Shown one piece after another: positions 1-64,000 of a stretch of DNA of 64,000 nucleotides (positions are counted from its first letter, which is position 1; each line of letters starts with the position of its first letter). The position numbers and the translations under genes were made by a program. This DNA comes from an uncultured Lachnospiraceae bacterium (GTDB lineage: Bacteria > Bacillota > Clostridia > Lachnospirales > Lachnospiraceae): contig CALWIA010000034.1 of NCBI GenBank assembly GCA_944380605.1, positions 1 to 64,000 on the forward strand, in the 5' to 3' direction. Under the pieces are notes generated by a model. The model ran no database searches. It worked only from the letters and a program-made list of their open reading frames with translations, and had not been told where the DNA came from.

Positions 1-63
1 CTCAGTTGGTGGAGTACGACCTTGCCAAGGTCGGGGTCGCGGGTTCGAGTCCCGTCTCGCGCT
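1..63 (+). tRNA. tRNA-Gly (GCC), 5' end cut by the window edge
   Basis: The anticodon arm CGACC / TTGCCAA / GGTCG gives anticodon GCC, which reads glycine codons. It is followed by a T arm (GCGGG, TTCGAGT, CCCGT), a 3' acceptor strand CTCGCGC and discriminator T at position 63. The 5' acceptor strand and part of the D arm lie outside the window. No CCA is encoded. Confidence 0.93.
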
Positions 64-81
64 CTTGAAAAGACAGTATGG

Positions 82-118
82 ATGCGGATTTCCGGAAACC
101 GGGAATCCGCATTTGGTT
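82..118 (+). terminator. Hairpin terminator after tRNA-Gly
   Basis: Arms ATGCGGATT (82-90) and AATCCGCAT (104-112) are perfectly complementary, with further internal pairing (CCGG). A weak T-rich run, TTTGGTTT, follows. It lies 19 bases after the tRNA. Confidence 0.6.
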
Positions 119-180
119 TACATAACGCGGATTCTTAAAGTATTTGCTTAACGTTTCCTTTTTCTCATTGACGCTGGCGG

Positions 181-400
181 TTATGCTGCAATCCGGATAT
201 AGACGATGAGAATGCTGTCGTCTGCCGCCGTGTGATTCCAGACTATTTTAAACAGCTGCTCTTTGGAAGAGAGGGCGATGGGGGGTCTCGTCTTTGAATA
301 GTTCCATGGTGGTGGTGTACTGGAAGGGCCCCTGAATCAGAATCTCAGAGAAGGCGGCGGAAGCCTGCGGCTTTATCAATCTGCAGATGGCCTTCGATAT
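181..400 (-). pseudogene. Unrecognised gene remnant with a frameshift at a run of six G/C
   Basis: On the minus strand one frame reads as coding-like sequence (it contains SEILIQGPFQYTTTMELFKD) from about 400 down to a run of six G (plus strand 280-285). A second frame then continues as ALSSKEQLFKIVWNHTAADD and ends at TAA (181-183). Removing one base from the homopolymer joins them into one C-terminal segment of about 70 residues. No start codon or upstream part remains: a stop lies just upstream, inside the 404-442 terminator. I do not recognise the family. It may be a decayed gene, or a sequencing error may add to the frame break. The rest of 119-400 shows nothing else. Confidence 0.42.
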
Positions 401-403
401 GTG

Positions 404-442
404 AAAAAAGCCTCATTTCCCGCCGGGAGATGGGGCTTTTTT
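404..442. terminator. Strong bidirectional terminator hairpin
   Basis: Arms AAAAAAGCCTCAT (404-416) and ATGGGGCTTTTTT (430-442) pair over 13 positions with one G:T wobble. A-rich and T-rich ends allow termination in both directions. It insulates the next gene from upstream transcription. Confidence 0.75.
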
Positions 443-446
443 CTGC

Positions 447-475
447 TTTCCATTTCTGCCGCAAGATGCTACAAT
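447..475 (+). promoter_or_regulatory. Sigma-A promoter for the ParB/BMP gene
   Basis: -35 TTTCCA (447-452), 17-base spacer, -10 TACAAT (470-475) with a TGC extended -10. The coding start at 521 follows about 40 bases downstream. Confidence 0.6.
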
Positions 476-520
476 GGAGAAAGCAGGTGTTGTATCGCAC
501 GGATCAGGAGGTTTGAGGCA

Positions 521-2470
521 ATGGCATTGTACGATTATTCAGGAGCCTTGCGGCTGGGAAAACGGCAGTATCAGGAATCGGTGCAGAAGGGAGAGTATCC
601 CTACCTGCCGGTACTGGACGACATCCTTTCTTATACGGATATTGTGTCGGAAGTCAGCCTGGGGGTTATGGACATTCCATTGGATAAAATCATAGGAACC
701 AGAACTGAAGGCAGGACCCGGGCGTTTGCCAGAAATTTCATGCCGCTGCTGCCGGAGAAGTCCGAGTTCGCGGCCAAGTGGGCGTCACTGTATGACCATC
801 AGATCGAAGAGGGCATTCACGATCCCATTGTGGCTTATGAGTTTATGAACCAGTTTTATGTGCAGGAAGGCAATAAGCGGGTCAGCGTCATGAAATACGT
901 GGGCGCCTACAGCATTTCCGGATCCGTGACCCGTCTGCTGCCGAAAAAGACGGACGACAAGGACATCCGCCTGTACTACGCGTTTCTGGAATTTTACCAG
1001 GTTTCCTTCAACTGCGACGTGTGGTTCAGCAAGGAGGAAAGCTATCAGAAGCTGCTGGAAATCATGGGCAAGACGCCGGGAGAGGTCTGGCCGGAGGACG
1101 AGCGGCAGCTGTTTAAATCGGTGTACGACCGCTTTGCCAGAGTATTCCGCCAGGCCGGCGGGGACAAGCTGGACCTGACCTGTTCCGACGCGTTCCTGAT
1201 TTATATGGAGATCTTCGGCTACGAGGAGATGAAGGAGCAGACGGAGAAACAGATGCTCCAGGAACTGCAGAAGATGTGGGAGGAAGTGCAGCTGGCGGCC
1301 AGCGGCGGCCAGGTGGAACTGGTGCAGGAGCCGGAGCAGGAGGAAGGCGAGCACAAGCCGTCCCTGCTGAACTGGCTGTTCCCGTCCAATACCATAGAGC
1401 CGGAGATGCTCAAAATCGGATTTATTTATATGAAGACGCCGGATACGTCCAGCTGGACTTATGCCCACGAACTGGGGCGGCTGCATCTGGAGCAGGTGTT
1501 CCAGGGCAGAGTCCGGACCAAGGCGTTTGCCGGAGCGGATACGGAAGAAGATGTGGAGAAGGCCATCGAAGAGGCCATCGAGTCCGGATGCAACACCCTG
1601 TTTACCACAGGGCCGCAGATGGTCAACCAGAGCGTGCGTTCGGCGATTCAGCATCCGGAGGTGCGGATTTACAACTGTTCCATCCGCATGTCCTATTCTT
1701 CCATCTGCACCTACTATGCCCGGATGTACGAATCCAAGTTTCTTATGGGCGCCATTGCGGCGGCCATGTGCCGGTCGGATAAGCTGGGCTACGTGGCGGA
1801 TTATCCCATATACGGAACGCTTGCCAACGTCAACGCCTTTGCCATGGGCGCCCGGATGATCAACCCGGAAGTGAAGGTGTACCTGGAGTGGTCCCGGCTG
1901 AAAGACCAGGACGCCAGGAAAAACCTGGAAAACGAAGGCATCCGGTATATTTCGGGAGACGATATGATCACGCCGGAACACGCTTCCCGGGAGTACGGCC
2001 TCTACGTAAAGCGGGAAGACGGAACCGTGGACAATCTGGCGATGCCGGTATGGCACTGGGGAAAATTTTATGAGCGGATTATCCGCAACATCTGCCGGGG
2101 CACGGACGAGGCGGATTCCCTGAAGGGCAAGAAAGCGGTGAACTACTGGTGGGGCATGTCGGCGGACGTGATCGACGTTATCTGCGCCCAGGATATTCCC
2201 CACGGCACCCATCGGCTGATCGATTTTCTCAAAAGCGCCATCCGCGCCGGAAGTTTTCATCCCTTCGACGGACTGATCTATTCCCAGAACGGCGTGGTGC
2301 AGTGCAAAGAGGGAGAGAGCCTGGGACCGCTGGAGATTATTACCATGAACTGGCTGGCGGAGAATGTGGAAGGCCGGCTGCCGGAATACGAGGAACTGAC
2401 GGAAGAGGCGCAGGCGCTGGTGCGGCTGCAGGGCATCCATGTGGACGAAAGTGAAAAGACGGAGGACTGA
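521..2470 (+). CDS. Cytoplasmic ParB/Srx-like domain fused to a BMP (PnrA-like) ligand-binding domain
   Basis: 649 residues. The start ATG at 521 is chosen because AGGAGG (506-511) sits 9 bases upstream. The N-terminal part contains DIPLDKIIGT (51-60) and QEGNKRVSV (115-123), which match the ParB/sulfiredoxin-like pattern of a beta strand followed by an [DE]GN.R motif. From about residue 292 (LKIGFIYMKTPD) it resembles the BMP/PnrA family, which binds purine nucleosides in ABC importers. There is no signal peptide or lipobox, so it should be cytoplasmic and is more likely a sensor than a transporter binding protein. A metallophosphoesterase gene follows after 3 bases, suggesting a shared operon. 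The domain calls are by motif and by eye; ligand and partner are unknown. Confidence 0.75.
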   Translation: MALYDYSGALRLGKRQYQESVQKGEYPYLPVLDDILSYTDIVSEVSLGVMDIPLDKIIGTRTEGRTRAFARNFMPLLPEKSEFAAKWASLYDHQIEEGIHDPIVAYEFMNQFYVQEGNKRVSVMKYVGAYSISGSVTRLLPKKTDDKDIRLYYAFLEFYQVSFNCDVWFSKEESYQKLLEIMGKTPGEVWPEDERQLFKSVYDRFARVFRQAGGDKLDLTCSDAFLIYMEIFGYEEMKEQTEKQMLQELQKMWEEVQLAASGGQVELVQEPEQEEGEHKPSLLNWLFPSNTIEPEMLKIGFIYMKTPDTSSWTYAHELGRLHLEQVFQGRVRTKAFAGADTEEDVEKAIEEAIESGCNTLFTTGPQMVNQSVRSAIQHPEVRIYNCSIRMSYSSICTYYARMYESKFLMGAIAAAMCRSDKLGYVADYPIYGTLANVNAFAMGARMINPEVKVYLEWSRLKDQDARKNLENEGIRYISGDDMITPEHASREYGLYVKREDGTVDNLAMPVWHWGKFYERIIRNICRGTDEADSLKGKKAVNYWWGMSADVIDVICAQDIPHGTHRLIDFLKSAIRAGSFHPFDGLIYSQNGVVQCKEGESLGPLEIITMNWLAENVEGRLPEYEELTEEAQALVRLQGIHVDESEKTED

Positions 2471-2473
2471 CCC

Positions 2474-3088
2474 ATGAACATCATGGTATTGGCAGACCAT
2501 GAATCGAAAATACTGTACGATTACTATGACCCGGAGCGGATGAAGGATATCGATCTGATCATATCCTGCGGAGATCTGGAACCCAATTACCTGACCTTTT
2601 TTGCCACTCTTTGCCACGCCCCGGTGCTGTATGTGCGGGGAAATCACGATGGCAAGTACGGCAGCAGGCCGCCGGAAGGCTGCATCTGCATCGAAGACGA
2701 TATCTACGTGTTCCAGGGCGTGCGGATTATGGGGCTGGGAGGCTCTATGGAGTACATTCCCGGCTCCCCCAATCAGTATACGGAGCTGGCCATGTGGTTC
2801 CGGATCATCCGGATGTGGTGGAAGCTGCTGCGGCGCAGAGGATTTGACATTCTGGTGACCCACGCGCCGGCCTATGAGGTCAACGATATGCAGGACCTGC
2901 CCCATCGGGGGTTCAAGTGCTTCCGGACGCTGATGGAAAAGTTCCATCCGAAGCTGTTTCTGCACGGGCATGTGCACGCTACATACGGAGCCGGCAAATT
3001 CAAGCGGAAGGACCGGTTCTGCGAGACAACGGTAATCAACGCCTATGATTTTTACGTGGTGGAATATCCGCCGGAACATCAGGGATGA
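2474..3088 (+). CDS. Calcineurin-like metallophosphoesterase
   Basis: 204 residues, probably a cytoplasmic phosphoesterase using two divalent metals. Metallophosphoesterase motifs are present in order: ISCGDLE (about 30-36), VRGNHDGK, VTHAP and LHGHVH near the end. The first motif is ADHES rather than the usual DxH, as in some clostridial subfamilies. GGAGG (2461-2465) lies inside the end of the upstream gene with 8-base spacing, so it is translated from the same message as the ParB/BMP protein. The substrate cannot be predicted; a cyclic nucleotide or nucleoside phosphate would fit the neighbour's nucleoside-binding fold, but that is inference. Confidence 0.82.
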   Translation: MNIMVLADHESKILYDYYDPERMKDIDLIISCGDLEPNYLTFFATLCHAPVLYVRGNHDGKYGSRPPEGCICIEDDIYVFQGVRIMGLGGSMEYIPGSPNQYTELAMWFRIIRMWWKLLRRRGFDILVTHAPAYEVNDMQDLPHRGFKCFRTLMEKFHPKLFLHGHVHATYGAGKFKRKDRFCETTVINAYDFYVVEYPPEHQG

Positions 3089-3105
3089 CAGAAAGAGAAT
3101 CAAAT

Positions 3106-3134
3106 AAAAGACTGCGGCCGTTCCGCAGTCTTTT
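3106..3134 (+). terminator. Rho-independent terminator
   Basis: AAAAGACTGCGG (3106-3117) pairs with CCGCAGTCTTTT (3123-3134) around a 5-base loop. It ends the two-gene unit above. Confidence 0.88.
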
Positions 3135-3160
3135 GCGGTAAAGCAGAAAGGATTTTGTGA

Positions 3161-4894
3161 ATGAAAAAAGAAAAGGGCAGAAGCAGAAAGAAGAAGCCTT
3201 TTCCGGTGAAGGCTGTGGCCGCCGCGCTGGCAGCGGTGCTGGCGGCCGCGGGAGGCTATTACATATATCTGAGCCGCCAGTACCAGACGGTATTTTTCCC
3301 CAATACGGTGATCAACGGCATTCCGGTGTCCCACAAGACGGTGGAAGAGGTCAAGGACATGATCGCTTCCGGCATCGACGGATATGTGCTGACCATTGAG
3401 GGAAGAGGCGGGGACCAGGCGCAGATTTCCGGAGAGGAAATCGGGCTGCACGCGGAGTTTGACGGGAGCCTGGAAGCCTATCTGGCGCAGCAGGAGCCGC
3501 TGGAGTGGTGGCGGCACCGCGGCGAAACGGAAGAATACCAGATCTCGGCTATGGTGGTCTATGAGGAAGAACGTATGCAGGAAGCGCTGGATGGCCTGGT
3601 GTTTTTTGAAGAGTCTTACGGGCAGGCGCCGGCGGACGCGTATCTGTCGGAATACGTTCCGGGGGAAGGGTACCGCGTCGTTCCGGAGCAGCAGGGAAAT
3701 CTGCTGAACCGGGAAGCGGCGGAAGCGGGAATCCGGCAGGCGGTGACCACGCTGCAGACGGAGCTGTCCCTGGAAGAACTGGACGCGTATGAGAAACCGG
3801 CGGTGACGCGGGAGGACGAGAAACTGAACGCGCTGGCCCAGCAGCTGAATACCTGCGCCGGCACCACGGTAACGTACGTGTTCGGCGACCGGCGGGAGGT
3901 GCTGGACGGCAATACCATTTCCCAGTGGCTGTCGGTAACCGACAGCGGGGAAGTGAGCCTCAGCACGGAAGCGGTGGCCGCGTATGTGAAAAATCTGGCT
4001 TCCGAATACAATACGGCTTACCAGTCCAAGAAACTGAAAACTTCTTACGGGAAAACCGTGACTATAACGGGCGGATTTTATGGCTGGCGGATCAATCAGG
4101 GCGCGGAAACCGACGCGCTGTACCAGCTGATTCTGGCCGGGGAACAGACGGAGCGGGAGCCGGTGTATTCCCAGACGGCCCAGAGCCACGGGGAAAACGA
4201 TTACGGCAATACCTATGTGGAGATCAACCTGACGGCCCAGCATCTGTTTTTCTATAAAGATGGAAAGCTGATTGTGGAATCGGATTTTGTGTCCGGCAAC
4301 GCCTCCAAGGGATACGATACGCCGGCCGGCGCGTATCCGCTGACGTATAAGGAGCGGGATGCGGTGCTGAAAGGGGAGGATTACCGGACGCCGGTGGATT
4401 ACTGGATGCCTTTTAATGGAAACATCGGCATGCACGACGCCTCCTGGCGGTCCTCTTTTGGGGGAACCATTTACAAAACCAACGGCTCCCACGGGTGTGT
4501 GAACCTGCCTCCGGCGGCGGCCAAGGTGATCTTTGAAAATATTTCCGCCGGCATGCCGGTGCTGTGCTATCATCTGGAAGGTACGGAAGGCGGCAGCTTG
4601 TCGGAAGGACAGCAGGAGAAGCCGGCGGAGACCACGACGGCAGCAGAGACCACGACGGCGGCGGAGACCACCACGGCGGCAGAGACCACGACGGCGGCGG
4701 AGACCACGACGGCAGCGGAGACCACGACGGCGGCGGAGACCACCACGGCGGCGGAGACCACGACGGCAGCGGAGACCACCGCGGCAGCGGGTCCGTCGGG
4801 TCCGGGAGAGACGGCAGGCCCGTCGGGTCCTGGAGAGACGGCAGGCCCTGCGGGCCCGGGAGAGACCGGCGGCCCGGTAGGGCCGGGCGTATAG
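3161..4894 (+). CDS. Membrane-anchored L,D-transpeptidase (YkuD) with repetitive Thr/Ala and collagen-like tail
   Basis: 577 residues. ATG 3161 follows AAAGGA (3147-3152) at 8 bases. A basic N-terminus and one membrane segment (about 17-38) place the rest outside the cell. A long central region of about 290 residues resembles the peptidoglycan-binding domains that precede clostridial YkuD domains. The catalytic domain carries GMHDASWR and SHGCVN, with His444 and nucleophile Cys446; this family makes 3-3 cross-links in peptidoglycan or attaches proteins. From residue 490 the tail has eight ETTTAA units plus a variant, then GPSGPGETA-type repeats to the stop. The tail is probably a wall-spanning or glycosylated stalk (inference). 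It is a single gene preceded and followed by terminator or promoter sequence. Confidence 0.88.
   Translation: MKKEKGRSRKKKPFPVKAVAAALAAVLAAAGGYYIYLSRQYQTVFFPNTVINGIPVSHKTVEEVKDMIASGIDGYVLTIEGRGGDQAQISGEEIGLHAEFDGSLEAYLAQQEPLEWWRHRGETEEYQISAMVVYEEERMQEALDGLVFFEESYGQAPADAYLSEYVPGEGYRVVPEQQGNLLNREAAEAGIRQAVTTLQTELSLEELDAYEKPAVTREDEKLNALAQQLNTCAGTTVTYVFGDRREVLDGNTISQWLSVTDSGEVSLSTEAVAAYVKNLASEYNTAYQSKKLKTSYGKTVTITGGFYGWRINQGAETDALYQLILAGEQTEREPVYSQTAQSHGENDYGNTYVEINLTAQHLFFYKDGKLIVESDFVSGNASKGYDTPAGAYPLTYKERDAVLKGEDYRTPVDYWMPFNGNIGMHDASWRSSFGGTIYKTNGSHGCVNLPPAAAKVIFENISAGMPVLCYHLEGTEGGSLSEGQQEKPAETTTAAETTTAAETTTAAETTTAAETTTAAETTTAAETTTAAETTTAAETTAAAGPSGPGETAGPSGPGETAGPAGPGETGGPVGPGV
4628..4789 (+). 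repeat. In-gene tandem repeat, nine 18-bp units
   Basis: Units of the type GAGACCACGACGGCGGCG repeat nine times with third-base variation and encode ETTTAA. They are followed by 27-bp collagen-like units encoding GPSGPGETA. Because 18 is a multiple of 3, copy-number change keeps the frame. Confidence 0.9.
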
Positions 4895-4915
4895 AAGCGG
4901 CTGCAGAGGGCGCTT

Positions 4916-4957
4916 TCCCTTCTTTTTTTCCTGGATTTCTTGACAAAAAAGAAGGGA
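4916..4957. repeat. 13-bp inverted repeat overlapping the next promoter
   Basis: TCCCTTCTTTTTT (from 4916) is complementary to AAAAAAGAAGGGA (4945-4957). The right arm lies between the -35 and -10 of the promoter at 4940-4969. It could be an operator or a weak terminator for the transpeptidase gene. Confidence 0.6.
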
Positions 4958-4969
4958 ATACTCTATAAT
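4940..4969 (+). promoter_or_regulatory. Consensus sigma-A promoter for the amino-acid ABC operon
   Basis: -35 TTGACA (4940-4945), 18-base spacer, -10 TATAAT (4964-4969). Both hexamers are perfect matches. The leader is about 65 bases to the start at 5041. Confidence 0.85.
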
Positions 4970-5040
4970 GTAGCTATTTCTGTGATACAGGCGCAAAAAC
5001 CGGGCGTCTGGGTGAATAAAAAGGTGAGGAGAACAGGATT

Positions 5041-5949
5041 ATGAGAAAGTATGTGAGAAAAGCAGCAGGTATTCTGGCGGCTGTGGCGCTGGCAGCGTCT
5101 ATGACAGCCTGTTCAGGTTCGGCAGAGGACAATTCCGGCGCGCCGGCGCAGGAGAACGCGGGCGAAGAGAACGCGGCAGACTCCGAAGGAACGGCAGACC
5201 GGAAGGTGCTGCGGGTGGCCATGGAGTGCGCCTACGCGCCTTACAACTGGACCCAGGCCGACGATTCCAACGGTGCGGTGCCCATTGCGGACAGTAACGA
5301 ATATGCCTATGGATATGACGTGATGATGGCCAAAAAGATCTGCGAAGAGCTGGGATGGGATCTGGAAATCGTGCGTCTGGACTGGGATTCCCTGGTTCCG
5401 GCGGTGCAGAGCGGCCAGGCGGACTGCGCCATTGCCGGCCAGTCCATTACTTCCGAACGGCTGGAAGCGGTGGATTTCAGCGAACCCTATTATTACGCGA
5501 CGATTGTGACCCTGGTAAAGGCAGACGGCCCTTACGCGGACGCCGCCAGCGTGGCGGATCTGGCGGGCGCTACCTGCACCTCTCAGATGAGCACCATCTG
5601 GTATGACACCTGCCTGCCGCAGATCCCCGACGCCAATATTCTTTCGGCCACGGCCAGCGCGCCGGATATGCTGATGTCTCTGGCTTCCGGCATGTGCGAT
5701 CTGGTGGTGACGGACAATCCCACGGGCAAAGGCGCTCTGGTGGCGTATCCGGAGTTCAAGATGCTGGAATTCGGCGGCGGTGAGAACGATTTCCAGGTGA
5801 CGGAGGAAGACATCAACATCGGCATTTCCATACAGAAGGGCAATACGGAACTGAAAGAGGCGCTGGACAGCGTGCTGTCCAAGATGACGGAAGAAGATTT
5901 TTCCGCGATGATGGACGAAGCGATTTCCGTACAGCCGCTGGCCGGCTGA
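5041..5949 (+). CDS. Amino-acid ABC transporter substrate-binding lipoprotein (family 3)
   Basis: 302 residues. The N-terminal signal peptide ends in a lipobox, SMTAC, with Cys about residue 23, followed by a Gly/Ser/Glu-rich linker. The mature domain starts with VLRVAMECAYAPYNW and has YGYDVMMAKKICEELG and DFSEPYYY, the signature pattern of bacterial solute-binding family 3 (polar amino acids). GTGAGGAG (5024-5031) precedes the ATG. It is the first gene of a three-gene importer with the permease and ATPase downstream. The ligand is a polar amino acid or opine-like compound; sequence alone does not fix which. Confidence 0.92.
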   Translation: MRKYVRKAAGILAAVALAASMTACSGSAEDNSGAPAQENAGEENAADSEGTADRKVLRVAMECAYAPYNWTQADDSNGAVPIADSNEYAYGYDVMMAKKICEELGWDLEIVRLDWDSLVPAVQSGQADCAIAGQSITSERLEAVDFSEPYYYATIVTLVKADGPYADAASVADLAGATCTSQMSTIWYDTCLPQIPDANILSATASAPDMLMSLASGMCDLVVTDNPTGKGALVAYPEFKMLEFGGGENDFQVTEEDINIGISIQKGNTELKEALDSVLSKMTEEDFSAMMDEAISVQPLAG

Positions 5950-6014
5950 CGCCGGTCCGGCAGAATCGGAGCCTGTCCCGGCGGGGCAGAGATCAGACAA
6001 AGGAGTAGGGGAAT

Positions 6015-6806
6015 ATGCCAACAGATTTTTTCGGCGGCGTCGTGACGGTATTTCAGGAGTATGGAGTATCCATGCTGGAAGGCGCGGTGGCCAGCCTGCG
6101 CATCGCCATGGTGGGCACCATTGTGGGATGTCTCATCGGATTCGCGGTGGGGCTGGTGCAGACCATACCGGTTACAGATAAGGACAACCCGGTGAAACGG
6201 GCGGTGCTCTGGGCGGTGAAGCTGGTGCTCAATGTATATGTGGAGTTTTTCCGGGGAACGCCGATGATGGCGCAGGCCATGTTTATCTACTACGGCCTGC
6301 TGCCGCTTCTGGGGCTGCGGCTGACCATTTGGCAGGCGGCGTATTTTATCCTGTCCATCAACACCGGCGCCTATATGGCGGAGACGGTGCGGGGCGGCAT
6401 TCTGTCCATTGATTCGGGGCAGACGGAAGGCGCCATGGCCATCGGCATGAATCATGTGCAGACCATGCTGTACGTGATCCTGCCCCAGGCGCTGCGCAAC
6501 ATCATGCCGCAGATCGGCAACAACCTGATCATCAATATCAAGGACAGCTGCGTGCTGTCGGTGATCGGCGTGGCGGAACTGCTGTACAAGACCAAAGCGG
6601 CGGCAGGCGCGCTGTACAAGAACTTTGAGACCTATACCATCGCCATGATCATCTACTTTATCATGACGTTTACCTGCTCCCGGATTCTGCGGTGGCTGGA
6701 AAACCGCATGGATGGTTCCGACAACTACGACCTGGCCACGACGGACACCCTGGCGCATACCAGCGGCATGTACCGGTACCAGGAGAAGAAGGGGGATGAA
6801 GGCTGA
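6015..6806 (+). CDS. Amino-acid ABC transporter permease (HisM/GlnP type)
   Basis: 263 residues with about five membrane segments. The region [10 protein letters not shown] and the EAA-type loop ([22 protein letters not shown]) are typical of polar amino-acid permeases and contact the ATPase. AAAGGAG just upstream supports ATG 6015. The last base of its TGA is shared with the start of the ATPase gene, so the two are translationally coupled. The C-terminus is extended by about 25 polar residues after the last membrane segment. Confidence 0.93.
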
Positions 6807-7549
6807 TGGGAGCAGACAAGGTGATAGAGGTCCGGCACTTAAGCAAGGCGTTCGGCAAGCATGTGGTGCTGAAGGATATTGATTTCACGGTTTCCAGCGG
6901 AGACGTGACCTGCATCATCGGCGCTTCCGGATCCGGAAAGTCCACGCTGCTGCGGTGCATCAACATGCTGGAGACGCCTACCACGGGAGAAATCTTGTTT
7001 CATGAGAAAAACATCACGGACCGGGGGGTCAACGTGCCCCAGTACCGTTCCAAGGTGGGCATGGTGTTTCAGCAGTTCAATCTGTTCAACAATATGACCG
7101 TGCTGGAAAACTGCATGGTAGGGCAGACGAAGGTGCTGAAAAAGAAAAAAGAAGAGGCGCACAAAAGCGCCATGTATTATCTGGAAAAGGTGGGAATGGC
7201 GCCGTATATCAACGCCAGGCCCCGGCAGATTTCCGGCGGCCAGAAGCAGCGGGTGGCCATTGCCAGGGCGCTGGCCATGGAACCGGAGGTGCTGCTGTTC
7301 GACGAGCCCACTTCCGCGCTGGATCCCCAGATGGTGGGAGAGGTGCTGGAGGTCATGCGGACGCTGGCAAAGGAAGGGCTGACCATGATTATCGTCACCC
7401 ATGAAATGGCATTTGCCAGAGACGTTTCCAGCCATGTGGTGTTTATGGCGGATGGCATTATTGAGGAAGAAGGCACGCCGGAGCAGCTGTTCGGTTCGCC
7501 GAAAAAGGCGAAGACCCAGGAATTTTTAAGCAGATTCCGCAACGGCTGA
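6806..7549 (+). CDS. Amino-acid ABC transporter ATP-binding protein (GlnQ type)
   Basis: 247 residues. Walker [10 protein letters not shown] (about 37-45), Q-loop FQQFNLF, signature ISGGQKQR, Walker [12 protein letters not shown] and switch His in VTHEM are all intact. The start ATG overlaps the permease stop (TGATG). It powers the importer made with the two preceding genes. The operon ends at a terminator 17 bases downstream. Confidence 0.95.
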
Positions 7550-7566
7550 GAAGAGACGCAGCAAAG

Positions 7567-7597
7567 AAAAGCTGCCGCAGGGAACGCGGCAGCTTTT
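7567..7597 (+). terminator. Rho-independent terminator of the amino-acid ABC operon
   Basis: AAAAGCTGCCGC (7567-7578) pairs with GCGGCAGCTTTT (7586-7597) across a 7-base loop. Confidence 0.88.
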
Positions 7598-7605
7598 GCA
7601 GTTTC

Positions 7606-7619
7606 CGAACAAATGTTTG
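7606..7619 (+). promoter_or_regulatory. LexA (SOS) box of uvrA
   Basis: CGAACAAATGTTTG matches the Gram-positive LexA/DinR consensus CGAACRNRYGTTYG at every defined position. It overlaps the -35 of the uvrA promoter, so LexA would block polymerase until DNA damage. Confidence 0.85.
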
Positions 7620-7645
7620 CAAAATAAAAATCCATGTGGTATGAT
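7617..7645 (+). promoter_or_regulatory. uvrA promoter
   Basis: -35 TTGCAA (7617-7622), 17-base spacer, -10 TATGAT (7640-7645). The weak -35 overlaps the LexA box. Confidence 0.75.
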
Positions 7646-7682
7646 GGGATTCGGAACAGAAAACAGCAAGAGGAGTTTGAGA

Positions 7683-10514
7683 ATGTCCAAACAGTATATT
7701 AAAATACGGGGGGCCAACGAGCACAACCTGCAGAACATCTCTCTGGATATTCCCAGAAATGAACTGGTGGTTCTGACGGGACTCAGCGGCTCCGGAAAGT
7801 CGTCGCTGGCATTCGATACGATTTACGCGGAGGGGCAGCGCCGGTATATGGAGTCGCTGTCTTCTTATGCCAGACAGTTCCTGGGCCAGATGGAAAAGCC
7901 GGATGTGGAAAGCATCGAGGGGCTTTCTCCGGCCATTTCCATAGATCAGAAATCCACAAACCGCAACCCCCGGTCTACGGTGGGGACGGTGACGGAGATC
8001 TACGACTATATGCGTCTTTTGTATGCCCGGATCGGCATTCCCCACTGCCCGAAGTGCGGCAGGGAGATCAAAAAGCAGAGCATCGACCAGATGGTGGATC
8101 AGATTCTGGCGCTGCCGGAGCGCAGCCGGATCCAGCTGCTGGCCCCGGTGGTGCGGGGGCGCAAAGGCGAGCACGTCAAGGTGCTGGATCAGGCCAGGAA
8201 GAGCGGATACGTGCGGGCCCGGATTGATGGAAACCAGTACGAGCTGTCGGAAGAGATCAAGCTGGAGAAGAACATCAAGCACAACATCGAGATTATCGTG
8301 GACCGGCTGATTGTGCGGCCCGGCATTGAGAAGCGGCTGACGGATTCCATTGAGACGGCCATGGGGCTTGGCGGCGGCCTGATGATGGTGGATGTGGCCG
8401 ACGGGGAAACGCTGAATTTTAGCCAGAATTTTGCCTGCCCGGACTGCGGCATCAGCATTGAAGAGGTGGAGCCCCGCAGTTTTTCTTTCAACAATCCCTT
8501 CGGCGCCTGCCCGGACTGCTTCGGACTGGGCTACAAGATGGAGTTTGACGAGGATCTGATGATTCCGGACAAGTCCCTGAGCATTCTGCAGGGGGCCATT
8601 ACGGTGCTGGGCTGGCAGTCCTGCACGGACAAGGGCAGCTTTACCCGGGCGATTCTGGACGCCCTGGCTCAGGAGTATCATTTCAGCCTGGATACGCCCT
8701 TTGAGGAGTATCCGAAAGAGATTCACGACGTGCTGATTTACGGAACCGGCGGCAAGTCGGTGAAGGTTCATTATAAGGGACAGCGGGGCGAAGGCGTCTA
8801 CGACGTGGCCTTTGAGGGGCTGATCCGCAACGTGGAGCGGAGATACCGGGAGACGTTTTCCGAGTCCAGCAAGGCGGAGTACGAGACGTTTATGCGGGTG
8901 ACGCCCTGTTCCCTGTGCAAGGGAAAGCGCCTGAAGCAGTCGTCGCTGGCGGTGACGGTGGGCGGCATGAATATCTACGACGCCACCAATATGTCCATTG
9001 TCCGTTTCCGGGAGTTTCTGGACGGGCTGCAGCTGACTTCCATGCAGCAGGCCATTGGCGCCCAGATTTTAAAGGAGATCCGGGCGCGGGTTTCGTTTCT
9101 GATCAATGTGGGCCTGGACTACCTGGCGCTGAGCCGCGCCACGGGGACCCTGTCCGGCGGCGAGGCCCAGCGGATCCGGCTGGCGACTCAGATCGGATCC
9201 GGCCTGGTGGGCGTGGCCTATATCCTGGACGAGCCCAGCATCGGCCTGCATCAGCGGGACAACGACAAGCTGCTGAACACGCTGTTCCATCTGCGGGATC
9301 TGGGCAACACCGTGATCGTGGTGGAGCACGACGAGGACACTATGCGGGCGGCGGATTATATTGTAGACATCGGGCCCGGTGCGGGGGAGCACGGCGGCCG
9401 GGTTGTGGCGGCAGGAACGGCGGAAGAGATCATGCAGTGCGAAGACTCTATTACCGGCGCCTATCTCAGCGGCCGCCTGAAGATTCCGGTGCCGGAGACC
9501 AGAAGGAAGCCGTCGGGGTGGCTGACGGTGCGGGGCGCCGCGGAAAACAATCTGAAAAACATCGACGTGCGGTTCCCGCTGGGGGTCATGACCTGCGTAA
9601 CCGGCGTTTCCGGATCGGGGAAAAGTTCTCTGGTCAATGAGATCCTTTACAAGGCGCTGGCCAAGAAGCTGAACCGGGCCCGGACCATTCCCGGAAAATT
9701 CAAAAAGATCGAAGGGGCGGAGCAGCTGGACAAGGTAATTGCCATAGACCAGTCGCCCATCGGACGGACGCCCCGTTCCAATCCGGCTACCTATACCGGC
9801 GTCTTCGACATGATCCGGGATCTGTTCGCTTCTACGGCGGACGCCAGAGAGCGGGGATACAAGAAGGGAAGATTCAGCTTCAACGTCAAGGGCGGCCGAT
9901 GCGAAGCCTGCGCCGGCGACGGCATTATCAAGATCGAGATGCACTTTCTGCCGGACGTGTACGTGCCCTGCGAGGTTTGCGGCGGCAAACGGTACAACCG
10001 GGAGACGTTGGAGGTCAAGTACAAGGGAAAGAGCATTTACGACGTGCTGAACATGACGGTGGAAGAGGCGATGAAATTTTTTGAAAACGTGCCTTCCATT
10101 CACCGGAAGATTTCCACACTGTACGATGTGGGCCTGTCCTACATCCGCCTGGGGCAGCCGTCTACGGAACTGTCCGGCGGCGAGGCCCAGCGGATCAAGC
10201 TGGCCACGGAACTGAGCCGCAGGGGCACGGGAAAGACCATTTACATTCTGGACGAGCCCACCACCGGCCTGCATTTTGCCGATGTGCACAAACTGGTGGA
10301 CATTCTGCGCAAGCTGTCGGAAGGCGGCAATACGGTGGTGGTGATCGAGCACAACCTGGATGTGATCAAGACCGCGGATTATATTATTGATATCGGACCG
10401 GAGGGCGGAGACGGCGGCGGCACGGTGATTGCCGAGGGAACGCCGGAGGAAATCGCCCGCTGCCCCCAGTCGTATACGGGACAGTATGTGAAGCGGTATC
10501 TGCCGGGGGTTTAA
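7683..10514 (+). CDS. uvrA: UvrA, excinuclease ABC subunit A
   Basis: 943 residues, the normal UvrA length. It is the damage-recognition ATPase of nucleotide excision repair, loading UvrB onto distorted DNA. Both ABC modules are complete: Walker [10 protein letters not shown] near residue 35 and GVSGSGKSS near 640, and two LSGGEAQRI signatures. Zinc-binding pairs occur at CPDCG...CPDCF and CEAC...CEVC. ATG 7683 is preferred over an upstream in-frame start because AGGAG (7671-7675) lies 7 bases before it and it begins [16 protein letters not shown], as in other UvrA proteins. It is transcribed alone under a LexA box; uvrB and uvrC are not in the window. Confidence 0.98.
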
Positions 10515-10608
10515 AAGTCAGGCTCTTTTGCCGCTCCAGGCGGGCCCTACGAGGCAGATTTGCCGGAAAAAGGCGGCAAATTCCGGAAAAATTCGGCTTT
10601 TGCGGCAC

Positions 10609-10637
10609 TTGTACAGGCTGGATAAATTCGGTATAAT
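10609..10637 (+). promoter_or_regulatory. guaA promoter
   Basis: -35 TTGTAC (10609-10614), 17-base spacer, -10 TATAAT (10632-10637). The leader is only about 40 bases and I see no purine riboswitch in it. The rest of 10515-10681 holds only a short 7-bp hairpin (10559-10580) after uvrA. Confidence 0.75.
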
Positions 10638-10681
10638 AAAAGCTGGTCTTAAGAAACCTATGGAAAGCAGGAGGATGCTTT

Positions 10682-12226
10682 GTGAGCAGAGAAAAGATTA
10701 TAGTCATTGATTTCGGCGGTCAGTACAATCAGCTGGTGGCCCGGCGGGTGCGGGAGTGCGGCGTGTACTGCGAGATTTACTCCTATAAGACGGATATTGA
10801 GCAGATAAAAGCCATGGAACCCATGGGAATCATCCTGACGGGAGGCCCCAACAGCTGTTATGAGGAGGGCGCGCCTTCCTGCAGCCGGAAATTGTTTGAA
10901 ATGGGCATTCCGGTGCTGGGCCTGTGCTACGGCGCGCAGCTGATGACCCATGTGCTGGGCGGCAGAGTCTGCAAGGCCCCGGTCCGCGAGTACGGCAAGA
11001 TCGAAGTAACGGTGGACCAGAGCAGCAAGCTGTTTTCCAATGTGTCGGAAAAGACCATTTGCTGGATGAGCCATAACGATTATATTGAACAGACGGCGCC
11101 GGGATTCAGGATCACCGCCCATACGCCGGACTGCCCGGCAGCGGCGGCGGAGTGGGAGGAGCAGCGGCTGTACGCCATTCAGTTCCACCCGGAAGTGCTG
11201 CATACCCAGGAAGGCAGCAAGATGCTGCACAACTTTGTCTACCAGGTCTGCGGCTGCTCCGGCGACTGGCGGATGGATTTTTTTGTAGAGAACAGCATCC
11301 GGGCCATTCGCGAAAAGGTGGGAACGGGCAAGGTGCTGTGTGCCCTGTCCGGCGGCGTGGATTCCTCGGTGGCAGCAGTGATGCTGGCCAAGGCCGTAGG
11401 CGATCAGCTGACCTGTGTGTTTGTGGACCATGGCCTGCTGCGCAAAAACGAGGGCGACGAGGTGGAAGAGGTTTTCGGCCCCAACGGCCCGTACAACCTG
11501 CATTTTATCCGGGTCAACGCTCAGCAGCGTTTTTATGAGAAGCTGAAGGGCGTGGAGGAACCGGAGCAGAAGCGCAAGATTATCGGCGAGGAGTTTATCC
11601 GCGTCTTTGAGGAAGAGGCAAAGAAAATCGGAGCGGTGGATTTCCTGGTGCAGGGCACCATTTATCCGGACGTGGTGGAAAGCGGTCTGGGCGGGGAATC
11701 CGCAGTGATCAAATCTCACCACAACGTAGGCGGTCTGCCGGATTATGTGGATTTTAAGGAGATCATCGAGCCGCTGCGGGACCTGTTTAAGGATGAGGTG
11801 CGCCGCGCCGGCCTGGAGCTGGGTATTCCGGAGAAACTGGTATACCGTCAGCCCTTCCCCGGCCCCGGACTGGGCATCCGCATTGTCGGCGAAGTGACGC
11901 CGGAGAAGGTCCGGATGGTGCAGGACGCCGACGCCATATACCGGGAGGAGATCGCCAAAGCCGGCCTGGACAAGCAGATCGGGCAGTATTTCGCCGCGCT
12001 GACCAATATGCGGTCGGTGGGCGTCATGGGCGATGAGCGGACGTATGATTACGCGGTGGCGCTGCGGGCGGTGAATACCATTGATTTCATGACCGCGGAG
12101 GCGGCGGAGATCCCGTGGGAAGTGCTGGGGAGAACGGCCAACCGGATCGTGAATGAGGTGAAGCACGTGAACCGGGTGCTGTATGACTGCACTGGGAAGC
12201 CGCCGGCGACGATTGAGTTTGAATAG
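10682..12226 (+). CDS. guaA: GMP synthase (glutamine-hydrolysing)
   Basis: 514 residues, full length. It converts XMP, ATP and glutamine to GMP. The class I glutaminase domain has nucleophile Cys82 (GLCYGAQL) with His169 and Glu171 (QFHPEV). The ATP pyrophosphatase domain has the PP-loop LSGGVDSS (about 222). The dimerisation domain ends PPATIEFE. Translation starts at GTG 10682 with AGGAGG (10669-10674) 7 bases before. It is a single-gene unit with its own promoter and terminator. A second, degenerate paralogue lies at 17325-18617. Confidence 0.97.
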
Positions 12227-12232
12227 TAAACA

Positions 12233-12274
12233 GGGAGCCGGGAAGCCGCATAAACAGCGGACTTTCCGGCTCTT
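12233..12274 (+). terminator. guaA terminator
   Basis: GAGCCGGGAAGCCGC pairs with GCGGACTTTCCGGCTC with small mismatches, followed by TT. It lies 7 bases after the guaA stop. Confidence 0.75.
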
Positions 12275-12416
12275 AGCATAGGGTGTGATATATTTTCCGT
12301 ACACAACTACAAAATATTGTGAACTGAAAATTTGAAAGCACCATTTTTAAAAATTCAAGGACATCTTAAATAGCATATTCCGGTACTGCTTGTCAGAATT
12401 TTCTTTTTATAAAATG

Positions 12417-12460
12417 CACAACTTTATCCGCCTATAATAAAAGAATAGTAAAAAGTTGTG
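12417..12460. promoter_or_regulatory. Inverted repeat, candidate AbiEi operator
   Basis: CACAACTTT (12417-12425) and AAAGTTGTG (12452-12460) are perfect inverted repeats 26 bases apart, ending directly at the -35 of the antitoxin promoter. AbiEi-type antitoxins are known to autorepress by binding inverted repeats in their promoter. The surrounding 12275-12542 is AT-rich and has no gene. Confidence 0.55.
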
Positions 12461-12489
12461 TTGACAGGAGAGCTGCATTTGGGTACAAT
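12461..12489 (+). promoter_or_regulatory. Antitoxin promoter
   Basis: -35 TTGACA (12461-12466), 17-base spacer, -10 TACAAT (12484-12489). Confidence 0.8.
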
Positions 12490-12542
12490 AAAGCTGTACA
12501 AAGTCATTTGATGTGCTGCGTTTCCGCTGTAAAAGTAGGGGT

Positions 12543-13148
12543 ATGAAAATGAAACAGGTGGAAGAGTATGAGAAAATATTTGAGAAATATGGCGGTATGA
12601 TGCGGACAAAGCAGCTTCAGGCAGAGAAGATTCTGTATCGCCCGCTTCAGAGATTGATTCAGCAGGGGTATGTGGAAAAAGTCCGCTATGGATATTATCA
12701 ATGGGTCGATCACGGCAATTTCAGTGAAGTGAATACCGTCATTCGTCTTTTCCCAGATGCTGTTCTCTGTATGGACACTGCTTTGCGGTATTATGGCTAT
12801 AGTGACAGAACCCCTGCGGAATGGCATCTGGCTGTCAGTAAGGATTCTGGCAAGTCGAGGTTCAAGATCGATTATCCATTTGTAAAGCCGCATTATATTG
12901 AGCCGTTCGTGCTGGAACTGGGACTGACAGCAGGCGAGATGGATGGCTGCAAGGTTCGTATTTATGATAAAGACCGTCTGATCTGTGATTGTTTGCGGTA
13001 CCGCAATAAGATGAATAGAGAGATTTTCAATAAGGCAATTCAAAATTATATAGCAGATCCGGAAAAGAGTGTTTCCAGACTGCTGAAATACGCAGAACTG
13101 CTGCGGGTGAAAAAACCGGTAAACGATTTGATAGGAGTGTGGCTGTGA
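12543..13148 (+). CDS. abiEi: AbiEi-type antitoxin / transcriptional regulator
   Basis: 201 residues. It matches AbiEi-family antitoxins of type IV toxin-antitoxin and abortive-infection systems: an N-terminal winged-helix region (KIFEKYGGMMRTKQLQAEKI, then RLIQQGYVEKVRYGYY) and a C-terminal domain with VRIYDKDRLICDCLRY. The start ATG 12543 (MKMKQVEEYE) is preferred over an upstream GTG at 12513; the ribosome site (GTAGGGG) is weak and close. Codon use is clearly more AT-rich than the neighbours, a sign of horizontal transfer. Its stop TGA overlaps the ATG of the toxin remnant, as in intact AbiE pairs. Family assignment is from memory of conserved segments. Confidence 0.8.
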   Translation: MKMKQVEEYEKIFEKYGGMMRTKQLQAEKILYRPLQRLIQQGYVEKVRYGYYQWVDHGNFSEVNTVIRLFPDAVLCMDTALRYYGYSDRTPAEWHLAVSKDSGKSRFKIDYPFVKPHYIEPFVLELGLTAGEMDGCKVRIYDKDRLICDCLRYRNKMNREIFNKAIQNYIADPEKSVSRLLKYAELLRVKKPVNDLIGVWL

Positions 13149-13326
13149 TGACGGACAGAGCGGCTTCTGTACTGGCAAAACTGAAAAACAGGGCGAAAGC
13201 GTCCGGCATCAGTTTCTTAAGACTCTGGGAAGCGATAGATTCAGAAAGCGTATGCGCCAGGCGGTGGAAGGCTTCAGAAACGCACTGGGAGTGAACACAA
13301 CGGAAAAGGGAGCCGGCGCTCCATAG
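13148..13326 (+). pseudogene. AbiEii toxin remnant with large internal deletion
   Basis: ATG 13148 overlaps the antitoxin stop (TGATG). The first 22 residues, MTDRAASVLAKLKNRAKASG plus IS, match the conserved N-terminus of AbiEii nucleotidyltransferase toxins (normally about 280-300 residues). The reading frame then stops at 13294 after 48 codons. In another frame, FLKTLGSDRFRKRMRQAVEG continues to a stop at 13324-13326 and looks like a toxin C-terminal segment. The simplest reading is an internal deletion of more than 200 codons that also shifted the frame, removing the nucleotidyltransferase core. Confidence 0.65.
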
Positions 13327-13356
13327 ATGAGGTCATCTGTGAAGCGCCGGCCCTTT
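13301..13356. terminator. Long hairpin terminator, mainly for hcp
   Basis: GCCGGCGCT (13312-13320) pairs with AGCGCCGGC (13343-13351), with further pairing of AGATGA and TCATCT inside. On the minus strand it is followed by TCCCTTTTCC. Confidence 0.75.
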
Positions 13357-13361
13357 CCATC

Positions 13362-14963
13362 CTACCCCAGAATCCGCTTCAGATCTTCTTCCGGCGTGCG
13401 GATGGGAGCGATGTGATACTGCTCCGTCAGGAAGCGCAGCACGTTGGGAGAAAGAAACGCGGGCAGGGAGGGTCCAAGCAGGATGTTTTTGACGCCCAGG
13501 TGCAGAAGCGTCAGCAGGATGCACACGGCTTTCTGCTCGTACCAGGAGAGCACCATGGAAAGAGGCAGGTCGTTGATGCCGCAGCCCAGCGCCTGCGCAA
13601 GAGCGGCGGCAGTCTGGATGGCGCTGTACGCGTCGTTGCATTGCCCCATATCCATAATGCGGGGGAATCCGCCGATGGTGCCCAGGTCCAGGTCGTTGAA
13701 GCGGTATTTGCCGCAGGCAAGGGTCAGCACAAGGGTGTCGGCAGGGGTCTGCTTGACAAATTCCGTATAGTAATTGCGGCCGGGTCTTGCGCCGTCGCAG
13801 CCGCCGACGAGGAAGATATGCCGGAGGGCGCCGGAGCGAACCGCGTCCAGGATGGCATCGGCTGCGCCCAGAACCGTGTGGCGGCCAAATCCGGTTATGG
13901 TTTTTGCTCCGCCGTTGATGCCCGTAAAGGGCATATCGGCAGGATAACCGCCCAGCGCCAGGGCTTTTTCTATCACTGGCGTGAAATCCTTTTCTTCTCC
14001 GATGTGCACGAGTCCGGGATAGGATACCGCCTCCGTGGTAAAGACCCGGTCGGCGTAACTGGCTTTGGGCGGCATCAGGCAGTTGGAGGTGAAGAGAATC
14101 GGCGCGGGAAGATCGGCGAATTCCTTTTGCTGATTCTGCCAGGCGGTACCGAAATTGCCTTTTAAATGCGCGTATTTTTTCAGCTCCGGGTAGCCGTGGG
14201 CCGGAAGCATTTCGCCGTGGGTATAGATCTGAATGCCTGTGCCTTCGGTTTGCTCGAGAAGCCTTTTCAGATCATAAAGATCGTGTCCGGAAATTACAAT
14301 AAACGGGCCTTTTTCAACGGTGAAAGACACTTCTGCCGGTACGGGGCTGCCGTAGGTCTCCGTATTGGCCTGGTCCAGCAGAGCCATGCACTTTAAGTTC
14401 ATTTCCCCGACTTCCATGACAATGGGAAGCAGGTCTTCCATGCCCCAGTCTTCCATGCCGATCACAAGCAGCGCTTTATAGAAGAATGAATTTATGGTGT
14501 CGTCCCGATAGCCCAGCACATCGGCGTGGTAGGCGTATGCCGCCATGCCCCGGATCCCGAAAAGAATCAGGGATTTCAGAGAGCGGATATCCGGATCTGC
14601 GTTCCACAGGCGGTTCATATCAAAATCTTCGTTTCTGCCGCAGGCAGAGGCGCAGGAAAAGCAATCGGGAACCAGGCGCTTTTTTTCCGCCTCGACCCGG
14701 GCGATCAGGGCGGCAATGGCGTCATTGCTGAAATTTACGTTGGTCATAGCGGCAAACAGGCCCTCCAGCACCAGCCGGTCGGTGTCTGCGTGGAGCCGGT
14801 CTTCATTGCCTTCCGCGGCCCGGGCAAGGCCGATGAGCGCGCCGGTGAGCCGGTCCTGAAGAACGGCGGTATCCGCCTGTTTGCCGCATACGCCCGCGCA
14901 GCCGGTGCAGGCGGAGCAGCCGGCAGTCTGTTCACATTGAAAACAAAACATATGTTTCTCCAT
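13362..14963 (-). CDS. hcp: Hybrid cluster protein (hydroxylamine / NO reductase)
   Basis: 533 residues. Hcp carries a 4Fe-4S-type cluster and a 4Fe-2S-2O hybrid cluster and reduces hydroxylamine or nitric oxide in anaerobes. The N-terminus MFCFQCEQTAGC holds closely spaced cysteines for the first cluster. Hybrid-cluster ligands are expected in the segments LFTSNCLMPP, GGCDGARPGRNYYTEF and LACGKYRFND. GAGGAGG precedes ATG 14963 at about 8 bases. It is the second gene of a two-gene minus-strand operon after a ferredoxin, divergent from a Crp/Fnr regulator. This is a standard nitrosative-stress arrangement. Confidence 0.96.
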   Translation of the reverse strand: MEKHMFCFQCEQTAGCSACTGCAGVCGKQADTAVLQDRLTGALIGLARAAEGNEDRLHADTDRLVLEGLFAAMTNVNFSNDAIAALIARVEAEKKRLVPDCFSCASACGRNEDFDMNRLWNADPDIRSLKSLILFGIRGMAAYAYHADVLGYRDDTINSFFYKALLVIGMEDWGMEDLLPIVMEVGEMNLKCMALLDQANTETYGSPVPAEVSFTVEKGPFIVISGHDLYDLKRLLEQTEGTGIQIYTHGEMLPAHGYPELKKYAHLKGNFGTAWQNQQKEFADLPAPILFTSNCLMPPKASYADRVFTTEAVSYPGLVHIGEEKDFTPVIEKALALGGYPADMPFTGINGGAKTITGFGRHTVLGAADAILDAVRSGALRHIFLVGGCDGARPGRNYYTEFVKQTPADTLVLTLACGKYRFNDLDLGTIGGFPRIMDMGQCNDAYSAIQTAAALAQALGCGINDLPLSMVLSWYEQKAVCILLTLLHLGVKNILLGPSLPAFLSPNVLRFLTEQYHIAPIRTPEEDLKRILG

Positions 14964-14975
14964 GTTCTTTCCTCC

Positions 14976-15620
14976 TCAATCCAGAAGTTTTCCATCCGTG
15001 GAAATGACCGCGGTTTTCCAGGGGATTGGCTTGCCGCTTGCCTGAAGCGCCTGTTTGGCGGCAGATACCAGGCCGCCGCAGCACGGTACTTCCATTCGGA
15101 CTACCGTTAAGCTTCGAATATTGTTATTGGCCAGAATGGCGGCCAGTTTTTCCGAATAGTCAGCGCTGTCAAGCTTCGGACAGCCGATGAGGGTGACGCG
15201 GCCCCGGATAAATTCGCTGTGGAAATTGCCGTATGCAAAGGCGGTGCAGTCTGCCGCGACCAGAAGATCCGCGCCGTCAAAGTAAGGCGCACGGACCGGC
15301 ACCAGCTGTATCTGAACCGGCCACTGGGAAAGCTGGCTGGGTACCGGCGCGGCGCAGCCGCGGGGCAGGGGAGCCGGGCGCTGCTGCTGTTTGGCCGCCA
15401 GAACGGCTGCTTCATCATAGGCCGGCGCTTCTCTTTCTTCAAAGGAAATCGCGCCTGCAGGGCAGGCGGGCAGGCAGTCGCCGAGGCCATCGCAGTAGTG
15501 TTCCCGAACCAGTCTTGCTTTTCCGCCGATCATTTCAATAGCGCCTTCGTGGCAGGCGGCGGCGCAGGCGCCGCAGCCATTGCAGGCTTCTTCATCAATC
15601 CGGATAATTTTTCGAATCAT
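14976..15620 (-). CDS. 4Fe-4S dicluster ferredoxin, Hcp partner
   Basis: 214 residues. The first about 60 residues carry two 4Fe-4S motifs: CNGCGACAAAC and CDGLGDCLPAC. The C-terminal about 130 residues contain further cysteines (DCTAF, IGCPK, VPCCGG), as in the ferredoxin-like proteins encoded next to hcp in clostridia. It is probably the electron donor to Hcp. The gene ends 12 bases before the hcp start, so both share one message. AGAAAGGA precedes ATG 15620. Confidence 0.9.
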   Translation of the reverse strand: MIRKIIRIDEEACNGCGACAAACHEGAIEMIGGKARLVREHYCDGLGDCLPACPAGAISFEEREAPAYDEAAVLAAKQQQRPAPLPRGCAAPVPSQLSQWPVQIQLVPVRAPYFDGADLLVAADCTAFAYGNFHSEFIRGRVTLIGCPKLDSADYSEKLAAILANNNIRSLTVVRMEVPCCGGLVSAAKQALQASGKPIPWKTAVISTDGKLLD

Positions 15621-15669
15621 AGGTGTTTTTGTCCTTTCTGCTGCATCCGCCGATATACGGCGGTTTCCA

Positions 15670-15698
15670 TTGACTTTACGGACTGATTATAGTATAAC
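15670..15698 (+). promoter_or_regulatory. Promoter of the Crp/Fnr regulator
   Basis: -35 TTGACT (15670-15675), 17-base spacer, -10 TATAAC (15693-15698). It overlaps the divergent ferredoxin-hcp promoter. Confidence 0.65.
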
Positions 15699-15727
15699 AG
15701 GAGACACATTACGGTTGTTTTTGCAAC
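15686..15727 (-). promoter_or_regulatory. Activator-type ferredoxin-hcp promoter with a Crp/Fnr-like half-site pair
   Basis: On the minus strand a perfect -10 TATAAT lies at 15686-15691, but no -35 match exists at the right distance. Instead GTTG (15714-15717) and CAAC (15724-15727) form a dyad centred at 15720.5, about 41 bases upstream of the expected start, which is the classic position for a class II Crp/Fnr activator. This suggests that the divergent regulator activates hcp. Confidence 0.5.
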
Positions 15728-15741
15728 AGAAAAGAGCATTT

Positions 15742-16449
15742 ATGAAAGAATACATTTCAGTTTTGAAACAGACACGGATGTTCGCCGGAATCGGCGAGGA
15801 AGAAATATCGGCGATGCTGTCCTGCCTTGGCGCGAAACTGTGCCATTACAAAAAAGGAGAGTACGTGCTCCGCCAGGGGGACCGGCCGGGCGCGATCGTC
15901 ATTCTGGTGAGGGGCAGTCTTCATATTCAAAAGGATGATTATTGGGGAAACCGCAGCATTCTCAGCCAGATCGCGGCGGGTGAAATGTTCGGAGAAGCGT
16001 ATGCGGCGCCGGAAAGCGGCGGCCTGCGGAACGATGTGGTGGCGGTGGAGGACAGCTCGGCGATTTTTTTTGACGTGCATCGGGTCCTTACCACCTGTTC
16101 TTCCGCCTGCCGTTTTCATACGGCCGTGGTCCAGAACCTGTTTTTTTCCATATCCGAGAAAAACCGGAAACTGGTGCAGAAGCTGGGGCATATGTCCCGG
16201 CGCTCTACGCGGGAGAAGCTGATTTCCTATTTGTCGGAAGAAGCGAAGAAGCAAAACAGCCCGTATTTTTCCATTCCCTTTAACCGCCAGCAGCTTGCGG
16301 ATTTTCTGTCCGTGGACCGCAGCGCCATGTCCCGGGAACTCTGCAGAATGCGGGAAGAAGGACTGCTGGCATTTGAGAAAAACCGTTTTCATCTGCTGAA
16401 CCCGCAGGGCCAGAGCGGCGCGGGAAACGAGAGGAGGTTTTCGGGATGA
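15742..16449 (+). CDS. Crp/Fnr family transcriptional regulator, HcpR-like
   Basis: 235 residues. A cyclic-nucleotide-binding-like beta domain (YVLRQGDRPGAIVILVRGSL, about 40-60) is followed by a dimer helix and a C-terminal helix-turn-helix (RQQLADFLSVDRSAMSRELC, about 184-203). ATG 15742 is used because it starts just before the conserved MFAGIGEEE segment; the ribosome site (AAAAGAG) is weak. Divergent position to ferredoxin-hcp is typical of HcpR, a heme-dependent NO sensor in anaerobes. Whether this one binds heme cannot be seen. The kinase gene downstream overlaps by 4 bases. Confidence 0.88.
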   Translation: MKEYISVLKQTRMFAGIGEEEISAMLSCLGAKLCHYKKGEYVLRQGDRPGAIVILVRGSLHIQKDDYWGNRSILSQIAAGEMFGEAYAAPESGGLRNDVVAVEDSSAIFFDVHRVLTTCSSACRFHTAVVQNLFFSISEKNRKLVQKLGHMSRRSTREKLISYLSEEAKKQNSPYFSIPFNRQQLADFLSVDRSAMSRELCRMREEGLLAFEKNRFHLLNPQGQSGAGNERRFSG

Positions 16450-17009
16450 AACAGGTGATCCATATTTTCGGGGCATCCGGCTCCGGAACCAGTACACTGG
16501 GGAGAAAAATTTGTGCGGAACTGGGTTATCGGTTTATGGACACGGACGATTACTACTGGGCTCCGTCAGATCCTCCGTATATGCGCAAACGAGAGAAAGA
16601 AGAGCGTCTGGCACAGATGCGGCGGGATATTCTGTCCAATGAAAACGTGGTGATTTCTGGTTCCCTGGTGGACTGGGGTGACGCGCTGATTCCCATGTTT
16701 ACTTTGGCGGTGCGTCTTGTGACCGATACGGAAATACGGATCGAACGGCTGAGAAACCGGGAAAGAGAAAAATTTGGAGACCGGATTCTGCCCGGCGGCG
16801 ATATGTACAGGAACCATATGGAATTTCTGGAATGGGCGCGGGGATACGATACAGGCGGCGCCGATACAAGAAGCAGGAAGAAGCATGATATATGGGAGAA
16901 ACAGCTGCTTTGCAGGAAGATCGATCTGGATGGGGCGGCGGATTTGGAAGAAAATTTTCAGGCCGTATATGCGGAAATCGTGACAAACACGGTGCAGAAG
17001 AAGCATTGA
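16446..17009 (+). CDS. P-loop nucleotide kinase-like protein
   Basis: 187 residues. Walker A GASGSGTST (about 9-17) is followed by MDTDDYYW and a basic RLRNREREKFG segment that resembles the lid of adenylate-kinase-like enzymes. Small ATPases of this type phosphorylate nucleotides or small metabolites; the substrate is unknown. Its ATG overlaps the regulator stop (ATGA), so it is co-translated with the Crp/Fnr protein. No functional link to hcp is evident. Confidence 0.75.
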   Translation: MKQVIHIFGASGSGTSTLGRKICAELGYRFMDTDDYYWAPSDPPYMRKREKEERLAQMRRDILSNENVVISGSLVDWGDALIPMFTLAVRLVTDTEIRIERLRNREREKFGDRILPGGDMYRNHMEFLEWARGYDTGGADTRSRKKHDIWEKQLLCRKIDLDGAADLEENFQAVYAEIVTNTVQKKH

Positions 17010-17034
17010 CTTCCCTTCCGGCCCTTGCTACAAT
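17006..17034 (+). promoter_or_regulatory. Promoter for the small Cys protein and guaA-like gene
   Basis: -35 TTGACT (17006-17011) overlaps the stop of the kinase gene; 17-base spacer; -10 TACAAT (17029-17034). Confidence 0.8.
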
Positions 17035-17075
17035 GAGAAGAGAGCCGCACAGGCGGCGGGAAAGGATCGGTACGG

Positions 17076-17258
17076 ATGAGCTCTGACAATCTCTGCGCGG
17101 CCTGCGCGTATTATATATACGATGAAGAATATGAGGAATATTACTGCGACATAGACATGGATGAGGACGAGTATATGCGTCTGATATCCGACCGCCATTA
17201 CCGCTGTCCCTACTACCGGAACGGCGACGAGTACAGAGTGGTGCGAAAGCAGATGTAG
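17076..17258 (+). CDS. Small acidic cysteine protein (DUF6472-like)
   Basis: 60 residues. It has four cysteines (CAAC, then YYCD and RCPYY) in a tyrosine- and acid-rich context, suggesting a small metal-binding or disulfide fold. It resembles short clostridial proteins annotated as DUF6472, though I cannot confirm this. AAAGGAT lies upstream of ATG 17076, and the gene follows promoter 17006-17034. It precedes the degenerate GMP synthetase by 66 bases in the same unit. Confidence 0.7.
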   Translation: MSSDNLCAACAYYIYDEEYEEYYCDIDMDEDEYMRLISDRHYRCPYYRNGDEYRVVRKQM

Positions 17259-17324
17259 CAAGCGGCGGAAGCGGACAGGAGAGACTGCCGGCGTCCGGAG
17301 CAGATAAAAGGAGGACAAAAGAAG

Positions 17325-18617
17325 ATGAAGCAGGACATGATTGTGATTCTGGACCTGGGCAGCACGGAAAACACGGTGCTGGCGCGCAGAATCCGAGACC
17401 TGGGCGTGTACAGCGAGATCCATCCCCATGATATTACGGCGGAAGAGCTGCAGGCGCTGGACAATGTGAAAGGCGTGATTTTAAACGGAGGAGAAAACCG
17501 GGTGGTAGACGGCAAAGCCGTGGAGATCCGGCCGGAACTGTACGATCTGGACATTCCCATGATTTCCGTGGACTATCCCGGCTCCCGGTGCGGGACGCAG
17601 CTTCAGCAGCTGCCGGGTGAAGAAGCACTGAAGGCGTTTGTCTTTGACACCTGCAAAGCGGAAGCCAACTGGAATATGAAAAATTTCATCGCGGACCAGG
17701 TGGAATTGATCCGCCGCCAGGTAGGGGACGGCAAAGTGCTTCTGGCGCTGTCCGGCGGCGTGGACTCTTCCGTTGTGGCCGCTCTTCTGATCAAGGCCAT
17801 CGGACAGCAGCTGGTATGCGTCCATGTAAACCACGGCCTGATGCGCAAGAATGAATCGGAAAGCGTGATCCAGGTATTCCGGGATCAGCTGCACGCCAAC
17901 CTGATCTATGTGGACGCTTCGGAGCGCTTCCTGGGCAAGCTGGAACATGTGGCGGGTCCGGAGCAGAAGCGCAAGATCATCGGCGGGGAGTTTATCCGGG
18001 TATTCGAAGAAGAAGCCAGGAAGCTGGAAGGCATCGAATTCCTGGGCCAGGGCACCATCTATCCGGATATCATCGAAAGCGGCACTAAGACGGCCAAGAT
18101 GGTCAAGTCTCACCACAACGTAGGCGGCCTTCCGGAGGATCTGCAGTTTAAACTGGTGGAGCCGTTAAAACAGCTGTTCAAAGACGAGGTGCGAGCCTGC
18201 GGCGTAGAGCTGGGGCTGCCTCACAGCATGGTATACCGCCAGCCCTTCCCGGGTCCGGGACTGGGCGTGCGCTGCCTGGGAGCTATTACCCGGGACCGTC
18301 TGGAAGCGGTGCGGGAATCCGACGCGATTCTGCGGGAAGAATTCGCCAAGGCGGGACTGGATAAGAAGGTATGGCAGTATTTCACCGTGGTGCCGGATTT
18401 CAAGTCCGTGGGTGTGAAAAACAACGCCCGCTGCTTTGACTATATGGTGATCATCCGCGCCATCAATACCATCGACGCCATGAGCGCCACCATCGAGCGG
18501 GTGGACTGGGACGTGCTGCAGCGGATTACGGACCGGATTCTGGCGGAAGTGCCCAATGTCAACCGGGTGTGCTACGACATGTCGCCGAAGCCTCCGGCAA
18601 CCATTGAATTCGAATAA
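17325..18617 (+). CDS. GMP synthetase paralogue with dead, truncated glutaminase domain
   Basis: 430 residues, about 84 fewer than GuaA at 10682. The N-terminal 90 residues still align with the glutaminase fold, but the nucleophile position reads SVDYPGS (Asp83 replaces Cys) and the segment carrying the His-Glu pair (FHPEV) is deleted. The PP-loop LSGGVDSS (about 142), [19 protein letters not shown] and the C-terminal PPATIEFE are intact. It should therefore still adenylate and aminate XMP, but only with free ammonia or ammonia from a partner. AAAGGAGG precedes ATG 17325. It lies downstream of the small Cys protein on the same message. A changed substrate is also possible. Confidence 0.9.
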   Translation: MKQDMIVILDLGSTENTVLARRIRDLGVYSEIHPHDITAEELQALDNVKGVILNGGENRVVDGKAVEIRPELYDLDIPMISVDYPGSRCGTQLQQLPGEEALKAFVFDTCKAEANWNMKNFIADQVELIRRQVGDGKVLLALSGGVDSSVVAALLIKAIGQQLVCVHVNHGLMRKNESESVIQVFRDQLHANLIYVDASERFLGKLEHVAGPEQKRKIIGGEFIRVFEEEARKLEGIEFLGQGTIYPDIIESGTKTAKMVKSHHNVGGLPEDLQFKLVEPLKQLFKDEVRACGVELGLPHSMVYRQPFPGPGLGVRCLGAITRDRLEAVRESDAILREEFAKAGLDKKVWQYFTVVPDFKSVGVKNNARCFDYMVIIRAINTIDAMSATIERVDWDVLQRITDRILAEVPNVNRVCYDMSPKPPATIEFE

Positions 18618-18629
18618 AGCGTCTGTACG

Positions 18630-18656
18630 GCAGGCGGCCCGCCGGGCTGCCTGCTT
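18630..18656 (+). terminator. Probable terminator of the guaA-like gene
   Basis: GGCAGGC (18630-18636) pairs with GCCTGC near 18648-18653, with a GC-rich inner stem, then TTT. The T tract is short. Confidence 0.5.
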
Positions 18657-18718
18657 TGCCTGCGGGATGCGCCGGGCCGAATATTCCAGCGCACGCCATG
18701 AAAAAAGGAGAACTTGCG

Positions 18719-19123
18719 ATGCACCCGATTCATTACGAAGAATATCTGCAGCTGCCCCAGAGTCTGGAGTCCGAGACGGCGCTGCGTCTGTATGAGGAGA
18801 TAGCGGCGGAAATCGGCGCCGATGAGACGGCGCTGGAACTGTACGAGGAATTGTCGGAAATGGCGGCCCGGTATGCCGGATTCCGGTCCAGTTGGCTTTT
18901 GTGGGGCAGGGAAGAACGGATCAGCCGGGATGAAAGCCGGACGGCCTGTCACGATTCCCTGATTGTCCGGTTCAATCAGCTGGCCAGATATCTGCGGTCC
19001 CAGGGAAAGGATGCGGCGTGGCGGGACGTTCTGGGATATGAGGAGGCGGACCGGTACTGCCGGAAGCGGATCGGGGACTTCGGCTGTTTTATCGCGTTTA
19101 TGAACGGGCTGCAGGCCCGGTAA
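18719..19123 (+). CDS. Conserved-looking cytoplasmic protein of unknown function
   Basis: 134 residues, mostly helical and charged, with no signal peptide or membrane segment. ATG 18719 (MHPIHYEEYLQLP) is chosen because AAGGAG (18705-18710) lies 8 bases upstream; an in-frame ATG at 18698 overlaps that ribosome site and is unlikely. I do not recognise a family. It lies between the GMP synthetase paralogue and a secreted protein gene and has no clear promoter of its own. Confidence 0.75.
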   Translation: MHPIHYEEYLQLPQSLESETALRLYEEIAAEIGADETALELYEELSEMAARYAGFRSSWLLWGREERISRDESRTACHDSLIVRFNQLARYLRSQGKDAAWRDVLGYEEADRYCRKRIGDFGCFIAFMNGLQAR

Positions 19124-19157
19124 AAAGAAAGACAGAATAGAAAGGGAGAGGAACGCA

Positions 19158-19787
19158 ATGAGAAAAATGGTTTTGCGGACGGCGGCGGCGGCCGCTGTGC
19201 TGACAGCGGCTATGGGATTTACGGCATTTGCCGGTCAGTGGGAGCAGAATGAAACCGGCTGGTGGTGGCAGAACGACGACGGAAGTTATCCGGCGTCCTG
19301 CTGGCAGTGGCTGGACGGCAATCAGGACGGCCAGGCGGAGTGCTATTATTTTGATGCGAACGGATATATGCTGGCCGATACCACCACGCCTGACGGGTAT
19401 GAAGTAGACGCAAACGGCGCCTGGATCGAAAATGGACAGGTGAAGACCCAGAGCGCGGAGACTGCCTCCGGACAGGAGAACCAGGGGCAGACGGCTTCCT
19501 ATGCCGACGACTACAGCGGCAGCTACCGGATTCCGTACTATGAATCGGAGACCAGCATGGTCTGGCATACGATTACGCTGACCTACGATCCGGCGGCCAA
19601 CACCATCCACTATGTGGATCCGGTCTCCGGCTATGACGCCGTATATACCTATTTCGGTACCGGACTCAACGGATGGACGTCCTTTGAACTGGTGTCGCCG
19701 GACGAAAAAGACGCCATTTTCTTCTCGGCGCCGGGTGTATTGCAGGCCTATGACTGGGGCGGCTTCCTGCCGGTCACCAGGGACTGA
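19158..19787 (+). CDS. Secreted protein with choline-binding-like repeat
   Basis: 209 residues. A signal peptide (RKMVLRTAAAAAVLTAAMGF...) is cleaved after TAFA near residue 26. Residues about 27-90 form Trp/Gly repeats (WEQNETGWWWQNDDGSYP, then YYFDANGYMLADTTTPDGYE), as in clostridial cell-wall-binding repeats. The C-terminal about 110 residues form a separate beta-rich domain I cannot name. It is probably attached to the wall through the repeats. GGGAGAGG precedes ATG 19158. The same WYYF-type repeat occurs in the carboxypeptidase at 56670. Confidence 0.82.
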   Translation: MRKMVLRTAAAAAVLTAAMGFTAFAGQWEQNETGWWWQNDDGSYPASCWQWLDGNQDGQAECYYFDANGYMLADTTTPDGYEVDANGAWIENGQVKTQSAETASGQENQGQTASYADDYSGSYRIPYYESETSMVWHTITLTYDPAANTIHYVDPVSGYDAVYTYFGTGLNGWTSFELVSPDEKDAIFFSAPGVLQAYDWGGFLPVTRD

Positions 19788-19804
19788 CGGCTTCTGACAA
19801 AAAG

Positions 19805-19855
19805 AAAACCGGGCGCTCCGACAGGTGATACAGCCTGCCGGGGTGCCCGGTTTTT
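19805..19855. terminator. Bidirectional terminator
   Basis: AAAACCGGGC (19805-19814) pairs with GCCCGGTTTT (19845-19854), followed by a further T. It separates the plus-strand secreted protein from the minus-strand lipoprotein. Confidence 0.85.
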
Positions 19856-19863
19856 GCGTGCGA

Positions 19864-20712
19864 TTATTCCACTACCGTGACAGAGGTGATGTGGGGATTG
19901 ACGCCCTCATACCAGTACAGGAAGCCTTCCATGTCAATGGTCTGGCCGATTTCCAGATTCTTGACGGCGGAGTATACTTCCGTGGTGCTGTCGCACAGAT
20001 AGGATTCGATGGTAAAGGTATAGGTCTGGCCGTTGTAGGAAGCGTTGAAGTACAGGTCGTCGCCTTCGGTGCCGGAGCCGTCCCAGTTGTACAGGAAGGC
20101 TACGTCATTGCCGCTGTCGTCCTGGCCCGCGGCTTCTACGGTCAGGCCCTTGAATTCTACAAACTGGTTCTGATGGTCGATCAGTTCATCGGTGCCCAAC
20201 AGTTCCGTTACGTCCAGAGCCGGAGCGATGTAGGTATCGGCGCCTTCCACAAAGGTAAAGGTGCCGTCCATGATCTCGATCTCGCCGGACCACTCGGATT
20301 TGAAGCCGGTGGCCTGGATCTTGGTGCCGGGGGTCAGCTTTTCATAATCCTCTTCGGAGCAGGCCAGATTGTAAAGGAAGTACGCGCCGTCGGCGTCCTG
20401 GGCGTATACCGTGGCCTGGTCTTCCCACCAGGACTGCTTGGCCTGTACGTAAGCCTGGATGGTCACTTCCGTATCCAGTTCCGCGGCCATGTATTCTTCA
20501 TAGGTCAGCACGTCGGCTGCTTCGCTTTCCACCGCAGCCTCTGAGGTTTCTTCCTCGGCTGCCTCGGAAGTCTCTTCCTCCGCGGCCTGCGTGGTCTCTG
20601 CGGCGGTTTCCGCGGCAGTCTCGGCAGCGGTGGTCTCCGCGGCGCCGCCGGCGCAGCCGGCCAGTGCCAGCGTCATGGAAACAGCCAGCAGCATAGAAAC
20701 AGATTTTTTCAT
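19864..20712 (-). CDS. Lipoprotein with acidic Thr/Ala linker and OB-fold-like repeats
   Basis: 282 residues. The signal peptide ends in lipobox LALAGC (Cys about 20). Residues about 24-66 are a Glu/Thr/Ala-rich linker (AAETTAAETAAETAAETTQA). The rest holds two beta-rich modules, each with a pattern like VTIQAYVQAKQSWW...TVYAQDADGAYFLYN and ...KIQATGFKSEW, reminiscent of OB-fold domains of nucleic-acid- or exopolymer-binding lipoproteins. The function is unknown. AAAGGGAGAG precedes ATG 20712. It is a single gene with a possible operator at 20743-20763. Confidence 0.8.
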   Translation of the reverse strand: MKKSVSMLLAVSMTLALAGCAGGAAETTAAETAAETAAETTQAAEEETSEAAEEETSEAAVESEAADVLTYEEYMAAELDTEVTIQAYVQAKQSWWEDQATVYAQDADGAYFLYNLACSEEDYEKLTPGTKIQATGFKSEWSGEIEIMDGTFTFVEGADTYIAPALDVTELLGTDELIDHQNQFVEFKGLTVEAAGQDDSGNDVAFLYNWDGSGTEGDDLYFNASYNGQTYTFTIESYLCDSTTEVYSAVKNLEIGQTIDMEGFLYWYEGVNPHITSVTVVE

Positions 20713-20742
20713 AATTGTCTCTCCCTTTCCTGTTCATAAAGT

Positions 20743-20763
20743 TTGTACATGGGTTTTGTACAA
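20743..20763. promoter_or_regulatory. Inverted repeat upstream of the lipoprotein gene
   Basis: TTGTACA (20743-20749) and TGTACAA (20757-20763) are perfect inverted repeats 7 bases apart, centred about 40 bases upstream of the minus-strand start. A weak -35 TTGTAC overlaps it, so it could be an operator. Confidence 0.5.
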
Positions 20764-20778
20764 CCATCTATTATAATC

Positions 20779-20805
20779 AAAAAAGCCAGGAAATCAATTC
20801 CTTTT
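20779..20805 (-). terminator. Weak terminator at the end of the sugar ABC operon
   Basis: On the minus strand a short AGGAA/TTTCCT stem is followed by GGCTTTTTT. The stop codon of the binding protein gene lies inside it. Confidence 0.4.
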
Positions 20806-22380
20806 ACGTAATTTTGACATGGCCAGGTACAGAAGAATCAGCGCCCAGACGCCTGCCAGGGCGCCCAGCAGCACCTTTGCCTCCGGAGGCAGCGGTCCCA
20901 GATCCGCTTTTCCCTTTGCCAGAGAACCGGAGCCTTCCAGGTGGTAGAGGGCGGCTACGTCGTCAAACAGCGTTTCCATATAGGCCTCGTCCACCGTCTG
21001 CTTCCGGCGCACCGACTTGGTCACGTCTTCAATCAGCTGTCCCGCCGCATTCCGCAGAGAGGCGGAACCGTTGAACACCGGCGTGACAAAGGTGTCCTCC
21101 GGGTGTTCCAGCAGGATGCGGGCCGCCTGGATTTTGACGCGGTAGTGGTCGGTGTCATCCTCCCCTTCTCTGGCCAGATAGTCCTGGTATTCCGGGGAGT
21201 TCTGGGCGTCCAGGGTCACAGGAACGTAGCCCTCTGTACCGGAATAGGCGATCTGCACCGGATTGGTCAGCAGATATTGGGTAAAGAGCCAGGACGCCAG
21301 CACTTCCTGGGGGTCTTCTTTATTGAAGACGCACAGAGACGGCCCCTGGGAAATCATCTGCGGGTGCTGGGGATCGTACTGGGGCACCGGCCGCACCGCG
21401 ATTTCAAAATCCACCAGGGCTTCCTCGGCGATGTCCACCAGAGGCGCGTCGCTGCCCATCCAGGTGGCGCCGGCGGTGGAGTCTATGGCGAATACGCATT
21501 GTCCGGCGTTGAGAAAATTGGCGGGGTAGCCGGAAATTTTAAAGGTGGAAAACGCCCCGTTGCCGGTGTGCTCCGCGATTTCAAAGAGAATCTCCTTTGT
21601 GGTATCGTTGAAGAGCTCCACCTGCCCGGCTCCGGTGGAATACCCGGCGTCCAGCTGACGCAGCATCTGGATCATCATGTTGTCGGTGGACTTGTAGATA
21701 AAAGGAATCAGTACTTCCTGGCCGTTGAGCGCATAAGTGCCGTCTTCGTTTTTCTTCGCCGCGGCCTCCGACACTTCCCAGATAAAATCCCAGGTCAGCA
21801 CATCCGGCACCGTGTAGCCCAGCGCCTCCACAAAGGTCTGATTGATGTAGCAGCTTTCTGTGGAACGCATGAAAGGAACGGCGTAGTGCTGTTCCCCGAT
21901 GCGGCATTCCTCCAGAAACTGGGGAACGATGCCGGACCGTTTGGGAGAGGCAAAACGCACCTGGCTGCCGCCCAGCCCGTACTCGGCGTCGTCAAACAGC
22001 TCATCCAGCGGCACCACCACCTGGTCGCCGGTGAGATAGGTGGCGATGTGGTCGGGATAGGTGATGCAGACGTTGGGGGTTGTGCCGGTGGAAATGTTGG
22101 TAATCACGTCGTTGTAAATATCGCCGTAATCGGTGTACAGCCGCAGGTTCACGGTGATGTTGGGATACAGCGCCTGGAAATCGGCGATGGCCTGTTTGTA
22201 GATATCCGTCTGGGCCTTGTTGGTGTCGTTTTTGGCCCAGAAAGAGATTTCGTAGGTCCGGGATTCGTCAAAAGAATCGGGGACCGAGAATGCGGCGGCA
22301 GGTTCTTTACTGCCGTGGCATCCGGCCAGCAAAGCGGCGGCCAGAAAGGCGGCGGCTGCCGCGGGCAGCGGTTTTCTCAT
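20794..22380 (-). CDS. Sugar-type ABC substrate-binding lipoprotein with C-terminal membrane anchor
   Basis: 528 residues. The lipobox is LLAGC (Cys about 20). The mature part resembles family 1 extracellular solute-binding proteins (ISFWAKNDTNKAQTDIYKQA; GTTPNVCITYPDHIATY; WASWLFTQYLL-like end). Unusually, the C-terminus carries a hydrophobic segment (VLLGALAGVWALILLYLAM) and the basic tail SKLRKRN, a second anchor. ATG 22380 overlaps the upstream permease stop (ATGA); an in-frame start further upstream would lie inside the permease gene. It is the last gene of the ATPase-permease-permease-binding protein operon. The ligand is probably a carbohydrate or glycerol-phosphate-like compound. Confidence 0.88.
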   Translation of the reverse strand: MRKPLPAAAAAFLAAALLAGCHGSKEPAAAFSVPDSFDESRTYEISFWAKNDTNKAQTDIYKQAIADFQALYPNITVNLRLYTDYGDIYNDVITNISTGTTPNVCITYPDHIATYLTGDQVVVPLDELFDDAEYGLGGSQVRFASPKRSGIVPQFLEECRIGEQHYAVPFMRSTESCYINQTFVEALGYTVPDVLTWDFIWEVSEAAAKKNEDGTYALNGQEVLIPFIYKSTDNMMIQMLRQLDAGYSTGAGQVELFNDTTKEILFEIAEHTGNGAFSTFKISGYPANFLNAGQCVFAIDSTAGATWMGSDAPLVDIAEEALVDFEIAVRPVPQYDPQHPQMISQGPSLCVFNKEDPQEVLASWLFTQYLLTNPVQIAYSGTEGYVPVTLDAQNSPEYQDYLAREGEDDTDHYRVKIQAARILLEHPEDTFVTPVFNGSASLRNAAGQLIEDVTKSVRRKQTVDEAYMETLFDDVAALYHLEGSGSLAKGKADLGPLPPEAKVLLGALAGVWALILLYLAMSKLRKRN

Positions 22381-23252
22381 CCTTTCAGCCCTCCTCTCGA
22401 TACGCCGGACATGATCTTGTCCCGGAAGATCAGAAACAGCAGAATCAGCGGTATGGAAATCACCACCACGGCGGCCATCATGGCGGGGATATTTTCCCGT
22501 CCGAAGCCGTTTTCCCGGATTTCCTGGATGCCGTTGGACACCAGGTAATATGCCGGGTCGTCGGTGATCAGCCGCGGCCACACGTAGGAATTCCAGCACT
22601 CGATGGCTTTTAGAATCGCCACGGTGACGATGGTGGGGCGGCAGATGGGGATCATGACCTTCCAGAGGTATTTCAGATCCGAGGTGCCGTCCACCTTGGC
22701 GGCCCGGTACAGTTCGTCGGGCACCTGCTCAAAATTTTCCTTCAGCAGATAGATGTAAAATACCGAGGTGACCGACGGGAGCACCAGCCCGGTAAAGGTG
22801 CTGCGCAGCCCCAGGTGGGTAATGGTGGCGAAATTGGTGATGACCACCAGCTCGCTGGGAATCATCATCATGGAAAGAAACGCCGTAAACAGGAGATTTT
22901 TGCCCCGGAAGGAAAGCCGGGCAAAGGCGTAGGCCGCAAGCACGCTGACCACCATCATCAGTCCCGTGGTAAGAACCGTAAAAATCAGCGTGTTCAGCAG
23001 ATACCCCACCAGCGGCACCGTGGTAAAGGCGTCGATGTAGTTCTGCAGCGTCGGGTGCAGGGTAAAAAAGGAAGGGATATGTTCCGCGTTATATGCGCCG
23101 TAGCTTTTGACGGAGGTCAGCACCATCCAGTAAAACGGGAACAGGACGATCAGGGCCCACAGCGTCAGCAGCAGATAGACGGCTCCCCGGCGGATCCGCT
23201 CCTGCAGCAGAGCCCGCTTCTGCGCGGTTTCAAAGGTTGTATGTTGTTCCAT
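22377..23252 (-). CDS. Sugar ABC transporter permease (MalG/UgpE type)
   Basis: 291 residues with six membrane segments. The MalG-type EAA loop (ELYRAAKVDGTSDLKYLWKV) sits at about 195-215, and the protein starts with a cytoplasmic stretch before LLLTLWALIVLFPFYWM. It pairs with the permease encoded upstream. The gene begins 12 bases after the MalF-type permease stop and its stop overlaps the binding-protein start. Confidence 0.93.
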   Translation of the reverse strand: MEQHTTFETAQKRALLQERIRRGAVYLLLTLWALIVLFPFYWMVLTSVKSYGAYNAEHIPSFFTLHPTLQNYIDAFTTVPLVGYLLNTLIFTVLTTGLMMVVSVLAAYAFARLSFRGKNLLFTAFLSMMMIPSELVVITNFATITHLGLRSTFTGLVLPSVTSVFYIYLLKENFEQVPDELYRAAKVDGTSDLKYLWKVMIPICRPTIVTVAILKAIECWNSYVWPRLITDDPAYYLVSNGIQEIRENGFGRENIPAMMAAVVVISIPLILLFLIFRDKIMSGVSRGGLKG

Positions 23253-23264
23253 AACAAGCGCCTC

Positions 23265-24155
23265 TCAGTATTGAATCTTTTTCCTGCTTACCAGGAGATT
23301 GATGCAGGTGACGGTTAAAACAATGGCAAACAGCAGGATCGCCGCCGCGGAAGCGTAGGACGGATATCCGCCGCTGTCACCGTAAAGCATGTCGTACACG
23401 TAGCCGACGATGGTGTTCATGCCGGCGGCGTTCAAATCCGTGCCGAACAGGGCCACGGCGTCGCTGTAGGCCTTGAACGCGCCGATAAAGCCGGTGATCA
23501 CCAGGTAGAAGATCATGGGAGAGATCAACGGCAGCGTAATCCGGGTAAAGACCCGCAGCCTCGGGGTGCCGTCCACCCGGGCGGCCTTGTAGTAATCCGG
23601 ATTGACAGAGGCCAGGGCGCTGGTAAGCACCAGGATTTTAAAAGGCATGACCACCCACACCGTATAGACGCACAGCACCAGCATTTTGGCCCAGTAGGGG
23701 CCGTCGATAAAATCGATGACCGGGCCGCCGAACAGCTGGATAACCAGGTTGATCAGGCCGTCGGTATATTCGGTCCGCTGGAACAGCACCATGAAAACCA
23801 GGCCCACAGCCAGGGTGTTGGTGACGTAGGGCAGGAAATAAATGGTCTGGAACAGTTCCCGCAGCGGCCGTATGGAACTGAGGGCCGCGGAAATCACCAG
23901 GGCCAGCCCGGTGGAAATGGGCACGGTGATCAGAACCAGCAGCACCGTGTTCTTTACCGCCTGGAGAAAATAGGGGTCGTGCAGCACATAGGAAAAATTG
24001 TAAAGGCCGGTGCCGAAATAGGTCTGGGAAGCGAAGTTGAATCCTTCCTCCACCGAGTAGACCATTACGTCCAGCAGGGGGTACACCAGAAACGCCAGCA
24101 GGAACAGAAGGGCAGGCAGCAGATACAGCCAGGCCTTCGGACTGTTTTTGTTCAT
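23265..24155 (-). CDS. Sugar ABC transporter permease (MalF/UgpA type)
   Basis: 296 residues, six membrane segments. The N-terminus AWLYLLPALLFLLAFLVYPL and the EAA-type loop (DYYKAARVDGTPRLRVFTRI) match the UgpA/MalF class. ATG 24155 overlaps the ATPase stop (ATGA), so translation is coupled to the ATPase gene. Confidence 0.93.
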   Translation of the reverse strand: MNKNSPKAWLYLLPALLFLLAFLVYPLLDVMVYSVEEGFNFASQTYFGTGLYNFSYVLHDPYFLQAVKNTVLLVLITVPISTGLALVISAALSSIRPLRELFQTIYFLPYVTNTLAVGLVFMVLFQRTEYTDGLINLVIQLFGGPVIDFIDGPYWAKMLVLCVYTVWVVMPFKILVLTSALASVNPDYYKAARVDGTPRLRVFTRITLPLISPMIFYLVITGFIGAFKAYSDAVALFGTDLNAAGMNTIVGYVYDMLYGDSGGYPSYASAAAILLFAIVLTVTCINLLVSRKKIQY

Positions 24156-25303
24156 CGCGCGCTCCTTTCCGAAGCCGGAACGGAACCGGCGGGGCGCAGG
24201 CGGATCCGCGCTTCCGTATCCCGGTCAAAGAGAAAGACCTTGTCCGGCTTCAAGGCGAACCGGACCAGGGCTTCGGCCGGCTGTCCGCTTCGCAGGGAAG
24301 CCGCCGATTCGGAGCTGACGATGGAACGGATCACTGGCTGGGTGCAGGCGCTGTGGGAGGAGATGATGCTGGTATCCCGTCCCATGACTTCCACCCGCTC
24401 CATGCGGCATGCGAGAGGCCCGTCCGGACAGGGCACAAAGCCCTCCGGCCGCACGCCGGCCCAGACCTCCTGGTCCGCGGCGCCGGCGGCGTCCATCACC
24501 GGCTGGTCTCCGATGCAGAGCTTCTGGTTCCGGATACTGCCGTGGAAGACGTTGATGGGAGGGGTGCCCAGGAAACGGGCCACAAACAGGCTCTCCGGAT
24601 CGTCGTAGACCTGCTGCGGCGCGCCCTGCTGCATCAGGACTCCATCCCGCATGACGGCAATGCGGTCACAGATGCTCATGGCCTCCTCCTGATCGTGGGT
24701 CACAAACACCGTGGTAATGCCGGTCTGCTTCTGGATCCGGCGGATTTCCTCCCGGGTCTGCAGCCGCAGGCGGGCGTCCAGGTTGGAGAGAGGCTCGTCC
24801 AGCAGCAGGACCCTGGGGGATTTGACCAGAGCCCGGGCAATGGCCACCCGCTGCTGCTGGCCGCCGGACAGCTCGCCGGGGCGGCGGTCCATCAGTTCCT
24901 CCATCTGCACCAGCCGGGCGGCTTCCTCCGCTTTCCGGTCGATGTCCTGCCGGGACAGCCGGTCCTTGCCGGTCCGGTTTTCCAGAGGAAAGCGGATGTT
25001 CTGCCGGACGGTCAGATGGGGGTAGAGGGCGTAGTTCTGAAATACCATGCCCACGCCCCGCAGCTCCGGCGCCAGGCGGGTGACGTCTTCTTCTCCGAAA
25101 AAAATGGCCCCATCGGTGGGGGATTCCAGCCCGCAGATCAGATTCAGCGTGGTGCTTTTGCCGCAGCCGGAAGGCCCCAGAAGGCCGACCAGTTCCCCGT
25201 CGGGAACCGTAAAGGAAACATGATCCACAGCCGTTACGCCGTCCCGGCCTTTTTTGCCGCGGGCGGGAAAGGTTTTTGTCAGATTCCGCAGTATAATTTC
25301 CAT
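24152..25303 (-). CDS. Sugar ABC transporter ATP-binding protein (MalK/UgpC type)
   Basis: 383 residues. Walker A GPSGCGKST, Q-loop FQNYALYPH, signature LSGGQQQR, Walker B VLLLDEPLSNLD and switch His are intact. The C-terminal about 130 residues form the regulatory TOBE/OB domain of MalK-type ATPases (VWAGVRPEGFV). The start is ATG 25303 (MEIILRNLTKTF), with AGGGAGA 7 bases upstream, rather than a start 21 bases further up. It is the first gene of the operon, so ATPase and permeases are encoded together, unlike many clostridial sugar systems that share one MsmK. Confidence 0.93.
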   Translation of the reverse strand: MEIILRNLTKTFPARGKKGRDGVTAVDHVSFTVPDGELVGLLGPSGCGKSTTLNLICGLESPTDGAIFFGEEDVTRLAPELRGVGMVFQNYALYPHLTVRQNIRFPLENRTGKDRLSRQDIDRKAEEAARLVQMEELMDRRPGELSGGQQQRVAIARALVKSPRVLLLDEPLSNLDARLRLQTREEIRRIQKQTGITTVFVTHDQEEAMSICDRIAVMRDGVLMQQGAPQQVYDDPESLFVARFLGTPPINVFHGSIRNQKLCIGDQPVMDAAGAADQEVWAGVRPEGFVPCPDGPLACRMERVEVMGRDTSIISSHSACTQPVIRSIVSSESAASLRSGQPAEALVRFALKPDKVFLFDRDTEARIRLRPAGSVPASERSAR

Positions 25304-25342
25304 GGTTTGATCTCCCTGAGACAAATTTGCGTTTTGGGATAT

Positions 25343-25370
25343 ATTATAGCGAATTTCCTGGATTTTTCAA
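25343..25370 (-). promoter_or_regulatory. Promoter of the sugar ABC operon
   Basis: On the minus strand: -35 TTGAAA (25365-25370), 16-base spacer, -10 TATAAT (25343-25348). Confidence 0.75.
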
Positions 25371-25410
25371 GATTTCCAGCCCTGTTTCACCGGCGGAATG
25401 TCCGGCGGAA

Positions 25411-25453
25411 GGGAAAAAAGAAACACGGCGCGGTCTGAAAAGACCGTGCCGTG
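25411..25453 (-). terminator. pckA terminator
   Basis: CACGGCACGGTCT pairs with AGACCGCGCCGTG on the minus strand (25424-25453), followed by TTTCTTTTTT. Confidence 0.88.
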
Positions 25454-25495
25454 CCTGTGTATGATCTGCTGTTTCGAATGCGGAACCGCCGCGGA

Positions 25496-27100
<1,605 letters not shown>

Positions 27101-27166
27101 CTTGCATCTAACCTCTTTTCCTTAAATTATGGAAGAAGCGGAACATAGTCCAACTCCTATACCATA

Positions 27167-27194
27167 ATTATACATAATAAATCAATTAAATCAA
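27167..27194 (-). promoter_or_regulatory. pckA promoter
   Basis: On the minus strand: -35 TTGATT (27189-27194), 16-base spacer, -10 TATAAT (27167-27172). No convincing promoter was found for the divergent glucosidase in the rest of 27101-27366. Confidence 0.65.
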
Positions 27195-27366
27195 TTACAT
27201 TTGTGAAAAATCTGTTTTTTTTGCCAGAAGCCGGGTGCGGACGGAACCAGAAACGAAAACCGGATTCTGCCGTGGAAAAAAACAGAAAAGTGTGATACGA
27301 TGATGCCAGAGAATGATTTTGAAGCAATGCGGCAGATGCCGCTGAAAATAGAAGGAGGAAACAGCA

Positions 27367-29037
27367 ATGGAAAAAGCGTGGTGGAAGGAAGCGGTGGTAT
27401 ATCAGATCTACCCCCGCAGTTTTATGGATTCGGACGGAGACGGCGTCGGAGATCTGCGGGGGATTATCCGCCGGCTGGACTACATAAAGGAACTGGGCGT
27501 GGACGTGATCTGGCTGTCGCCCTGCTACAAGTCCCCCAATGACGACAACGGCTATGACATTTCCGACTACCGGGATATTATGGACGAGTTCGGCACCATG
27601 GCGGACTTTCAGGAACTGCTTCAGGGAATCCACGAAAGGGGCATGAAGCTTCTTATGGACCTGGTGGTCAACCACACGTCCGACGAGCATCCCTGGTTTG
27701 TGGAGTCCAGAAAGTCCAGAGAAAATCCGTACCGGGACTACTATATCTGGCGGGACGGAAAGGATGGAAAAGAGCCCAACAACTGGACCTCCTATTTCTC
27801 CGGTCCCGCCTGGCAGTGGGATGAGGAAAGCGGCCAGTATTATCTCCATCTGTTTACCAAAAAACAGCCGGACCTGAACTGGGAAAATCCCAAGGTGCGG
27901 CAGGAAGTCTACGATATCATGCGGTTCTGGCTGGACATGGGATGCGACGGATTCCGGATGGATGTGGCGAACCTCTATTCCAAAGTTCCGGGGCTGCCGG
28001 ATGGAAAGCCGGGGAAGGGCCGCATCGGCGCGGAATACTATCAGAACGGTCCCCGGATTCACGAGTTTTTCCGGGAGATGAACCGGGAAGTTCTTTCCAG
28101 ATACGACATTATGACCGTGGGAGAGATGTCCGATGTGCCGCTGGAAGAAGCGCTGCGGTACGCCGGAAACGATTCCCACGAACTGAACATGGTTTTCCAG
28201 TTTGAGCAGGACGACCTGGACACGGTGGATGGAGAACGCTGGGCCTTCCGGAAGGCGCCGCTGCCGGAACTGAAGGCGGTGTTCAGCAAATGGCAGACCG
28301 CCATGGACGGCAAGGCCTGGAACAGCCTGTACTGGACCAACCACGACCAGCCCCGTACCGTATCCCGCAGAGGCGACGACGGCCGGTTCCGCAAGGAAAG
28401 CCAGAAAATGCTGTATACCATGCTGATGACGCTGCAGGGGACGCCCTACATTTACCAGGGCGAGGAAATCGGCATGACCAACGCGCCCTTTGCGTCCATC
28501 GAAGACTTCCGGGACGTGGAGACCCGCAACTGCTGGCAGGAACGGGTGGTCAAAGGCGGGGAGGATCCGGAAAAACTGCTGGAGGGCATCCGCCACAGGG
28601 CCAGAGACAACGCCCGCACGCCGATGCAGTGGGACGATACGGAAAACGCGGGTTTTACCTCGGGAACGCCCTGGATCATGGTAAACCCCAATTATAAAGA
28701 GATCAACGTAAAGGAATCCCTGGAGGATCCGGATTCTATTTTCCATTATATGCAGCAGCTGATCCGCATGCGGAAAAGCCATGCCGCGGCGGTGTACGGA
28801 GATTTCCGGGAATATCAGCCGGAACATGAGAAGCTGTACATCTATGAAAGAAACTATGAAGGACAGAAGCTGTATGTGGTGCTGAACTTTTCCGATACGG
28901 ATACGGAATTTGTGCTTCCGGAGGCGTGGAAGGGAGAAGAGACAGAACCGCTGCTGGGAAATTATCCCCAGGAGCCGTTAAAGAACCGCCGGATGCGGCC
29001 GTACGAAGCGGCGGTATATATCCGGAAAGAAAAATAA
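27367..29037 (+). CDS. Oligo-1,6-glucosidase / alpha-glucosidase (GH13)
   Basis: 556 residues, typical of GH13 subfamily 31. It hydrolyses alpha-glucosidic ends of imported oligosaccharides in the cytoplasm (no signal peptide). The barrel begins WWKEAVVYQIYPRSF. The nucleophile is Asp199 (GFRMDVANL), the acid/base Glu253 (TVGEMSD) and the third acid Asp327 (TNHDQPR). AGAAGGAGG precedes ATG 27367. It may act with the sugar ABC importer encoded on the other side of pckA. A LacI gene lies convergent downstream. Confidence 0.95.
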   Translation: MEKAWWKEAVVYQIYPRSFMDSDGDGVGDLRGIIRRLDYIKELGVDVIWLSPCYKSPNDDNGYDISDYRDIMDEFGTMADFQELLQGIHERGMKLLMDLVVNHTSDEHPWFVESRKSRENPYRDYYIWRDGKDGKEPNNWTSYFSGPAWQWDEESGQYYLHLFTKKQPDLNWENPKVRQEVYDIMRFWLDMGCDGFRMDVANLYSKVPGLPDGKPGKGRIGAEYYQNGPRIHEFFREMNREVLSRYDIMTVGEMSDVPLEEALRYAGNDSHELNMVFQFEQDDLDTVDGERWAFRKAPLPELKAVFSKWQTAMDGKAWNSLYWTNHDQPRTVSRRGDDGRFRKESQKMLYTMLMTLQGTPYIYQGEEIGMTNAPFASIEDFRDVETRNCWQERVVKGGEDPEKLLEGIRHRARDNARTPMQWDDTENAGFTSGTPWIMVNPNYKEINVKESLEDPDSIFHYMQQLIRMRKSHAAAVYGDFREYQPEHEKLYIYERNYEGQKLYVVLNFSDTDTEFVLPEAWKGEETEPLLGNYPQEPLKNRRMRPYEAAVYIRKEK

Positions 29038-29045
29038 AAGCTAAT

Positions 29046-29090
29046 GCTGTAACGGGGAGGAGACGGTTTGCGTTTCCTCCCCGTTACAGC
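29046..29090. terminator. Bidirectional hairpin between convergent genes
   Basis: GCTGTAACGGGGAGGA (29046-29061) pairs perfectly with TCCTCCCCGTTACAGC (29075-29090). The LacI stop codon lies inside the right arm. A T-rich run follows only on the minus strand, after several bases. Confidence 0.65.
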
Positions 29091-30142
29091 GCCTGGCGGG
29101 CGGAGTCGGAAATGGTCTGGATGACATTGGATGACCCGGTCAGGCGGCAGACCGATCCGCCCTGGATCAGCGTCGGCGTAATCAGCTCCGGCGGCAGGTC
29201 CTTTCCCGGCGCATACCGCCGGATCAGGTTGACGGCCTTGCGGGCCAGCCGATCCAGATGCAGGGACACCGTAGTCAGCGGATAGGCAACGGAACGCAGA
29301 GCCGAGACGCCGCCGTATCCCACAAAAGAGAGCTGCCGCGGAATCTCTATGCCCCGGGCATGGGCCAGCTGCATCAGCTGCCCCGCCAGCAGGTCGGAAC
29401 TGACCATGACTGCGGTAACCGGTTCCTGCAGGATGCGGTCCAGAATCGGAGCGGCAGCCGCTTCCGCGTCCAGATCTTCCAGGATCCAGGAGGCCTCCGG
29501 CTGGATGCCGAAGTCGTCCATGGCGTCCCGGTAGCCGGCCAGATAGTCCTGCCGGATGCCGGGGGAAAGAGACGCGGCGATGCAGGCGATCCGCCGGTGT
29601 CCGCTGATCAGCAGGTGAGAAGCGGCCAGATAGCTGCCCTGCCGATGGTTGATCGTAATCGAATTGGAAAGAAGCTGAGAATCCACGTACCCCAGGGTAA
29701 TCACAGGGATCTGCAGCCCCCGCATAATTTCACTTACCGGACCGGAACGGCCGGTCTGAAAGACGGCGGGATCCAGAATCAGTCCGTCCATGCCCCGCCG
29801 GGCCAGCATGGAAATCAGCTCCGGTTCGACTTCCGACCCGAGAGAAGACAGAGAAATCAGCGGAAAGTAGGAGGCGTTGTGACAGGCCATCTCCACGGAA
29901 CGGATCAGATCTCCGAAATAGTAGTAGTGATCCTGGGCGATGAGAAGGCCGATGACCTGGGTCTTCTTGGTGACCAGGCTGACCGCCGCCTGGTTGGGCT
30001 GGTAATTCAGCTCCTGGGCAGTACTCTGGACCAGCTGCCTGGTTTTTTCCGATATACGGCTGTCTTTGTTGTTGAGAACCAGGGAAACGGTGGTCACGGA
30101 AAGACCGGTTTCCCTGGCAATATCTTTAATGGTAACCCCCAT
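29084..30142 (-). CDS. LacI family transcriptional regulator
   Basis: 352 residues. The helix-turn-helix is at the N-terminus (VTIKDIARETGLSVTTVSLV, 3-22) with hinge LNYQPNQAAVSLVTKKTQVIG. A periplasmic-binding-protein-like effector domain follows. It is divergent from the 2-hydroxycarboxylate/citrate lyase operon. Two LacI-type palindromes (30230-30244 and 30382-30397) lie in the shared control region, so it very probably represses that operon and possibly itself. Effectors of this class are small sugars or, here, perhaps a hydroxy acid. AAAGGAGG precedes ATG 30142. Confidence 0.93.
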   Translation of the reverse strand: MGVTIKDIARETGLSVTTVSLVLNNKDSRISEKTRQLVQSTAQELNYQPNQAAVSLVTKKTQVIGLLIAQDHYYYFGDLIRSVEMACHNASYFPLISLSSLGSEVEPELISMLARRGMDGLILDPAVFQTGRSGPVSEIMRGLQIPVITLGYVDSQLLSNSITINHRQGSYLAASHLLISGHRRIACIAASLSPGIRQDYLAGYRDAMDDFGIQPEASWILEDLDAEAAAAPILDRILQEPVTAVMVSSDLLAGQLMQLAHARGIEIPRQLSFVGYGGVSALRSVAYPLTTVSLHLDRLARKAVNLIRRYAPGKDLPPELITPTLIQGGSVCRLTGSSNVIQTISDSARQAL

Positions 30143-30183
30143 GGCAGCCTCCTTTCCTGCTGATGACTGCTCGTATTTCCTTC

Positions 30184-30212
30184 ATTCTACTTCATTTTTT
30201 TCTCTCTTGCAA
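30184..30212 (-). promoter_or_regulatory. lacI-type regulator promoter
   Basis: On the minus strand: -35 TTGCAA (30207-30212), 17-base spacer, -10 TAGAAT (30184-30189). Confidence 0.65.
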
Positions 30213-30229
30213 TTGCTTTATGGAAAAAG

Positions 30230-30244
30230 GTAAAACGATTTTAC
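30230..30244. promoter_or_regulatory. LacI-type operator, upstream copy
   Basis: GTAAAACGATTTTAC has perfect 6-base arms around CGA. It lies about 18 bases upstream of the regulator's own -35 and about 150 bp from the second operator, a spacing that allows looping. Confidence 0.65.
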
Positions 30245-30342
30245 TGCGTCGGAGCAGAGAAAAGAATTGTGCTGAAATTTTTACATAATTTTTGTGCAGA
30301 ATGACGGATAACGTGAGAATGCCGTTAAAATTTTAAAAATTA

Positions 30343-30371
30343 TTGACAAATAAAAGGGATTTTGATATCGT
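30343..30371 (+). promoter_or_regulatory. Promoter of the hydroxycarboxylate/citrate lyase operon
   Basis: -35 TTGACA (30343-30348), 17-base spacer, -10 TATCGT (30366-30371). A strong -35 with a weak -10, followed directly by an operator. Confidence 0.7.
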
Positions 30372-30381
30372 TAGCAGAGAG

Positions 30382-30397
30382 GATAAAACGTTTTATC
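30382..30397. promoter_or_regulatory. LacI-type operator, perfect palindrome
   Basis: GATAAAACGTTTTATC is a perfect 16-bp palindrome with the central CG typical of LacI operators. It begins about 4 bases after the predicted transcription start, where a bound repressor blocks initiation or clearance. Confidence 0.8.
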
Positions 30398-30422
30398 AAT
30401 CTGCAAAGGAGGTATTAAAAAG

Positions 30423-31733
30423 GTGAGTAAAATTAAAGAAACCAAGATGTTAGGCTTTTCGATGCCCTTCTTCCTGATTATGGTGGTGGTCTTCATGGCT
30501 ATTGCGCTGACGGGCAGTACGATGGCGAGCTTTGTAGGAGCCCTGGGCTTCTGCCTGATTGTAGGTACCCTGATCGGCTGGGTCGGCGACCGTATCCCCA
30601 TCTGGAAGGACTGGCTGGGCGGCGGCATGCTGCTGGCCAGCATCGGCACCAGCGCGCTGGTGATGTTTAACCTGATTCCCGCAGAAACTGCGGATATTCT
30701 GAGCAACTTCAACAATACCATGGGCTTTCTGGATCTGTACATCCTGACCCTGATTACCGGCGCGATTCTGTCCATCGACAGAAAGCTGCTGATCCGCGCC
30801 TTCGCCGGATTTATTCCCGCGATTCTGGGCGGCGTTGCGATGTCCGCGCTGCTTACCGCCATTGCGGCGATTCTGACCGGACAGGACGTTCTGGAAGCAC
30901 AGTTAAACGTTATGCTTCCCATCATGGGCGGCGGAAACGGCGCCGGCTGTATCCCCATGAGCAGCATGTGGGGCGAAGTAACGGGCAACGATCCTCAGGA
31001 GTGGTACGCGCCCGCGTTCGCCATCATGTCTCTGGGCAACCTGGTTTCCGTATTCTGCGCGGCTCTGCTGGACCGCATCGGCAAAAAGTATCCGTCTCTG
31101 ACCGGTAACGGCGTGATGATGAAGGGCAATGCCGATGTCAAAGGCGCGGAAGATCCCAAGGATGTCAAGATCGGGCCTGCCGAGTACGCGTCCGGTTTCG
31201 CCCTGGCTCTGTTCCTGTACTGCCTGGCTGATTTCTACGCATCCAAGATTTCCATTATCAACAACGTGCTGAACCTGGGATTCTCCATCCACAAGTTCGC
31301 GTTCATGGTTATTTTCGCGGCTATTGCCAACGGCCTGGGCCTGATCCCCATCGAGATCCGCGCCGGCGCCAGAGGCATGCAGCAGTTCTTTGCCAAGTAC
31401 ATGTCCTTCCCGCTGATGGTAGCCATCGGCGCAGGCACCAACCTGGCAGACTACCTGGAAGCCTTTACGATTCCCAACCTGGTTATGATCATCGCCTGCG
31501 TACTGGGCGCTATGCTGGGCGCAGTGCTGATCGGTACTCCTCTGTTCAAGTTCTACCCGGTTGAAATCGCCATCACGGCTGGTCTGGATATGGCCGGCGG
31601 CGGCGGCAGCGGCGACGTGCAGATCCTGGGCGCTGCCCACAGAATGGAGCTGATGTCTTTCGCACAGATTTCTTCCCGTATCGGCGGCGCCATCATGCTG
31701 ATTATCGCCAGCGTGCTCTTCGGCATGATATAG
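30423..31733 (+). CDS. 2-hydroxycarboxylate transporter (2-HCT family, CitS/MleP type)
   Basis: 436 residues with about 11 membrane segments. The 2-HCT family moves citrate, malate or lactate by Na+/H+ symport or exchange. Both re-entrant-loop signatures are visible: GGGNGAGCIPMSS (about 162-174) and GGGGSGDVQILGAA (about 392-405), the GGxG motifs of CitS. Translation starts at GTG 30423 with AGGAGG (30407-30412) upstream. It heads the operon with citDEF, so citrate or a related 2-hydroxy acid, free or conjugated, is the expected substrate. The sequence does not settle which. Confidence 0.93.
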   Translation: MSKIKETKMLGFSMPFFLIMVVVFMAIALTGSTMASFVGALGFCLIVGTLIGWVGDRIPIWKDWLGGGMLLASIGTSALVMFNLIPAETADILSNFNNTMGFLDLYILTLITGAILSIDRKLLIRAFAGFIPAILGGVAMSALLTAIAAILTGQDVLEAQLNVMLPIMGGGNGAGCIPMSSMWGEVTGNDPQEWYAPAFAIMSLGNLVSVFCAALLDRIGKKYPSLTGNGVMMKGNADVKGAEDPKDVKIGPAEYASGFALALFLYCLADFYASKISIINNVLNLGFSIHKFAFMVIFAAIANGLGLIPIEIRAGARGMQQFFAKYMSFPLMVAIGAGTNLADYLEAFTIPNLVMIIACVLGAMLGAVLIGTPLFKFYPVEIAITAGLDMAGGGGSGDVQILGAAHRMELMSFAQISSRIGGAIMLIIASVLFGMI

Positions 31734-31753
31734 CCTGAGGACTGGACGAACTT

Positions 31754-32497
31754 ATGAAAGATGCTGAGGAACGTCTGAAGGCGGAGCACCGGAGAGTCCG
31801 GCTGCGCAACAACCGGTTTCTCATGGGCCTGGCCCTGTTCGCGGCGGGGTACCTGCTGCTGGAACTGGACTGGATCATGATCGGCGCTCTGCTGTACCTG
31901 GCAGTAATCCTGGCGGATATGCACCGGGGGCAGAAGGAACTGGCCCGGGCCTATGCCGCGGAAGAGGAAGGCTGCCTGCAGGAACTGAATTTCTGGCTGG
32001 AGTCTGTTTCAGGCAGAAAGCCGGATGAGAAAATTCCCGGGCTGGTATGCGGCTACCGGGAAAAAGAAGGACGTTTTTCCCAATGTCTGCTGTACAGGGA
32101 GGGAGAGAATCTCTACTCCCTGGGCAGCATTCTGGAAAAACATAAAGTATACTCCGTGTCCAACCAGGCGACGTATCTGCTGTCCATAAAAAAGAAAAGC
32201 CGGAGGGACGCGGCACAGAAACTGGCGCTTTCCCCGGAGGGCTGGAAAGCGCGGCCGGAGAAGCACATGGCCTTTCTGATGCAGTGGGCCAGTCAGGAAG
32301 AGAAGTACAGCTGTCTGGAAAATTTCGCCGACGACTGGCTTCTGCAGGACCTGCTGGAAGGAAAGGCCGGCCAGCCGGTGGGCTTTGCCCGCGCGAAAGT
32401 CCGGCTGAAGCGGCAGACACTGTATGAATGCGGTACAGAAAGCGGAGAGACACTGATTTTGACAGAAGAACAGCGCAGACGTCTGAAACTGGCCTAA
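31754..32497 (+). CDS. Membrane protein of unknown function in the citrate lyase operon
   Basis: 247 residues. Two membrane segments near the N-terminus (about 23-40 and 43-58, LMGLALFAAGYLLLEL and WIMIGALLYLAVILAD) are followed by a cytoplasmic domain of about 185 residues rich in Lys, Arg and Glu. I do not recognise a family. It starts 20 bases after the transporter stop and is followed 33 bases later by an esterase, so it is an integral member of the operon. An accessory role to the transporter is possible but not shown. Confidence 0.82.
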   Translation: MKDAEERLKAEHRRVRLRNNRFLMGLALFAAGYLLLELDWIMIGALLYLAVILADMHRGQKELARAYAAEEEGCLQELNFWLESVSGRKPDEKIPGLVCGYREKEGRFSQCLLYREGENLYSLGSILEKHKVYSVSNQATYLLSIKKKSRRDAAQKLALSPEGWKARPEKHMAFLMQWASQEEKYSCLENFADDWLLQDLLEGKAGQPVGFARAKVRLKRQTLYECGTESGETLILTEEQRRRLKLA

Positions 32498-32530
32498 GCT
32501 GCCGGCGCAGCAGACGCCGGGGAGGCAGAT

Positions 32531-33331
32531 ATGGAGATCAGAGCGTTCAATACGGTTATCACGCCTTTTCAAATGGAAGTCACCTTCCGCGTGATGGTGC
32601 CGGATGGCTATGAAAACGGAGAACGGAACTATCCGGTGCTGTATATGAATGACGGACAGGACTTGTTTTACGACGAAGACGCCATAAACGGGCGCAGCAT
32701 GCGCTATGCGAAGTACTATTCCCAGTACAGCCGGTTTCTGCCCCAGGTGATTATCGTGGGCATCGACTGTCCCATGAACAACGCCATGCGGACCCGGCAG
32801 TATACGCCTTATACCAAGTGTTTTGACGTACCGGAAGGAAAAAATTTTGAACGGGAGATTCACGGCACCGGAAAAGAGTACGTGAACTGGATCGCGGAAG
32901 AACTGAAGCCGTGGATCGACCGGAATTACAGAACCATGCCCCAGGCCAGATATACCGCGCTGGGAGGATACAGCACAGGCGGATTGCTCAGCGTTTACGG
33001 CGTTGTCACCCGGCCGGCGGTGTTCTCACGGCTGCTGGTGATGAGCGGGGCATTTTACATCTGGATGGATTGCCTGGAGGACACGCTGGAACAGTACGAC
33101 TTGAATCACCTGCGGTACATCTATCTGGATGCGGGAACGGAAGACCAGGGGCGCATGACGACCCGGGAGCAGTTTGTAGAAGGCGGGCAGATGCTGTACG
33201 AACATTTCCTGAGCTACGGCTTCAACGAAGACCAGCTGAAGTTTGAAGTGTTCGAAGGCATGCATCACGATCCGAGAGAGTTCGGCCTGCGCTTTCCGGA
33301 CGCCCTGCGCTGGATATTCAAAGACATCTGA
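32531..33331 (+). CDS. Alpha/beta-hydrolase esterase A (enterochelin-esterase-like)
   Basis: 266 residues, no signal peptide, so cytoplasmic. It resembles the PF00756 esterase family (Fes/IroE/esterase D). A nucleophile elbow GGYSTGG (about 146-152) supplies Ser; the Asp is likely in LDAGTED and the His in EGMHHDPREF near the C-terminus. GGGGAGG precedes ATG 32531. It is clearly paralogous to the gene at 35927, with shared segments such as RFLP.VI.V, YTPYTK.FDVP, GKEY..W and FPDALRW.F. The two copies flank citDEF. Family members cleave esters of hydroxy acids, but the substrate here is unknown. Confidence 0.88.
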   Translation: MEIRAFNTVITPFQMEVTFRVMVPDGYENGERNYPVLYMNDGQDLFYDEDAINGRSMRYAKYYSQYSRFLPQVIIVGIDCPMNNAMRTRQYTPYTKCFDVPEGKNFEREIHGTGKEYVNWIAEELKPWIDRNYRTMPQARYTALGGYSTGGLLSVYGVVTRPAVFSRLLVMSGAFYIWMDCLEDTLEQYDLNHLRYIYLDAGTEDQGRMTTREQFVEGGQMLYEHFLSYGFNEDQLKFEVFEGMHHDPREFGLRFPDALRWIFKDI

Positions 33332-33345
33332 TGAAGGAGGACGCA

Positions 33346-33624
33346 ATGGTTATTGTCAGAAACGCGGCGGCAGGAACCATGGAATCCAGTGATGCCATGG
33401 TAACCGTATCGCCGGGAAAAGAAGGAATCCGGATTGAACTGGGCTCTACGGTCTATGTTCAGTTTGGAAGACAGATTGAAAACCTGGTCCGCCAGGTGGC
33501 CGAAGAGGCCGGCGTAGAAAACGCGGACATTAAGGTACAGGACTTCGGAGCCCTGGACTGCACCATCCGCGCGAGAGTGGAGACCGCCCTGGAGCGGGCA
33601 TCAAAGGAGGAGACTGCGTCATGA
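33346..33624 (+). CDS. citD: Citrate lyase acyl carrier protein (gamma subunit)
   Basis: 92 residues. CitD carries the triphosphoribosyl-dephospho-CoA group and holds the acetyl thioester during citrate cleavage. AGTMESSD places the attachment serine at residue 14, the same position as in characterised CitD. GALDCTIRARVETA is the conserved C-terminal block. ATG 33346 is chosen over ATG 33331 because AAGGAGG (33334-33340) lies between them. The stop overlaps the citE start (ATGA). Confidence 0.95.
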   Translation: MVIVRNAAAGTMESSDAMVTVSPGKEGIRIELGSTVYVQFGRQIENLVRQVAEEAGVENADIKVQDFGALDCTIRARVETALERASKEETAS

Positions 33625-34496
33625 GAAGAACCATGCTGTTTTTGCCGGGCAACAATCCCAACATGATTGTCAACGGCGGTCTGCTGGGATCCGACAGCAT
33701 CATCCTGGACCTGGAAGATGCGGTTTCCCCGGACAACAAGGATGCGGCCAGAAATCTGGTGGCCCAGACCCTGAAATCCCTGAAGTTTCCGGGATGCGAG
33801 GTGATCGTGCGGCTCAACGGACTGGACACGCCCTACTGGAAAGACGATTTAAAGAAAATTATCCCGCTGAAGCCGGACGTGGTTATGCCCACCAAGGTCA
33901 GCGGAAAAGAGTATATCGAGACGCTGGACGCCGCCATGACGGAAATTGAAGAAGAGAACGGCATTCCGGTGGGAACCGTGAAGATCCTGGCGCTGATTGA
34001 GACGGCAGCCGGCGTGGAACATGCCTATGACATCGCCTGCGCGTCCAAGCGCATGACCGGCGTTTTCCTGGGAGCGGAAGACCTGACGGCAGACCTGCGG
34101 TGCGCCCGCACCAAGGAAGGCGGAGAGATCGCCTACGCCAGAGGACGTCTGGTCTGCGCGGCCAGAGCCGCCGGCATCGACGCCTACGACTGTCCCTTTA
34201 CGGATGTAGAGGATACGGAAGGGCTGGAAAAGGATACCCGCCTGGCCAAATCTCTGGGATTTTCCGGCAAGGCCGCCATTAACCCCAGACAGGTGGACTG
34301 CATCAATCAGGTATTCAGTCCCACGGCGGCGGAAATCGAATACGCAAAAGAAGTATTCAAAGCCATTGAAGAAGGCAAGAAGCAGGGCAAAGGCGCCGTT
34401 TCCCTGCGGGGCAAGATGATCGACGCGCCTATCGTCAGCCGGGCGGCTACCGTGCTGGACATGGCAGAAAAGCTGGGAGGAGGAATTCCGGAATGA
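33621..34496 (+). CDS. citE: Citrate lyase beta subunit (citryl-ACP lyase)
   Basis: 291 residues. CitE cleaves citryl-ACP to oxaloacetate and acetyl-ACP. The TIM-barrel HpcH/HpaI signature is present: MLFLPGNNPNM, DSIILDLEDAV (metal and CoA region), ALIETAAGVEHAYDIA and FLGAEDLTADL (metal-binding Glu/Asp), and GKAAINPRQV. Length is normal. It overlaps citD and citF by 4 bases on each side. A related citramalyl-type substrate cannot be excluded from sequence. Confidence 0.95.
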   Translation: MRRTMLFLPGNNPNMIVNGGLLGSDSIILDLEDAVSPDNKDAARNLVAQTLKSLKFPGCEVIVRLNGLDTPYWKDDLKKIIPLKPDVVMPTKVSGKEYIETLDAAMTEIEEENGIPVGTVKILALIETAAGVEHAYDIACASKRMTGVFLGAEDLTADLRCARTKEGGEIAYARGRLVCAARAAGIDAYDCPFTDVEDTEGLEKDTRLAKSLGFSGKAAINPRQVDCINQVFSPTAAEIEYAKEVFKAIEEGKKQGKGAVSLRGKMIDAPIVSRAATVLDMAEKLGGGIPE

Positions 34497-35899
34497 GTAA
34501 ATTAGTAAGTTCCATTCAGGAAGCCATTGAAAAAAGCGGACTGAAAAGCGGAATGTGCATTTCATTTCACCATCATCTCCGCGGCGGCGACTATGTGCTG
34601 AACATGGTGATGCAGGCCATTGCCGATATGGGCATCCGCGATCTGACGGTAAATGCCAGCTCGCTGTTTGACTGCCATATGCCGCTGATGGACCACATCC
34701 GGAACGGCGTGGTGACTGGGCTGGAGACCGACTATGTATCCGGCGGAATCGGCCGGGAACTGTCGGCAGGCATTCTGCCCAAGCCCGTGGTGTTCCGTAC
34801 CCACGGCCTGCGGCCCAGCGACATCGCTACCGGAAAATCCCACATCGACGTGGCGTTTCTGGCGGCGCCCACCTCTGACGAAATGGGCAACTGCACCGGC
34901 AAATGCGGTCCTTCCGCCTGCGGCTCTCTGGGCTATGCCATGGCGGACGCCATGTACGCGGACAAGACGGTGATCATCACCGACAATCTGGTGCCGTATC
35001 CGCTGGAGAAGCAGTCCATTACCGAAGATTATGTGGATTATGTGGTAAAAGTAGATTCCATCGGCGATCCCAAGGGCATCGTATCCGGAACCACCCGGAT
35101 GCCCAAAGACCCGGTGGCGCTGCGGATTGCCGCCTACGCGGCAAAGGCCATTGAGGCCTCCGGCCTTTTAAAGGACGGATTTTCCTTCCAGACCGGCGCC
35201 GGCGGCGCGTCCCTGGCAGCGGCTTCCTATCTGAAGGACATCATGTTAAAGAAGGGCATCAAGGGAAGCTTCGCTCTGGGCGGCATCACCGGATATCTGG
35301 TGGAAATGATGGAAAGCGGATGTTTCGAGTATCTGCAGGATGTGCAGTGCTTCGACTTAAAGGCAGTGGATTCCATTAACCGGGATCCCAGACACATTGA
35401 GATTTCGGCGCTTCACTACGCCGGCCCCACCGCCAAGAGTACGGCGGCTCAGGCACTGGACGTGGTGGTTCTGGGCGCGACGCAGATGGACGTAAACTTC
35501 AACGTCAACGTGCACACCAACAGCAGCGGATACATCATGGGCGGTTCCGGCGGACACACGGACGTGGCTGCCTGCGCCAAGATGACCATGATCGTGGCGC
35601 CGTTAAGCCGCGCCAGGATGTCGCTGGTGGTGGACCGGGTCAACTGCATTTCGACGCCGGGTTCATCGGTAGACGTGCTGGTTACCCAGTACGGCGTTAC
35701 GGTAAATCCCGCGCGGACGGATCTGCTGGAGCGGTTTAAAGAGTGGAAGCTGCCGGTATATGACATCCATGAATTAAAGGAGATCGCGGACGGACTGAAT
35801 GGCATGCCGGATCCCAACCCCAACCGGGGAGACCGGGTGGTGGCGGAAGTGCTGGATCGGGATGGTTCCATTCTGGACCGGATCTATCAGGTACTGTAA
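34493..35899 (+). CDS. citF: Citrate lyase alpha subunit (citrate CoA-/ACP-transferase)
   Basis: 468 residues, slightly short of the usual about 500 because of a shorter N-terminus. CitF exchanges acetyl-ACP for citryl-ACP. Conserved blocks include FHHHLRGGDYVLNMVM, DVAFLAAPTSDEMGNCTGK, GFSFQTGAGGASLA, FALGGITGYLVEMM and CISTPGSSVDVLVT. The start overlaps the citE stop. Together with citD and citE it makes a complete lyase, but the ligase (citC) and maturation genes (citX, citG) are absent from this window. Confidence 0.95.
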   Translation: MSKLVSSIQEAIEKSGLKSGMCISFHHHLRGGDYVLNMVMQAIADMGIRDLTVNASSLFDCHMPLMDHIRNGVVTGLETDYVSGGIGRELSAGILPKPVVFRTHGLRPSDIATGKSHIDVAFLAAPTSDEMGNCTGKCGPSACGSLGYAMADAMYADKTVIITDNLVPYPLEKQSITEDYVDYVVKVDSIGDPKGIVSGTTRMPKDPVALRIAAYAAKAIEASGLLKDGFSFQTGAGGASLAAASYLKDIMLKKGIKGSFALGGITGYLVEMMESGCFEYLQDVQCFDLKAVDSINRDPRHIEISALHYAGPTAKSTAAQALDVVVLGATQMDVNFNVNVHTNSSGYIMGGSGGHTDVAACAKMTMIVAPLSRARMSLVVDRVNCISTPGSSVDVLVTQYGVTVNPARTDLLERFKEWKLPVYDIHELKEIADGLNGMPDPNPNRGDRVVAEVLDRDGSILDRIYQVL

Positions 35900-35926
35900 A
35901 CCAGGCAAGAGAGGGAGATTTGGATT

Positions 35927-36733
35927 ATGAGGATTGACGAAATTAATACAAAGATTACAACCCTGGACCGGGATGTAAAAGTCCGAGTGATGACGCCGGA
36001 CGGCTACGAAAAGGGAGACATGAATTATCCGGTTCTGTACATCAACGACGGCCAGGACGTGTTCCGGGACGATCAGACTTTCTGGGGAGCGGAGAGCCTG
36101 CGTTTCGAACAGTATTACAAAGACTACGGCAGATTCCTGCCCCACGTGATTCTGGTGGCCATCGAGTCGCCGGAGGACCACGCGGTGCGGACCCAGCAGT
36201 ATTCGCCCTACACCAAGAATTTTGACGTGCCGCCGGAGAAGAAGTTTGAACCCCGGATCGAAGGCAAGGGCAAAGAATACATGAAGTGGATGGTGGAAGA
36301 GTTAAAGCCGATGATCGACCGCACCTACCGCACCCGTCCGGAGAAGGAGCACACCGGCATCTGCGGCTACAGCACCGGCGGACTGATCAGCATCTACGCG
36401 GTGCTGACGTATCCCCAGGTATTTACCCGTCTGCTGGCCATGAGCAGCGCCGTCTGCATCTGGATGGACTGCCTGAAGGAGACGCTGGACCATGCGTCCT
36501 ACGACCATCTGAAGTACGTTTATATGGATGTGGGAACCAATGAATTCGGCCGCATGACCACCAAGGAAGAGTTCCTGCAGGGAGCCAACGACCTGTATCA
36601 GAATTATCTGGACCATGGGGTGGCCAAGGAAATCATCAAATACAACATCTATCCGGATGCCATCCACAACCAGAAAGAATGGAGAGTCCGTTTCCCGGAT
36701 GCCCTGCGCTGGGTATTCCAGGACTGCCAGTAA
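35927..36733 (+). CDS. Alpha/beta-hydrolase esterase B, paralogue of esterase A
   Basis: 268 residues, cytoplasmic. The nucleophile elbow CGYSTGG has the same STGG variant as esterase A; candidate acid and base are in MDVGTNEFG and YPDAIHNQKEW. GAGGGAGA precedes ATG 35927, 27 bases after citF. The duplication with retained active sites suggests that the two enzymes act on different bonds or isomers of one substrate class. Substrate unknown. Confidence 0.88.
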   Translation: MRIDEINTKITTLDRDVKVRVMTPDGYEKGDMNYPVLYINDGQDVFRDDQTFWGAESLRFEQYYKDYGRFLPHVILVAIESPEDHAVRTQQYSPYTKNFDVPPEKKFEPRIEGKGKEYMKWMVEELKPMIDRTYRTRPEKEHTGICGYSTGGLISIYAVLTYPQVFTRLLAMSSAVCIWMDCLKETLDHASYDHLKYVYMDVGTNEFGRMTTKEEFLQGANDLYQNYLDHGVAKEIIKYNIYPDAIHNQKEWRVRFPDALRWVFQDCQ

Positions 36734-36766
36734 ACCCAATAACCAGATTGGAAGGAGGATATGGGA

Positions 36767-37831
36767 ATGAACCGGGAATTTCAGGTAGTACATGTAAAGG
36801 CGGATACGCCGAAAGAACGCGGAAGACAGTACGGAGAACAGGCAGCAGACAAAATCCTGGCCGGAGTGGAAAACTACCGTCAGTATTTTGAAAAGAGCCG
36901 CGGATACTCCTGGGATGAAACAAAAGCATATGCGGCAGCGTACATTCCGGTGATTGAGAAAATGATGCCGGAAGTGCTGGAGGAGGCCAGAGGGATTGCG
37001 GAAGGAGCCGGAACGGGTCTGGAAGAACTGATGGTGCTGAACACCCGGTACGAACTGACCCAGTATCCTTCCAAACTGCCGGAGTGCACCACGGCGGCGG
37101 TGCTGCCGGAGGCTTCGGCAGACGGCGGTACGTACCTGATCAAAAACTGGGACTACCGCCCCGGCGTGCTGGACAAAATCGTGCTGGTGCATCTGGAAGA
37201 TGAAAAAGGCACCCGCATTCTGGGCCTGACGGAAGCCGGCCAGCTGATCCGGGAGGGCTTCAACTCCAACGGCGTCGGCCTGTGCAACAATATGATCCAG
37301 TCCATATACGATACGGCGGGATCCGGCATTCCGGTAACATTTCTGAGAAGAAGAGTGCTGGCCAGCGGCTGCTTTGAAGAAGCCTACGGCTGGCTGGTGC
37401 ACGCGGCCCGCTGCGTGTCCAACAACATGCTGCTGGTGGATGGAAAGCACGGCAGAGCGGTGGACATCGAAGCCTACCCCGGCGGACATGACGAGATCTA
37501 TCCCAGAGACGGCATCGTAGCCCATGCCAATCACTTTGTGGTGCATCCGGCTATCGACGCGCTGAAGAGCCGGCCCAAGAACCGGGACAGCCGTCTGGAC
37601 TACCTGCTGCGGACCCACAGAGGCAAAATCGATCCGGACTGCATCAAAGAGTGCATGAAGGACCACGAGTATTATCCGGAAGCCATCTGCAACCACAGCA
37701 ACCATCCGGGCGAAGATCCCATGAAGGGACTGATGACCGTAGCTTCCATCATTGTGGATTTCCAGAAGCAGCAGGCCCACGTCTGCTATGGCAATCCCTG
37801 CGAGGGCCAGTACAAGGTTTACGACCTGTAA
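36767..37831 (+). CDS. C45 (acyl-CoA:6-APA acyltransferase-like) N-terminal-nucleophile hydrolase
   Basis: 354 residues. Family C45 enzymes autocleave to expose an N-terminal Cys and hydrolyse or transfer acyl amides. The motif PECTTAAVLPE places the nucleophile Cys at residue 107, after an alpha region of about 106 residues, as usual. NWDYRP, SNGVGLCNNM and ARCVSNNMLLVD follow as in the beta chain. ATG 36767 is used because AAGGAGG (36752-36758) lies 8 bases upstream; ATG 36761 would be only 2 bases away. No signal peptide, so it acts in the cytoplasm. It is the last gene of the operon. An amide-conjugated hydroxy acid is a plausible substrate (inference). Confidence 0.88.
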   Translation: MNREFQVVHVKADTPKERGRQYGEQAADKILAGVENYRQYFEKSRGYSWDETKAYAAAYIPVIEKMMPEVLEEARGIAEGAGTGLEELMVLNTRYELTQYPSKLPECTTAAVLPEASADGGTYLIKNWDYRPGVLDKIVLVHLEDEKGTRILGLTEAGQLIREGFNSNGVGLCNNMIQSIYDTAGSGIPVTFLRRRVLASGCFEEAYGWLVHAARCVSNNMLLVDGKHGRAVDIEAYPGGHDEIYPRDGIVAHANHFVVHPAIDALKSRPKNRDSRLDYLLRTHRGKIDPDCIKECMKDHEYYPEAICNHSNHPGEDPMKGLMTVASIIVDFQKQQAHVCYGNPCEGQYKVYDL

Positions 37832-37888
37832 GGCCGTCGGCGGACGGGATTGTCCCCAACAAACGCATACCGTAATTCTCTGTTATAC

Positions 37889-37945
37889 AAAAACCAGAAG
37901 TCTTTGGCGTTCCCCCCTGAACAGACCGGAGGCTTCTGGTTTTTT
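37889..37945 (+). terminator. Strong terminator of the citrate lyase operon
   Basis: AAAAACCAGAAG (37889-37900) pairs with CTTCTGGTTTTT (37933-37944), with T6 in total and partial pairing of the inner loop. Confidence 0.88.
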
Positions 37946-37978
37946 GCGCGATACGCCCGGCGGCGGATAAAAAATACG

Positions 37979-38007
37979 GTGAAAAAAAATGGATTTTGGT
38001 TTATACT
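37979..38007 (+). promoter_or_regulatory. Possible promoter of the adenine methylase
   Basis: -35 GTGAAA (37979-37984), 17-base spacer, -10 TATACT (38002-38007). The -35 is a 4 of 6 match. Confidence 0.45.
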
Positions 38008-38093
38008 ATACGAAAAGAAAAATCCCGGCGGTCCGGCGGGGCAAGACGCCTGCAAACGCGCCGGAAACCGGGACGGGAAGAAAGAGAGAACCT

Positions 38094-39038
38094 ATGGACC
38101 AAAGAAAGGAAGGGAACGCGGCGGAAGACCGCATCGTCCGCTCGCCCTTTTTTTATGTCGGAGATAAATACAAGCTGATGCCTCAGCTGAAGCAGTGGAT
38201 GCCGGAGCGGATCAGCCGGTATGCGGAACCCTTCGCGGGAGGGGGCAGTTCCTTTTTGAACGCCTGCGCGGAGGAGTTCCTGCTGAATGACGTGGACGAA
38301 TATGTGATCAAACTGCACAGAGCCATCGGCAGTTTTGCCTGGAAGGAAGAAGAACTGTTCGGCCGGCTGTACGAGCTGATCGGCCGGTACGGGCTGTCCT
38401 GTTCCTGCCGGGGGATTCTGGTGCCGGAGGAACTGAAGCGGCAGTATGTGAAAACCTACTATTCCCGCTACAACAAAGAGGCCTATCTGCGGCTGCGGGA
38501 CGATTTCAACGGGAATCAGGAGGATCTGCTGCGGCTGTATCTGCTGCTGATCTATGGGTTCAACCACATGATCCGGTTCAACCGGGCGGGCCAGTTCAAC
38601 CTGCCGGTGGGCAACGTGGACTTCAACTTCAACGTGGAACAGGCGTTAAAGGACTATCTGGCCTTCTGCCGGACCCATGCCATCCGGTTTTTCAACATGG
38701 ACTATCAGGACTTCTTAAACCAGGCGGAGCTGGACGAGGCTTCCTATGTATTTCTGGACCCGCCGTACCTGATTTCCATGAGCGAGTACAACAAGCTGTG
38801 GAATGAACAGCGGGAAGAAAGCCTGTGCCGGTATCTGGACGAACTGGACCGCCGGGGCGTCCGGTTTGGCATCACCAACCTGCTTACCCACAAGGGAAGG
38901 GTCAACGAGACCTTCGCCCGGTGGTCAGAGCGCTACACGGTGTACGATGTGAAAAGCAACTACATCAGCTATCATGACAACACCATAAAGGCGGGATCCC
39001 GGGAAGTATTCGTCACCAACTACCGGAGAGACGGCTGA
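38094..39038 (+). CDS. Orphan Dam-type adenine-N6 DNA methyltransferase (D12 class)
   Basis: 314 residues. Motif I EPFAGGGSS (45-53) binds S-adenosylmethionine and motif IV DPPY (about 222-225) is catalytic, in the order of D12/Dam enzymes. N-terminal RSPFFYVGDKYKLMPQL matches the conserved Dam start. ATG 38094 (MDQRKEGN) is preferred, after AAGAAAGAGAG; a longer in-frame extension upstream lacks a ribosome site. Dam enzymes usually modify GATC, but the target here is not proven. No restriction enzyme gene is adjacent, so it is a solitary methylase. Its 3' end overlaps the convergent LysR gene by 19 bases. Confidence 0.9.
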   Translation: MDQRKEGNAAEDRIVRSPFFYVGDKYKLMPQLKQWMPERISRYAEPFAGGGSSFLNACAEEFLLNDVDEYVIKLHRAIGSFAWKEEELFGRLYELIGRYGLSCSCRGILVPEELKRQYVKTYYSRYNKEAYLRLRDDFNGNQEDLLRLYLLLIYGFNHMIRFNRAGQFNLPVGNVDFNFNVEQALKDYLAFCRTHAIRFFNMDYQDFLNQAELDEASYVFLDPPYLISMSEYNKLWNEQREESLCRYLDELDRRGVRFGITNLLTHKGRVNETFARWSERYTVYDVKSNYISYHDNTIKAGSREVFVTNYRRDG

Positions 39039-39907
39039 CGGAGCATGTCGAAAATCTCCCGGTAATAGCCGGCAAAGACGCTGTCCTTCTGCCACAGAAA
39101 AGTAAAATCGTGGGTGACGTGGAAGGAGCGGAGGGGTATCACTTTCAGGATGCCGGAGCGGATCTCTTTTTCTACCACGGATTCATAGAAAAAGGCGACG
39201 CCGGCGCCGGCGGCGGCAAGGGCTTTTATGGCGTTTAAATTGCCCAGTTCCGTCAGCTTCGGAAAGTCCTGCAGGGCGATGTTGTACTCCAGCAGCGCCC
39301 GTTCCAGCACTTCCCGGGTGCCGGACCCGGGTTCCCGCACCAGCAGGCGCTCCGAAAACAGGTCGCTGAACCGGGTCAGGCGGTCGGCCTGGGGATAGGA
39401 CGCGGCGCAGACCGGAAGAAACCGTTCGGTTTTGAACACCAGCCCGTCATAGGTAAAGCGGGAATAGTAGCCTTCGATGATGGCAAAGTCGATCTCTCCC
39501 TGGTTCAGCAGCTTCAGCAGCTCATCGGTGTTTTCCACCATCATCCGCAGGCGGATGTCGGGGCGGGTCTGAATCAGATGCAGCAGGGGCTCCGGCATAA
39601 TGTATTCCCCGATGGTCAGGGTGGCGCCGAAATTCAGCACCGGCGAAGAAGAGAGGCTTTGGATCTGGTCCTTTAAGTGGGCCGCGTCGTGGCGCATGGC
39701 CAGGGCGGTCCGGTAAAACAACTGGCCGGCTTCGGTCAGGGACAGCCGCTTGCCCTGGTAGTGAAAAAAGTCCGCGCCGTACTGCTGCTCCAGCGCCCGG
39801 ATGTGCTGGGAAACCGCCGGCTGGGTGATGTGCAGCTGCCGGGCGGCTTCTGTATAGTTCATGGTCTGGCAGACCGTCAGAAATGTCTCAATGCGAAAAT
39901 CCAGCAT
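39020..39907 (-). CDS. LysR family regulator (YeiE/CysB-like)
   Basis: 295 residues. N-terminal helix-turn-helix (MNYTEAARQLHITQPAVSQH, about 16-35) and a two-lobed effector domain. It is divergent from a yeiH gene, the arrangement of YeiE-YeiH, and probably controls it. AGGAGG lies upstream of ATG 39907. Its 3' end overlaps the dam-like gene convergently by 19 bases. The ligand may be a sulfur compound such as sulfite, by analogy with YeiE (inference). Confidence 0.93.
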   Translation of the reverse strand: MLDFRIETFLTVCQTMNYTEAARQLHITQPAVSQHIRALEQQYGADFFHYQGKRLSLTEAGQLFYRTALAMRHDAAHLKDQIQSLSSSPVLNFGATLTIGEYIMPEPLLHLIQTRPDIRLRMMVENTDELLKLLNQGEIDFAIIEGYYSRFTYDGLVFKTERFLPVCAASYPQADRLTRFSDLFSERLLVREPGSGTREVLERALLEYNIALQDFPKLTELGNLNAIKALAAAGAGVAFFYESVVEKEIRSGILKVIPLRSFHVTHDFTFLWQKDSVFAGYYREIFDMLRQPSLR

Positions 39908-39945
39908 TTTGTTCCTCCTTAGGGAAGTTTTTCTTTATCCATAAG

Positions 39946-40005
39946 ATAAATTTATTATAACATAAAAAATCATAATTTTACATGATTGCAGATCGGGTCT
40001 ATACT
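39946..40005. promoter_or_regulatory. Divergent LysR/yeiH control region
   Basis: For yeiH: -35 TTTACA (39977-39982), 17-base spacer, -10 TATACT (40000-40005). For the regulator on the minus strand: -10 TATAAT at 39954-39959. Dyads ATAAATTTAT (39946-39955) and TCAT/ATGA (39970-39985) overlap these elements and are candidate LysR sites. Confidence 0.6.
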
Positions 40006-40043
40006 GCCCATGGAAAAAGAAACCAGATTCAGGGGAGGTAATC

Positions 40044-41072
40044 ATGGAAAAGATAAAAAACATAGGACCGGGAGCCGGTCTGTGCCTGCTGATCGCGGTG
40101 CCCTGCTGGCTGCTGGGAAAACAGTTTCCCATTATCGGCGGACCGGTATTCGCGATTCTGGCGGGAATGGTCATCGCGCTGTTTTATAAGGAAAAGAAGA
40201 CCACAAAGCAGGGAATCACTTACACATCCAAAAAGATCCTGCAGTACGCGGTGATTCTGCTGGGATTCGGCATGAACCTGTCGGAAATCGCCAGAGTAGG
40301 CGCCGCGTCGCTGCCCATTATCGTGTCCACCATCTCGGTGTCGCTGATCGTGTCTTTTGTGCTGTACAAGCTGATGAAGATGCCGGCCAATATTTCCACG
40401 CTGATCGGGGTAGGTTCCTCCATCTGCGGCGGTTCCGCCATTGCGGCGACGGCTCCGGTGATCGGCGCCGACGACGAGGAAATCGCCCAGGCGATTTCCG
40501 TGATCTTTCTGTTCAACGTCATCGCGGCGCTGATTTTCCCCACGCTGGGCGGCGTGATCGGGCTGTCTGACGCGGGATTCGGCCTGTTTGCCGGCACGGC
40601 GGTCAACGATACGTCGTCGGTGACGGCGGCGGCTTCCGCCTGGGACGGCATGCACCCCGGCGCCAATACCCTGGATACGGCCACCATTGTCAAGCTGACC
40701 CGGACCCTGGCCATCATCCCCATCACCCTGGTGCTGGCGCTGTGGAAAACCGCCAAAAGCAAAAAGGCGGCGGCCGCTTCCCAGAGCAGCTTCAGCCTGA
40801 AAAAGGTGTTCCCGTTCTTTATTCTGTTTTTCCTGCTGGCGTCGGTGATTACCACGGCGGCTGTGGCGGCGGGGGCGGACGCGTCTCTGTTCAGCCCGTT
40901 AAAGGAACTGTCCAAGTTCTTTATCATCATGGCCATGGCGGCCATCGGGCTTAACACCGACCTGGTGAAAATGGTGACCACCGGCGGCCGGGCGATTTTC
41001 ATGGGCCTGTGCTGCTGGGCGGCCATTGCGGCCACCAGCCTGGGCATGCAGCATCTGCTGGGGATTCTGTAA
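40044..41072 (+). CDS. yeiH: YeiH family putative sulfate/sulfite exporter (UPF0324)
   Basis: 342 residues with about ten membrane segments. Conserved YeiH blocks are [19 protein letters not shown] (about 120-140) and [14 protein letters not shown] (about 188-201). GGGGAGG precedes ATG 40044. It is the first gene of a two-gene unit with a flavoprotein 29 bases downstream and is divergent from its likely LysR regulator. The family is annotated as sulfate exporters from weak evidence; the true substrate is uncertain. Confidence 0.92.
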
Positions 41073-41101
41073 ACGGTATTGAAATGACAAGGAGGAACAG
41101 C

Positions 41102-42019
41102 ATGTTTGACGTCTGTATCATCGGCGCCGGCCCTGCCGGCATCAGCAGCGCGGTGTACGCCGTGAGCCGGGGGCTGAGCACCCTGGTGCTGGAGCAGAAG
41201 GCGGTGGGCGGCCTGATCGGAAGCGTTTCTACGGTTACCCACTATGCGGGGATTCTGAAAGAGGAAACAGGGGCTACGTTCGCGGAGCGTCTGCGCAGGC
41301 AGGCGGAGGACGCCGGCGCGCAGATCGTAATGGAACGGGCGGAGCAGGTACAGCTGTCCGGACCGGTGAAAGTGATCCGTACCGGACAGCATGTCTACGA
41401 GGCCAGGGCCGTCATCATCGCAGGCGGTACCGTGCCCAGAAAGCTGGGAATTCCGGGAGAAGAGGAATTTGCCGGCCGGGGCACCGGTCTGAATGCCGCC
41501 AGAGATGGGCAGCGCTATGCCGGCCGGGAGATGTTTGTGGTGGGCGGCGCGGATGGCGCGGTAAAAGAAGCGCTGTATCTGTCCCGTTTCGCGAAAAAAC
41601 TGACCATCATCCATTTTGAAGACCGGCTGGGCGCCATTCCGGAATTTTACCGCCGGGTGGAACAGACGGAGAATATCGAACTGATGCTGCACAGCCGCCT
41701 GACGGAGGTGCGGGGAAACGAGCAGGCGGAGGAACTGACGGTGGAGGACGTGCACACCGGCAGGAGCACCGTGATTTCCGCGCCGGGCTGCGGAATCTTT
41801 ATTTACGCGGGTTCCGTTCCCAATACGCAGCTGTACCCGGAACTGGAAAAGCAGGACGGCTATCTGGTGACGGGACCGGGTCAGACTACGTCCATTCCCG
41901 GCGTGTTTGCCGCGGGAGATATCTGCGTCAAGCAGGTGCGTCAGGCGGCGACGGCGGTATCCGACGGCGCGGTGGCTGCAATCCGCGCGGCGGCATATCT
42001 GGCAGAACAGAAGCAATAA
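41102..42019 (+). CDS. Thioredoxin-reductase-like flavoprotein lacking the redox cysteines
   Basis: 305 residues, the TrxB size. The FAD site is IIGAGPAGISSA (6-17) and the C-terminal FAD motif is PGVFAAGDI. Where thioredoxin reductases have CATC, this protein reads NAAR (131-134), so it cannot reduce thioredoxin by dithiol exchange. The NAD(P) motif is VGGADGAVKEAL rather than VGGGDSA. AAGGAGG precedes ATG 41102. It is co-transcribed with yeiH. It may be an NAD(P)H-dependent reductase for ferredoxin, a sulfur species or another acceptor; this is inference. Confidence 0.9.
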   Translation: MFDVCIIGAGPAGISSAVYAVSRGLSTLVLEQKAVGGLIGSVSTVTHYAGILKEETGATFAERLRRQAEDAGAQIVMERAEQVQLSGPVKVIRTGQHVYEARAVIIAGGTVPRKLGIPGEEEFAGRGTGLNAARDGQRYAGREMFVVGGADGAVKEALYLSRFAKKLTIIHFEDRLGAIPEFYRRVEQTENIELMLHSRLTEVRGNEQAEELTVEDVHTGRSTVISAPGCGIFIYAGSVPNTQLYPELEKQDGYLVTGPGQTTSIPGVFAAGDICVKQVRQAATAVSDGAVAAIRAAAYLAEQKQ

Positions 42020-42047
42020 CAGACAAAAACAGAAGAATTCGTCAACA

Positions 42048-42090
42048 GGAGGTTTTCCGGCAGGGGTTTATGTCCGGGCAACCTCTTTTT
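42048..42090 (+). terminator. Terminator of the yeiH-flavoprotein operon
   Basis: GGAGGTTTTCCGG (42048-42060) pairs imperfectly with CCGGGCAACCTC (42073-42084), followed by TTTTTT. Confidence 0.8.
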
Positions 42091-42139
42091 TATTGCAGCG
42101 TGTCCCATGGGTTCGGGGAGAATTTTTTCCGGCGGCAGG

Positions 42140-42168
42140 TTGCGCGGAAAAGAAAAACGCAGTAGAAT
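42140..42168 (+). promoter_or_regulatory. Promoter of the small Nif11-like gene
   Basis: -35 TTGCGC (42140-42145), 17-base spacer, -10 TAGAAT (42163-42168). Confidence 0.6.
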
Positions 42169-42206
42169 AGACGTCATTGAACCAAATGGAGAGGGAGGAA
42201 ACGGCT

Positions 42207-42515
42207 ATGACGGCGGCGGAATACCTGGAACAGCTGATGTGCAGGGCAAAGAAAGATCCGAAACTGAGGCAGAGGCTTCTGGATACCAGAAAAGAAGACA
42301 ATCCTCTGTCTGCGTTCTGCGGGGTGTGCCGGGAACTGGGATATCCTTTGTATGAAATGGAACTGATCGGAGCCGGGGAGGAATTTTACGCGGCCATCAA
42401 GCGCAGCACCAACGGCGGCGGGGAGAATTCGCCGCTGCTGGAGGGGGAAGACGATTTTTACGGCCAGTTTTTCGCGGAATTGGAAGCCTGGGACGCGGGG
42501 AGCCGGGCAAGGTGA
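42207..42515 (+). CDS. Small protein with Nif11-like N-terminal pattern
   Basis: 102 residues. The pattern EYLEQLMCRAKKDPKLRQRL then AFCGVCRELGYPLYEMEL resembles the Nif11 helical domain, where short proteins have a di-acidic helix and a conserved ELGY. The C-terminal half has NGGGENSPLLEGEDDFYGQF. There is no double-Gly leader site with a separate core peptide and no modifying enzyme nearby, so a RiPP precursor role is unlikely. GGGAGGAA lies upstream of ATG 42207. It is a single gene from promoter 42140-42168. Function unknown. Confidence 0.68.
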   Translation: MTAAEYLEQLMCRAKKDPKLRQRLLDTRKEDNPLSAFCGVCRELGYPLYEMELIGAGEEFYAAIKRSTNGGGENSPLLEGEDDFYGQFFAELEAWDAGSRAR

Positions 42516-42546
42516 ATTTTGTACACCCGAAAGTGAAAATAGAGGA

Positions 42547-42575
42547 TGTTCAGCCGGATTTCGCGGCGGTATAAT
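42547..42575 (+). promoter_or_regulatory. Possible MATE gene promoter
   Basis: A perfect -10 TATAAT lies at 42570-42575; the -35 position 17 bases upstream reads TGTTCA (42547-42552), a weak match. Confidence 0.45.
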
Positions 42576-42623
42576 GCAGAATGGGTGCAGTCCCGCAAAA
42601 AACAGAAGGTAGGATGATTCCGG

Positions 42624-43988
42624 ATGCTGAAGACAAAGAAAACCCATGTAACCGATATGACGGAAGGAAACGCGCTGAAAGTTATTATCCAGTTCGCGCT
42701 TCCTCTGATGGCAGCTAATGTGCTGCAGCAGATTTTTTCTCTGACCGACGCCATGATTCTGGGCATTTTCACCGGAGACGAAGGGCTGGCGGTGGTAGGC
42801 ACCAGCTCCTGGCCCATCTGGTTCCAGGTCAGCGCCCTGACCAATTTCGGACAGGCGGCCTGTCTGCTGGCGGCGGTGCGGTTCGGCGCCAAGGACGGCG
42901 AGGCGCTGAAACGGGTGGTGGGCAATATCTACCTGGCTTCCGTGGTCATCGGCGTGGTGATGATGCTGGGGCTGCAGCTGGCGGCGGAGCCGCTGATGCG
43001 GATTCAGGGCACGCCGGAAGAAATCTTTGACGACGCCATGGTGTACCTGCGGATTATGCTGGCAGGCACCGTGTTTCTGCTGATTTACAATATGCTGTCC
43101 TCCCTGCTGCGGGCGGTGGGAGACAGCGTGACTTCCTTTACCGCCATTACGGCGGCGGCGGTGATTAACGTGGGCCTGGATATTGTGCTGGTGGCCGGGC
43201 TGCATATGGGCCCCGCGGGCGCGGCCATTGCCACCATAGCGTCCCAGGCCGTGTCGGCGCTGATCTGCCTGGTGAAGATCCGGGACTACCGGGAGTTTGA
43301 CATGAAAAAAGAATATCTGAAGCCGGACCGGGCCATTCTGGTGGAATATACCGGGACCTGTCTGCCCATGCTGGCCCAGAGCCTGGTGATTTCCCTGGGC
43401 GGCGGTTTTGTGCAGTCTCAGATCAACCAGTTCGGTACGGCCTTCGCGGCGGGCGTCAGCGCCGCCGGAAAGATCTTCGGCGTGGTGGAGACGGCGGCCA
43501 TTGCCCTGGCGCAGGCCAGCGCTTCCTTTGTCAGCCAGAACGTGGGAGCCGGGCGGTTTGACCGGATCCGCAAAGAAACGGTGCAGGTGTGCCTGTTTGC
43601 CCTGGCTATGGCCTTCGGCGTAGGCGCTGTGATGATTCTGTTCGGCCGTCAGATGCTTGCCATTTACGTGACGGAAGACGCCATCGAATACGCCATGGGC
43701 GATCTGGTGGTCACCAGCGTGGCGCTGCTTCTGATGTATCCCATGTACGTGCTGCGCCAGAACGTGCAGGCCCTGGGCAATATGCGGATTCCGCTGATTG
43801 CCGCCGTGCTGCAGCTGGTGATGCGGGTGCTGACTTCCAGCCTCCTTCCCATGGTTATGGGCAGGGAAGGCATCTACTATGCCACTCCCGCCGCCTGGCT
43901 GGTGACGCTGATTCTCATCGGAATCGTATATCCCCGCCAGTTTGCCATCTGCCGCAGAAAACGAGAAGCTCAGCTGCGCGCCGCTTAA
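42624..43988 (+). CDS. MATE family efflux transporter
   Basis: 454 residues, about 12 membrane segments in two homologous halves (FALPLMAANVLQQIFSLTDA near the start and TGTCLPMLAQSLVISLGGGF near the middle). MATE proteins export cationic drugs or metabolites by Na+ or H+ antiport. A weak ribosome site (AAGGTAGGA) is 13 or more bases from ATG 42624. It is a single gene with a -10 TATAAT upstream and is followed by a hairpin region. Confidence 0.92.
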   Translation: MLKTKKTHVTDMTEGNALKVIIQFALPLMAANVLQQIFSLTDAMILGIFTGDEGLAVVGTSSWPIWFQVSALTNFGQAACLLAAVRFGAKDGEALKRVVGNIYLASVVIGVVMMLGLQLAAEPLMRIQGTPEEIFDDAMVYLRIMLAGTVFLLIYNMLSSLLRAVGDSVTSFTAITAAAVINVGLDIVLVAGLHMGPAGAAIATIASQAVSALICLVKIRDYREFDMKKEYLKPDRAILVEYTGTCLPMLAQSLVISLGGGFVQSQINQFGTAFAAGVSAAGKIFGVVETAAIALAQASASFVSQNVGAGRFDRIRKETVQVCLFALAMAFGVGAVMILFGRQMLAIYVTEDAIEYAMGDLVVTSVALLLMYPMYVLRQNVQALGNMRIPLIAAVLQLVMRVLTSSLLPMVMGREGIYYATPAAWLVTLILIGIVYPRQFAICRRKREAQLRAA

Positions 43989-44058
43989 ATCCCGGGAGTT
44001 GACGCCTGTACCAAAATTTGTCATAAAAACTTAAATAGAAAATCTGAGGTAAGGATGG

Positions 44059-44138
44059 TATAATATGCAGGAAAGCATTAAGCCGTGCGTCAGATGACAG
44101 ATATCGAAAAGATGCCGTGCTTGCACGAGCATCTTTTT
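44059..44138 (+). ncRNA. Short transcript-like unit ending in a strong hairpin
   Basis: A perfect -10 TATAAT (44059-44064), without a good -35, is followed 43 bases later by a hairpin AAAAGATGC-CGTGC (44107-44120) / GCACG-A-GCATCTTTT (44123-44137) with T tract. A 10-codon frame beginning ATGCAGGAAAGC lies between. The hairpin probably ends MATE transcription and may also end a small RNA of about 70 bases. Repeated CAGATGACA flanks the hairpin. Confidence 0.4.
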
Positions 44139-44159
44139 GTATCTGGCAGATGACATAGG

Positions 44160-44290
44160 GCGCAAGCCCGTGAGCGAGGAAACGGAGTTTCCGAGCATGC
44201 ACGGCGGAGAGCGCGGAAGGCGCAAGCCCGTGAGCGAGGAAACGTAGTTTCCGAGCATGCACGGCGGAGGGCGCGAAGGGCGCAGGCCCG
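44160..44290. repeat. 60-bp tandem repeat, two full copies plus a partial third
   Basis: Two copies (44160-44219 and 44220-44279) differ at only a few positions, and an 11-base start of a third follows. Each has a GGAAAC / GTTTCC hairpin and a GCATGC palindrome. The spacing is a multiple of three but I see no convincing gene. It fills the gap between the MATE gene and the SH3 lipoprotein; the rest of 43989-44331 shows nothing else. Confidence 0.8.
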
Positions 44291-44331
44291 CGCATGGCGC
44301 GCGGAAACGGAATACGGATGGAGGACGGATG

Positions 44332-45210
44332 ATGAAAAAGTACGGGATCATTCTGGCTGCGGCGCTGACCGCTGCGGCAGTCACCGCCTGCGGAAGCGGC
44401 GATGGCATTGTGATCAATGGAACCACGGCTGCAGAAAGCCAGATGGAAGAAACGGGAGAACTTCCCCAGGAAGGCATGACAGAGACGGAACAGGGGGAGA
44501 GCGCCTCCGGTTCCGGAACGAAAATAGAGATTGTAACCGGTGAGACCACCGCCGCGCAGGAGCCGGCGTCGGAGTCTCTGGAAGGACAGACGGAACCGGA
44601 AACGGCGGCGCCGACGGAAGCGCCCAAACCGCAGCCTTCCACCACCGCGGCCACAAAGGCGCCGGAGACCACGGCGGCTAAACAGTACGCGGTAACGGAC
44701 GTCAGCAAAAAGATGTACGCCACCACGTCGGTGCGTGTAAGAAGCAGCTATTCCACCAGTTCGGAAGTGCTGGGTTCCCTGGCTTCCGGCGAAGAGGTCC
44801 AGGTGACCGGCGAATCGGAAAACGGATGGATGCGGGTGGATTATAAAGGACATACAGCCTATGTATCCAAGAGTTATCTGTCGGATACCCGTCCGGCAGC
44901 GGAGTCTTCGGCCCAGACCAGCCAGACGACAGCGGCTTCCGGCGGAACCGGGACGACGCCCACGTCTCCTTCCGGAACGGCGCCCACCTCGGCTCAGCCG
45001 ACGACGGCGGCGGCCTCCGGTACCAGTTCAGTCACCGGCAGCATTACCTCGCTGGATCCTTCCGGCATGACGGTGCAGGGCAGCGACGGATCGTCCTATC
45101 AGTTTGTCTGGGGTACCAGTGTTCCGGCTCTGGCGCCGGGAGAACGGGTGCAGGTGCAGTACCGGATCAACAGCGCCGGACAGCGGGAAGTAACACAGAT
45201 TACAAAATAG
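44332..45210 (+). CDS. SH3-domain lipoprotein
   Basis: 292 residues. Signal peptide and lipobox AVTAC (Cys about 20). A Thr/Glu/Pro-rich linker (about 25-115, with ATKAPETTAAK) leads to a bacterial SH3 domain (TTSVRVRSSYSTSSEVLGSL ... GWMRVDYKGHTAYVSKSYL, about 125-185). A second low-complexity stretch leads to a small C-terminal beta domain (SITSLDPSGMTVQGSDGSSY). It is probably anchored in the membrane with SH3 contact to peptidoglycan. GGAGG (44320-44324) is 7 bases from ATG 44332 and 4 from ATG 44329, so the former is preferred. Confidence 0.87.
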   Translation: MKKYGIILAAALTAAAVTACGSGDGIVINGTTAAESQMEETGELPQEGMTETEQGESASGSGTKIEIVTGETTAAQEPASESLEGQTEPETAAPTEAPKPQPSTTAATKAPETTAAKQYAVTDVSKKMYATTSVRVRSSYSTSSEVLGSLASGEEVQVTGESENGWMRVDYKGHTAYVSKSYLSDTRPAAESSAQTSQTTAASGGTGTTPTSPSGTAPTSAQPTTAAASGTSSVTGSITSLDPSGMTVQGSDGSSYQFVWGTSVPALAPGERVQVQYRINSAGQREVTQITK

Positions 45211-45306
45211 CTTTCCTTTTTTTAGAAAATAGGGTATAATTGTCTAAACGAATATGTCTCTTTACCGGATATATTCCCAATATAAAAGACAAGCGAGGTG
45301 TGGAAT

Positions 45307-45642
45307 ATGAAAATTATTTACGCGATTGTCAGTTCTGACGATGGAACCCGAGTGACCGATGTCCTGAATGAGCATCAGTTCAGCGTTACCCGCCTGGCCA
45401 CCACCGGAGGTTTTCTGAAAAAAGGCAACTGTACGCTGATGATTGGTACAGAAGCAGAAAAGGTGGATGAAGCGATTCAGCTGATCAAGGAAACCTGCGG
45501 CAAGCGTCAGCGGATTACATGCAATGTTCCGGCACCTAATATCGGCTCTATTTCCGCCGGGTATATGATGATGCCCATGACGGTGGAACTGGGGGGAGCG
45601 ACGATTTTTGTGACGGACGTGGAACGTTTCGAAAAGATCTGA
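45307..45642 (+). CDS. darA: Cyclic-di-AMP receptor DarA (PstA, PII-like)
   Basis: 111 residues. A PII-like trimeric c-di-AMP binding protein conserved in Firmicutes. Diagnostic segments are TRLATTGGFLKKGN (about 29-42), IGTEAEKVDEAI and ELGGATIFV near the C-terminus. ATG 45307 follows GAGGTGTGG. A -10 TATAAT lies at 45235-45240, with a weak -35 TTTCCT at 45212. Its downstream target is not known; it links osmotic and potassium signalling to gene expression or metabolism in related bacteria. Confidence 0.93.
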   Translation: MKIIYAIVSSDDGTRVTDVLNEHQFSVTRLATTGGFLKKGNCTLMIGTEAEKVDEAIQLIKETCGKRQRITCNVPAPNIGSISAGYMMMPMTVELGGATIFVTDVERFEKI

Positions 45643-45663
45643 CGGACAGATCGGATACCGATG

Positions 45664-45720
45664 TGCTCCTTCTGAAGCGGATGGCCGGGCAGGCGGCCGC
45701 CTCAGAAGGGGCATATTTTT
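45664..45720 (+). terminator. darA terminator
   Basis: TGCTCCTTCTGA (45664-45675) pairs with TCAGAAGGGGCA (45702-45713), followed by TATTTTT. Confidence 0.85.
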
Positions 45721-45770
45721 GTATGGAGTGATCAGGCCCTGCGGCTCATCAAGAAAAGGAGAGAACGGAT

Positions 45771-47117
45771 ATGATTTTTAACATACTGGAGTACGGCGCC
45801 TGCGGCGACGGCGTCACCATGGATACGGAGGCTATACAGAAGGCAGTGGACGACTGCAGCGCGGCAGGCGGCGGCCAGGTGCTGCTGCCGGGAGGGAAAA
45901 CGTACCGTTGCGGCACCCTGGTGCTGAAGTCAGACGTGGAACTGCACCTGGAAAACGGAGCGGTATTAAAGGCCGGAGACCGGCTGGAAGATTTCAACCG
46001 GTTCGGCCTGACGGTGAACTTAAACACCAGCCTGGACGTTCCCACCTATGAGAACTGCGACTATTCGGGAAAGCCGGCCCTGTATTTTATCTATGCCAAG
46101 GACTGCGAGAACCTGAAAATTACGGGTGAGGGTGTGATCGACGGCAATGAAGAAATTTTCTACGGCACCGTTTCTCCGTGGCATATCGATGGCAAATTTT
46201 ACCCCAGAGTGCCGCTTCTGTATCTGGAGCATGTGACCCACCTGTCCATTCTCCACGTGACGCTGACTCACAGCGCGTTCTGGACCACCCATATGGTGGG
46301 ATGCAATGACGTGCTGATCGACGGCGTGCGGATCCTCAACAATCTGAAGCTGGCCAACTGCGACGGCATCGATCCCGATCACTGCCAGAACGTGCGGATC
46401 GCCAACTGCCACATCGAGACGGCGGACGACTGCATTGTGTTCAAAAACACGGAAGGCGCCATGGAATACGGAAACTGTGAGAATATCTGCGTGACCAACT
46501 GCACGCTGGTTTCCACCAGTGCCGCCATCAAATTTGGCACGGAAAGCGCGGCGCCATTCCGCAATATTACTGTGCAGAACTGCAATATCCATGACACCAA
46601 CCGGGGGATTTCCATGCAGCTGCGGGATCAGGGCTCCATTGAAAACGTGCTGTTTTCCGGCATCAATATCCACACCCGGATGGTTTCCAAGGAGCACTGG
46701 TGGGGTTCGGCGGAGCCCATCTGCGTCACTGCCGTGAAACGGCGGGAAGATACGAAGATCGGCACCATCCGCAACGTGACCTTCCGGGATATCAACTGCA
46801 TCAGCGAGAACGGCATTCTGGTGTATGGAGACGCGAGAGAAGAGGGACCGTACAACATTCAGAACCTGCGGTTTGAAAATGTGAATCTGCGGCTGACGCG
46901 GCAGACCGACTGGCCCAAGGATATCCACGACCTGCGTCCCTTCTGGGATACGCCTATGGTCAAGGGGCCCATGGCCGCCGTCTATGCCCGGTATGCCCAG
47001 GGCCTGCGGTTTAACGGTCTGTCCTATATCATTGAAGAAGAGATGAAAGAATATGTGAAATCCCCGGTGGACGCGGAACACTGCGCGCAGGTACGGGTGG
47101 ACGCGGACATCGCGTGA
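45771..47117 (+). CDS. GH28 polygalacturonase-family hydrolase, cytoplasmic
   Basis: 448 residues, a right-handed beta-helix. The start matches pectinases (FNILEYGACGDGVTMDTEAI). Catalytic acids are in NCDGIDPDHC (about 196) and ADDCIVFKN (about 219). The usual GHG and RIK motifs are replaced by SAAIKFGTES and RGISMQLRD, so it belongs to a divergent exo-acting branch that cleaves oligogalacturonide or rhamnogalacturonan fragments. There is no signal peptide, so it acts on imported oligosaccharides. AAGGAGAG precedes ATG 45771. An ABC exporter-like gene follows after 51 bases. Confidence 0.9.
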   Translation: MIFNILEYGACGDGVTMDTEAIQKAVDDCSAAGGGQVLLPGGKTYRCGTLVLKSDVELHLENGAVLKAGDRLEDFNRFGLTVNLNTSLDVPTYENCDYSGKPALYFIYAKDCENLKITGEGVIDGNEEIFYGTVSPWHIDGKFYPRVPLLYLEHVTHLSILHVTLTHSAFWTTHMVGCNDVLIDGVRILNNLKLANCDGIDPDHCQNVRIANCHIETADDCIVFKNTEGAMEYGNCENICVTNCTLVSTSAAIKFGTESAAPFRNITVQNCNIHDTNRGISMQLRDQGSIENVLFSGINIHTRMVSKEHWWGSAEPICVTAVKRREDTKIGTIRNVTFRDINCISENGILVYGDAREEGPYNIQNLRFENVNLRLTRQTDWPKDIHDLRPFWDTPMVKGPMAAVYARYAQGLRFNGLSYIIEEEMKEYVKSPVDAEHCAQVRVDADIA

Positions 47118-47168
47118 CGCGGGAGCAGGGCTGTTTTGTAAAACCCTCCCAATCATCCAGGAGGAAGT

Positions 47169-48926
47169 ATGAAACAGAAGATTACTAAAAAACGGATCCG
47201 GAAATTCTTATCCTACTATAGACCCTGGCGGCGCATCTTTATTATGGACATGTGCTTCGCTGGCCTTTCGGCGGCGGCGGTGCTTTTGTTTCCGCTGCTG
47301 TCCGGCTACATCACCGGCGAGGTGCTTTCCAGCTGGGACGCGGATACCCAGAGGAATCTGCTGCTGGCGGCCATGGGCATGGCGGTGCTGGCAGCGGCGG
47401 AAATCGGAAGCAATATTACCTACGCTTATTTCGGCCACGCCATGGGCGCGCGGATGGAAGGCGCCATGCGGGAAGAACTGTTTGCCCATTATGAGCGGCT
47501 GTCCTTTCGATTTCACGGAAAAAACAGCGTGGGAAAACTGATGACTGTGGCTTCCAATGATTTAAACGGCATGACGGAATTGTTTCACCACGGCCCGGAA
47601 GACATTCTGAAGACACTGATCAAATTTGTGGGCGCTTTCGTGATTCTGATTCAGATTCACGTGCCCCTGACGCTGATTCTGTTTTCCGTGCTGCCGGTGC
47701 TGGGATACGCGGCGTACCGCGCGGACCGGATTATGGAGGCCCAGCTGCTGCGTTCCCGGGAAGATCTGGCGCAGATGAACGAAAAACTGGAGGATACGCT
47801 GGCGGGCGTCCGCACGGTGAAGGCCTTCGGCCAGGAGCGGGAAGAAGCTGCGGAGTTTGCTCAAAAGAACCGGAAGTATACCGACAGCCAGTGCCTGTTT
47901 TACAAGGTAGAGGCGGAATTTTATGAGTCCATGCGGGGATATCCCCGGCTGCTGACCATGCTGGCGGTGGTGTTCGGGGCGCTGTTTATCGGCAGGGGCA
48001 CGCTGGACGTACCGGTGCTGGTGACGTTTCTGCTCTATGTGGGCACTCTGGCGGAGCCGGTGAACACGGTGATGAATTTCATGCGTCTGTACGAAGAGGG
48101 CAAGGCGGGATTTATCCGGTTCATGGATATGCTGGAAACGGAGCCGGAGATTGAGGAAGCGGAGCATCCGGTGCGGCTGACGGATCCCAAAGGCGAGATC
48201 GTGTTCGACCACGTGGACTTCCGCTATGAGAAAACCGGTCCCGATGTGCTTAAAGACGTGAGTTTCCGGATTGAAAGCGGGCAGTCGGCGGCGTTTGCCG
48301 GCGTGTCCGGCATCGGAAAGACCACCATCAGCCTGCTGCTGGCCCGGTTTTACGACGTGACCGGCGGCCGGATCTGCATCGACGGCACCGATATCCGGCA
48401 GCTGAGCCTGGATTCCCTGCGGGGCGCCGTTGGTCTGGTGCAGCAGGAGGTCTACATTTTCAACGGCACCATCCGGGACAACATCCGCTACGGAAAACGG
48501 GACGCGTCCCAGGAAGAAATCGAGGACGCGGCCAGAAAAGCGGATATTCACGACTTTATTATGTCTCTGGAAAAGGGGTATGACACAGAGGTAGGGACCC
48601 GGGGCATCCGCCTGTCCGGCGGACAGCGCCAGAGAGTCAGCATCGCCCGGCTGTTTCTGAAGGATCCGAAGATCCTGATTCTGGACGAGGCCACCAGCGC
48701 GCTGGATTATGAAAGCGAGCGGGCGGTTCAGGAGTCGCTGGAGCGGCTGATGCAGGGGCGGACCTCCATTGTCATCGCCCATCGGCTCTCCACCATTCGG
48801 GGCGCGGATCAGATCTATGTGATGGGAAAACAGAATATTGTGGAGCAGGGAACCCATGAGGAGCTGCTGGCGCGGGGCGGAGAATACGCCCGGCTGTGCA
48901 GACTGGGGCTTTCCGGTCCGCAGTAA
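47169..48926 (+). CDS. ABC transporter half-molecule (membrane plus ATPase domains)
   Basis: 585 residues. An N-terminal six-helix transmembrane domain (about 20-320) is followed by an ATPase domain with Walker A GVSGIGKTT (note Ile in place of the usual Ser or Cys), signature LSGGQRQR, Walker B ILILDEATSALD and switch His in IAHRLS. It would work as a homodimer, like MsbA- or LmrA-type exporters. AGGAGG (47159-47164) precedes ATG 47169. It lies downstream of the GH28 gene, but the cargo is unknown. Transcription ends at the hairpin 48949-48984. Confidence 0.93.
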   Translation: MKQKITKKRIRKFLSYYRPWRRIFIMDMCFAGLSAAAVLLFPLLSGYITGEVLSSWDADTQRNLLLAAMGMAVLAAAEIGSNITYAYFGHAMGARMEGAMREELFAHYERLSFRFHGKNSVGKLMTVASNDLNGMTELFHHGPEDILKTLIKFVGAFVILIQIHVPLTLILFSVLPVLGYAAYRADRIMEAQLLRSREDLAQMNEKLEDTLAGVRTVKAFGQEREEAAEFAQKNRKYTDSQCLFYKVEAEFYESMRGYPRLLTMLAVVFGALFIGRGTLDVPVLVTFLLYVGTLAEPVNTVMNFMRLYEEGKAGFIRFMDMLETEPEIEEAEHPVRLTDPKGEIVFDHVDFRYEKTGPDVLKDVSFRIESGQSAAFAGVSGIGKTTISLLLARFYDVTGGRICIDGTDIRQLSLDSLRGAVGLVQQEVYIFNGTIRDNIRYGKRDASQEEIEDAARKADIHDFIMSLEKGYDTEVGTRGIRLSGGQRQRVSIARLFLKDPKILILDEATSALDYESERAVQESLERLMQGRTSIVIAHRLSTIRGADQIYVMGKQNIVEQGTHEELLARGGEYARLCRLGLSGPQ

Positions 48927-48948
48927 AAGCAAAGAAAGGCAAAAAGAA

Positions 48949-48984
48949 TACCGCGGAGTCATCCAAACGGGTGATTCCGCGGTA
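48949..48984. terminator. Bidirectional terminator between the ABC gene and tRNA-Val
   Basis: TACCGCGGAGTCA (48949-48961) pairs with TGATTCCGCGGTA (48972-48984), with one mismatch. CTTTTA follows on the plus strand and TTCTTTTT on the minus strand. Confidence 0.85.
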
Positions 48985-48990
48985 CTTTTA

Positions 48991-49063
48991 TGGAGACAAC
49001 AGGGCTCGAACCTGCGACCCCATGCGTGTGATGCATGTGCTCTCCCAGCTGAGCTATGCCTCC
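48991..49063 (-). tRNA. tRNA-Val (CAC)
   Basis: On the minus strand, acceptor GGAGGCA pairs with TGTCTCC. The anticodon stem is CATGC/GCATG with loop ATCACAC, so the anticodon is CAC. The T arm is GCAGG, TTCGAGC, CCTGT. The discriminator is A and no CCA is encoded. Confidence 0.95.
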
Positions 49064-49070
49064 GTCCATT

Positions 49071-49098
49071 ATTCTACCACGAATCCGGAAAATTGCAA
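49071..49098 (-). promoter_or_regulatory. tRNA-Val promoter
   Basis: On the minus strand: -35 TTGCAA (49093-49098), 16-base spacer, -10 TAGAAT (49071-49076), 8 bases before the tRNA. Confidence 0.7.
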
Positions 49099-49133
49099 GG
49101 GGAAATTTCCAAAACCGGGAAAATTGCTTGCGA

Positions 49134-49162
49134 TTGACATAAAAAATAAAAAAGACTATGAT
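49134..49162 (+). promoter_or_regulatory. Promoter of the NifX-like gene
   Basis: -35 TTGACA (49134-49139), 17-base spacer, -10 TATGAT (49157-49162). Confidence 0.8.
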
Positions 49163-49216
49163 AAGAGAAAGCGGGCGGCGGCGGAAAGCCTGCCGGCCGG
49201 AAAGGAGAAAGGGATT

Positions 49217-49627
49217 ATGAAAGCAGCAGTAACGTATGAGAATGGCCAGGTGTTCCAGCATTTCGGACACTGCAGCCAGTTTAAATTTTATGAAGGTGAA
49301 AACGGACAGATCCGTTCCAGCCAGGTGGTGGAGACCGGCGGCAGCGGCCACGGGGCGCTGGCCGGTTTTCTGAAGGAGCACGGCGCCGACGCGCTGATCT
49401 GCGGCGGCATCGGCATGGGCGCCCGGATGGCGCTGCAGGAGGCGGGCATCGCCCTGTATCCCGGCGTATCCGGCAGCGCGGACGAGGCGGCAGCGGCGCT
49501 GTTTGCCGGCAGCCTGTCCTATGATCCCGACGCGTCCTGCAGCCATCACCACGAAGAAGGCCATGACTGCGGCCATCACGACGGGGGATGCGGCGAGGAC
49601 AAGCACGGCTGTCCCGGAAGCCGCTGA
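49217..49627 (+). CDS. NifX/NifB-C-terminal-like cluster-binding protein with His/Cys tail
   Basis: 136 residues. The first about 105 residues match the dinitrogenase iron-molybdenum cofactor-binding fold (KAAVTYENGQVFQHFGHCSQ; ADALICGGIGMGARMALQEA). The tail is rich in His and Cys (CSHHHEEGHDCGHHDGG...), a metal-binding extension. No nitrogenase genes are present, so it is one of the stand-alone family members linked to iron-sulfur or metal handling. ATG 49217 follows AAAGGAG and has its own promoter; an in-frame extension upstream crosses the tRNA and is rejected. Confidence 0.88.
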   Translation: MKAAVTYENGQVFQHFGHCSQFKFYEGENGQIRSSQVVETGGSGHGALAGFLKEHGADALICGGIGMGARMALQEAGIALYPGVSGSADEAAAALFAGSLSYDPDASCSHHHEEGHDCGHHDGGCGEDKHGCPGSR

Positions 49628-49641
49628 CGGGAATCCAATAG

Positions 49642-49672
49642 AAAAAGTGTGCGCGGCCGCGCACACTTTTTT
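49642..49672. terminator. Strong terminator after the NifX-like gene
   Basis: AAAAAGTGTGCGCGG (49642-49656) pairs perfectly with CCGCGCACACTTTTT (49657-49671), with a further T. The symmetry allows both directions. Confidence 0.9.
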
Positions 49673-49685
49673 AAACATAGGGAGG

Positions 49686-49713
49686 GCCGGCAGGAAGGGG
49701 GATTCCTGCCGGC
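49686..49713. repeat. Second hairpin, no T tract
   Basis: GCCGGCAGGAA (49686-49696) pairs perfectly with TTCCTGCCGGC (49703-49713) around GGGGGA. It lies between the previous terminator and the next gene and is not followed by a T run. Confidence 0.7.
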
Positions 49714-49837
49714 AAGAGTATGAAAAAGTTTTGAAAAAGGCTCATCACCTGTTTACGAGATTGATTCTATCGGGAAAATGTGTCCAAAGTTTGTTTTATC
49801 TGTGAAAAAAGTATAAAAAGGAGGACGCACAGGCCAT

Positions 49838-51880
49838 ATGCTGCTGTTTCAGGACGACTTTAAAAATTTTGCCATAGGGGAATTTCCCTATGATCCGGAC
49901 CATTCCGCCATGGGAGAGTACCACTGTGTGACGGAGGAAGGCTACGCGGGCGCGTGGAAGGACCAGGTGTGCAACTATACATATAACGGCCACGGGCCTT
50001 CCTGGATGATTACCGAAGAAGACGGCAGCCACTATATGGAGTCCTGCCGCATTGAAAAAGACAATCCCCACCGGATGTTTCCCACGCTGCAGACCGGCAG
50101 CCTTCTGTGGCGGGACTACGACGTGCAGGTCCGGCTGCGCCGGCTGTCTACCAAAGGCATGGCGGGGCTGGCCTTCTGCATGAACGACAGCATCGATACC
50201 CTGGTCTTTTCTCTGGAGGGGCGGAGCCAGGTCCGGCTGTCCTGGCGGCATAAAGAAGAGGTGCAGGTGCTGGCGGCGGCGCCGTGGAAATGGGACTGCG
50301 ACAGCTTCCACAGCCTGCGGGCCTCCTGCCGGGGCAGCCATGTGGAATGTTTCCTCGATGGGGAAAAAGTGCTGGAGGCGGACACGCCGCTGGCGGCCAG
50401 GGGCGGCAAAATCGGCATAACCGCGGACTGCCCTACCCAGTTTACGGACGTGTCGGTGCAGGTATCGGAAGAAACGGCGGCGGCTATAGAGGAAGCCGGC
50501 CGGCTGCAGGCGGCGGAAGAGGCGCGGCTGCAGGCGGCGTTTCCGGCCATGAAGCTGTGCAGGAAGCTGGATCTGGGAAACTGCGGCGGCGGCCGGCAGA
50601 TCCGGTTCGGGCACCTGACCGGCACAAAGGAGTGGTTTGCGGTGATTCCTCAGGCCCAGAAGCGGGTGGACGGGGACGCCTACGGCCATATCAGCTGCCT
50701 GACGGCGGTGCGCCTGTCGGATGGAGCCGTGCTGTGGCAGAAGGGAGAGCCTTCGCTCCAGGCGGCCCGGCTGGGAAAAATCAGCGCGGACCTGCCGCTG
50801 CAGGTGTACGACATCGACGGAGACGGAAAGGACGAGGTAATCACCGCCCGCAATTTCCGGATTCTGATTCTGGACGGGGCCACCGGCGAGGTCAAAAAGT
50901 CTGCCCGGACGCCTTATTCCGACGACGACGACCGGACGGTGATCGGCGCGCCCTTCGGCATCTACGCCTTTGACCGCATCAATCCGGATGGAATCCGGAT
51001 CGCCAATTTCCGGGGCCTGGACCGGCCGTCGGACATTCTGATCAAGGACCGGTACTGCCGGGTGTATGCGCTGGATTCGGATCTGAACCTGATGTGGAAA
51101 TACAAAAGCCCCAAGAACACCGGACATTTTCCCATGGCGGTGGACGTCAACGGCGATGGGCACGACGAGCTGCTGTGCGGCTATACGCTGCTGGACTGCC
51201 ATGGCAGCCCCATTTGGACCTATCCCATTGAAGACGACCATACCGACGAAATTGTGGCCGGCAAGTTTATGGCCGGCAGCGGCAAAGGCTATTTTGCCTG
51301 CGTATCCGGGACGGAAGGATTTTTTATCGGAGATTTCCAGGGACGCATCCGGATGCGGGACCGCATCGGCCACGCCCAGCGGGTCAGCGTGGGAAACTAC
51401 TGCCCGGACCGGGAAGGATTTGAGATCGCGGTGTCCAACTTCTGGGGCCACCAGGGGGTGATCTACCTGTACGACTGCTTCGGCAATCCCCTGTGGGAGA
51501 TGGAAAATGAAAAGAACGGAAACCTTCTGGCGCCGGTCAACTGGACCGGCGATGGACAGGATCTGATCCTGACCAATCCGGATCCGAAAGCCGGCGGCCT
51601 GCTGGACGGACAGGGCCGGCGGGCGGTGGCCTTTCCCGACGACGGCCACCCGGTGATGTGCTGCGAAGTGCTGGATCTGTGGGGCGACGACCGGGACGAA
51701 CTGGTGGTATGGGACTATCAGAGTCTGTGGATTTACACCCAGGCGGACGGAGAAAAAGAAACCCGGTACCATCCGGTGAAGTATCCGATGTACAACGCCT
51801 CCAATTACCGGGGCGAGTATTCCTTCCCGGACGCGGAGTTTCTGACCTTCCGGGAATCTACGGAGCAAGAGGAAGAATAA
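49838..51880 (+). CDS. Cytoplasmic rhamnogalacturonan-lyase-like protein (LamG-like plus beta-propeller)
   Basis: 680 residues. Residues about 1-210 form a jelly-roll (LamG/DUF1080-like) domain. From about 250 to the end is a repeated beta-propeller with Ca-binding-type motifs YDIDGDGKDEV and VDVNGDGHDEL and Trp/Asp-rich blades, as in PL11-type rhamnogalacturonan lyases and FG-GAP proteins. There is no signal peptide although most relatives are secreted. AAGGAGG (49818-49824) lies 13 bases before ATG 49838, a long spacing. The stop TAA is directly followed by ATG of the nuclease gene. A role in pectin fragment metabolism is plausible given GH28 nearby; lyase activity is not certain. Confidence 0.78.
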   Translation: MLLFQDDFKNFAIGEFPYDPDHSAMGEYHCVTEEGYAGAWKDQVCNYTYNGHGPSWMITEEDGSHYMESCRIEKDNPHRMFPTLQTGSLLWRDYDVQVRLRRLSTKGMAGLAFCMNDSIDTLVFSLEGRSQVRLSWRHKEEVQVLAAAPWKWDCDSFHSLRASCRGSHVECFLDGEKVLEADTPLAARGGKIGITADCPTQFTDVSVQVSEETAAAIEEAGRLQAAEEARLQAAFPAMKLCRKLDLGNCGGGRQIRFGHLTGTKEWFAVIPQAQKRVDGDAYGHISCLTAVRLSDGAVLWQKGEPSLQAARLGKISADLPLQVYDIDGDGKDEVITARNFRILILDGATGEVKKSARTPYSDDDDRTVIGAPFGIYAFDRINPDGIRIANFRGLDRPSDILIKDRYCRVYALDSDLNLMWKYKSPKNTGHFPMAVDVNGDGHDELLCGYTLLDCHGSPIWTYPIEDDHTDEIVAGKFMAGSGKGYFACVSGTEGFFIGDFQGRIRMRDRIGHAQRVSVGNYCPDREGFEIAVSNFWGHQGVIYLYDCFGNPLWEMENEKNGNLLAPVNWTGDGQDLILTNPDPKAGGLLDGQGRRAVAFPDDGHPVMCCEVLDLWGDDRDELVVWDYQSLWIYTQADGEKETRYHPVKYPMYNASNYRGEYSFPDAEFLTFRESTEQEEE

Positions 51881-53053
51881 ATGGTAAAAATTTTTGTGAC
51901 CGGGGACAATCACTTCGGGAAAAAGTACAACCGGTATCCGGAAATCCGCCATCGGCTCACCGAGAGCCGCTATGGGTGTCTGGAGCAGATGGTGCGCCGG
52001 GCGGAGGAAGAGGGCTGCGAGCTGTTTGCGGTCACCGGGGACCTGTTTGACAGCTGCGTGTCCGTGGACCGGGAAAGCGTGGCGCGGGCGGCCCGGATTC
52101 TGGCGGGCTTTGCCGGTACCGTACTGGTGCTGCCGGGAAACCACGACTATTATACGGGGGAAGAAAAGGTCTGGAAGCGGTTTGAAGAGGCGCTGGCGGG
52201 CATGGAACACAACGTGCTTCTGTTAAAAGAATTCCGGCCGTACCGGGTGGTCTGCGCAGAGGAAACGGTGACGGTATATCCGGCTTTTTGCCAGAGCAAA
52301 CACGGAACAGCCAACAACCTGGACTGGATCCGGAAGGAGGGAATCCGGCAGGACGGAACCATTTCCATAGGCATGGCCCACGGCGCCATACAGGGCATTA
52401 CGCCGGATCTGAATCAGTCGTATTTTCTGATGACGGAAGAGGAACTGAACCGGATTCCGGCGGATCTTTGGCTGATCGGCCATACCCACGTCCCCTATCC
52501 GGCGGATCTGCGGGAAGACGAGGACACCTTCGGCCGGCGGATTTTCAACGCCGGCACCCACGAACAGCTGGACCTGTCCAATCACACGGAAGGCACGTGC
52601 ATGATCCTGACCTGTTTCCGGAAAGAGGGGAAGACGCTTGTGGGCGCCCGGCGGTATGTCAGCGGCAGGATCCGGTATCTGGACTGGCAGGCGCAGATCC
52701 GGCCCGGCAGCGGGGAAGGGCTGAAACAGACGCTGGAGCGGCTGGCGGATCAGGCGCCGGTGCCCAGAGAAGACGCGGTGATCCGGGTTACGGTATCCGG
52801 CGCGGCGCAGCCGGAGGAATATGAGGCGCGGCAGCAGATCTATGAAGCGGTTTTCGGGGGATTTCTCTTCTGGGAAATCCGGGACGCCGGCCTGCAGGAA
52901 GTGATCTCGGCGGACCGGATCCGCCGGGAATATGCCCAGACCAGCTTCGCGGCGCGGTTTCTGGAAGCCCTGGCGGAAGATCCGGCGCAGCTTCAGATGG
53001 CCTATCAGCTGCTGCGGCAGTGCAGGGAAGAGGAACAGGAGGAAAAACCGTGA
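51881..53053 (+). CDS. SbcD/YhaO-like DNA repair nuclease (metallophosphoesterase)
   Basis: 390 residues. Mre11/SbcD-type phosphoesterase motifs are in order: TGDNHFG, VTGDLFDS, LPGNHDYY, MAHGA and IGHTHVPYP. The C-terminal about 120 residues form the adaptor region. It starts with no gap after the preceding stop (TAAATG) and ends with a GTGA overlap with its partner gene. Together with that gene it should form a nuclease-ATPase complex that processes DNA ends. Confidence 0.9.
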   Translation: MVKIFVTGDNHFGKKYNRYPEIRHRLTESRYGCLEQMVRRAEEEGCELFAVTGDLFDSCVSVDRESVARAARILAGFAGTVLVLPGNHDYYTGEEKVWKRFEEALAGMEHNVLLLKEFRPYRVVCAEETVTVYPAFCQSKHGTANNLDWIRKEGIRQDGTISIGMAHGAIQGITPDLNQSYFLMTEEELNRIPADLWLIGHTHVPYPADLREDEDTFGRRIFNAGTHEQLDLSNHTEGTCMILTCFRKEGKTLVGARRYVSGRIRYLDWQAQIRPGSGEGLKQTLERLADQAPVPREDAVIRVTVSGAAQPEEYEARQQIYEAVFGGFLFWEIRDAGLQEVISADRIRREYAQTSFAARFLEALAEDPAQLQMAYQLLRQCREEEQEEKP

Positions 53054-55473
53054 AAATCAGAAGCGTATCCAGCAGCCAGTTTGCCGGAATCCGGAACCGG
53101 CAGGCGGAATTTGCCGACGGCCTGAACCTGGTGATCGGGGAAAACGAAAGCGGCAAGAGCACGCTGGCGGACCTGATTTATCAGATCCTGTTCCAGCCGG
53201 CAAAGCAGAAAAAGAATTCGGAATTTATAGAGACGTATTTTTCCAGAAGCCGGGAAGGGACGGCGGCGGATTTTGCCGACGGGACCCTGTGCTTTGAGAC
53301 GGAGGACGGCAGCTTCACCCTGAGCCGGGAATGGGAATACGCCGGCGGCAGCAGCCGCCTGACGGGGCCGGACGGCGTTTCCGTGAAAAACCCGGAAGAA
53401 ATCGAGGCCATTCTGCGGCGGCAGCTGCGGTTTCAGGAGGGGGTTTACCGGGAAATTTTGTTTCCATCCCAGAAGCGGCAGCAGCGGATTCTGGAAACGC
53501 TGCTGCGGGGATTTTCCAGAGGCCGGCAGGATCCGGAGGTCCGGATCAGTCTGGAGTCCGCCCTGACCCGGGCGGTGCTGGAAACCGGAGGCATTTCCAT
53601 AAGCCGTACGGAAGCGGCGCTGGAAGAGGCCATACGGAAGCTGGGCTCCCACTGGGACGAGCCGGCGGGCATGCCGGAAGGCGGTTCGCGGCGGGGAATC
53701 TCCAATCCCTGGAAGCAGGGGGTGGGAGAGATTCTGAAACTCTGGTATGAGCGGGAAGACGCCAGGAGGCGGCAGGAAGAAACGGCCCGGGCGGAGCAGA
53801 TGCTGGAACAGTGCGTGCTGCGGCTGCGGGAACTGGAGGATGAGAAGCAGCAGGTCCGCGCGGACCAGGAACGGTTTCACCAGATCCGGGACCGGATCGG
53901 CCGCAGGCATACCCTGGAAGAACTGCTGCGGACGCGGAAGGCCCAGGCGCAGCGGGAGCGGCAGGATCTGGAACAGTGGCCGGTGCTGTCCGGGGATCTG
54001 GAACAGGCGGAGCGGCTGAAGCGGCGTCTGGCTGCCGCGGAGGCCGCAAAGCGGCGGGAACAGATCCGGGAGGCCGGCAAAGCCGTGGAACAGGCGGAGC
54101 AGGCGCTGGCGGAGGCGGCTGCGGTAAATGAAGCGGATCTGGCCGAGTACCGGCGGCTGCGGGAGGAAGCGCAGCAATGCCGCCGCCTGCTGTCCGGCAT
54201 GCACGTGGCGGCCAGGGTGGAGCGGCTGGGAACGGCGGATATCCGGTTCTGCTCGGTTTCCGGCAAAGAACTGAAGGAAGAAAACGGCCGGTATCTGCTG
54301 GAAGAGGCGGCGCGGATAGAGGTTCCCGGCGTGCTGAGGCTGGAACTGGCGCCGGCGGGAATCGACGCGGAGGAAGTCCGGCAGCAGCTGGACGCCGCCG
54401 AAGAAGCCGCCCGGAAGCAGGAGCTGGCCTTTGGGATCCGCACGGTGGAAGAACTGCGGGAAAAGAAAGACCGGTATCAGCGGCTGCGGATGGAACTGGA
54501 ACGGGCGCGGGAGCAGCTGCGGGCCGTGTCCGGAGCCGCAGGGAAAGCAGGGGCCGGGGCAGAGACGGACCCGGCAGAAGAGACGGAATCGGAAAAAGAA
54601 AGGAATCTGCCGGAAGAGACGGAATCCCTGGAATCGCTGCAGGCCCGGATCCGCCTGCTGTGCGGCTCTCAGCCGCTGGAAGGATTTGCCGGCGGCCTGC
54701 GGGGCCGGCTGGAGGACTATGTCCGAAGATACGGCTCAAAACAGCAGCTGCAGCTTCAGCTGGAGGAAACGGACCGGCAGATCCGGCAGCTGGAAGCACA
54801 GCTGGCGTCTATTGCGGACATTCCGGAGGAATTTCGGAACGTGGAAGACCCGGAGGCCTGGGAGCGCCGGCTGGCGGAGCGGCTGGAGCGGATGGAACAG
54901 CAGACCGGCGAGGAAAAGCGCCGCCAGGGAGAACTGGAAAACCAGCTGAAGGGGACGCCGGCGGAGGAATACGGAGAACAGGTCCAGGCCCTGACGGAAA
55001 AGCTGGAGGCAAAGCGTCTGGAATACCGGAGATGGCTGCATATCCGGGAGGTATTCCTGCAGCAGAAAGAAGAAAGCGCCGCGAATCCGGCGGCGGATGT
55101 GGCGGCCCGCTTTGGCGCCTATCTGGACGTCTTGTCCGGCGGGCGTCTGAAACTGGAGGAACTGGATGAAAAACTGAACGCCAGGCTCAGCAGCGGCTCC
55201 TATGAACTGGCGGGGCCGTACCTGTCCGAAGGCACCAAGGATACGCTGCTTCTGGCCTTCCGCCTGGCCATGCTGGAACACCTGTTTCCGGAAGGCGGCG
55301 CGTCGGCGGTGTTTGACGACCCGCTTACCGATATGGACCCGGGCAGGCAGCAGCGGGCCTGCGGCCTGATCCGGCAGTTTGCCCGGCGCAATCAGGTGAT
55401 TTTCTTTACCTGCGATGATAAGTACCGGCAGATGCTGGGAGGAAATGGGCAGAATGCAGGATTCCGGTTGTGA
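53050..55473 (+). CDS. SbcC/YhaN-like ATPase with coiled coil
   Basis: 807 residues, shorter than typical SbcC (about 1000 or more). GTG 53050 overlaps the nuclease stop; a start 30 bases earlier would lie inside that gene. Walker A GENESGKST (30-38) is near the N-terminus; Walker B VFDDPLTDMDPGRQ is near the C-terminus. Long heptad-rich arms (about 230-350 and 600-690) flank a beta-rich insert around 400-445 (IRFCSVSGKELKEENG ... VPGVLRLEL). No CXXC zinc hook is visible. It is probably the ATPase partner of the upstream nuclease. Confidence 0.88.
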   Translation: MKIRSVSSSQFAGIRNRQAEFADGLNLVIGENESGKSTLADLIYQILFQPAKQKKNSEFIETYFSRSREGTAADFADGTLCFETEDGSFTLSREWEYAGGSSRLTGPDGVSVKNPEEIEAILRRQLRFQEGVYREILFPSQKRQQRILETLLRGFSRGRQDPEVRISLESALTRAVLETGGISISRTEAALEEAIRKLGSHWDEPAGMPEGGSRRGISNPWKQGVGEILKLWYEREDARRRQEETARAEQMLEQCVLRLRELEDEKQQVRADQERFHQIRDRIGRRHTLEELLRTRKAQAQRERQDLEQWPVLSGDLEQAERLKRRLAAAEAAKRREQIREAGKAVEQAEQALAEAAAVNEADLAEYRRLREEAQQCRRLLSGMHVAARVERLGTADIRFCSVSGKELKEENGRYLLEEAARIEVPGVLRLELAPAGIDAEEVRQQLDAAEEAARKQELAFGIRTVEELREKKDRYQRLRMELERAREQLRAVSGAAGKAGAGAETDPAEETESEKERNLPEETESLESLQARIRLLCGSQPLEGFAGGLRGRLEDYVRRYGSKQQLQLQLEETDRQIRQLEAQLASIADIPEEFRNVEDPEAWERRLAERLERMEQQTGEEKRRQGELENQLKGTPAEEYGEQVQALTEKLEAKRLEYRRWLHIREVFLQQKEESAANPAADVAARFGAYLDVLSGGRLKLEELDEKLNARLSSGSYELAGPYLSEGTKDTLLLAFRLAMLEHLFPEGGASAVFDDPLTDMDPGRQQRACGLIRQFARRNQVIFFTCDDKYRQMLGGNGQNAGFRL

Positions 55474-55496
55474 AGAAGACAAATCCGTGTTAAAAT
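55468..55496 (+). promoter_or_regulatory. trpS promoter
   Basis: -35 TTGTGA (55468-55473) overlaps the end of the ATPase gene; 17-base spacer; -10 TAAAAT (55491-55496). The leader of about 55 bases has a GC-rich hairpin (CCGGGGC / GCCCCGG) but is too short for a T-box. Confidence 0.6.
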
Positions 55497-55556
55497 AGGT
55501 CTAGTTTTATGTCCGGGGCGGCCGGCCCCGGCGAATTCACCCTCAGGAGGAGTTTC

Positions 55557-56666
55557 ATGGAAAAGACAGAAAAGAAGGAAAGAAAGATCATACTGACCGG
55601 CGACCGCCCTACAGGCCGGCTGCACGTGGGACATTACGTGGGCTCGCTGAAGCGCCGGGTGGAGCTGCAGAATTCCGGAGAGTATGACGATATATTTATT
55701 ATGATCGCCGACGCCCAGGCGCTGACGGACAACGCCGACAACCCGGAGAAGGTCCGCCAGAACATCATCGAAGTGGCGCTGGACTATCTGTCCTGCGGCC
55801 TGGACCCGGAAAAGTCCACGCTGCTGATTCAGTCCCAGATTCCGGAACTGACGGAACTGACGTTTTACTATATGAACCTGGTGACGGTTTCCCGCCTGCA
55901 GCGGAACCCCACGGTGAAAAACGAGATCAAGCTGCGCAATTTTGAGACCAGCATTCCGGTGGGATTTTTTGCCTACCCCATCAGCCAGGCGGCGGATATC
56001 ACCGCGTTTAAGGCTACCACGGTGCCGGTGGGAGAAGACCAGCTGCCCATGATCGAGCAGACCCGGGAGATCGTCAGAAGCTTCAACCACATCTACGGCG
56101 AAGTGCTGGTGGAGCCGGACGTGCTGCTGCCGGACAACCAGGCCTGCATGCGCCTGCCGGGCATCGACGGCAAGGCCAAGATGAGCAAGTCTTTAAACAA
56201 CTGCATCTACCTGTCAGATACGGAAGAGGATGTGCGCAAGAAGATCATGAGCATGTTTACGGATCCCAACCACCTGCGGGTGGAGGATCCGGGACAGACG
56301 GAAGGCAACCCGGTGTTCATCTACCTGGACGCTTTCTGCCGGGACGAGCACTTCGCCCAGTTCTGGCCGGATTACAAAAACCTGGACGAGCTGAAGGCAC
56401 ATTATACCAGAGGCGGCCTGGGAGACGTGAAAGTCAAGAAATTCCTGAACCAGGTGATCCAGAGCGAGCTGGCACCCATCCGGGCCCGCCGGAAGGAGTA
56501 TGAGAAGAACATTCCCGAGGTGTACCGGATTCTGCAGGAAGGCAGCCGCCGCGCGGAAAAGGTGGCGGCCCAGACTCTGGCAGAGGTAAAGGCGGCCATG
56601 AAGATCAACTATTTTGACGACCAGGAACTGATTCAGAGCCAGGCGCGCAGATTTGGGGAGAATTAG
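55557..56666 (+). CDS. trpS: Tryptophanyl-tRNA synthetase
   Basis: 369 residues. Class I synthetase with HIGH-type motif HVGH (23-26) and KMSKS (about 207-211). It charges tRNA-Trp. AGGAGG (55545-55550) supports ATG 55557 over an upstream in-frame ATG. The dacF-like gene begins 3 bases after its stop, so the two are co-transcribed. No T-box was found. Confidence 0.96.
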
Positions 56667-56669
56667 AAA

Positions 56670-58046
56670 TTGAAAAGACGAGGGATAAAACTGGCAGCCG
56701 CCGCTTTGGCGCTGTCGCTGCTGTGTACGTTTCCGGCGGCCGCCGCGCCGTCGGGGCCATCGGTTTCCGGCCCGGCGTTTACGGAGGTTCTGGAGGAACC
56801 CCAGATCCAGTCGGAGGGAGCGGTGGTCATCGATGGCAGCACTGGAGCGGTGCTGTATGGGAAAAATCAGAATACCCGCTATTATCCGGCCAGCATCACC
56901 AAGCTGATGACAGCGCTTTTGGTGCTGGAGCACTGCGGGCTGGACGAGGTGGTGACGTTTTCGGAGACCGCTACCACCAACCTGGAATCGGGAGCGGTTT
57001 CCCTGGGCCTGACCGCCGGCGACCAGCTGACGGTGCGTCAGTGCCTGTACGCCCTTCTGTTAAAATCGGCCAATGAGGTGGGCAACGGACTGGCGGAGCA
57101 CGTGTCCGGCAGCGTCAGCGCCTTTGCGGACCTGATGAATCAGAAGGCGGCTTCTCTGGGCTGCACGGGGACCCATTTTACCAATCCCCACGGCTTAAAC
57201 GACGCCAATCACTATACCACGCCCTATGATATGGCGCTGATCGCCCGGGCCGCGTTTCAGAATCCGACGCTGCGGGAGATCGATACCACGCTGAGCTATC
57301 AGCTGCCGGCTACGAAAAACGCCGGCGCCAGAACCATCACCATGGGCCACAAGATGATGTATCCCACGGATTCCCGGTACTACGAGGGAATCATCGGAGG
57401 AAAGACCGGATACACCTCCAAGGCCGGCAACACCCTGGTCACCGGCGCGGAGAAAAACGGCGTCCAGGTGATCGCCGTGGTGATGAAGAGCAGCTCTACC
57501 CATTATCAGGACACCAAAAAACTGCTGGACTACGGATTTGCCAGACTGGGGCAGACGTCCCAGGGCAGCCAGACGTCCCAGGGCAGCCAGACCGCCCCGG
57601 GCGTTTCGGATACGCAGACACCTTCCGTAAGCCTGACAGGGCCTTCCTCGGATTCGGGGATCGCGGCGCTGCAGGGGCCGGGGATGCAGCCCCAGACCTC
57701 TGTACAGCCCTCCGGCCAGCAGCCATCTTCCGCCCAGCCGGCGGGATGGTACTCCGACGGCAGCGGCTGGCGGTACCGGAAGGACGGCGGACAGGACGCG
57801 GCGGGAGAGTGGCTGCAGCTGTCGGCGGGGAACTACTGGATGGATGAAACCGGCTATATGGCAAGCGGCTGGCGGATGCTGAACGGAACCTGGTACTACT
57901 TCGGCTCGGACGGCATCATGGACGTCAACCAGTGGAAGCAGGACGCCGGCAAGTGGTTTTACCTGGGCGCCGACGGCGCCATCCTGAAAAACGCGGTGAC
58001 GCCGGACGGCTACACCGTGGGAGCCGACGGAGTCTGGATCGCCTGA
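56670..58046 (+). CDS. dacF: D-alanyl-D-alanine carboxypeptidase (DacF type) with wall-binding repeats
   Basis: 458 residues. Signal peptide at about 1-26. Penicillin-binding motifs are SITK (75-78), SAN (133-135) and KTG (245-247). It trims the terminal D-Ala from peptidoglycan stems. A Ser/Gln/Gly-rich linker with two SQGSQT repeats leads to choline-binding-like repeats (GWYSDGSGWRYRKDGG, GTWYYFGSDG, GKWFYLGADG). The start is TTG 56670, with GGGGAG (56655-56660) 9 bases upstream. Its 3' end overlaps the convergent AraC gene by 37 bases. Confidence 0.93.
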   Translation: MKRRGIKLAAAALALSLLCTFPAAAAPSGPSVSGPAFTEVLEEPQIQSEGAVVIDGSTGAVLYGKNQNTRYYPASITKLMTALLVLEHCGLDEVVTFSETATTNLESGAVSLGLTAGDQLTVRQCLYALLLKSANEVGNGLAEHVSGSVSAFADLMNQKAASLGCTGTHFTNPHGLNDANHYTTPYDMALIARAAFQNPTLREIDTTLSYQLPATKNAGARTITMGHKMMYPTDSRYYEGIIGGKTGYTSKAGNTLVTGAEKNGVQVIAVVMKSSSTHYQDTKKLLDYGFARLGQTSQGSQTSQGSQTAPGVSDTQTPSVSLTGPSSDSGIAALQGPGMQPQTSVQPSGQQPSSAQPAGWYSDGSGWRYRKDGGQDAAGEWLQLSAGNYWMDETGYMASGWRMLNGTWYYFGSDGIMDVNQWKQDAGKWFYLGADGAILKNAVTPDGYTVGADGVWIA

Positions 58047-58930
58047 CGGGCGCCCCGGGCCCGGAACTGGCTGGGGGTCATGCCGTAGGCGGCTTTGAAG
58101 CTGCGGTTAAAATAGGACAGGTTTTCAAACCCGGTCTGCTGGGCGATCTCCAGAATGGAGGAGCCGGAAGACAAAAGCATCCGGGCCGCCATGGTCAGCC
58201 GGTATTCCCGCAGAAAGGGGATAAAGGGCCGGCCGAAGGCGGATTTGAAAAATTTCATAAAATGGGACTGGCTGAAGCCGCTGGCTTCGGCCATTTCTTT
58301 TATGGTCAGTTTTTCTCCGTAATGCAGTTCGATGTATTTTAAAATCTGCTTGGTCTTGTCCAGAGAGCGCCGCAGGGGAGGCCTGCGGTTTTCGGACCCT
58401 TCGGTTTCCCTGGAAAAAACGGAAAAGAAAAAGGCAAACAGCGCGGATTTGACCCCCAGCTGATAGGCGCGGGGCCGGTCCCGGCACAGCCGGTCGGCCA
58501 GGTCCAGGCAGGCGGCGGCGTCCCGGTGGGCGGGAGAGCCGGCGGGAAGGTATTCGGGGAAGGCAAGCTGCTGCCGGAACATGGGCTCCAGAAATTCCAG
58601 CCCGCACAGATCTTCCCGGCGGGACAGCAGCAGGGAAGGCTGGAAAATGATGTTTTCATATTCCATGGAAGCGCCGGGCTCCTGGTCGATGGCGTGGAGC
58701 CGCCCCGGCACGATTACCAGAATGTCCCCGCCCCGGACGTGATAGGCGGTGTACTCCACCGTCACCACGCCCTGTCCTTTTTTGATGTAGATTAACTCCA
58801 TCTCGTCGTGCCAGTGCAGCGGGACGCCGGGAAAATCCAGCGGTATGGAGCAAGGGTAGGTGATATAGGGGAAGGGGGCCGGGCCGTGTTCTTTCTTTTC
58901 CTGATAGTTTTCGTACTGTATTGTATTCAT
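58010..58930 (-). CDS. AraC family transcriptional regulator
   Basis: 306 residues. A cupin-like N-terminal sensor (VPLHWHDEMELIYIKKGQG) and two C-terminal helix-turn-helix motifs (LTIKEMAEASGFSQSHFMKF and SSILEIAQQTGFENLSYFNR). ATG 58930 (MNTIQYENYQ) is preferred because GGAGA lies 6 bases upstream; a start 33 bases earlier has no ribosome site. It is divergent from glycogen phosphorylase and may regulate it. Sensors of this type usually bind a sugar. Confidence 0.92.
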   Translation of the reverse strand: MNTIQYENYQEKKEHGPAPFPYITYPCSIPLDFPGVPLHWHDEMELIYIKKGQGVVTVEYTAYHVRGGDILVIVPGRLHAIDQEPGASMEYENIIFQPSLLLSRREDLCGLEFLEPMFRQQLAFPEYLPAGSPAHRDAAACLDLADRLCRDRPRAYQLGVKSALFAFFFSVFSRETEGSENRRPPLRRSLDKTKQILKYIELHYGEKLTIKEMAEASGFSQSHFMKFFKSAFGRPFIPFLREYRLTMAARMLLSSGSSILEIAQQTGFENLSYFNRSFKAAYGMTPSQFRARGARQAIQTPSAPTV

Positions 58931-58990
58931 AGATTCTCCATATTTTCTGAAAAAATCGGACAATTACGGAATATATCATCCTCCGGAATG

Positions 58991-59005
58991 ATAGTATTGT
59001 ACTAT
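58991..59005. promoter_or_regulatory. Dyad in the AraC/glgP control region
   Basis: ATAGTA (58991-58996) and TACTAT (59000-59005) are perfect inverted repeats around TTG. They lie between the divergent genes and could be a regulator site. Confidence 0.4.
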
Positions 59006-59046
59006 AACATGCCACGATATGACAAGAAAAAAAGGCAGGAACCGGA

Positions 59047-59052
59047 TATAAT
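59047..59052 (+). promoter_or_regulatory. glgP -10 element
   Basis: A perfect TATAAT lies 45 bases before the start. No -35 match is found at 16-18 bases, which fits an activator-dependent promoter. Confidence 0.5.
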
Positions 59053-59097
59053 ACATTACGATGCTGTTTGGTAACAGGAAAAGAAAGTGAGGAAGCT

Positions 59098-61353
59098 ATG
59101 TCAGCAGCGGAATATATCAAAAACAAATATGGGAAAAATCCGGCGGACTGCACCGACCGGGAGGTGTACGAGGCGCTTCTGGCCATGACCCAGGAACTGG
59201 CCCGGCAGAAAGAGACCGGACAGGGCAAGAAGAAGCTGTACTATATTTCAGCGGAATTCCTGATGGGAAAACTGCTGTCCAACAATCTGATCAACCTGGG
59301 GCTGTACCGCCAGGTAAAGGAAGAACTGGCGGCCTGCGGCAAAGATTTGAGCCGCATCGAAGAGCAGGAGCCGGAGCCTTCTCTGGGCAACGGCGGCCTG
59401 GGACGGCTGGCGGCCTGTTTTCTGGACTCCATTGCCACTCTGGGCTTAAACGGCGACGGCATCGGCCTGAACTACCATTTCGGCCTGTTCCGTCAGGTGT
59501 TTGAGGACCATCTGCAGAAGGAACTGCCCAACCCCTGGATGGAGAAGGTCAGCTGGCTGGAGCGCCGGGAGGTCAGCTATCCGGTGCGGTTCGGCGGACT
59601 GACGGTCCATTCCCGGATGTACGACGTGGCGGTGACCGGCTACGAAAACCGGACCAACCGGCTGCACCTGTTTGACATCGAGACCGTGGACGAAGGCATT
59701 GTCAAAGACGGCATTTCCTTTGATAAAGAGGATATCCGCCGGAACCTGACGCTGTTTCTCTACCCAGACGACAGCGACGAAAACGGCCGCCTGCTGCGGA
59801 TTTTCCAGCAGTATTTCATGGTCAGCAGCGGCGCCCAGCTGATTCTGGACGAGTGCGCCGCCAGAGGCTGCACCCTGCACGATCTGCCGGACTACGCGGT
59901 GATTCAGATCAACGACACTCATCCCACCATGGTGATTCCGGAACTGATCCGTCTGCTGACGGAGCGGGGCATCGACATGGATGAGGCCATCGACATCGTC
60001 ACCCGGACCTGCGCTTACACCAACCACACCATTCTGGCGGAGGCGCTGGAAACCTGGCCCATGGAGTATCTGAAGAAAGTGGTGCCCCAGCTGGTGCCCA
60101 TCATCGAGATACTGGACGACCGGGTGCGCCGCCGGTATCCGGATCCGGACCTGGCCATTATCGACGGACAGGACCGGGTGCACATGGCCCACATCGACAT
60201 CCACTACGGCTTCAGCGTCAACGGCGTGGCCTATCTGCATACGGAGATTTTAAAGAACAACGAGCTGCACAAGTTTTATCAGATCTATCCGGAGAAGTTC
60301 AACAACAAGACCAACGGCATTACCTTCCGCCGCTGGCTGATGCACTGCAACCCGCTGCTGGCGGACTGGATCACGTCCCGGATCGGTGAAGGGTGGAAAA
60401 AGGACGCTGGAGAGCTGGAAAAACTGGCGGCTCTGACGGAGGACGAAAGCGCCCTGTCTCAGGTGCAGGACATCAAGCACCAGAACAAAAAGCTGCTGAA
60501 GGAGTACCTGCGGCGGACCCAGGGCATCGAAATCGACGACCATTCCATTCTGGATATCCAGATCAAGCGGCTGCACGAGTACAAGCGGCAGCAGATGAAC
60601 GCGCTGTACGTCATCGACAAGTATCTGGAAATCAAGGGCGGGAAAAAGCCGTCGCGGCCCATCACCATCCTGTTCGGCGCCAAAGCGGCTCCGGCCTACG
60701 TCATCGCCAAAGACATCATTCACCTGATTCTGTGCCTGCAGGAACTGGTGAATCACGATCCCGACGTCAGCCCCTGGCTGAAGGTGATCATGGTGGAAAA
60801 CTACAACGTGACCCTGGCGGAGAAGCTGATTCCCGCCTGCGACATCTCCGAGCAGATTTCCCTGGCGTCCAAGGAGGCCAGCGGAACCGGCAACATGAAG
60901 TTTATGCTCAATGGAGCCGTGACCCTGGGCACCATGGACGGCGCCAATGTGGAGATCGCCCAGCTGGTGGGCAGGGACAATATCTACATCTTCGGAAAGG
61001 ACAGCGAGACCGTCATCGGCCACTACGCCCGGGCGGACTATCACTCCCGGTCCTATTACGAGCAGAATCCGGATATCCGCCGAGCGGTGGATTTCCTGGT
61101 GGGCCCGGAGCTTATGGCCATCGGACACCGGGAGAACCTGGAACGGCTGTACCGGGAACTGCTGAACAAGGACTGGTTTATGACGCTGCTGGACTATGAG
61201 GATTACAAAAAGACCAAAGAACAGGCGTACCGGGACTTTGAGGACCGGCAGTCCTGGATGAAGAAAATGCTGGTGAACATCAGCAAGGCCGGATACTTTT
61301 CTTCCGACCGGACCATAGAAGAATACAACCGGGACATCTGGAAGCTTTCTTAA
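59098..61353 (+). CDS. glgP: Glycogen/maltodextrin phosphorylase
   Basis: 751 residues. It releases glucose-1-phosphate from alpha-1,4-glucans with phosphate. The PLP-binding Lys is 601, in [11 protein letters not shown]. Other conserved blocks are [19 protein letters not shown] (substrate region) and NDTHPT. Length fits the short bacterial class without the long N-terminal regulatory part. ATG 59098 follows GAGGAA. It ends at a hairpin terminator. A pyridoxal kinase gene lies downstream under its own promoter. Confidence 0.96.
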
Positions 61354-61373
61354 GCCGGGGTTCCGGCGAAAGG

Positions 61374-61404
61374 GGCCGCGTATCTGACGACGCGGCCTCT
61401 TTTG
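61374..61404 (+). terminator. glgP terminator
   Basis: GGCCGCGT (61374-61381) pairs with ACGCGGCC (61390-61397), followed by TCTTTT. The T run is the start of the palindrome at 61400. Confidence 0.8.
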
Positions 61405-61438
61405 TACGACAGGAAATTTCATTTCCTGTCGTACAAAA
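61400..61438. repeat. Perfect 18-bp palindrome (3-base loop)
   Basis: TTTTGTACGACAGGAAAT (61400-61417) is exactly complementary to the segment 61421-61438, with loop TTC. No T tract follows on the plus strand. It resembles an extragenic palindrome or mobile hairpin more than a terminator. Confidence 0.9.
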
Positions 61439-61469
61439 AAGACGCTCCGCTGAGGATGCGTATAAAAAT

Positions 61470-61498
61470 TTGATTTTCCGGAAGGTGTGCCGTATAAT
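61470..61498 (+). promoter_or_regulatory. Promoter of the pyridoxal kinase gene
   Basis: -35 TTGATT (61470-61475), 17-base spacer, -10 TATAAT (61493-61498). Confidence 0.75.
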
Positions 61499-61560
61499 CG
61501 TGGGTATGAAAACGGCAGCCGCGCCCGGAGGCGCCTGCCGGGGCAGAAGAGGAGGACTGT

Positions 61561-62442
61561 ATGGAGGAGAACAGAACGCAGAAGGCAGAAAGCAGAAAAG
61601 GGACTGGACAGCGGCAGAAAAAGACGGCGGTGATCAGCGATATCACCGGCTTCGGACGGTGCGCCGTGGTGGTGGCCCTTCCCATCATTTCCAAGATGAA
61701 GGTCCAGTGCTGTCCGGTGCCCACGTCGATTTTTTCCAACCACACCGGATATCCTTCTTACTATTTTGACGACTATACCGACCGGATGCGGCCTTATATC
61801 GCCCAGTGGAAGTCCATGGGGCTGACCTTTGACGGAATCGAAACCGGCTTTCTGGGATCGGAAGAGCAGATTGCCATTGTTATGGATTTTATCCGGGACT
61901 TCAGCACAGACCGGACCACGGTAGTGGTGGATCCGATTATGGGAGACGGAGGGGTGACCTACGCCACCTATACGCCGCAGATGTGCGCCAGAATGCGGTG
62001 CCTGGTGGAAAAGGCCCACATCATTACGCCGAACCTGACGGAGGCCTGTATTCTGACGGAAACGCCGTATCACGAAAAAAAGTGGAAAATGAAGGAAATC
62101 CAAGCGCTGGCACAGCAGCTGAGCGCAATGGGGCCGAAAAAGGTGGTGATCACCGGCATCCCCCAGGGCGAATACATCGCCAACTACTGCTTTGAACGGC
62201 AGGAGGACGGCGTCCGTTCCCAGCTGTTGCGGACGGTCAAGGTAGGGACCCAGCGCTGCGGCACCGGCGATATTTTCGCCGCCATTATCACCGCGGACGC
62301 GGTCAACGGCGTGCCCTTTTCTCTGTCGGTGCGCAAGGCGTCCCGGTTTATCAAAATGTGCATCCTCAAGTCCATGGAAATGGAAATTCCCTTAACTGAC
62401 GGCGTCTGCTTTGAAGAACTGCTGGACGGGCTGAAGGCGTAG
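61561..62442 (+). CDS. Pyridoxal/pyridoxamine kinase (PdxY/PdxK-like)
   Basis: 293 residues, ribokinase-fold. It phosphorylates pyridoxal, pyridoxine or pyridoxamine to build PLP. Conserved motifs are VVDPIMGDGG (about 123-132), ITPNLTEACIL (substrate/ATP region) and CGTGDIFAA (about 235-243), with the catalytic Asp in GTGD. The N-terminal about 20 residues (EENRTQKAESRKGTG) are a charged extension before the family start at VISDITGFGRCA. GAGGAGG precedes ATG 61561. Next to glgP, a PLP enzyme, it may help supply its cofactor. Confidence 0.88.
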   Translation: MEENRTQKAESRKGTGQRQKKTAVISDITGFGRCAVVVALPIISKMKVQCCPVPTSIFSNHTGYPSYYFDDYTDRMRPYIAQWKSMGLTFDGIETGFLGSEEQIAIVMDFIRDFSTDRTTVVVDPIMGDGGVTYATYTPQMCARMRCLVEKAHIITPNLTEACILTETPYHEKKWKMKEIQALAQQLSAMGPKKVVITGIPQGEYIANYCFERQEDGVRSQLLRTVKVGTQRCGTGDIFAAIITADAVNGVPFSLSVRKASRFIKMCILKSMEMEIPLTDGVCFEELLDGLKA

Positions 62443-62487
62443 CAGGGCCGGAAGCCCGCCAGAATGTTCTTGCATTTGTATCCCATC

Positions 62488-62518
62488 TGTATTAAACTGT
62501 ATTAGAAATGTTAATACA
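62488..62518. promoter_or_regulatory. Direct and inverted repeats upstream of the efflux operon
   Basis: TGTATTA occurs at 62488-62494 and again at 62498-62504 (10-base period), and the inverse TAATACA lies at 62512-62518. This pattern suits a dimeric regulator on one face of the helix. The rest of 62443-62608 shows no gene. Confidence 0.5.
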
Positions 62519-62608
62519 CTCATACAAACGTTCGGATTCCTGAAGAATTTGCAGGAAACAGCTCGTTATACAGATAAGAATCAGAGACTGCAGAAAGGGG
62601 ATACAGAT

Positions 62609-63922
62609 ATGGAAGAACAGAACAGAGATCTGGTGGACATTCAGATGGAGGAACTGATGCGGGAGGAGCCGGCTTCCGCCAAAAAGAAGACCCGCAGATT
62701 CAGCCGCAGAAAGAAGCTGTGTATCGGCGGGGCCGCGGCGCTGGTGCTTTTTCTGGCGGCGCGGGGGCTGGGAGGCGGCGGAAGCGCCGCGGTTTCCGTG
62801 CCGGTGGTGCCGCTGCAGGTGGGAACCATTACCGAGGAACTGACCGTCAGCGGGCCGGTTTCCGGAACCGACAGCGTAGACGTGGTGTCCGGCATTCACG
62901 CGGAGGTGTCGGAGATTCTGGTAAAGGAAGGCGACCGGGTGGAAGCGGGGCAGCTACTGGCGGTGATCAACAGCGAGGACCTGCAGAAGGAAGTGGACAT
63001 CGCCCAGAACGCCTGCGATCTGGCGGAGGCCGCGTTCCGGGAACAGCAGATCCTGGCGGAGAACGGATACGCCAAGGCGGCGCAGGACTATGAGGCGGCC
63101 CGGACCGCGTATGAGCGGACCAGCGCCCTGTTTCAGTCGGGCAGCGTCTCACAGCTGGATCTGGAGACCGCGGCCAACCAGATGCAGGACGCGCAGCGGG
63201 AACTGCGGGCCTACCGGCTGGTAGATGGAAAGCCGGCGGCGCCGGAATCCTATGAACTGCAGATCCAGAGCGCCCGGTACGAACTGGACAAACGGAAGGA
63301 ACAGCTGGAAAACGCCCGGGTGACCAGCCCGATTGCCGGAACTGTGGTGCGGGTCTACGCCAAAGTGGGGCGGTTTGCCGACGACATCGAAAACGACCTG
63401 CCTATGTTCAGCATTGAAAATCTGGACGTGCTGGAGATGGAAATCAAGATCAGTGAATATTCCATCGGCAAGGTGGAGACGGGACAGGCCGCGGAGATCA
63501 CCGCCGACATCCTGGATGGCAAAACGGCCCATGGAGAAGTGGTCTCCATCTCCCCCACCGGCGAGGAAAAGGGAGGCGGCTCCACGGAGCGGGTGATTCC
63601 CGCGGCCATCCGGATTACCGACGCGGATTCCGGTCTTATGGCGGGAATCACGGCCCGGGCCAGGATCCGGATCGACCAGGCGGAAGGCGCGTTTATCGTG
63701 CCCATGGGAGCCGTGCTGGAAACCGACGAGGGAACCTGGATTTTCGCGGCGGAGGGAAACCGGCTGAAGCGGATTCCCGTGGAGACCGGCGTGGAAAGCG
63801 ATGTCCAGATCCAGGTGATTCCCATGGAAGAAGGCAGCCTGCAGGAAGGCATGCAGATCGCGGCCTCCGCCTCCGCGGATATGGCCGACGGCATGCAGGT
63901 GCTGGCGCTGCCGCAGGCATAG
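62609..63922 (+). CDS. HlyD/RND-type membrane fusion protein (efflux adaptor)
   Basis: 437 residues. A basic N-terminus and one membrane segment (about 34-53) anchor the protein; the rest is extracytoplasmic. A biotinyl-like hybrid domain (GIHAEVSEILVKEGDRVEAG) is split by a coiled coil (about 125-230), followed by VTSPIAGTVVRVYAKVG and beta-barrel modules. This matches adaptors of MacA/YknX type. AAGGGG (62595-62600) supports ATG 62609. It is the first gene of an operon that continues past the window edge. Confidence 0.92.
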   Translation: MEEQNRDLVDIQMEELMREEPASAKKKTRRFSRRKKLCIGGAAALVLFLAARGLGGGGSAAVSVPVVPLQVGTITEELTVSGPVSGTDSVDVVSGIHAEVSEILVKEGDRVEAGQLLAVINSEDLQKEVDIAQNACDLAEAAFREQQILAENGYAKAAQDYEAARTAYERTSALFQSGSVSQLDLETAANQMQDAQRELRAYRLVDGKPAAPESYELQIQSARYELDKRKEQLENARVTSPIAGTVVRVYAKVGRFADDIENDLPMFSIENLDVLEMEIKISEYSIGKVETGQAAEITADILDGKTAHGEVVSISPTGEEKGGGSTERVIPAAIRITDADSGLMAGITARARIRIDQAEGAFIVPMGAVLETDEGTWIFAAEGNRLKRIPVETGVESDVQIQVIPMEEGSLQEGMQIAASASADMADGMQVLALPQA

Positions 63923-63934
63923 GGGAGGTGCGCC

Positions 63935-64000
63935 ATGATTCCATATACGGACCGTCTGGCGGGACTTTTGGGCCGCCGGAAAACTCCCCCTTATCTTACG
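63935..64000 (+). CDS. Start of a gene downstream of the HlyD adaptor, cut by the window edge
   Basis: GGGGAGG lies just before ATG 63935 and 22 codons follow (MIPYTDRLAGLLGRRKTPPY...). Too little remains to name it. In MacA/YknX-type operons the next gene is usually the ABC ATPase or permease, but this N-terminus is not diagnostic. Confidence 0.6.
   Translation, partial: MIPYTDRLAGLLGRRKTPPYLT

Follow-up and report, generated by a model that had tools for sequence, protein, structure and literature searches.

We identified a rare subfamily of C45 hydrolases in anaerobic Clostridia that keeps company with lyases of the citrate family. The representative described here is encoded by the last gene of a lyase operon in the window (the whole stretch of 64,000 nucleotides analysed, from an uncultured Lachnospiraceae bacterium). 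We tentatively propose, with rather less than even confidence, that this cytosolic enzyme cleaves itself, hydrolyses an imported amide conjugate, and releases a citrate-family 2-hydroxy acid for CitDEF. The family, the predicted fold, the gene content, and the subfamily-specific lyase company are the established part of this proposal. The operon and its boundaries comprise the following features.

29084–30142, minus strand: LacI-family regulator, divergent and upstream of the operon (ORF and Pfam)
30423–31733, plus strand: CitS-like 2-hydroxycarboxylate (2HCT) transporter (PF03390, 416.1 bits; CitS equivalog, 423.8 bits, below the cut-off of 600)
31754–32497, plus strand: 247-aa protein, encoded between the transporter and esterase 1 genes (unmatched in Pfam and NCBIfam at E ≤ 0.001)
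32531–33331, plus strand: esterase 1, PF00756 (Pfam/NCBIfam profile search)
33331–33624, plus strand: citD, lyase acyl carrier protein (profile, 99.7 bits; cut-off 63.5)
33621–34496, plus strand: citE, lyase beta subunit, with Met at position 89 (TIGR01588, 326.5 bits, below the cut-off of 443.4)
34493–35899, plus strand: citF, lyase alpha subunit, of the probable citramalate-type clade (TIGR01584, 604.9 bits, cut-off 501.45; tree)
35927–36733, plus strand: esterase 2, PF00756 (52.6% identity to esterase 1)
36767–37831, plus strand: C45 autoproteolytic acyltransferase/hydrolase, 354 aa, predicted nucleophile Cys107 (PF03417, NF040521)
37888–37945, plus strand: predicted intrinsic terminator at the operon end (hairpin and U-run)

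The eight genes between 30423 and 37831 run in one direction, with gaps of at most 33 bp or overlaps of a few bases. The terminator hairpin (−30.5 kcal/mol, z = −5.4) was not equalled by any of 200 shuffles and was absent from the output of a simple terminator scan; an adenine-methylase-like ORF and a LysR gene, both outside the operon, lie 3′ of it. The packed co-directional genes and the terminator bear out the first-pass annotation, which had placed the C45 gene last in its operon. Profile searches indicated that citD, citE, and citF are genuine family members, and citC and citX were found elsewhere in the same genome (2.53 Mb, 93.6% complete; contigs C9 and C33), as needed for activation of CitDEF. 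No dedicated amide importer is encoded in the operon. The two esterases flank citDEF on either side, and the solved structures nearest to esterase 2 by sequence were ferulic acid and IroE-like esterases, all weak matches. The idea of a conserved esterase pair was rejected: matches at E ≤ 1e-30 occurred in four of 378 genomes of the order, with 31–36% identity outside the window genome, and no copy above 36% identity was found in the other 377 sampled genomes.

The C45 ORF spans 36761–37831 on the plus strand and has a second ATG at 36767, located 8 nt after a GGAGG. Because of this placement, the start at 36767 was preferred to the ATG at 36761. Counted from it, the Cys of the PECTTAAV motif is residue 107, so that both the start and the residue number given earlier hold. 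The protein scored 61.3 bits against PF03417 (cut-off 23.2) and 241.5 bits against NF040521, 'C45 proenzyme' (cut-off 85). An AlphaFold2 model built from ten aligned relatives had a pLDDT of 87.5 and a pTM of 0.89, and its best solved match was 2x1c, the precursor of isopenicillin N acyltransferase (Z 41.6, 332 residues, 2.3 Å). The two profiles and this fold match substantiate the earlier claim that the PEC-TTAAV motif marks a C45 hydrolase. When aligned with the predicted model, many Ntn hydrolases have mature chains that begin at residue 107, which supports Cys107 as a new N-terminus; the enzyme probably cleaves itself before this residue.

Cys107 was present in all 13 members of the subfamily described below (hereafter, the clade) and in the 18 other clostridial C45 proteins aligned (18/18). 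Asp129, Asn255, and Arg273 were likewise invariant in the 13 members. Arg162, Arg194, and Arg215 were also invariant in the clade, but they are partly shared with relatives encoded on plasmids and are thus no proof of a tricarboxylate pocket.

Isopenicillin N acyltransferase (2x1c–2x1e, family C45) and the window protein have the Ntn fold in common across nearly the whole chain, as well as a Cys nucleophile after an internal cleavage site and the motifs NWD, N-T-R-x-E, and H-x-N-H. In contrast, the window protein is bacterial, has 25% identity to the acyltransferase, is encoded in a lyase operon, and carries Glu instead of Gly before the Cys; the fungal enzyme has no Arg aligned to Arg194 and Arg215. 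As the acyltransferase is the closest solved fold (phmmer 4e-21), the C45 enzyme might work in the synthetic direction, forming a conjugate by acylation of an amine, with a thioester of CoA or of the lyase acyl carrier protein as the acyl donor. We consider this unlikely, since the neighbours are catabolic (lyase, importers, and peptidases) and no CoA ligase was recognised in the window operon with Pfam/NCBIfam profiles. Next in the Foldseek ranking were acid ceramidase and NAAA, with bile salt hydrolases and penicillin V acylases lower in the list. This lower placing would be the trace of a drug or bile-acid amide hydrolase of the penicillin or bile salt type, located here by chance. Such an origin is scarcely credible: the structural match was much weaker, the bile salt hydrolase/penicillin V acylase (C59) profile was not matched, PF03417 being the sole Pfam match at E ≤ 0.001, and the lyase company recurs.

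The clade comprises 13 C45 proteins from 11 genomes, with at least 41.7% identity to the window protein, and lies on one side of a branch supported at 100/99. For comparison, 30 profile loci were fetched from the order; these comprised two members of the clade, 18 proteins that entered the alignment, one left out as a partial row, and nine without a BLASTP row at E ≤ 1e-3. The 18 aligned non-clade proteins had at most 29% identity to the window protein and formed their own group (100/100). The clade was detected in 3 of 392 genomes of the order (E ≤ 1e-40), in one of the 391 genomes of the class sample, namely the window genome, and in one of seven genomes in the family of genome G045. The window protein is therefore a member of a rare subfamily.

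citF was found in all 11 genomes that carry the clade: the window genome, with three copies, and 10 of 10 others. Its background in the order was 31 of 392 genomes, three of these 31 being weak partial matches. In the order sample, the association was 3/3 (Fisher, 4.5e-4; 5.7e-3 when the window genome was removed). Eight further relatives came from a separate draw made with peptide patterns of the query; at the rate of the order, citF in 8/8 of them has a chance of 1.5e-9, a figure that is uncorrected and comes from a draw biased to near relatives, whose order is not given. A generic link between C45 and the lyase was rejected, since citF occurred in just 6 of 53 genomes of the order carrying other C45s only, and in those six the two genes were on different contigs or more than 500 kb apart.

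citF lay within 8 kb of the C45 gene at 4 of 11 clade loci (the window, L007, L024 with L091, and L025). Assuming random placement and rounded genome sizes, the chance of this proximity is about 4e-6; leaving out the window genome (3 of 10 loci) raises it to 1.2e-4. At the other seven loci, citF was not seen in the available flank, which was short at L004, L008, and L010 owing to contig ends. Conversely, no C45 match was found at 16 other lyase loci (L020, L021, and L043–L056) from the window genome and nine clade genomes, and the lyases thus work mostly without C45. These counts bear on a possible role in lyase control. A lyase deacetylase that removes the acetyl group from the lyase acyl carrier protein has reportedly been described in work on Rubrivivax, and C45 or the esterases could act likewise. 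The position of C45 inside the lyase operon fits such a role; however, the seven loci with no citF nearby, the 16 lyase loci free of C45, and the ratio of three lyases to one clade-type C45 in the window genome make it very improbable.

The gene neighbourhoods of the clade relatives were as follows.

L007: C45-Crp-citDEF-citC-citXG, plus a dipeptide-type importer
G045: GntR-citD-citE-citF-SBP-DppBCDF-C45-C45, in one direction
L025, 1723–7530: C45-M20-ornithine aminotransferase-aconitase, facing citXG-citC-citF
L003: LysR-2HCT-alpha/beta hydrolase-C45
L004 and L005: C45 and a PF04199 cyclase
L006 and L008: M28-DppBCDF-SBP-C45
L009: SBP-importer-C45-C45-PrpF, with an M28 gene farther upstream
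L010: AbgT and C45

Neighbour profiles were run on one example per kind: M28 (L006 and L009), SBP_bac_5 (L006), PrpF, AbgT, M20, aminotransferase III, aconitase, the L003 hydrolase, and the L004 cyclase. The remaining importer genes were read from ORFs. A dipeptide-type ABC importer was present at 5 of the 11 loci (L006, L007, L008, L009, and L024). L006 resembles L007 in its importer, C45, and Crp genes, yet the lyase adjoins C45 in L007 only. The best solved relatives of the M28 neighbours were NAALAD-like proteins (over short stretches only) and aminopeptidases. The known animal beta-citrylglutamate hydrolase is an M28 peptidase, of a family different from C45, which makes a similar role of the M28 neighbours a possible lead. 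At L025, where the lyase genes sit on the strand opposite to C45, the nearest relatives of the M20 protein were HmrA and Xaa-Arg dipeptidase, and the aminotransferase was nearest to an ornithine aminotransferase; this gene run would suit a substrate of the citryl-ornithine type. Taken together, the clade neighbours are consistent, among other readings, with uptake of an amide and its cleavage into an amine-bearing portion and a citrate-family acid.

The company of C45 differed outside the clade. A tblastn search against plasmids gave 83 records with C45 relatives, none at 60% identity or above, and 18 loci were compared by annotation, L114 carrying none. An ABC importer of dipeptide-importer layout stood beside C45 at 12 of the 18 loci by annotation (labelled as importing peptides or dipeptides in L111 and L115; binding protein only in L108). 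An alpha/beta hydrolase was adjacent at five (annotated just 'hydrolase' in L100) and a class III aminotransferase was nearby at three, with an 'aspartate aminotransferase family' gene in L099. The tree included ten of the 18 proteins, all of which fell on the clade's side of the C45s (100/100). Neither citE nor citF gave a tblastn match at any of the 18 loci; the lyase link is thus seen in the anaerobic clade only and does not extend to C45 enzymes in general.

These plasmid modules (found in rhizobia, Streptomyces, and others under the annotation 'C45 family peptidase') share the C45 branch and, in some cases, the alpha/beta hydrolase partner with the window, whereas the window has a lyase, and a 2HCT carrier in place of the ABC importer. 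An importer and a hydrolase look like the older company of C45. A module of GntR, alpha/beta hydrolase, C45, and ABC importer recurs on plasmids from rhizobia to Klebsiella (L113, 5255–13083; L103, L106, and L110). On a Roseomonas plasmid (L108, 254–9784), genes for the aconitase AcnA and a tricarboxylate-transporter binding protein lie near GntR-C45-SBP, an aerobic parallel to the citrate link.

The plasmid loci, with their importers, hydrolases, and aminotransferases and no lyase match, argue for general amide scavenging, in which the substrates of C45 would be modified peptides or N-acyl amino acids, and the lyase would serve the same fermenter just as a carbon route under shared regulation. 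The importers at the anaerobe loci and the 16 lyase loci free of C45 point the same way. However, the citF association is specific to the clade and recurs in different gene orders, and aconitase and PrpF also adjoin clade members. We regard scavenging as a serious possibility, albeit a somewhat improbable one.

We also asked which lyase accompanies C45 in the window. The window CitF scored above its own cut-off, whereas CitE fell below the citrate-lyase equivalog cut-off of 443.4 bits, which E. coli CitE (L057, 452.1 bits) and L007 CitE (456 bits) passed. In both the CitF and CitE trees, the window copies grouped with a second copy from the same genome, L043, L044, and L045 (five members, 100/100). 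Three of the five CitE members were scored (292.5, 320.4, and 326.5 bits), all under the cut-off, as was L021 CitE of a different lyase group (361.9 bits). At CitE position 89, Met was present in all five members (the window, L020, L043, L044, and L045) and Arg in 15 of 15 others compared, a set that includes E. coli and the lyase of the G045 C45 operon and contains some near-copies. In an alignment, the human CitE-like protein CLYBL (5vxc), a citramalyl-CoA lyase, also had Met at this position. The Arg may hold the extra carboxylate of citrate, and Met versus Arg is a possible one-residue marker of citramalate versus citrate lyases.

The lyase cluster of L045 contains fumarase-type, B12-binding (GlmS-like), MutL, and GlmE genes, and GlmE is likewise present at L044. 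According to PMC4682846, putative citramalate lyase genes in clostridial methylaspartate clusters bear the annotation citrate lyase, and E. coli grown on citrate had high citrate lyase activity but showed no citramalate lyase activity. The window CitE and CitF resemble that citramalate lyase of clostridial glutamate fermentation in their clade with the GlmE-adjacent L044 and L045; they differ in that no GlmE match was found in the window genome (94% complete). The methylaspartate genes are the usual companion and not a defining part of citramalate lyase. Methylaspartate glutamate fermentation is not supported as a local source of citramalate, and citramalate, if it is the substrate, would need another source. 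The window operon has CitD, CitE, and CitF in the same order as the citrate lyases of E. coli and L007 but differs in the low CitE score and the missing Arg. From the score, the tree, and this residue, the window lyase is more probably a citramalate lyase than a citrate lyase. The first-pass annotation had named a citrate lyase operon; its three gene families were confirmed, and the citrate assignment was not.

Here, we outline how the pathway would run. The 2HCT carrier would import a 2-hydroxy acid or its small conjugate, and the two esterases would open ester-linked forms of the acid. C45, having presumably cut itself before Cys107, would hydrolyse amide forms in the cytosol through this residue. 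The acid released may be citrate beside the Arg-type lyases of the relatives, and in the window it is probably citramalate or a close analogue. CitDEF would then split the freed acid into acetate and a 2-oxo acid. An amide link to the hydroxy acid had been inferred earlier from the operon alone. The recurrence of the clade with lyases makes such a bond more likely, without proving it, and genes for amide uptake or cleavage (dipeptide-type importers, AbgT, M20, and M28) recur as well; the part that requires revision is the acid itself, as the lyase here is probably of the citramalate type. beta-Citrylglutamate is a candidate substrate of C45.

Among the papers listed in literature searches, none showed a bacterial route for citrate-family amide conjugates. 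Judged by title and abstract opening, none of the matches listed concerned bacterial citrylglutamate hydrolysis; one paper merely cites the animal synthase. A broader version of our proposal, which we consider possible but doubtful, is that this C45 subfamily, distinct and belonging to anaerobic Clostridia of the gut type, supplies the missing amidase in the catabolism of citrate-family amides, feeding citrate or citramalate lyase. These amides would be either citryl-diamine siderophores like rhizoferrin and staphyloferrin A or conjugates of citrate with amino acids, for example beta-citrylglutamate.

To our knowledge, many C45 enzymes have no known substrate, and the lyase company of this subfamily provides a short, testable list of acyl groups. 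Our results suggest that the bacteria with this operon eat amide-linked citrate or a close relative of it. If true, this would explain how citrate in amide linkage, which is a building block of siderophores and occurs as an animal metabolite, is used by some anaerobes. It would also caution that the annotation 'citrate lyase' may in some cases cover citramalate lyases, perhaps separable by one Arg of CitE.
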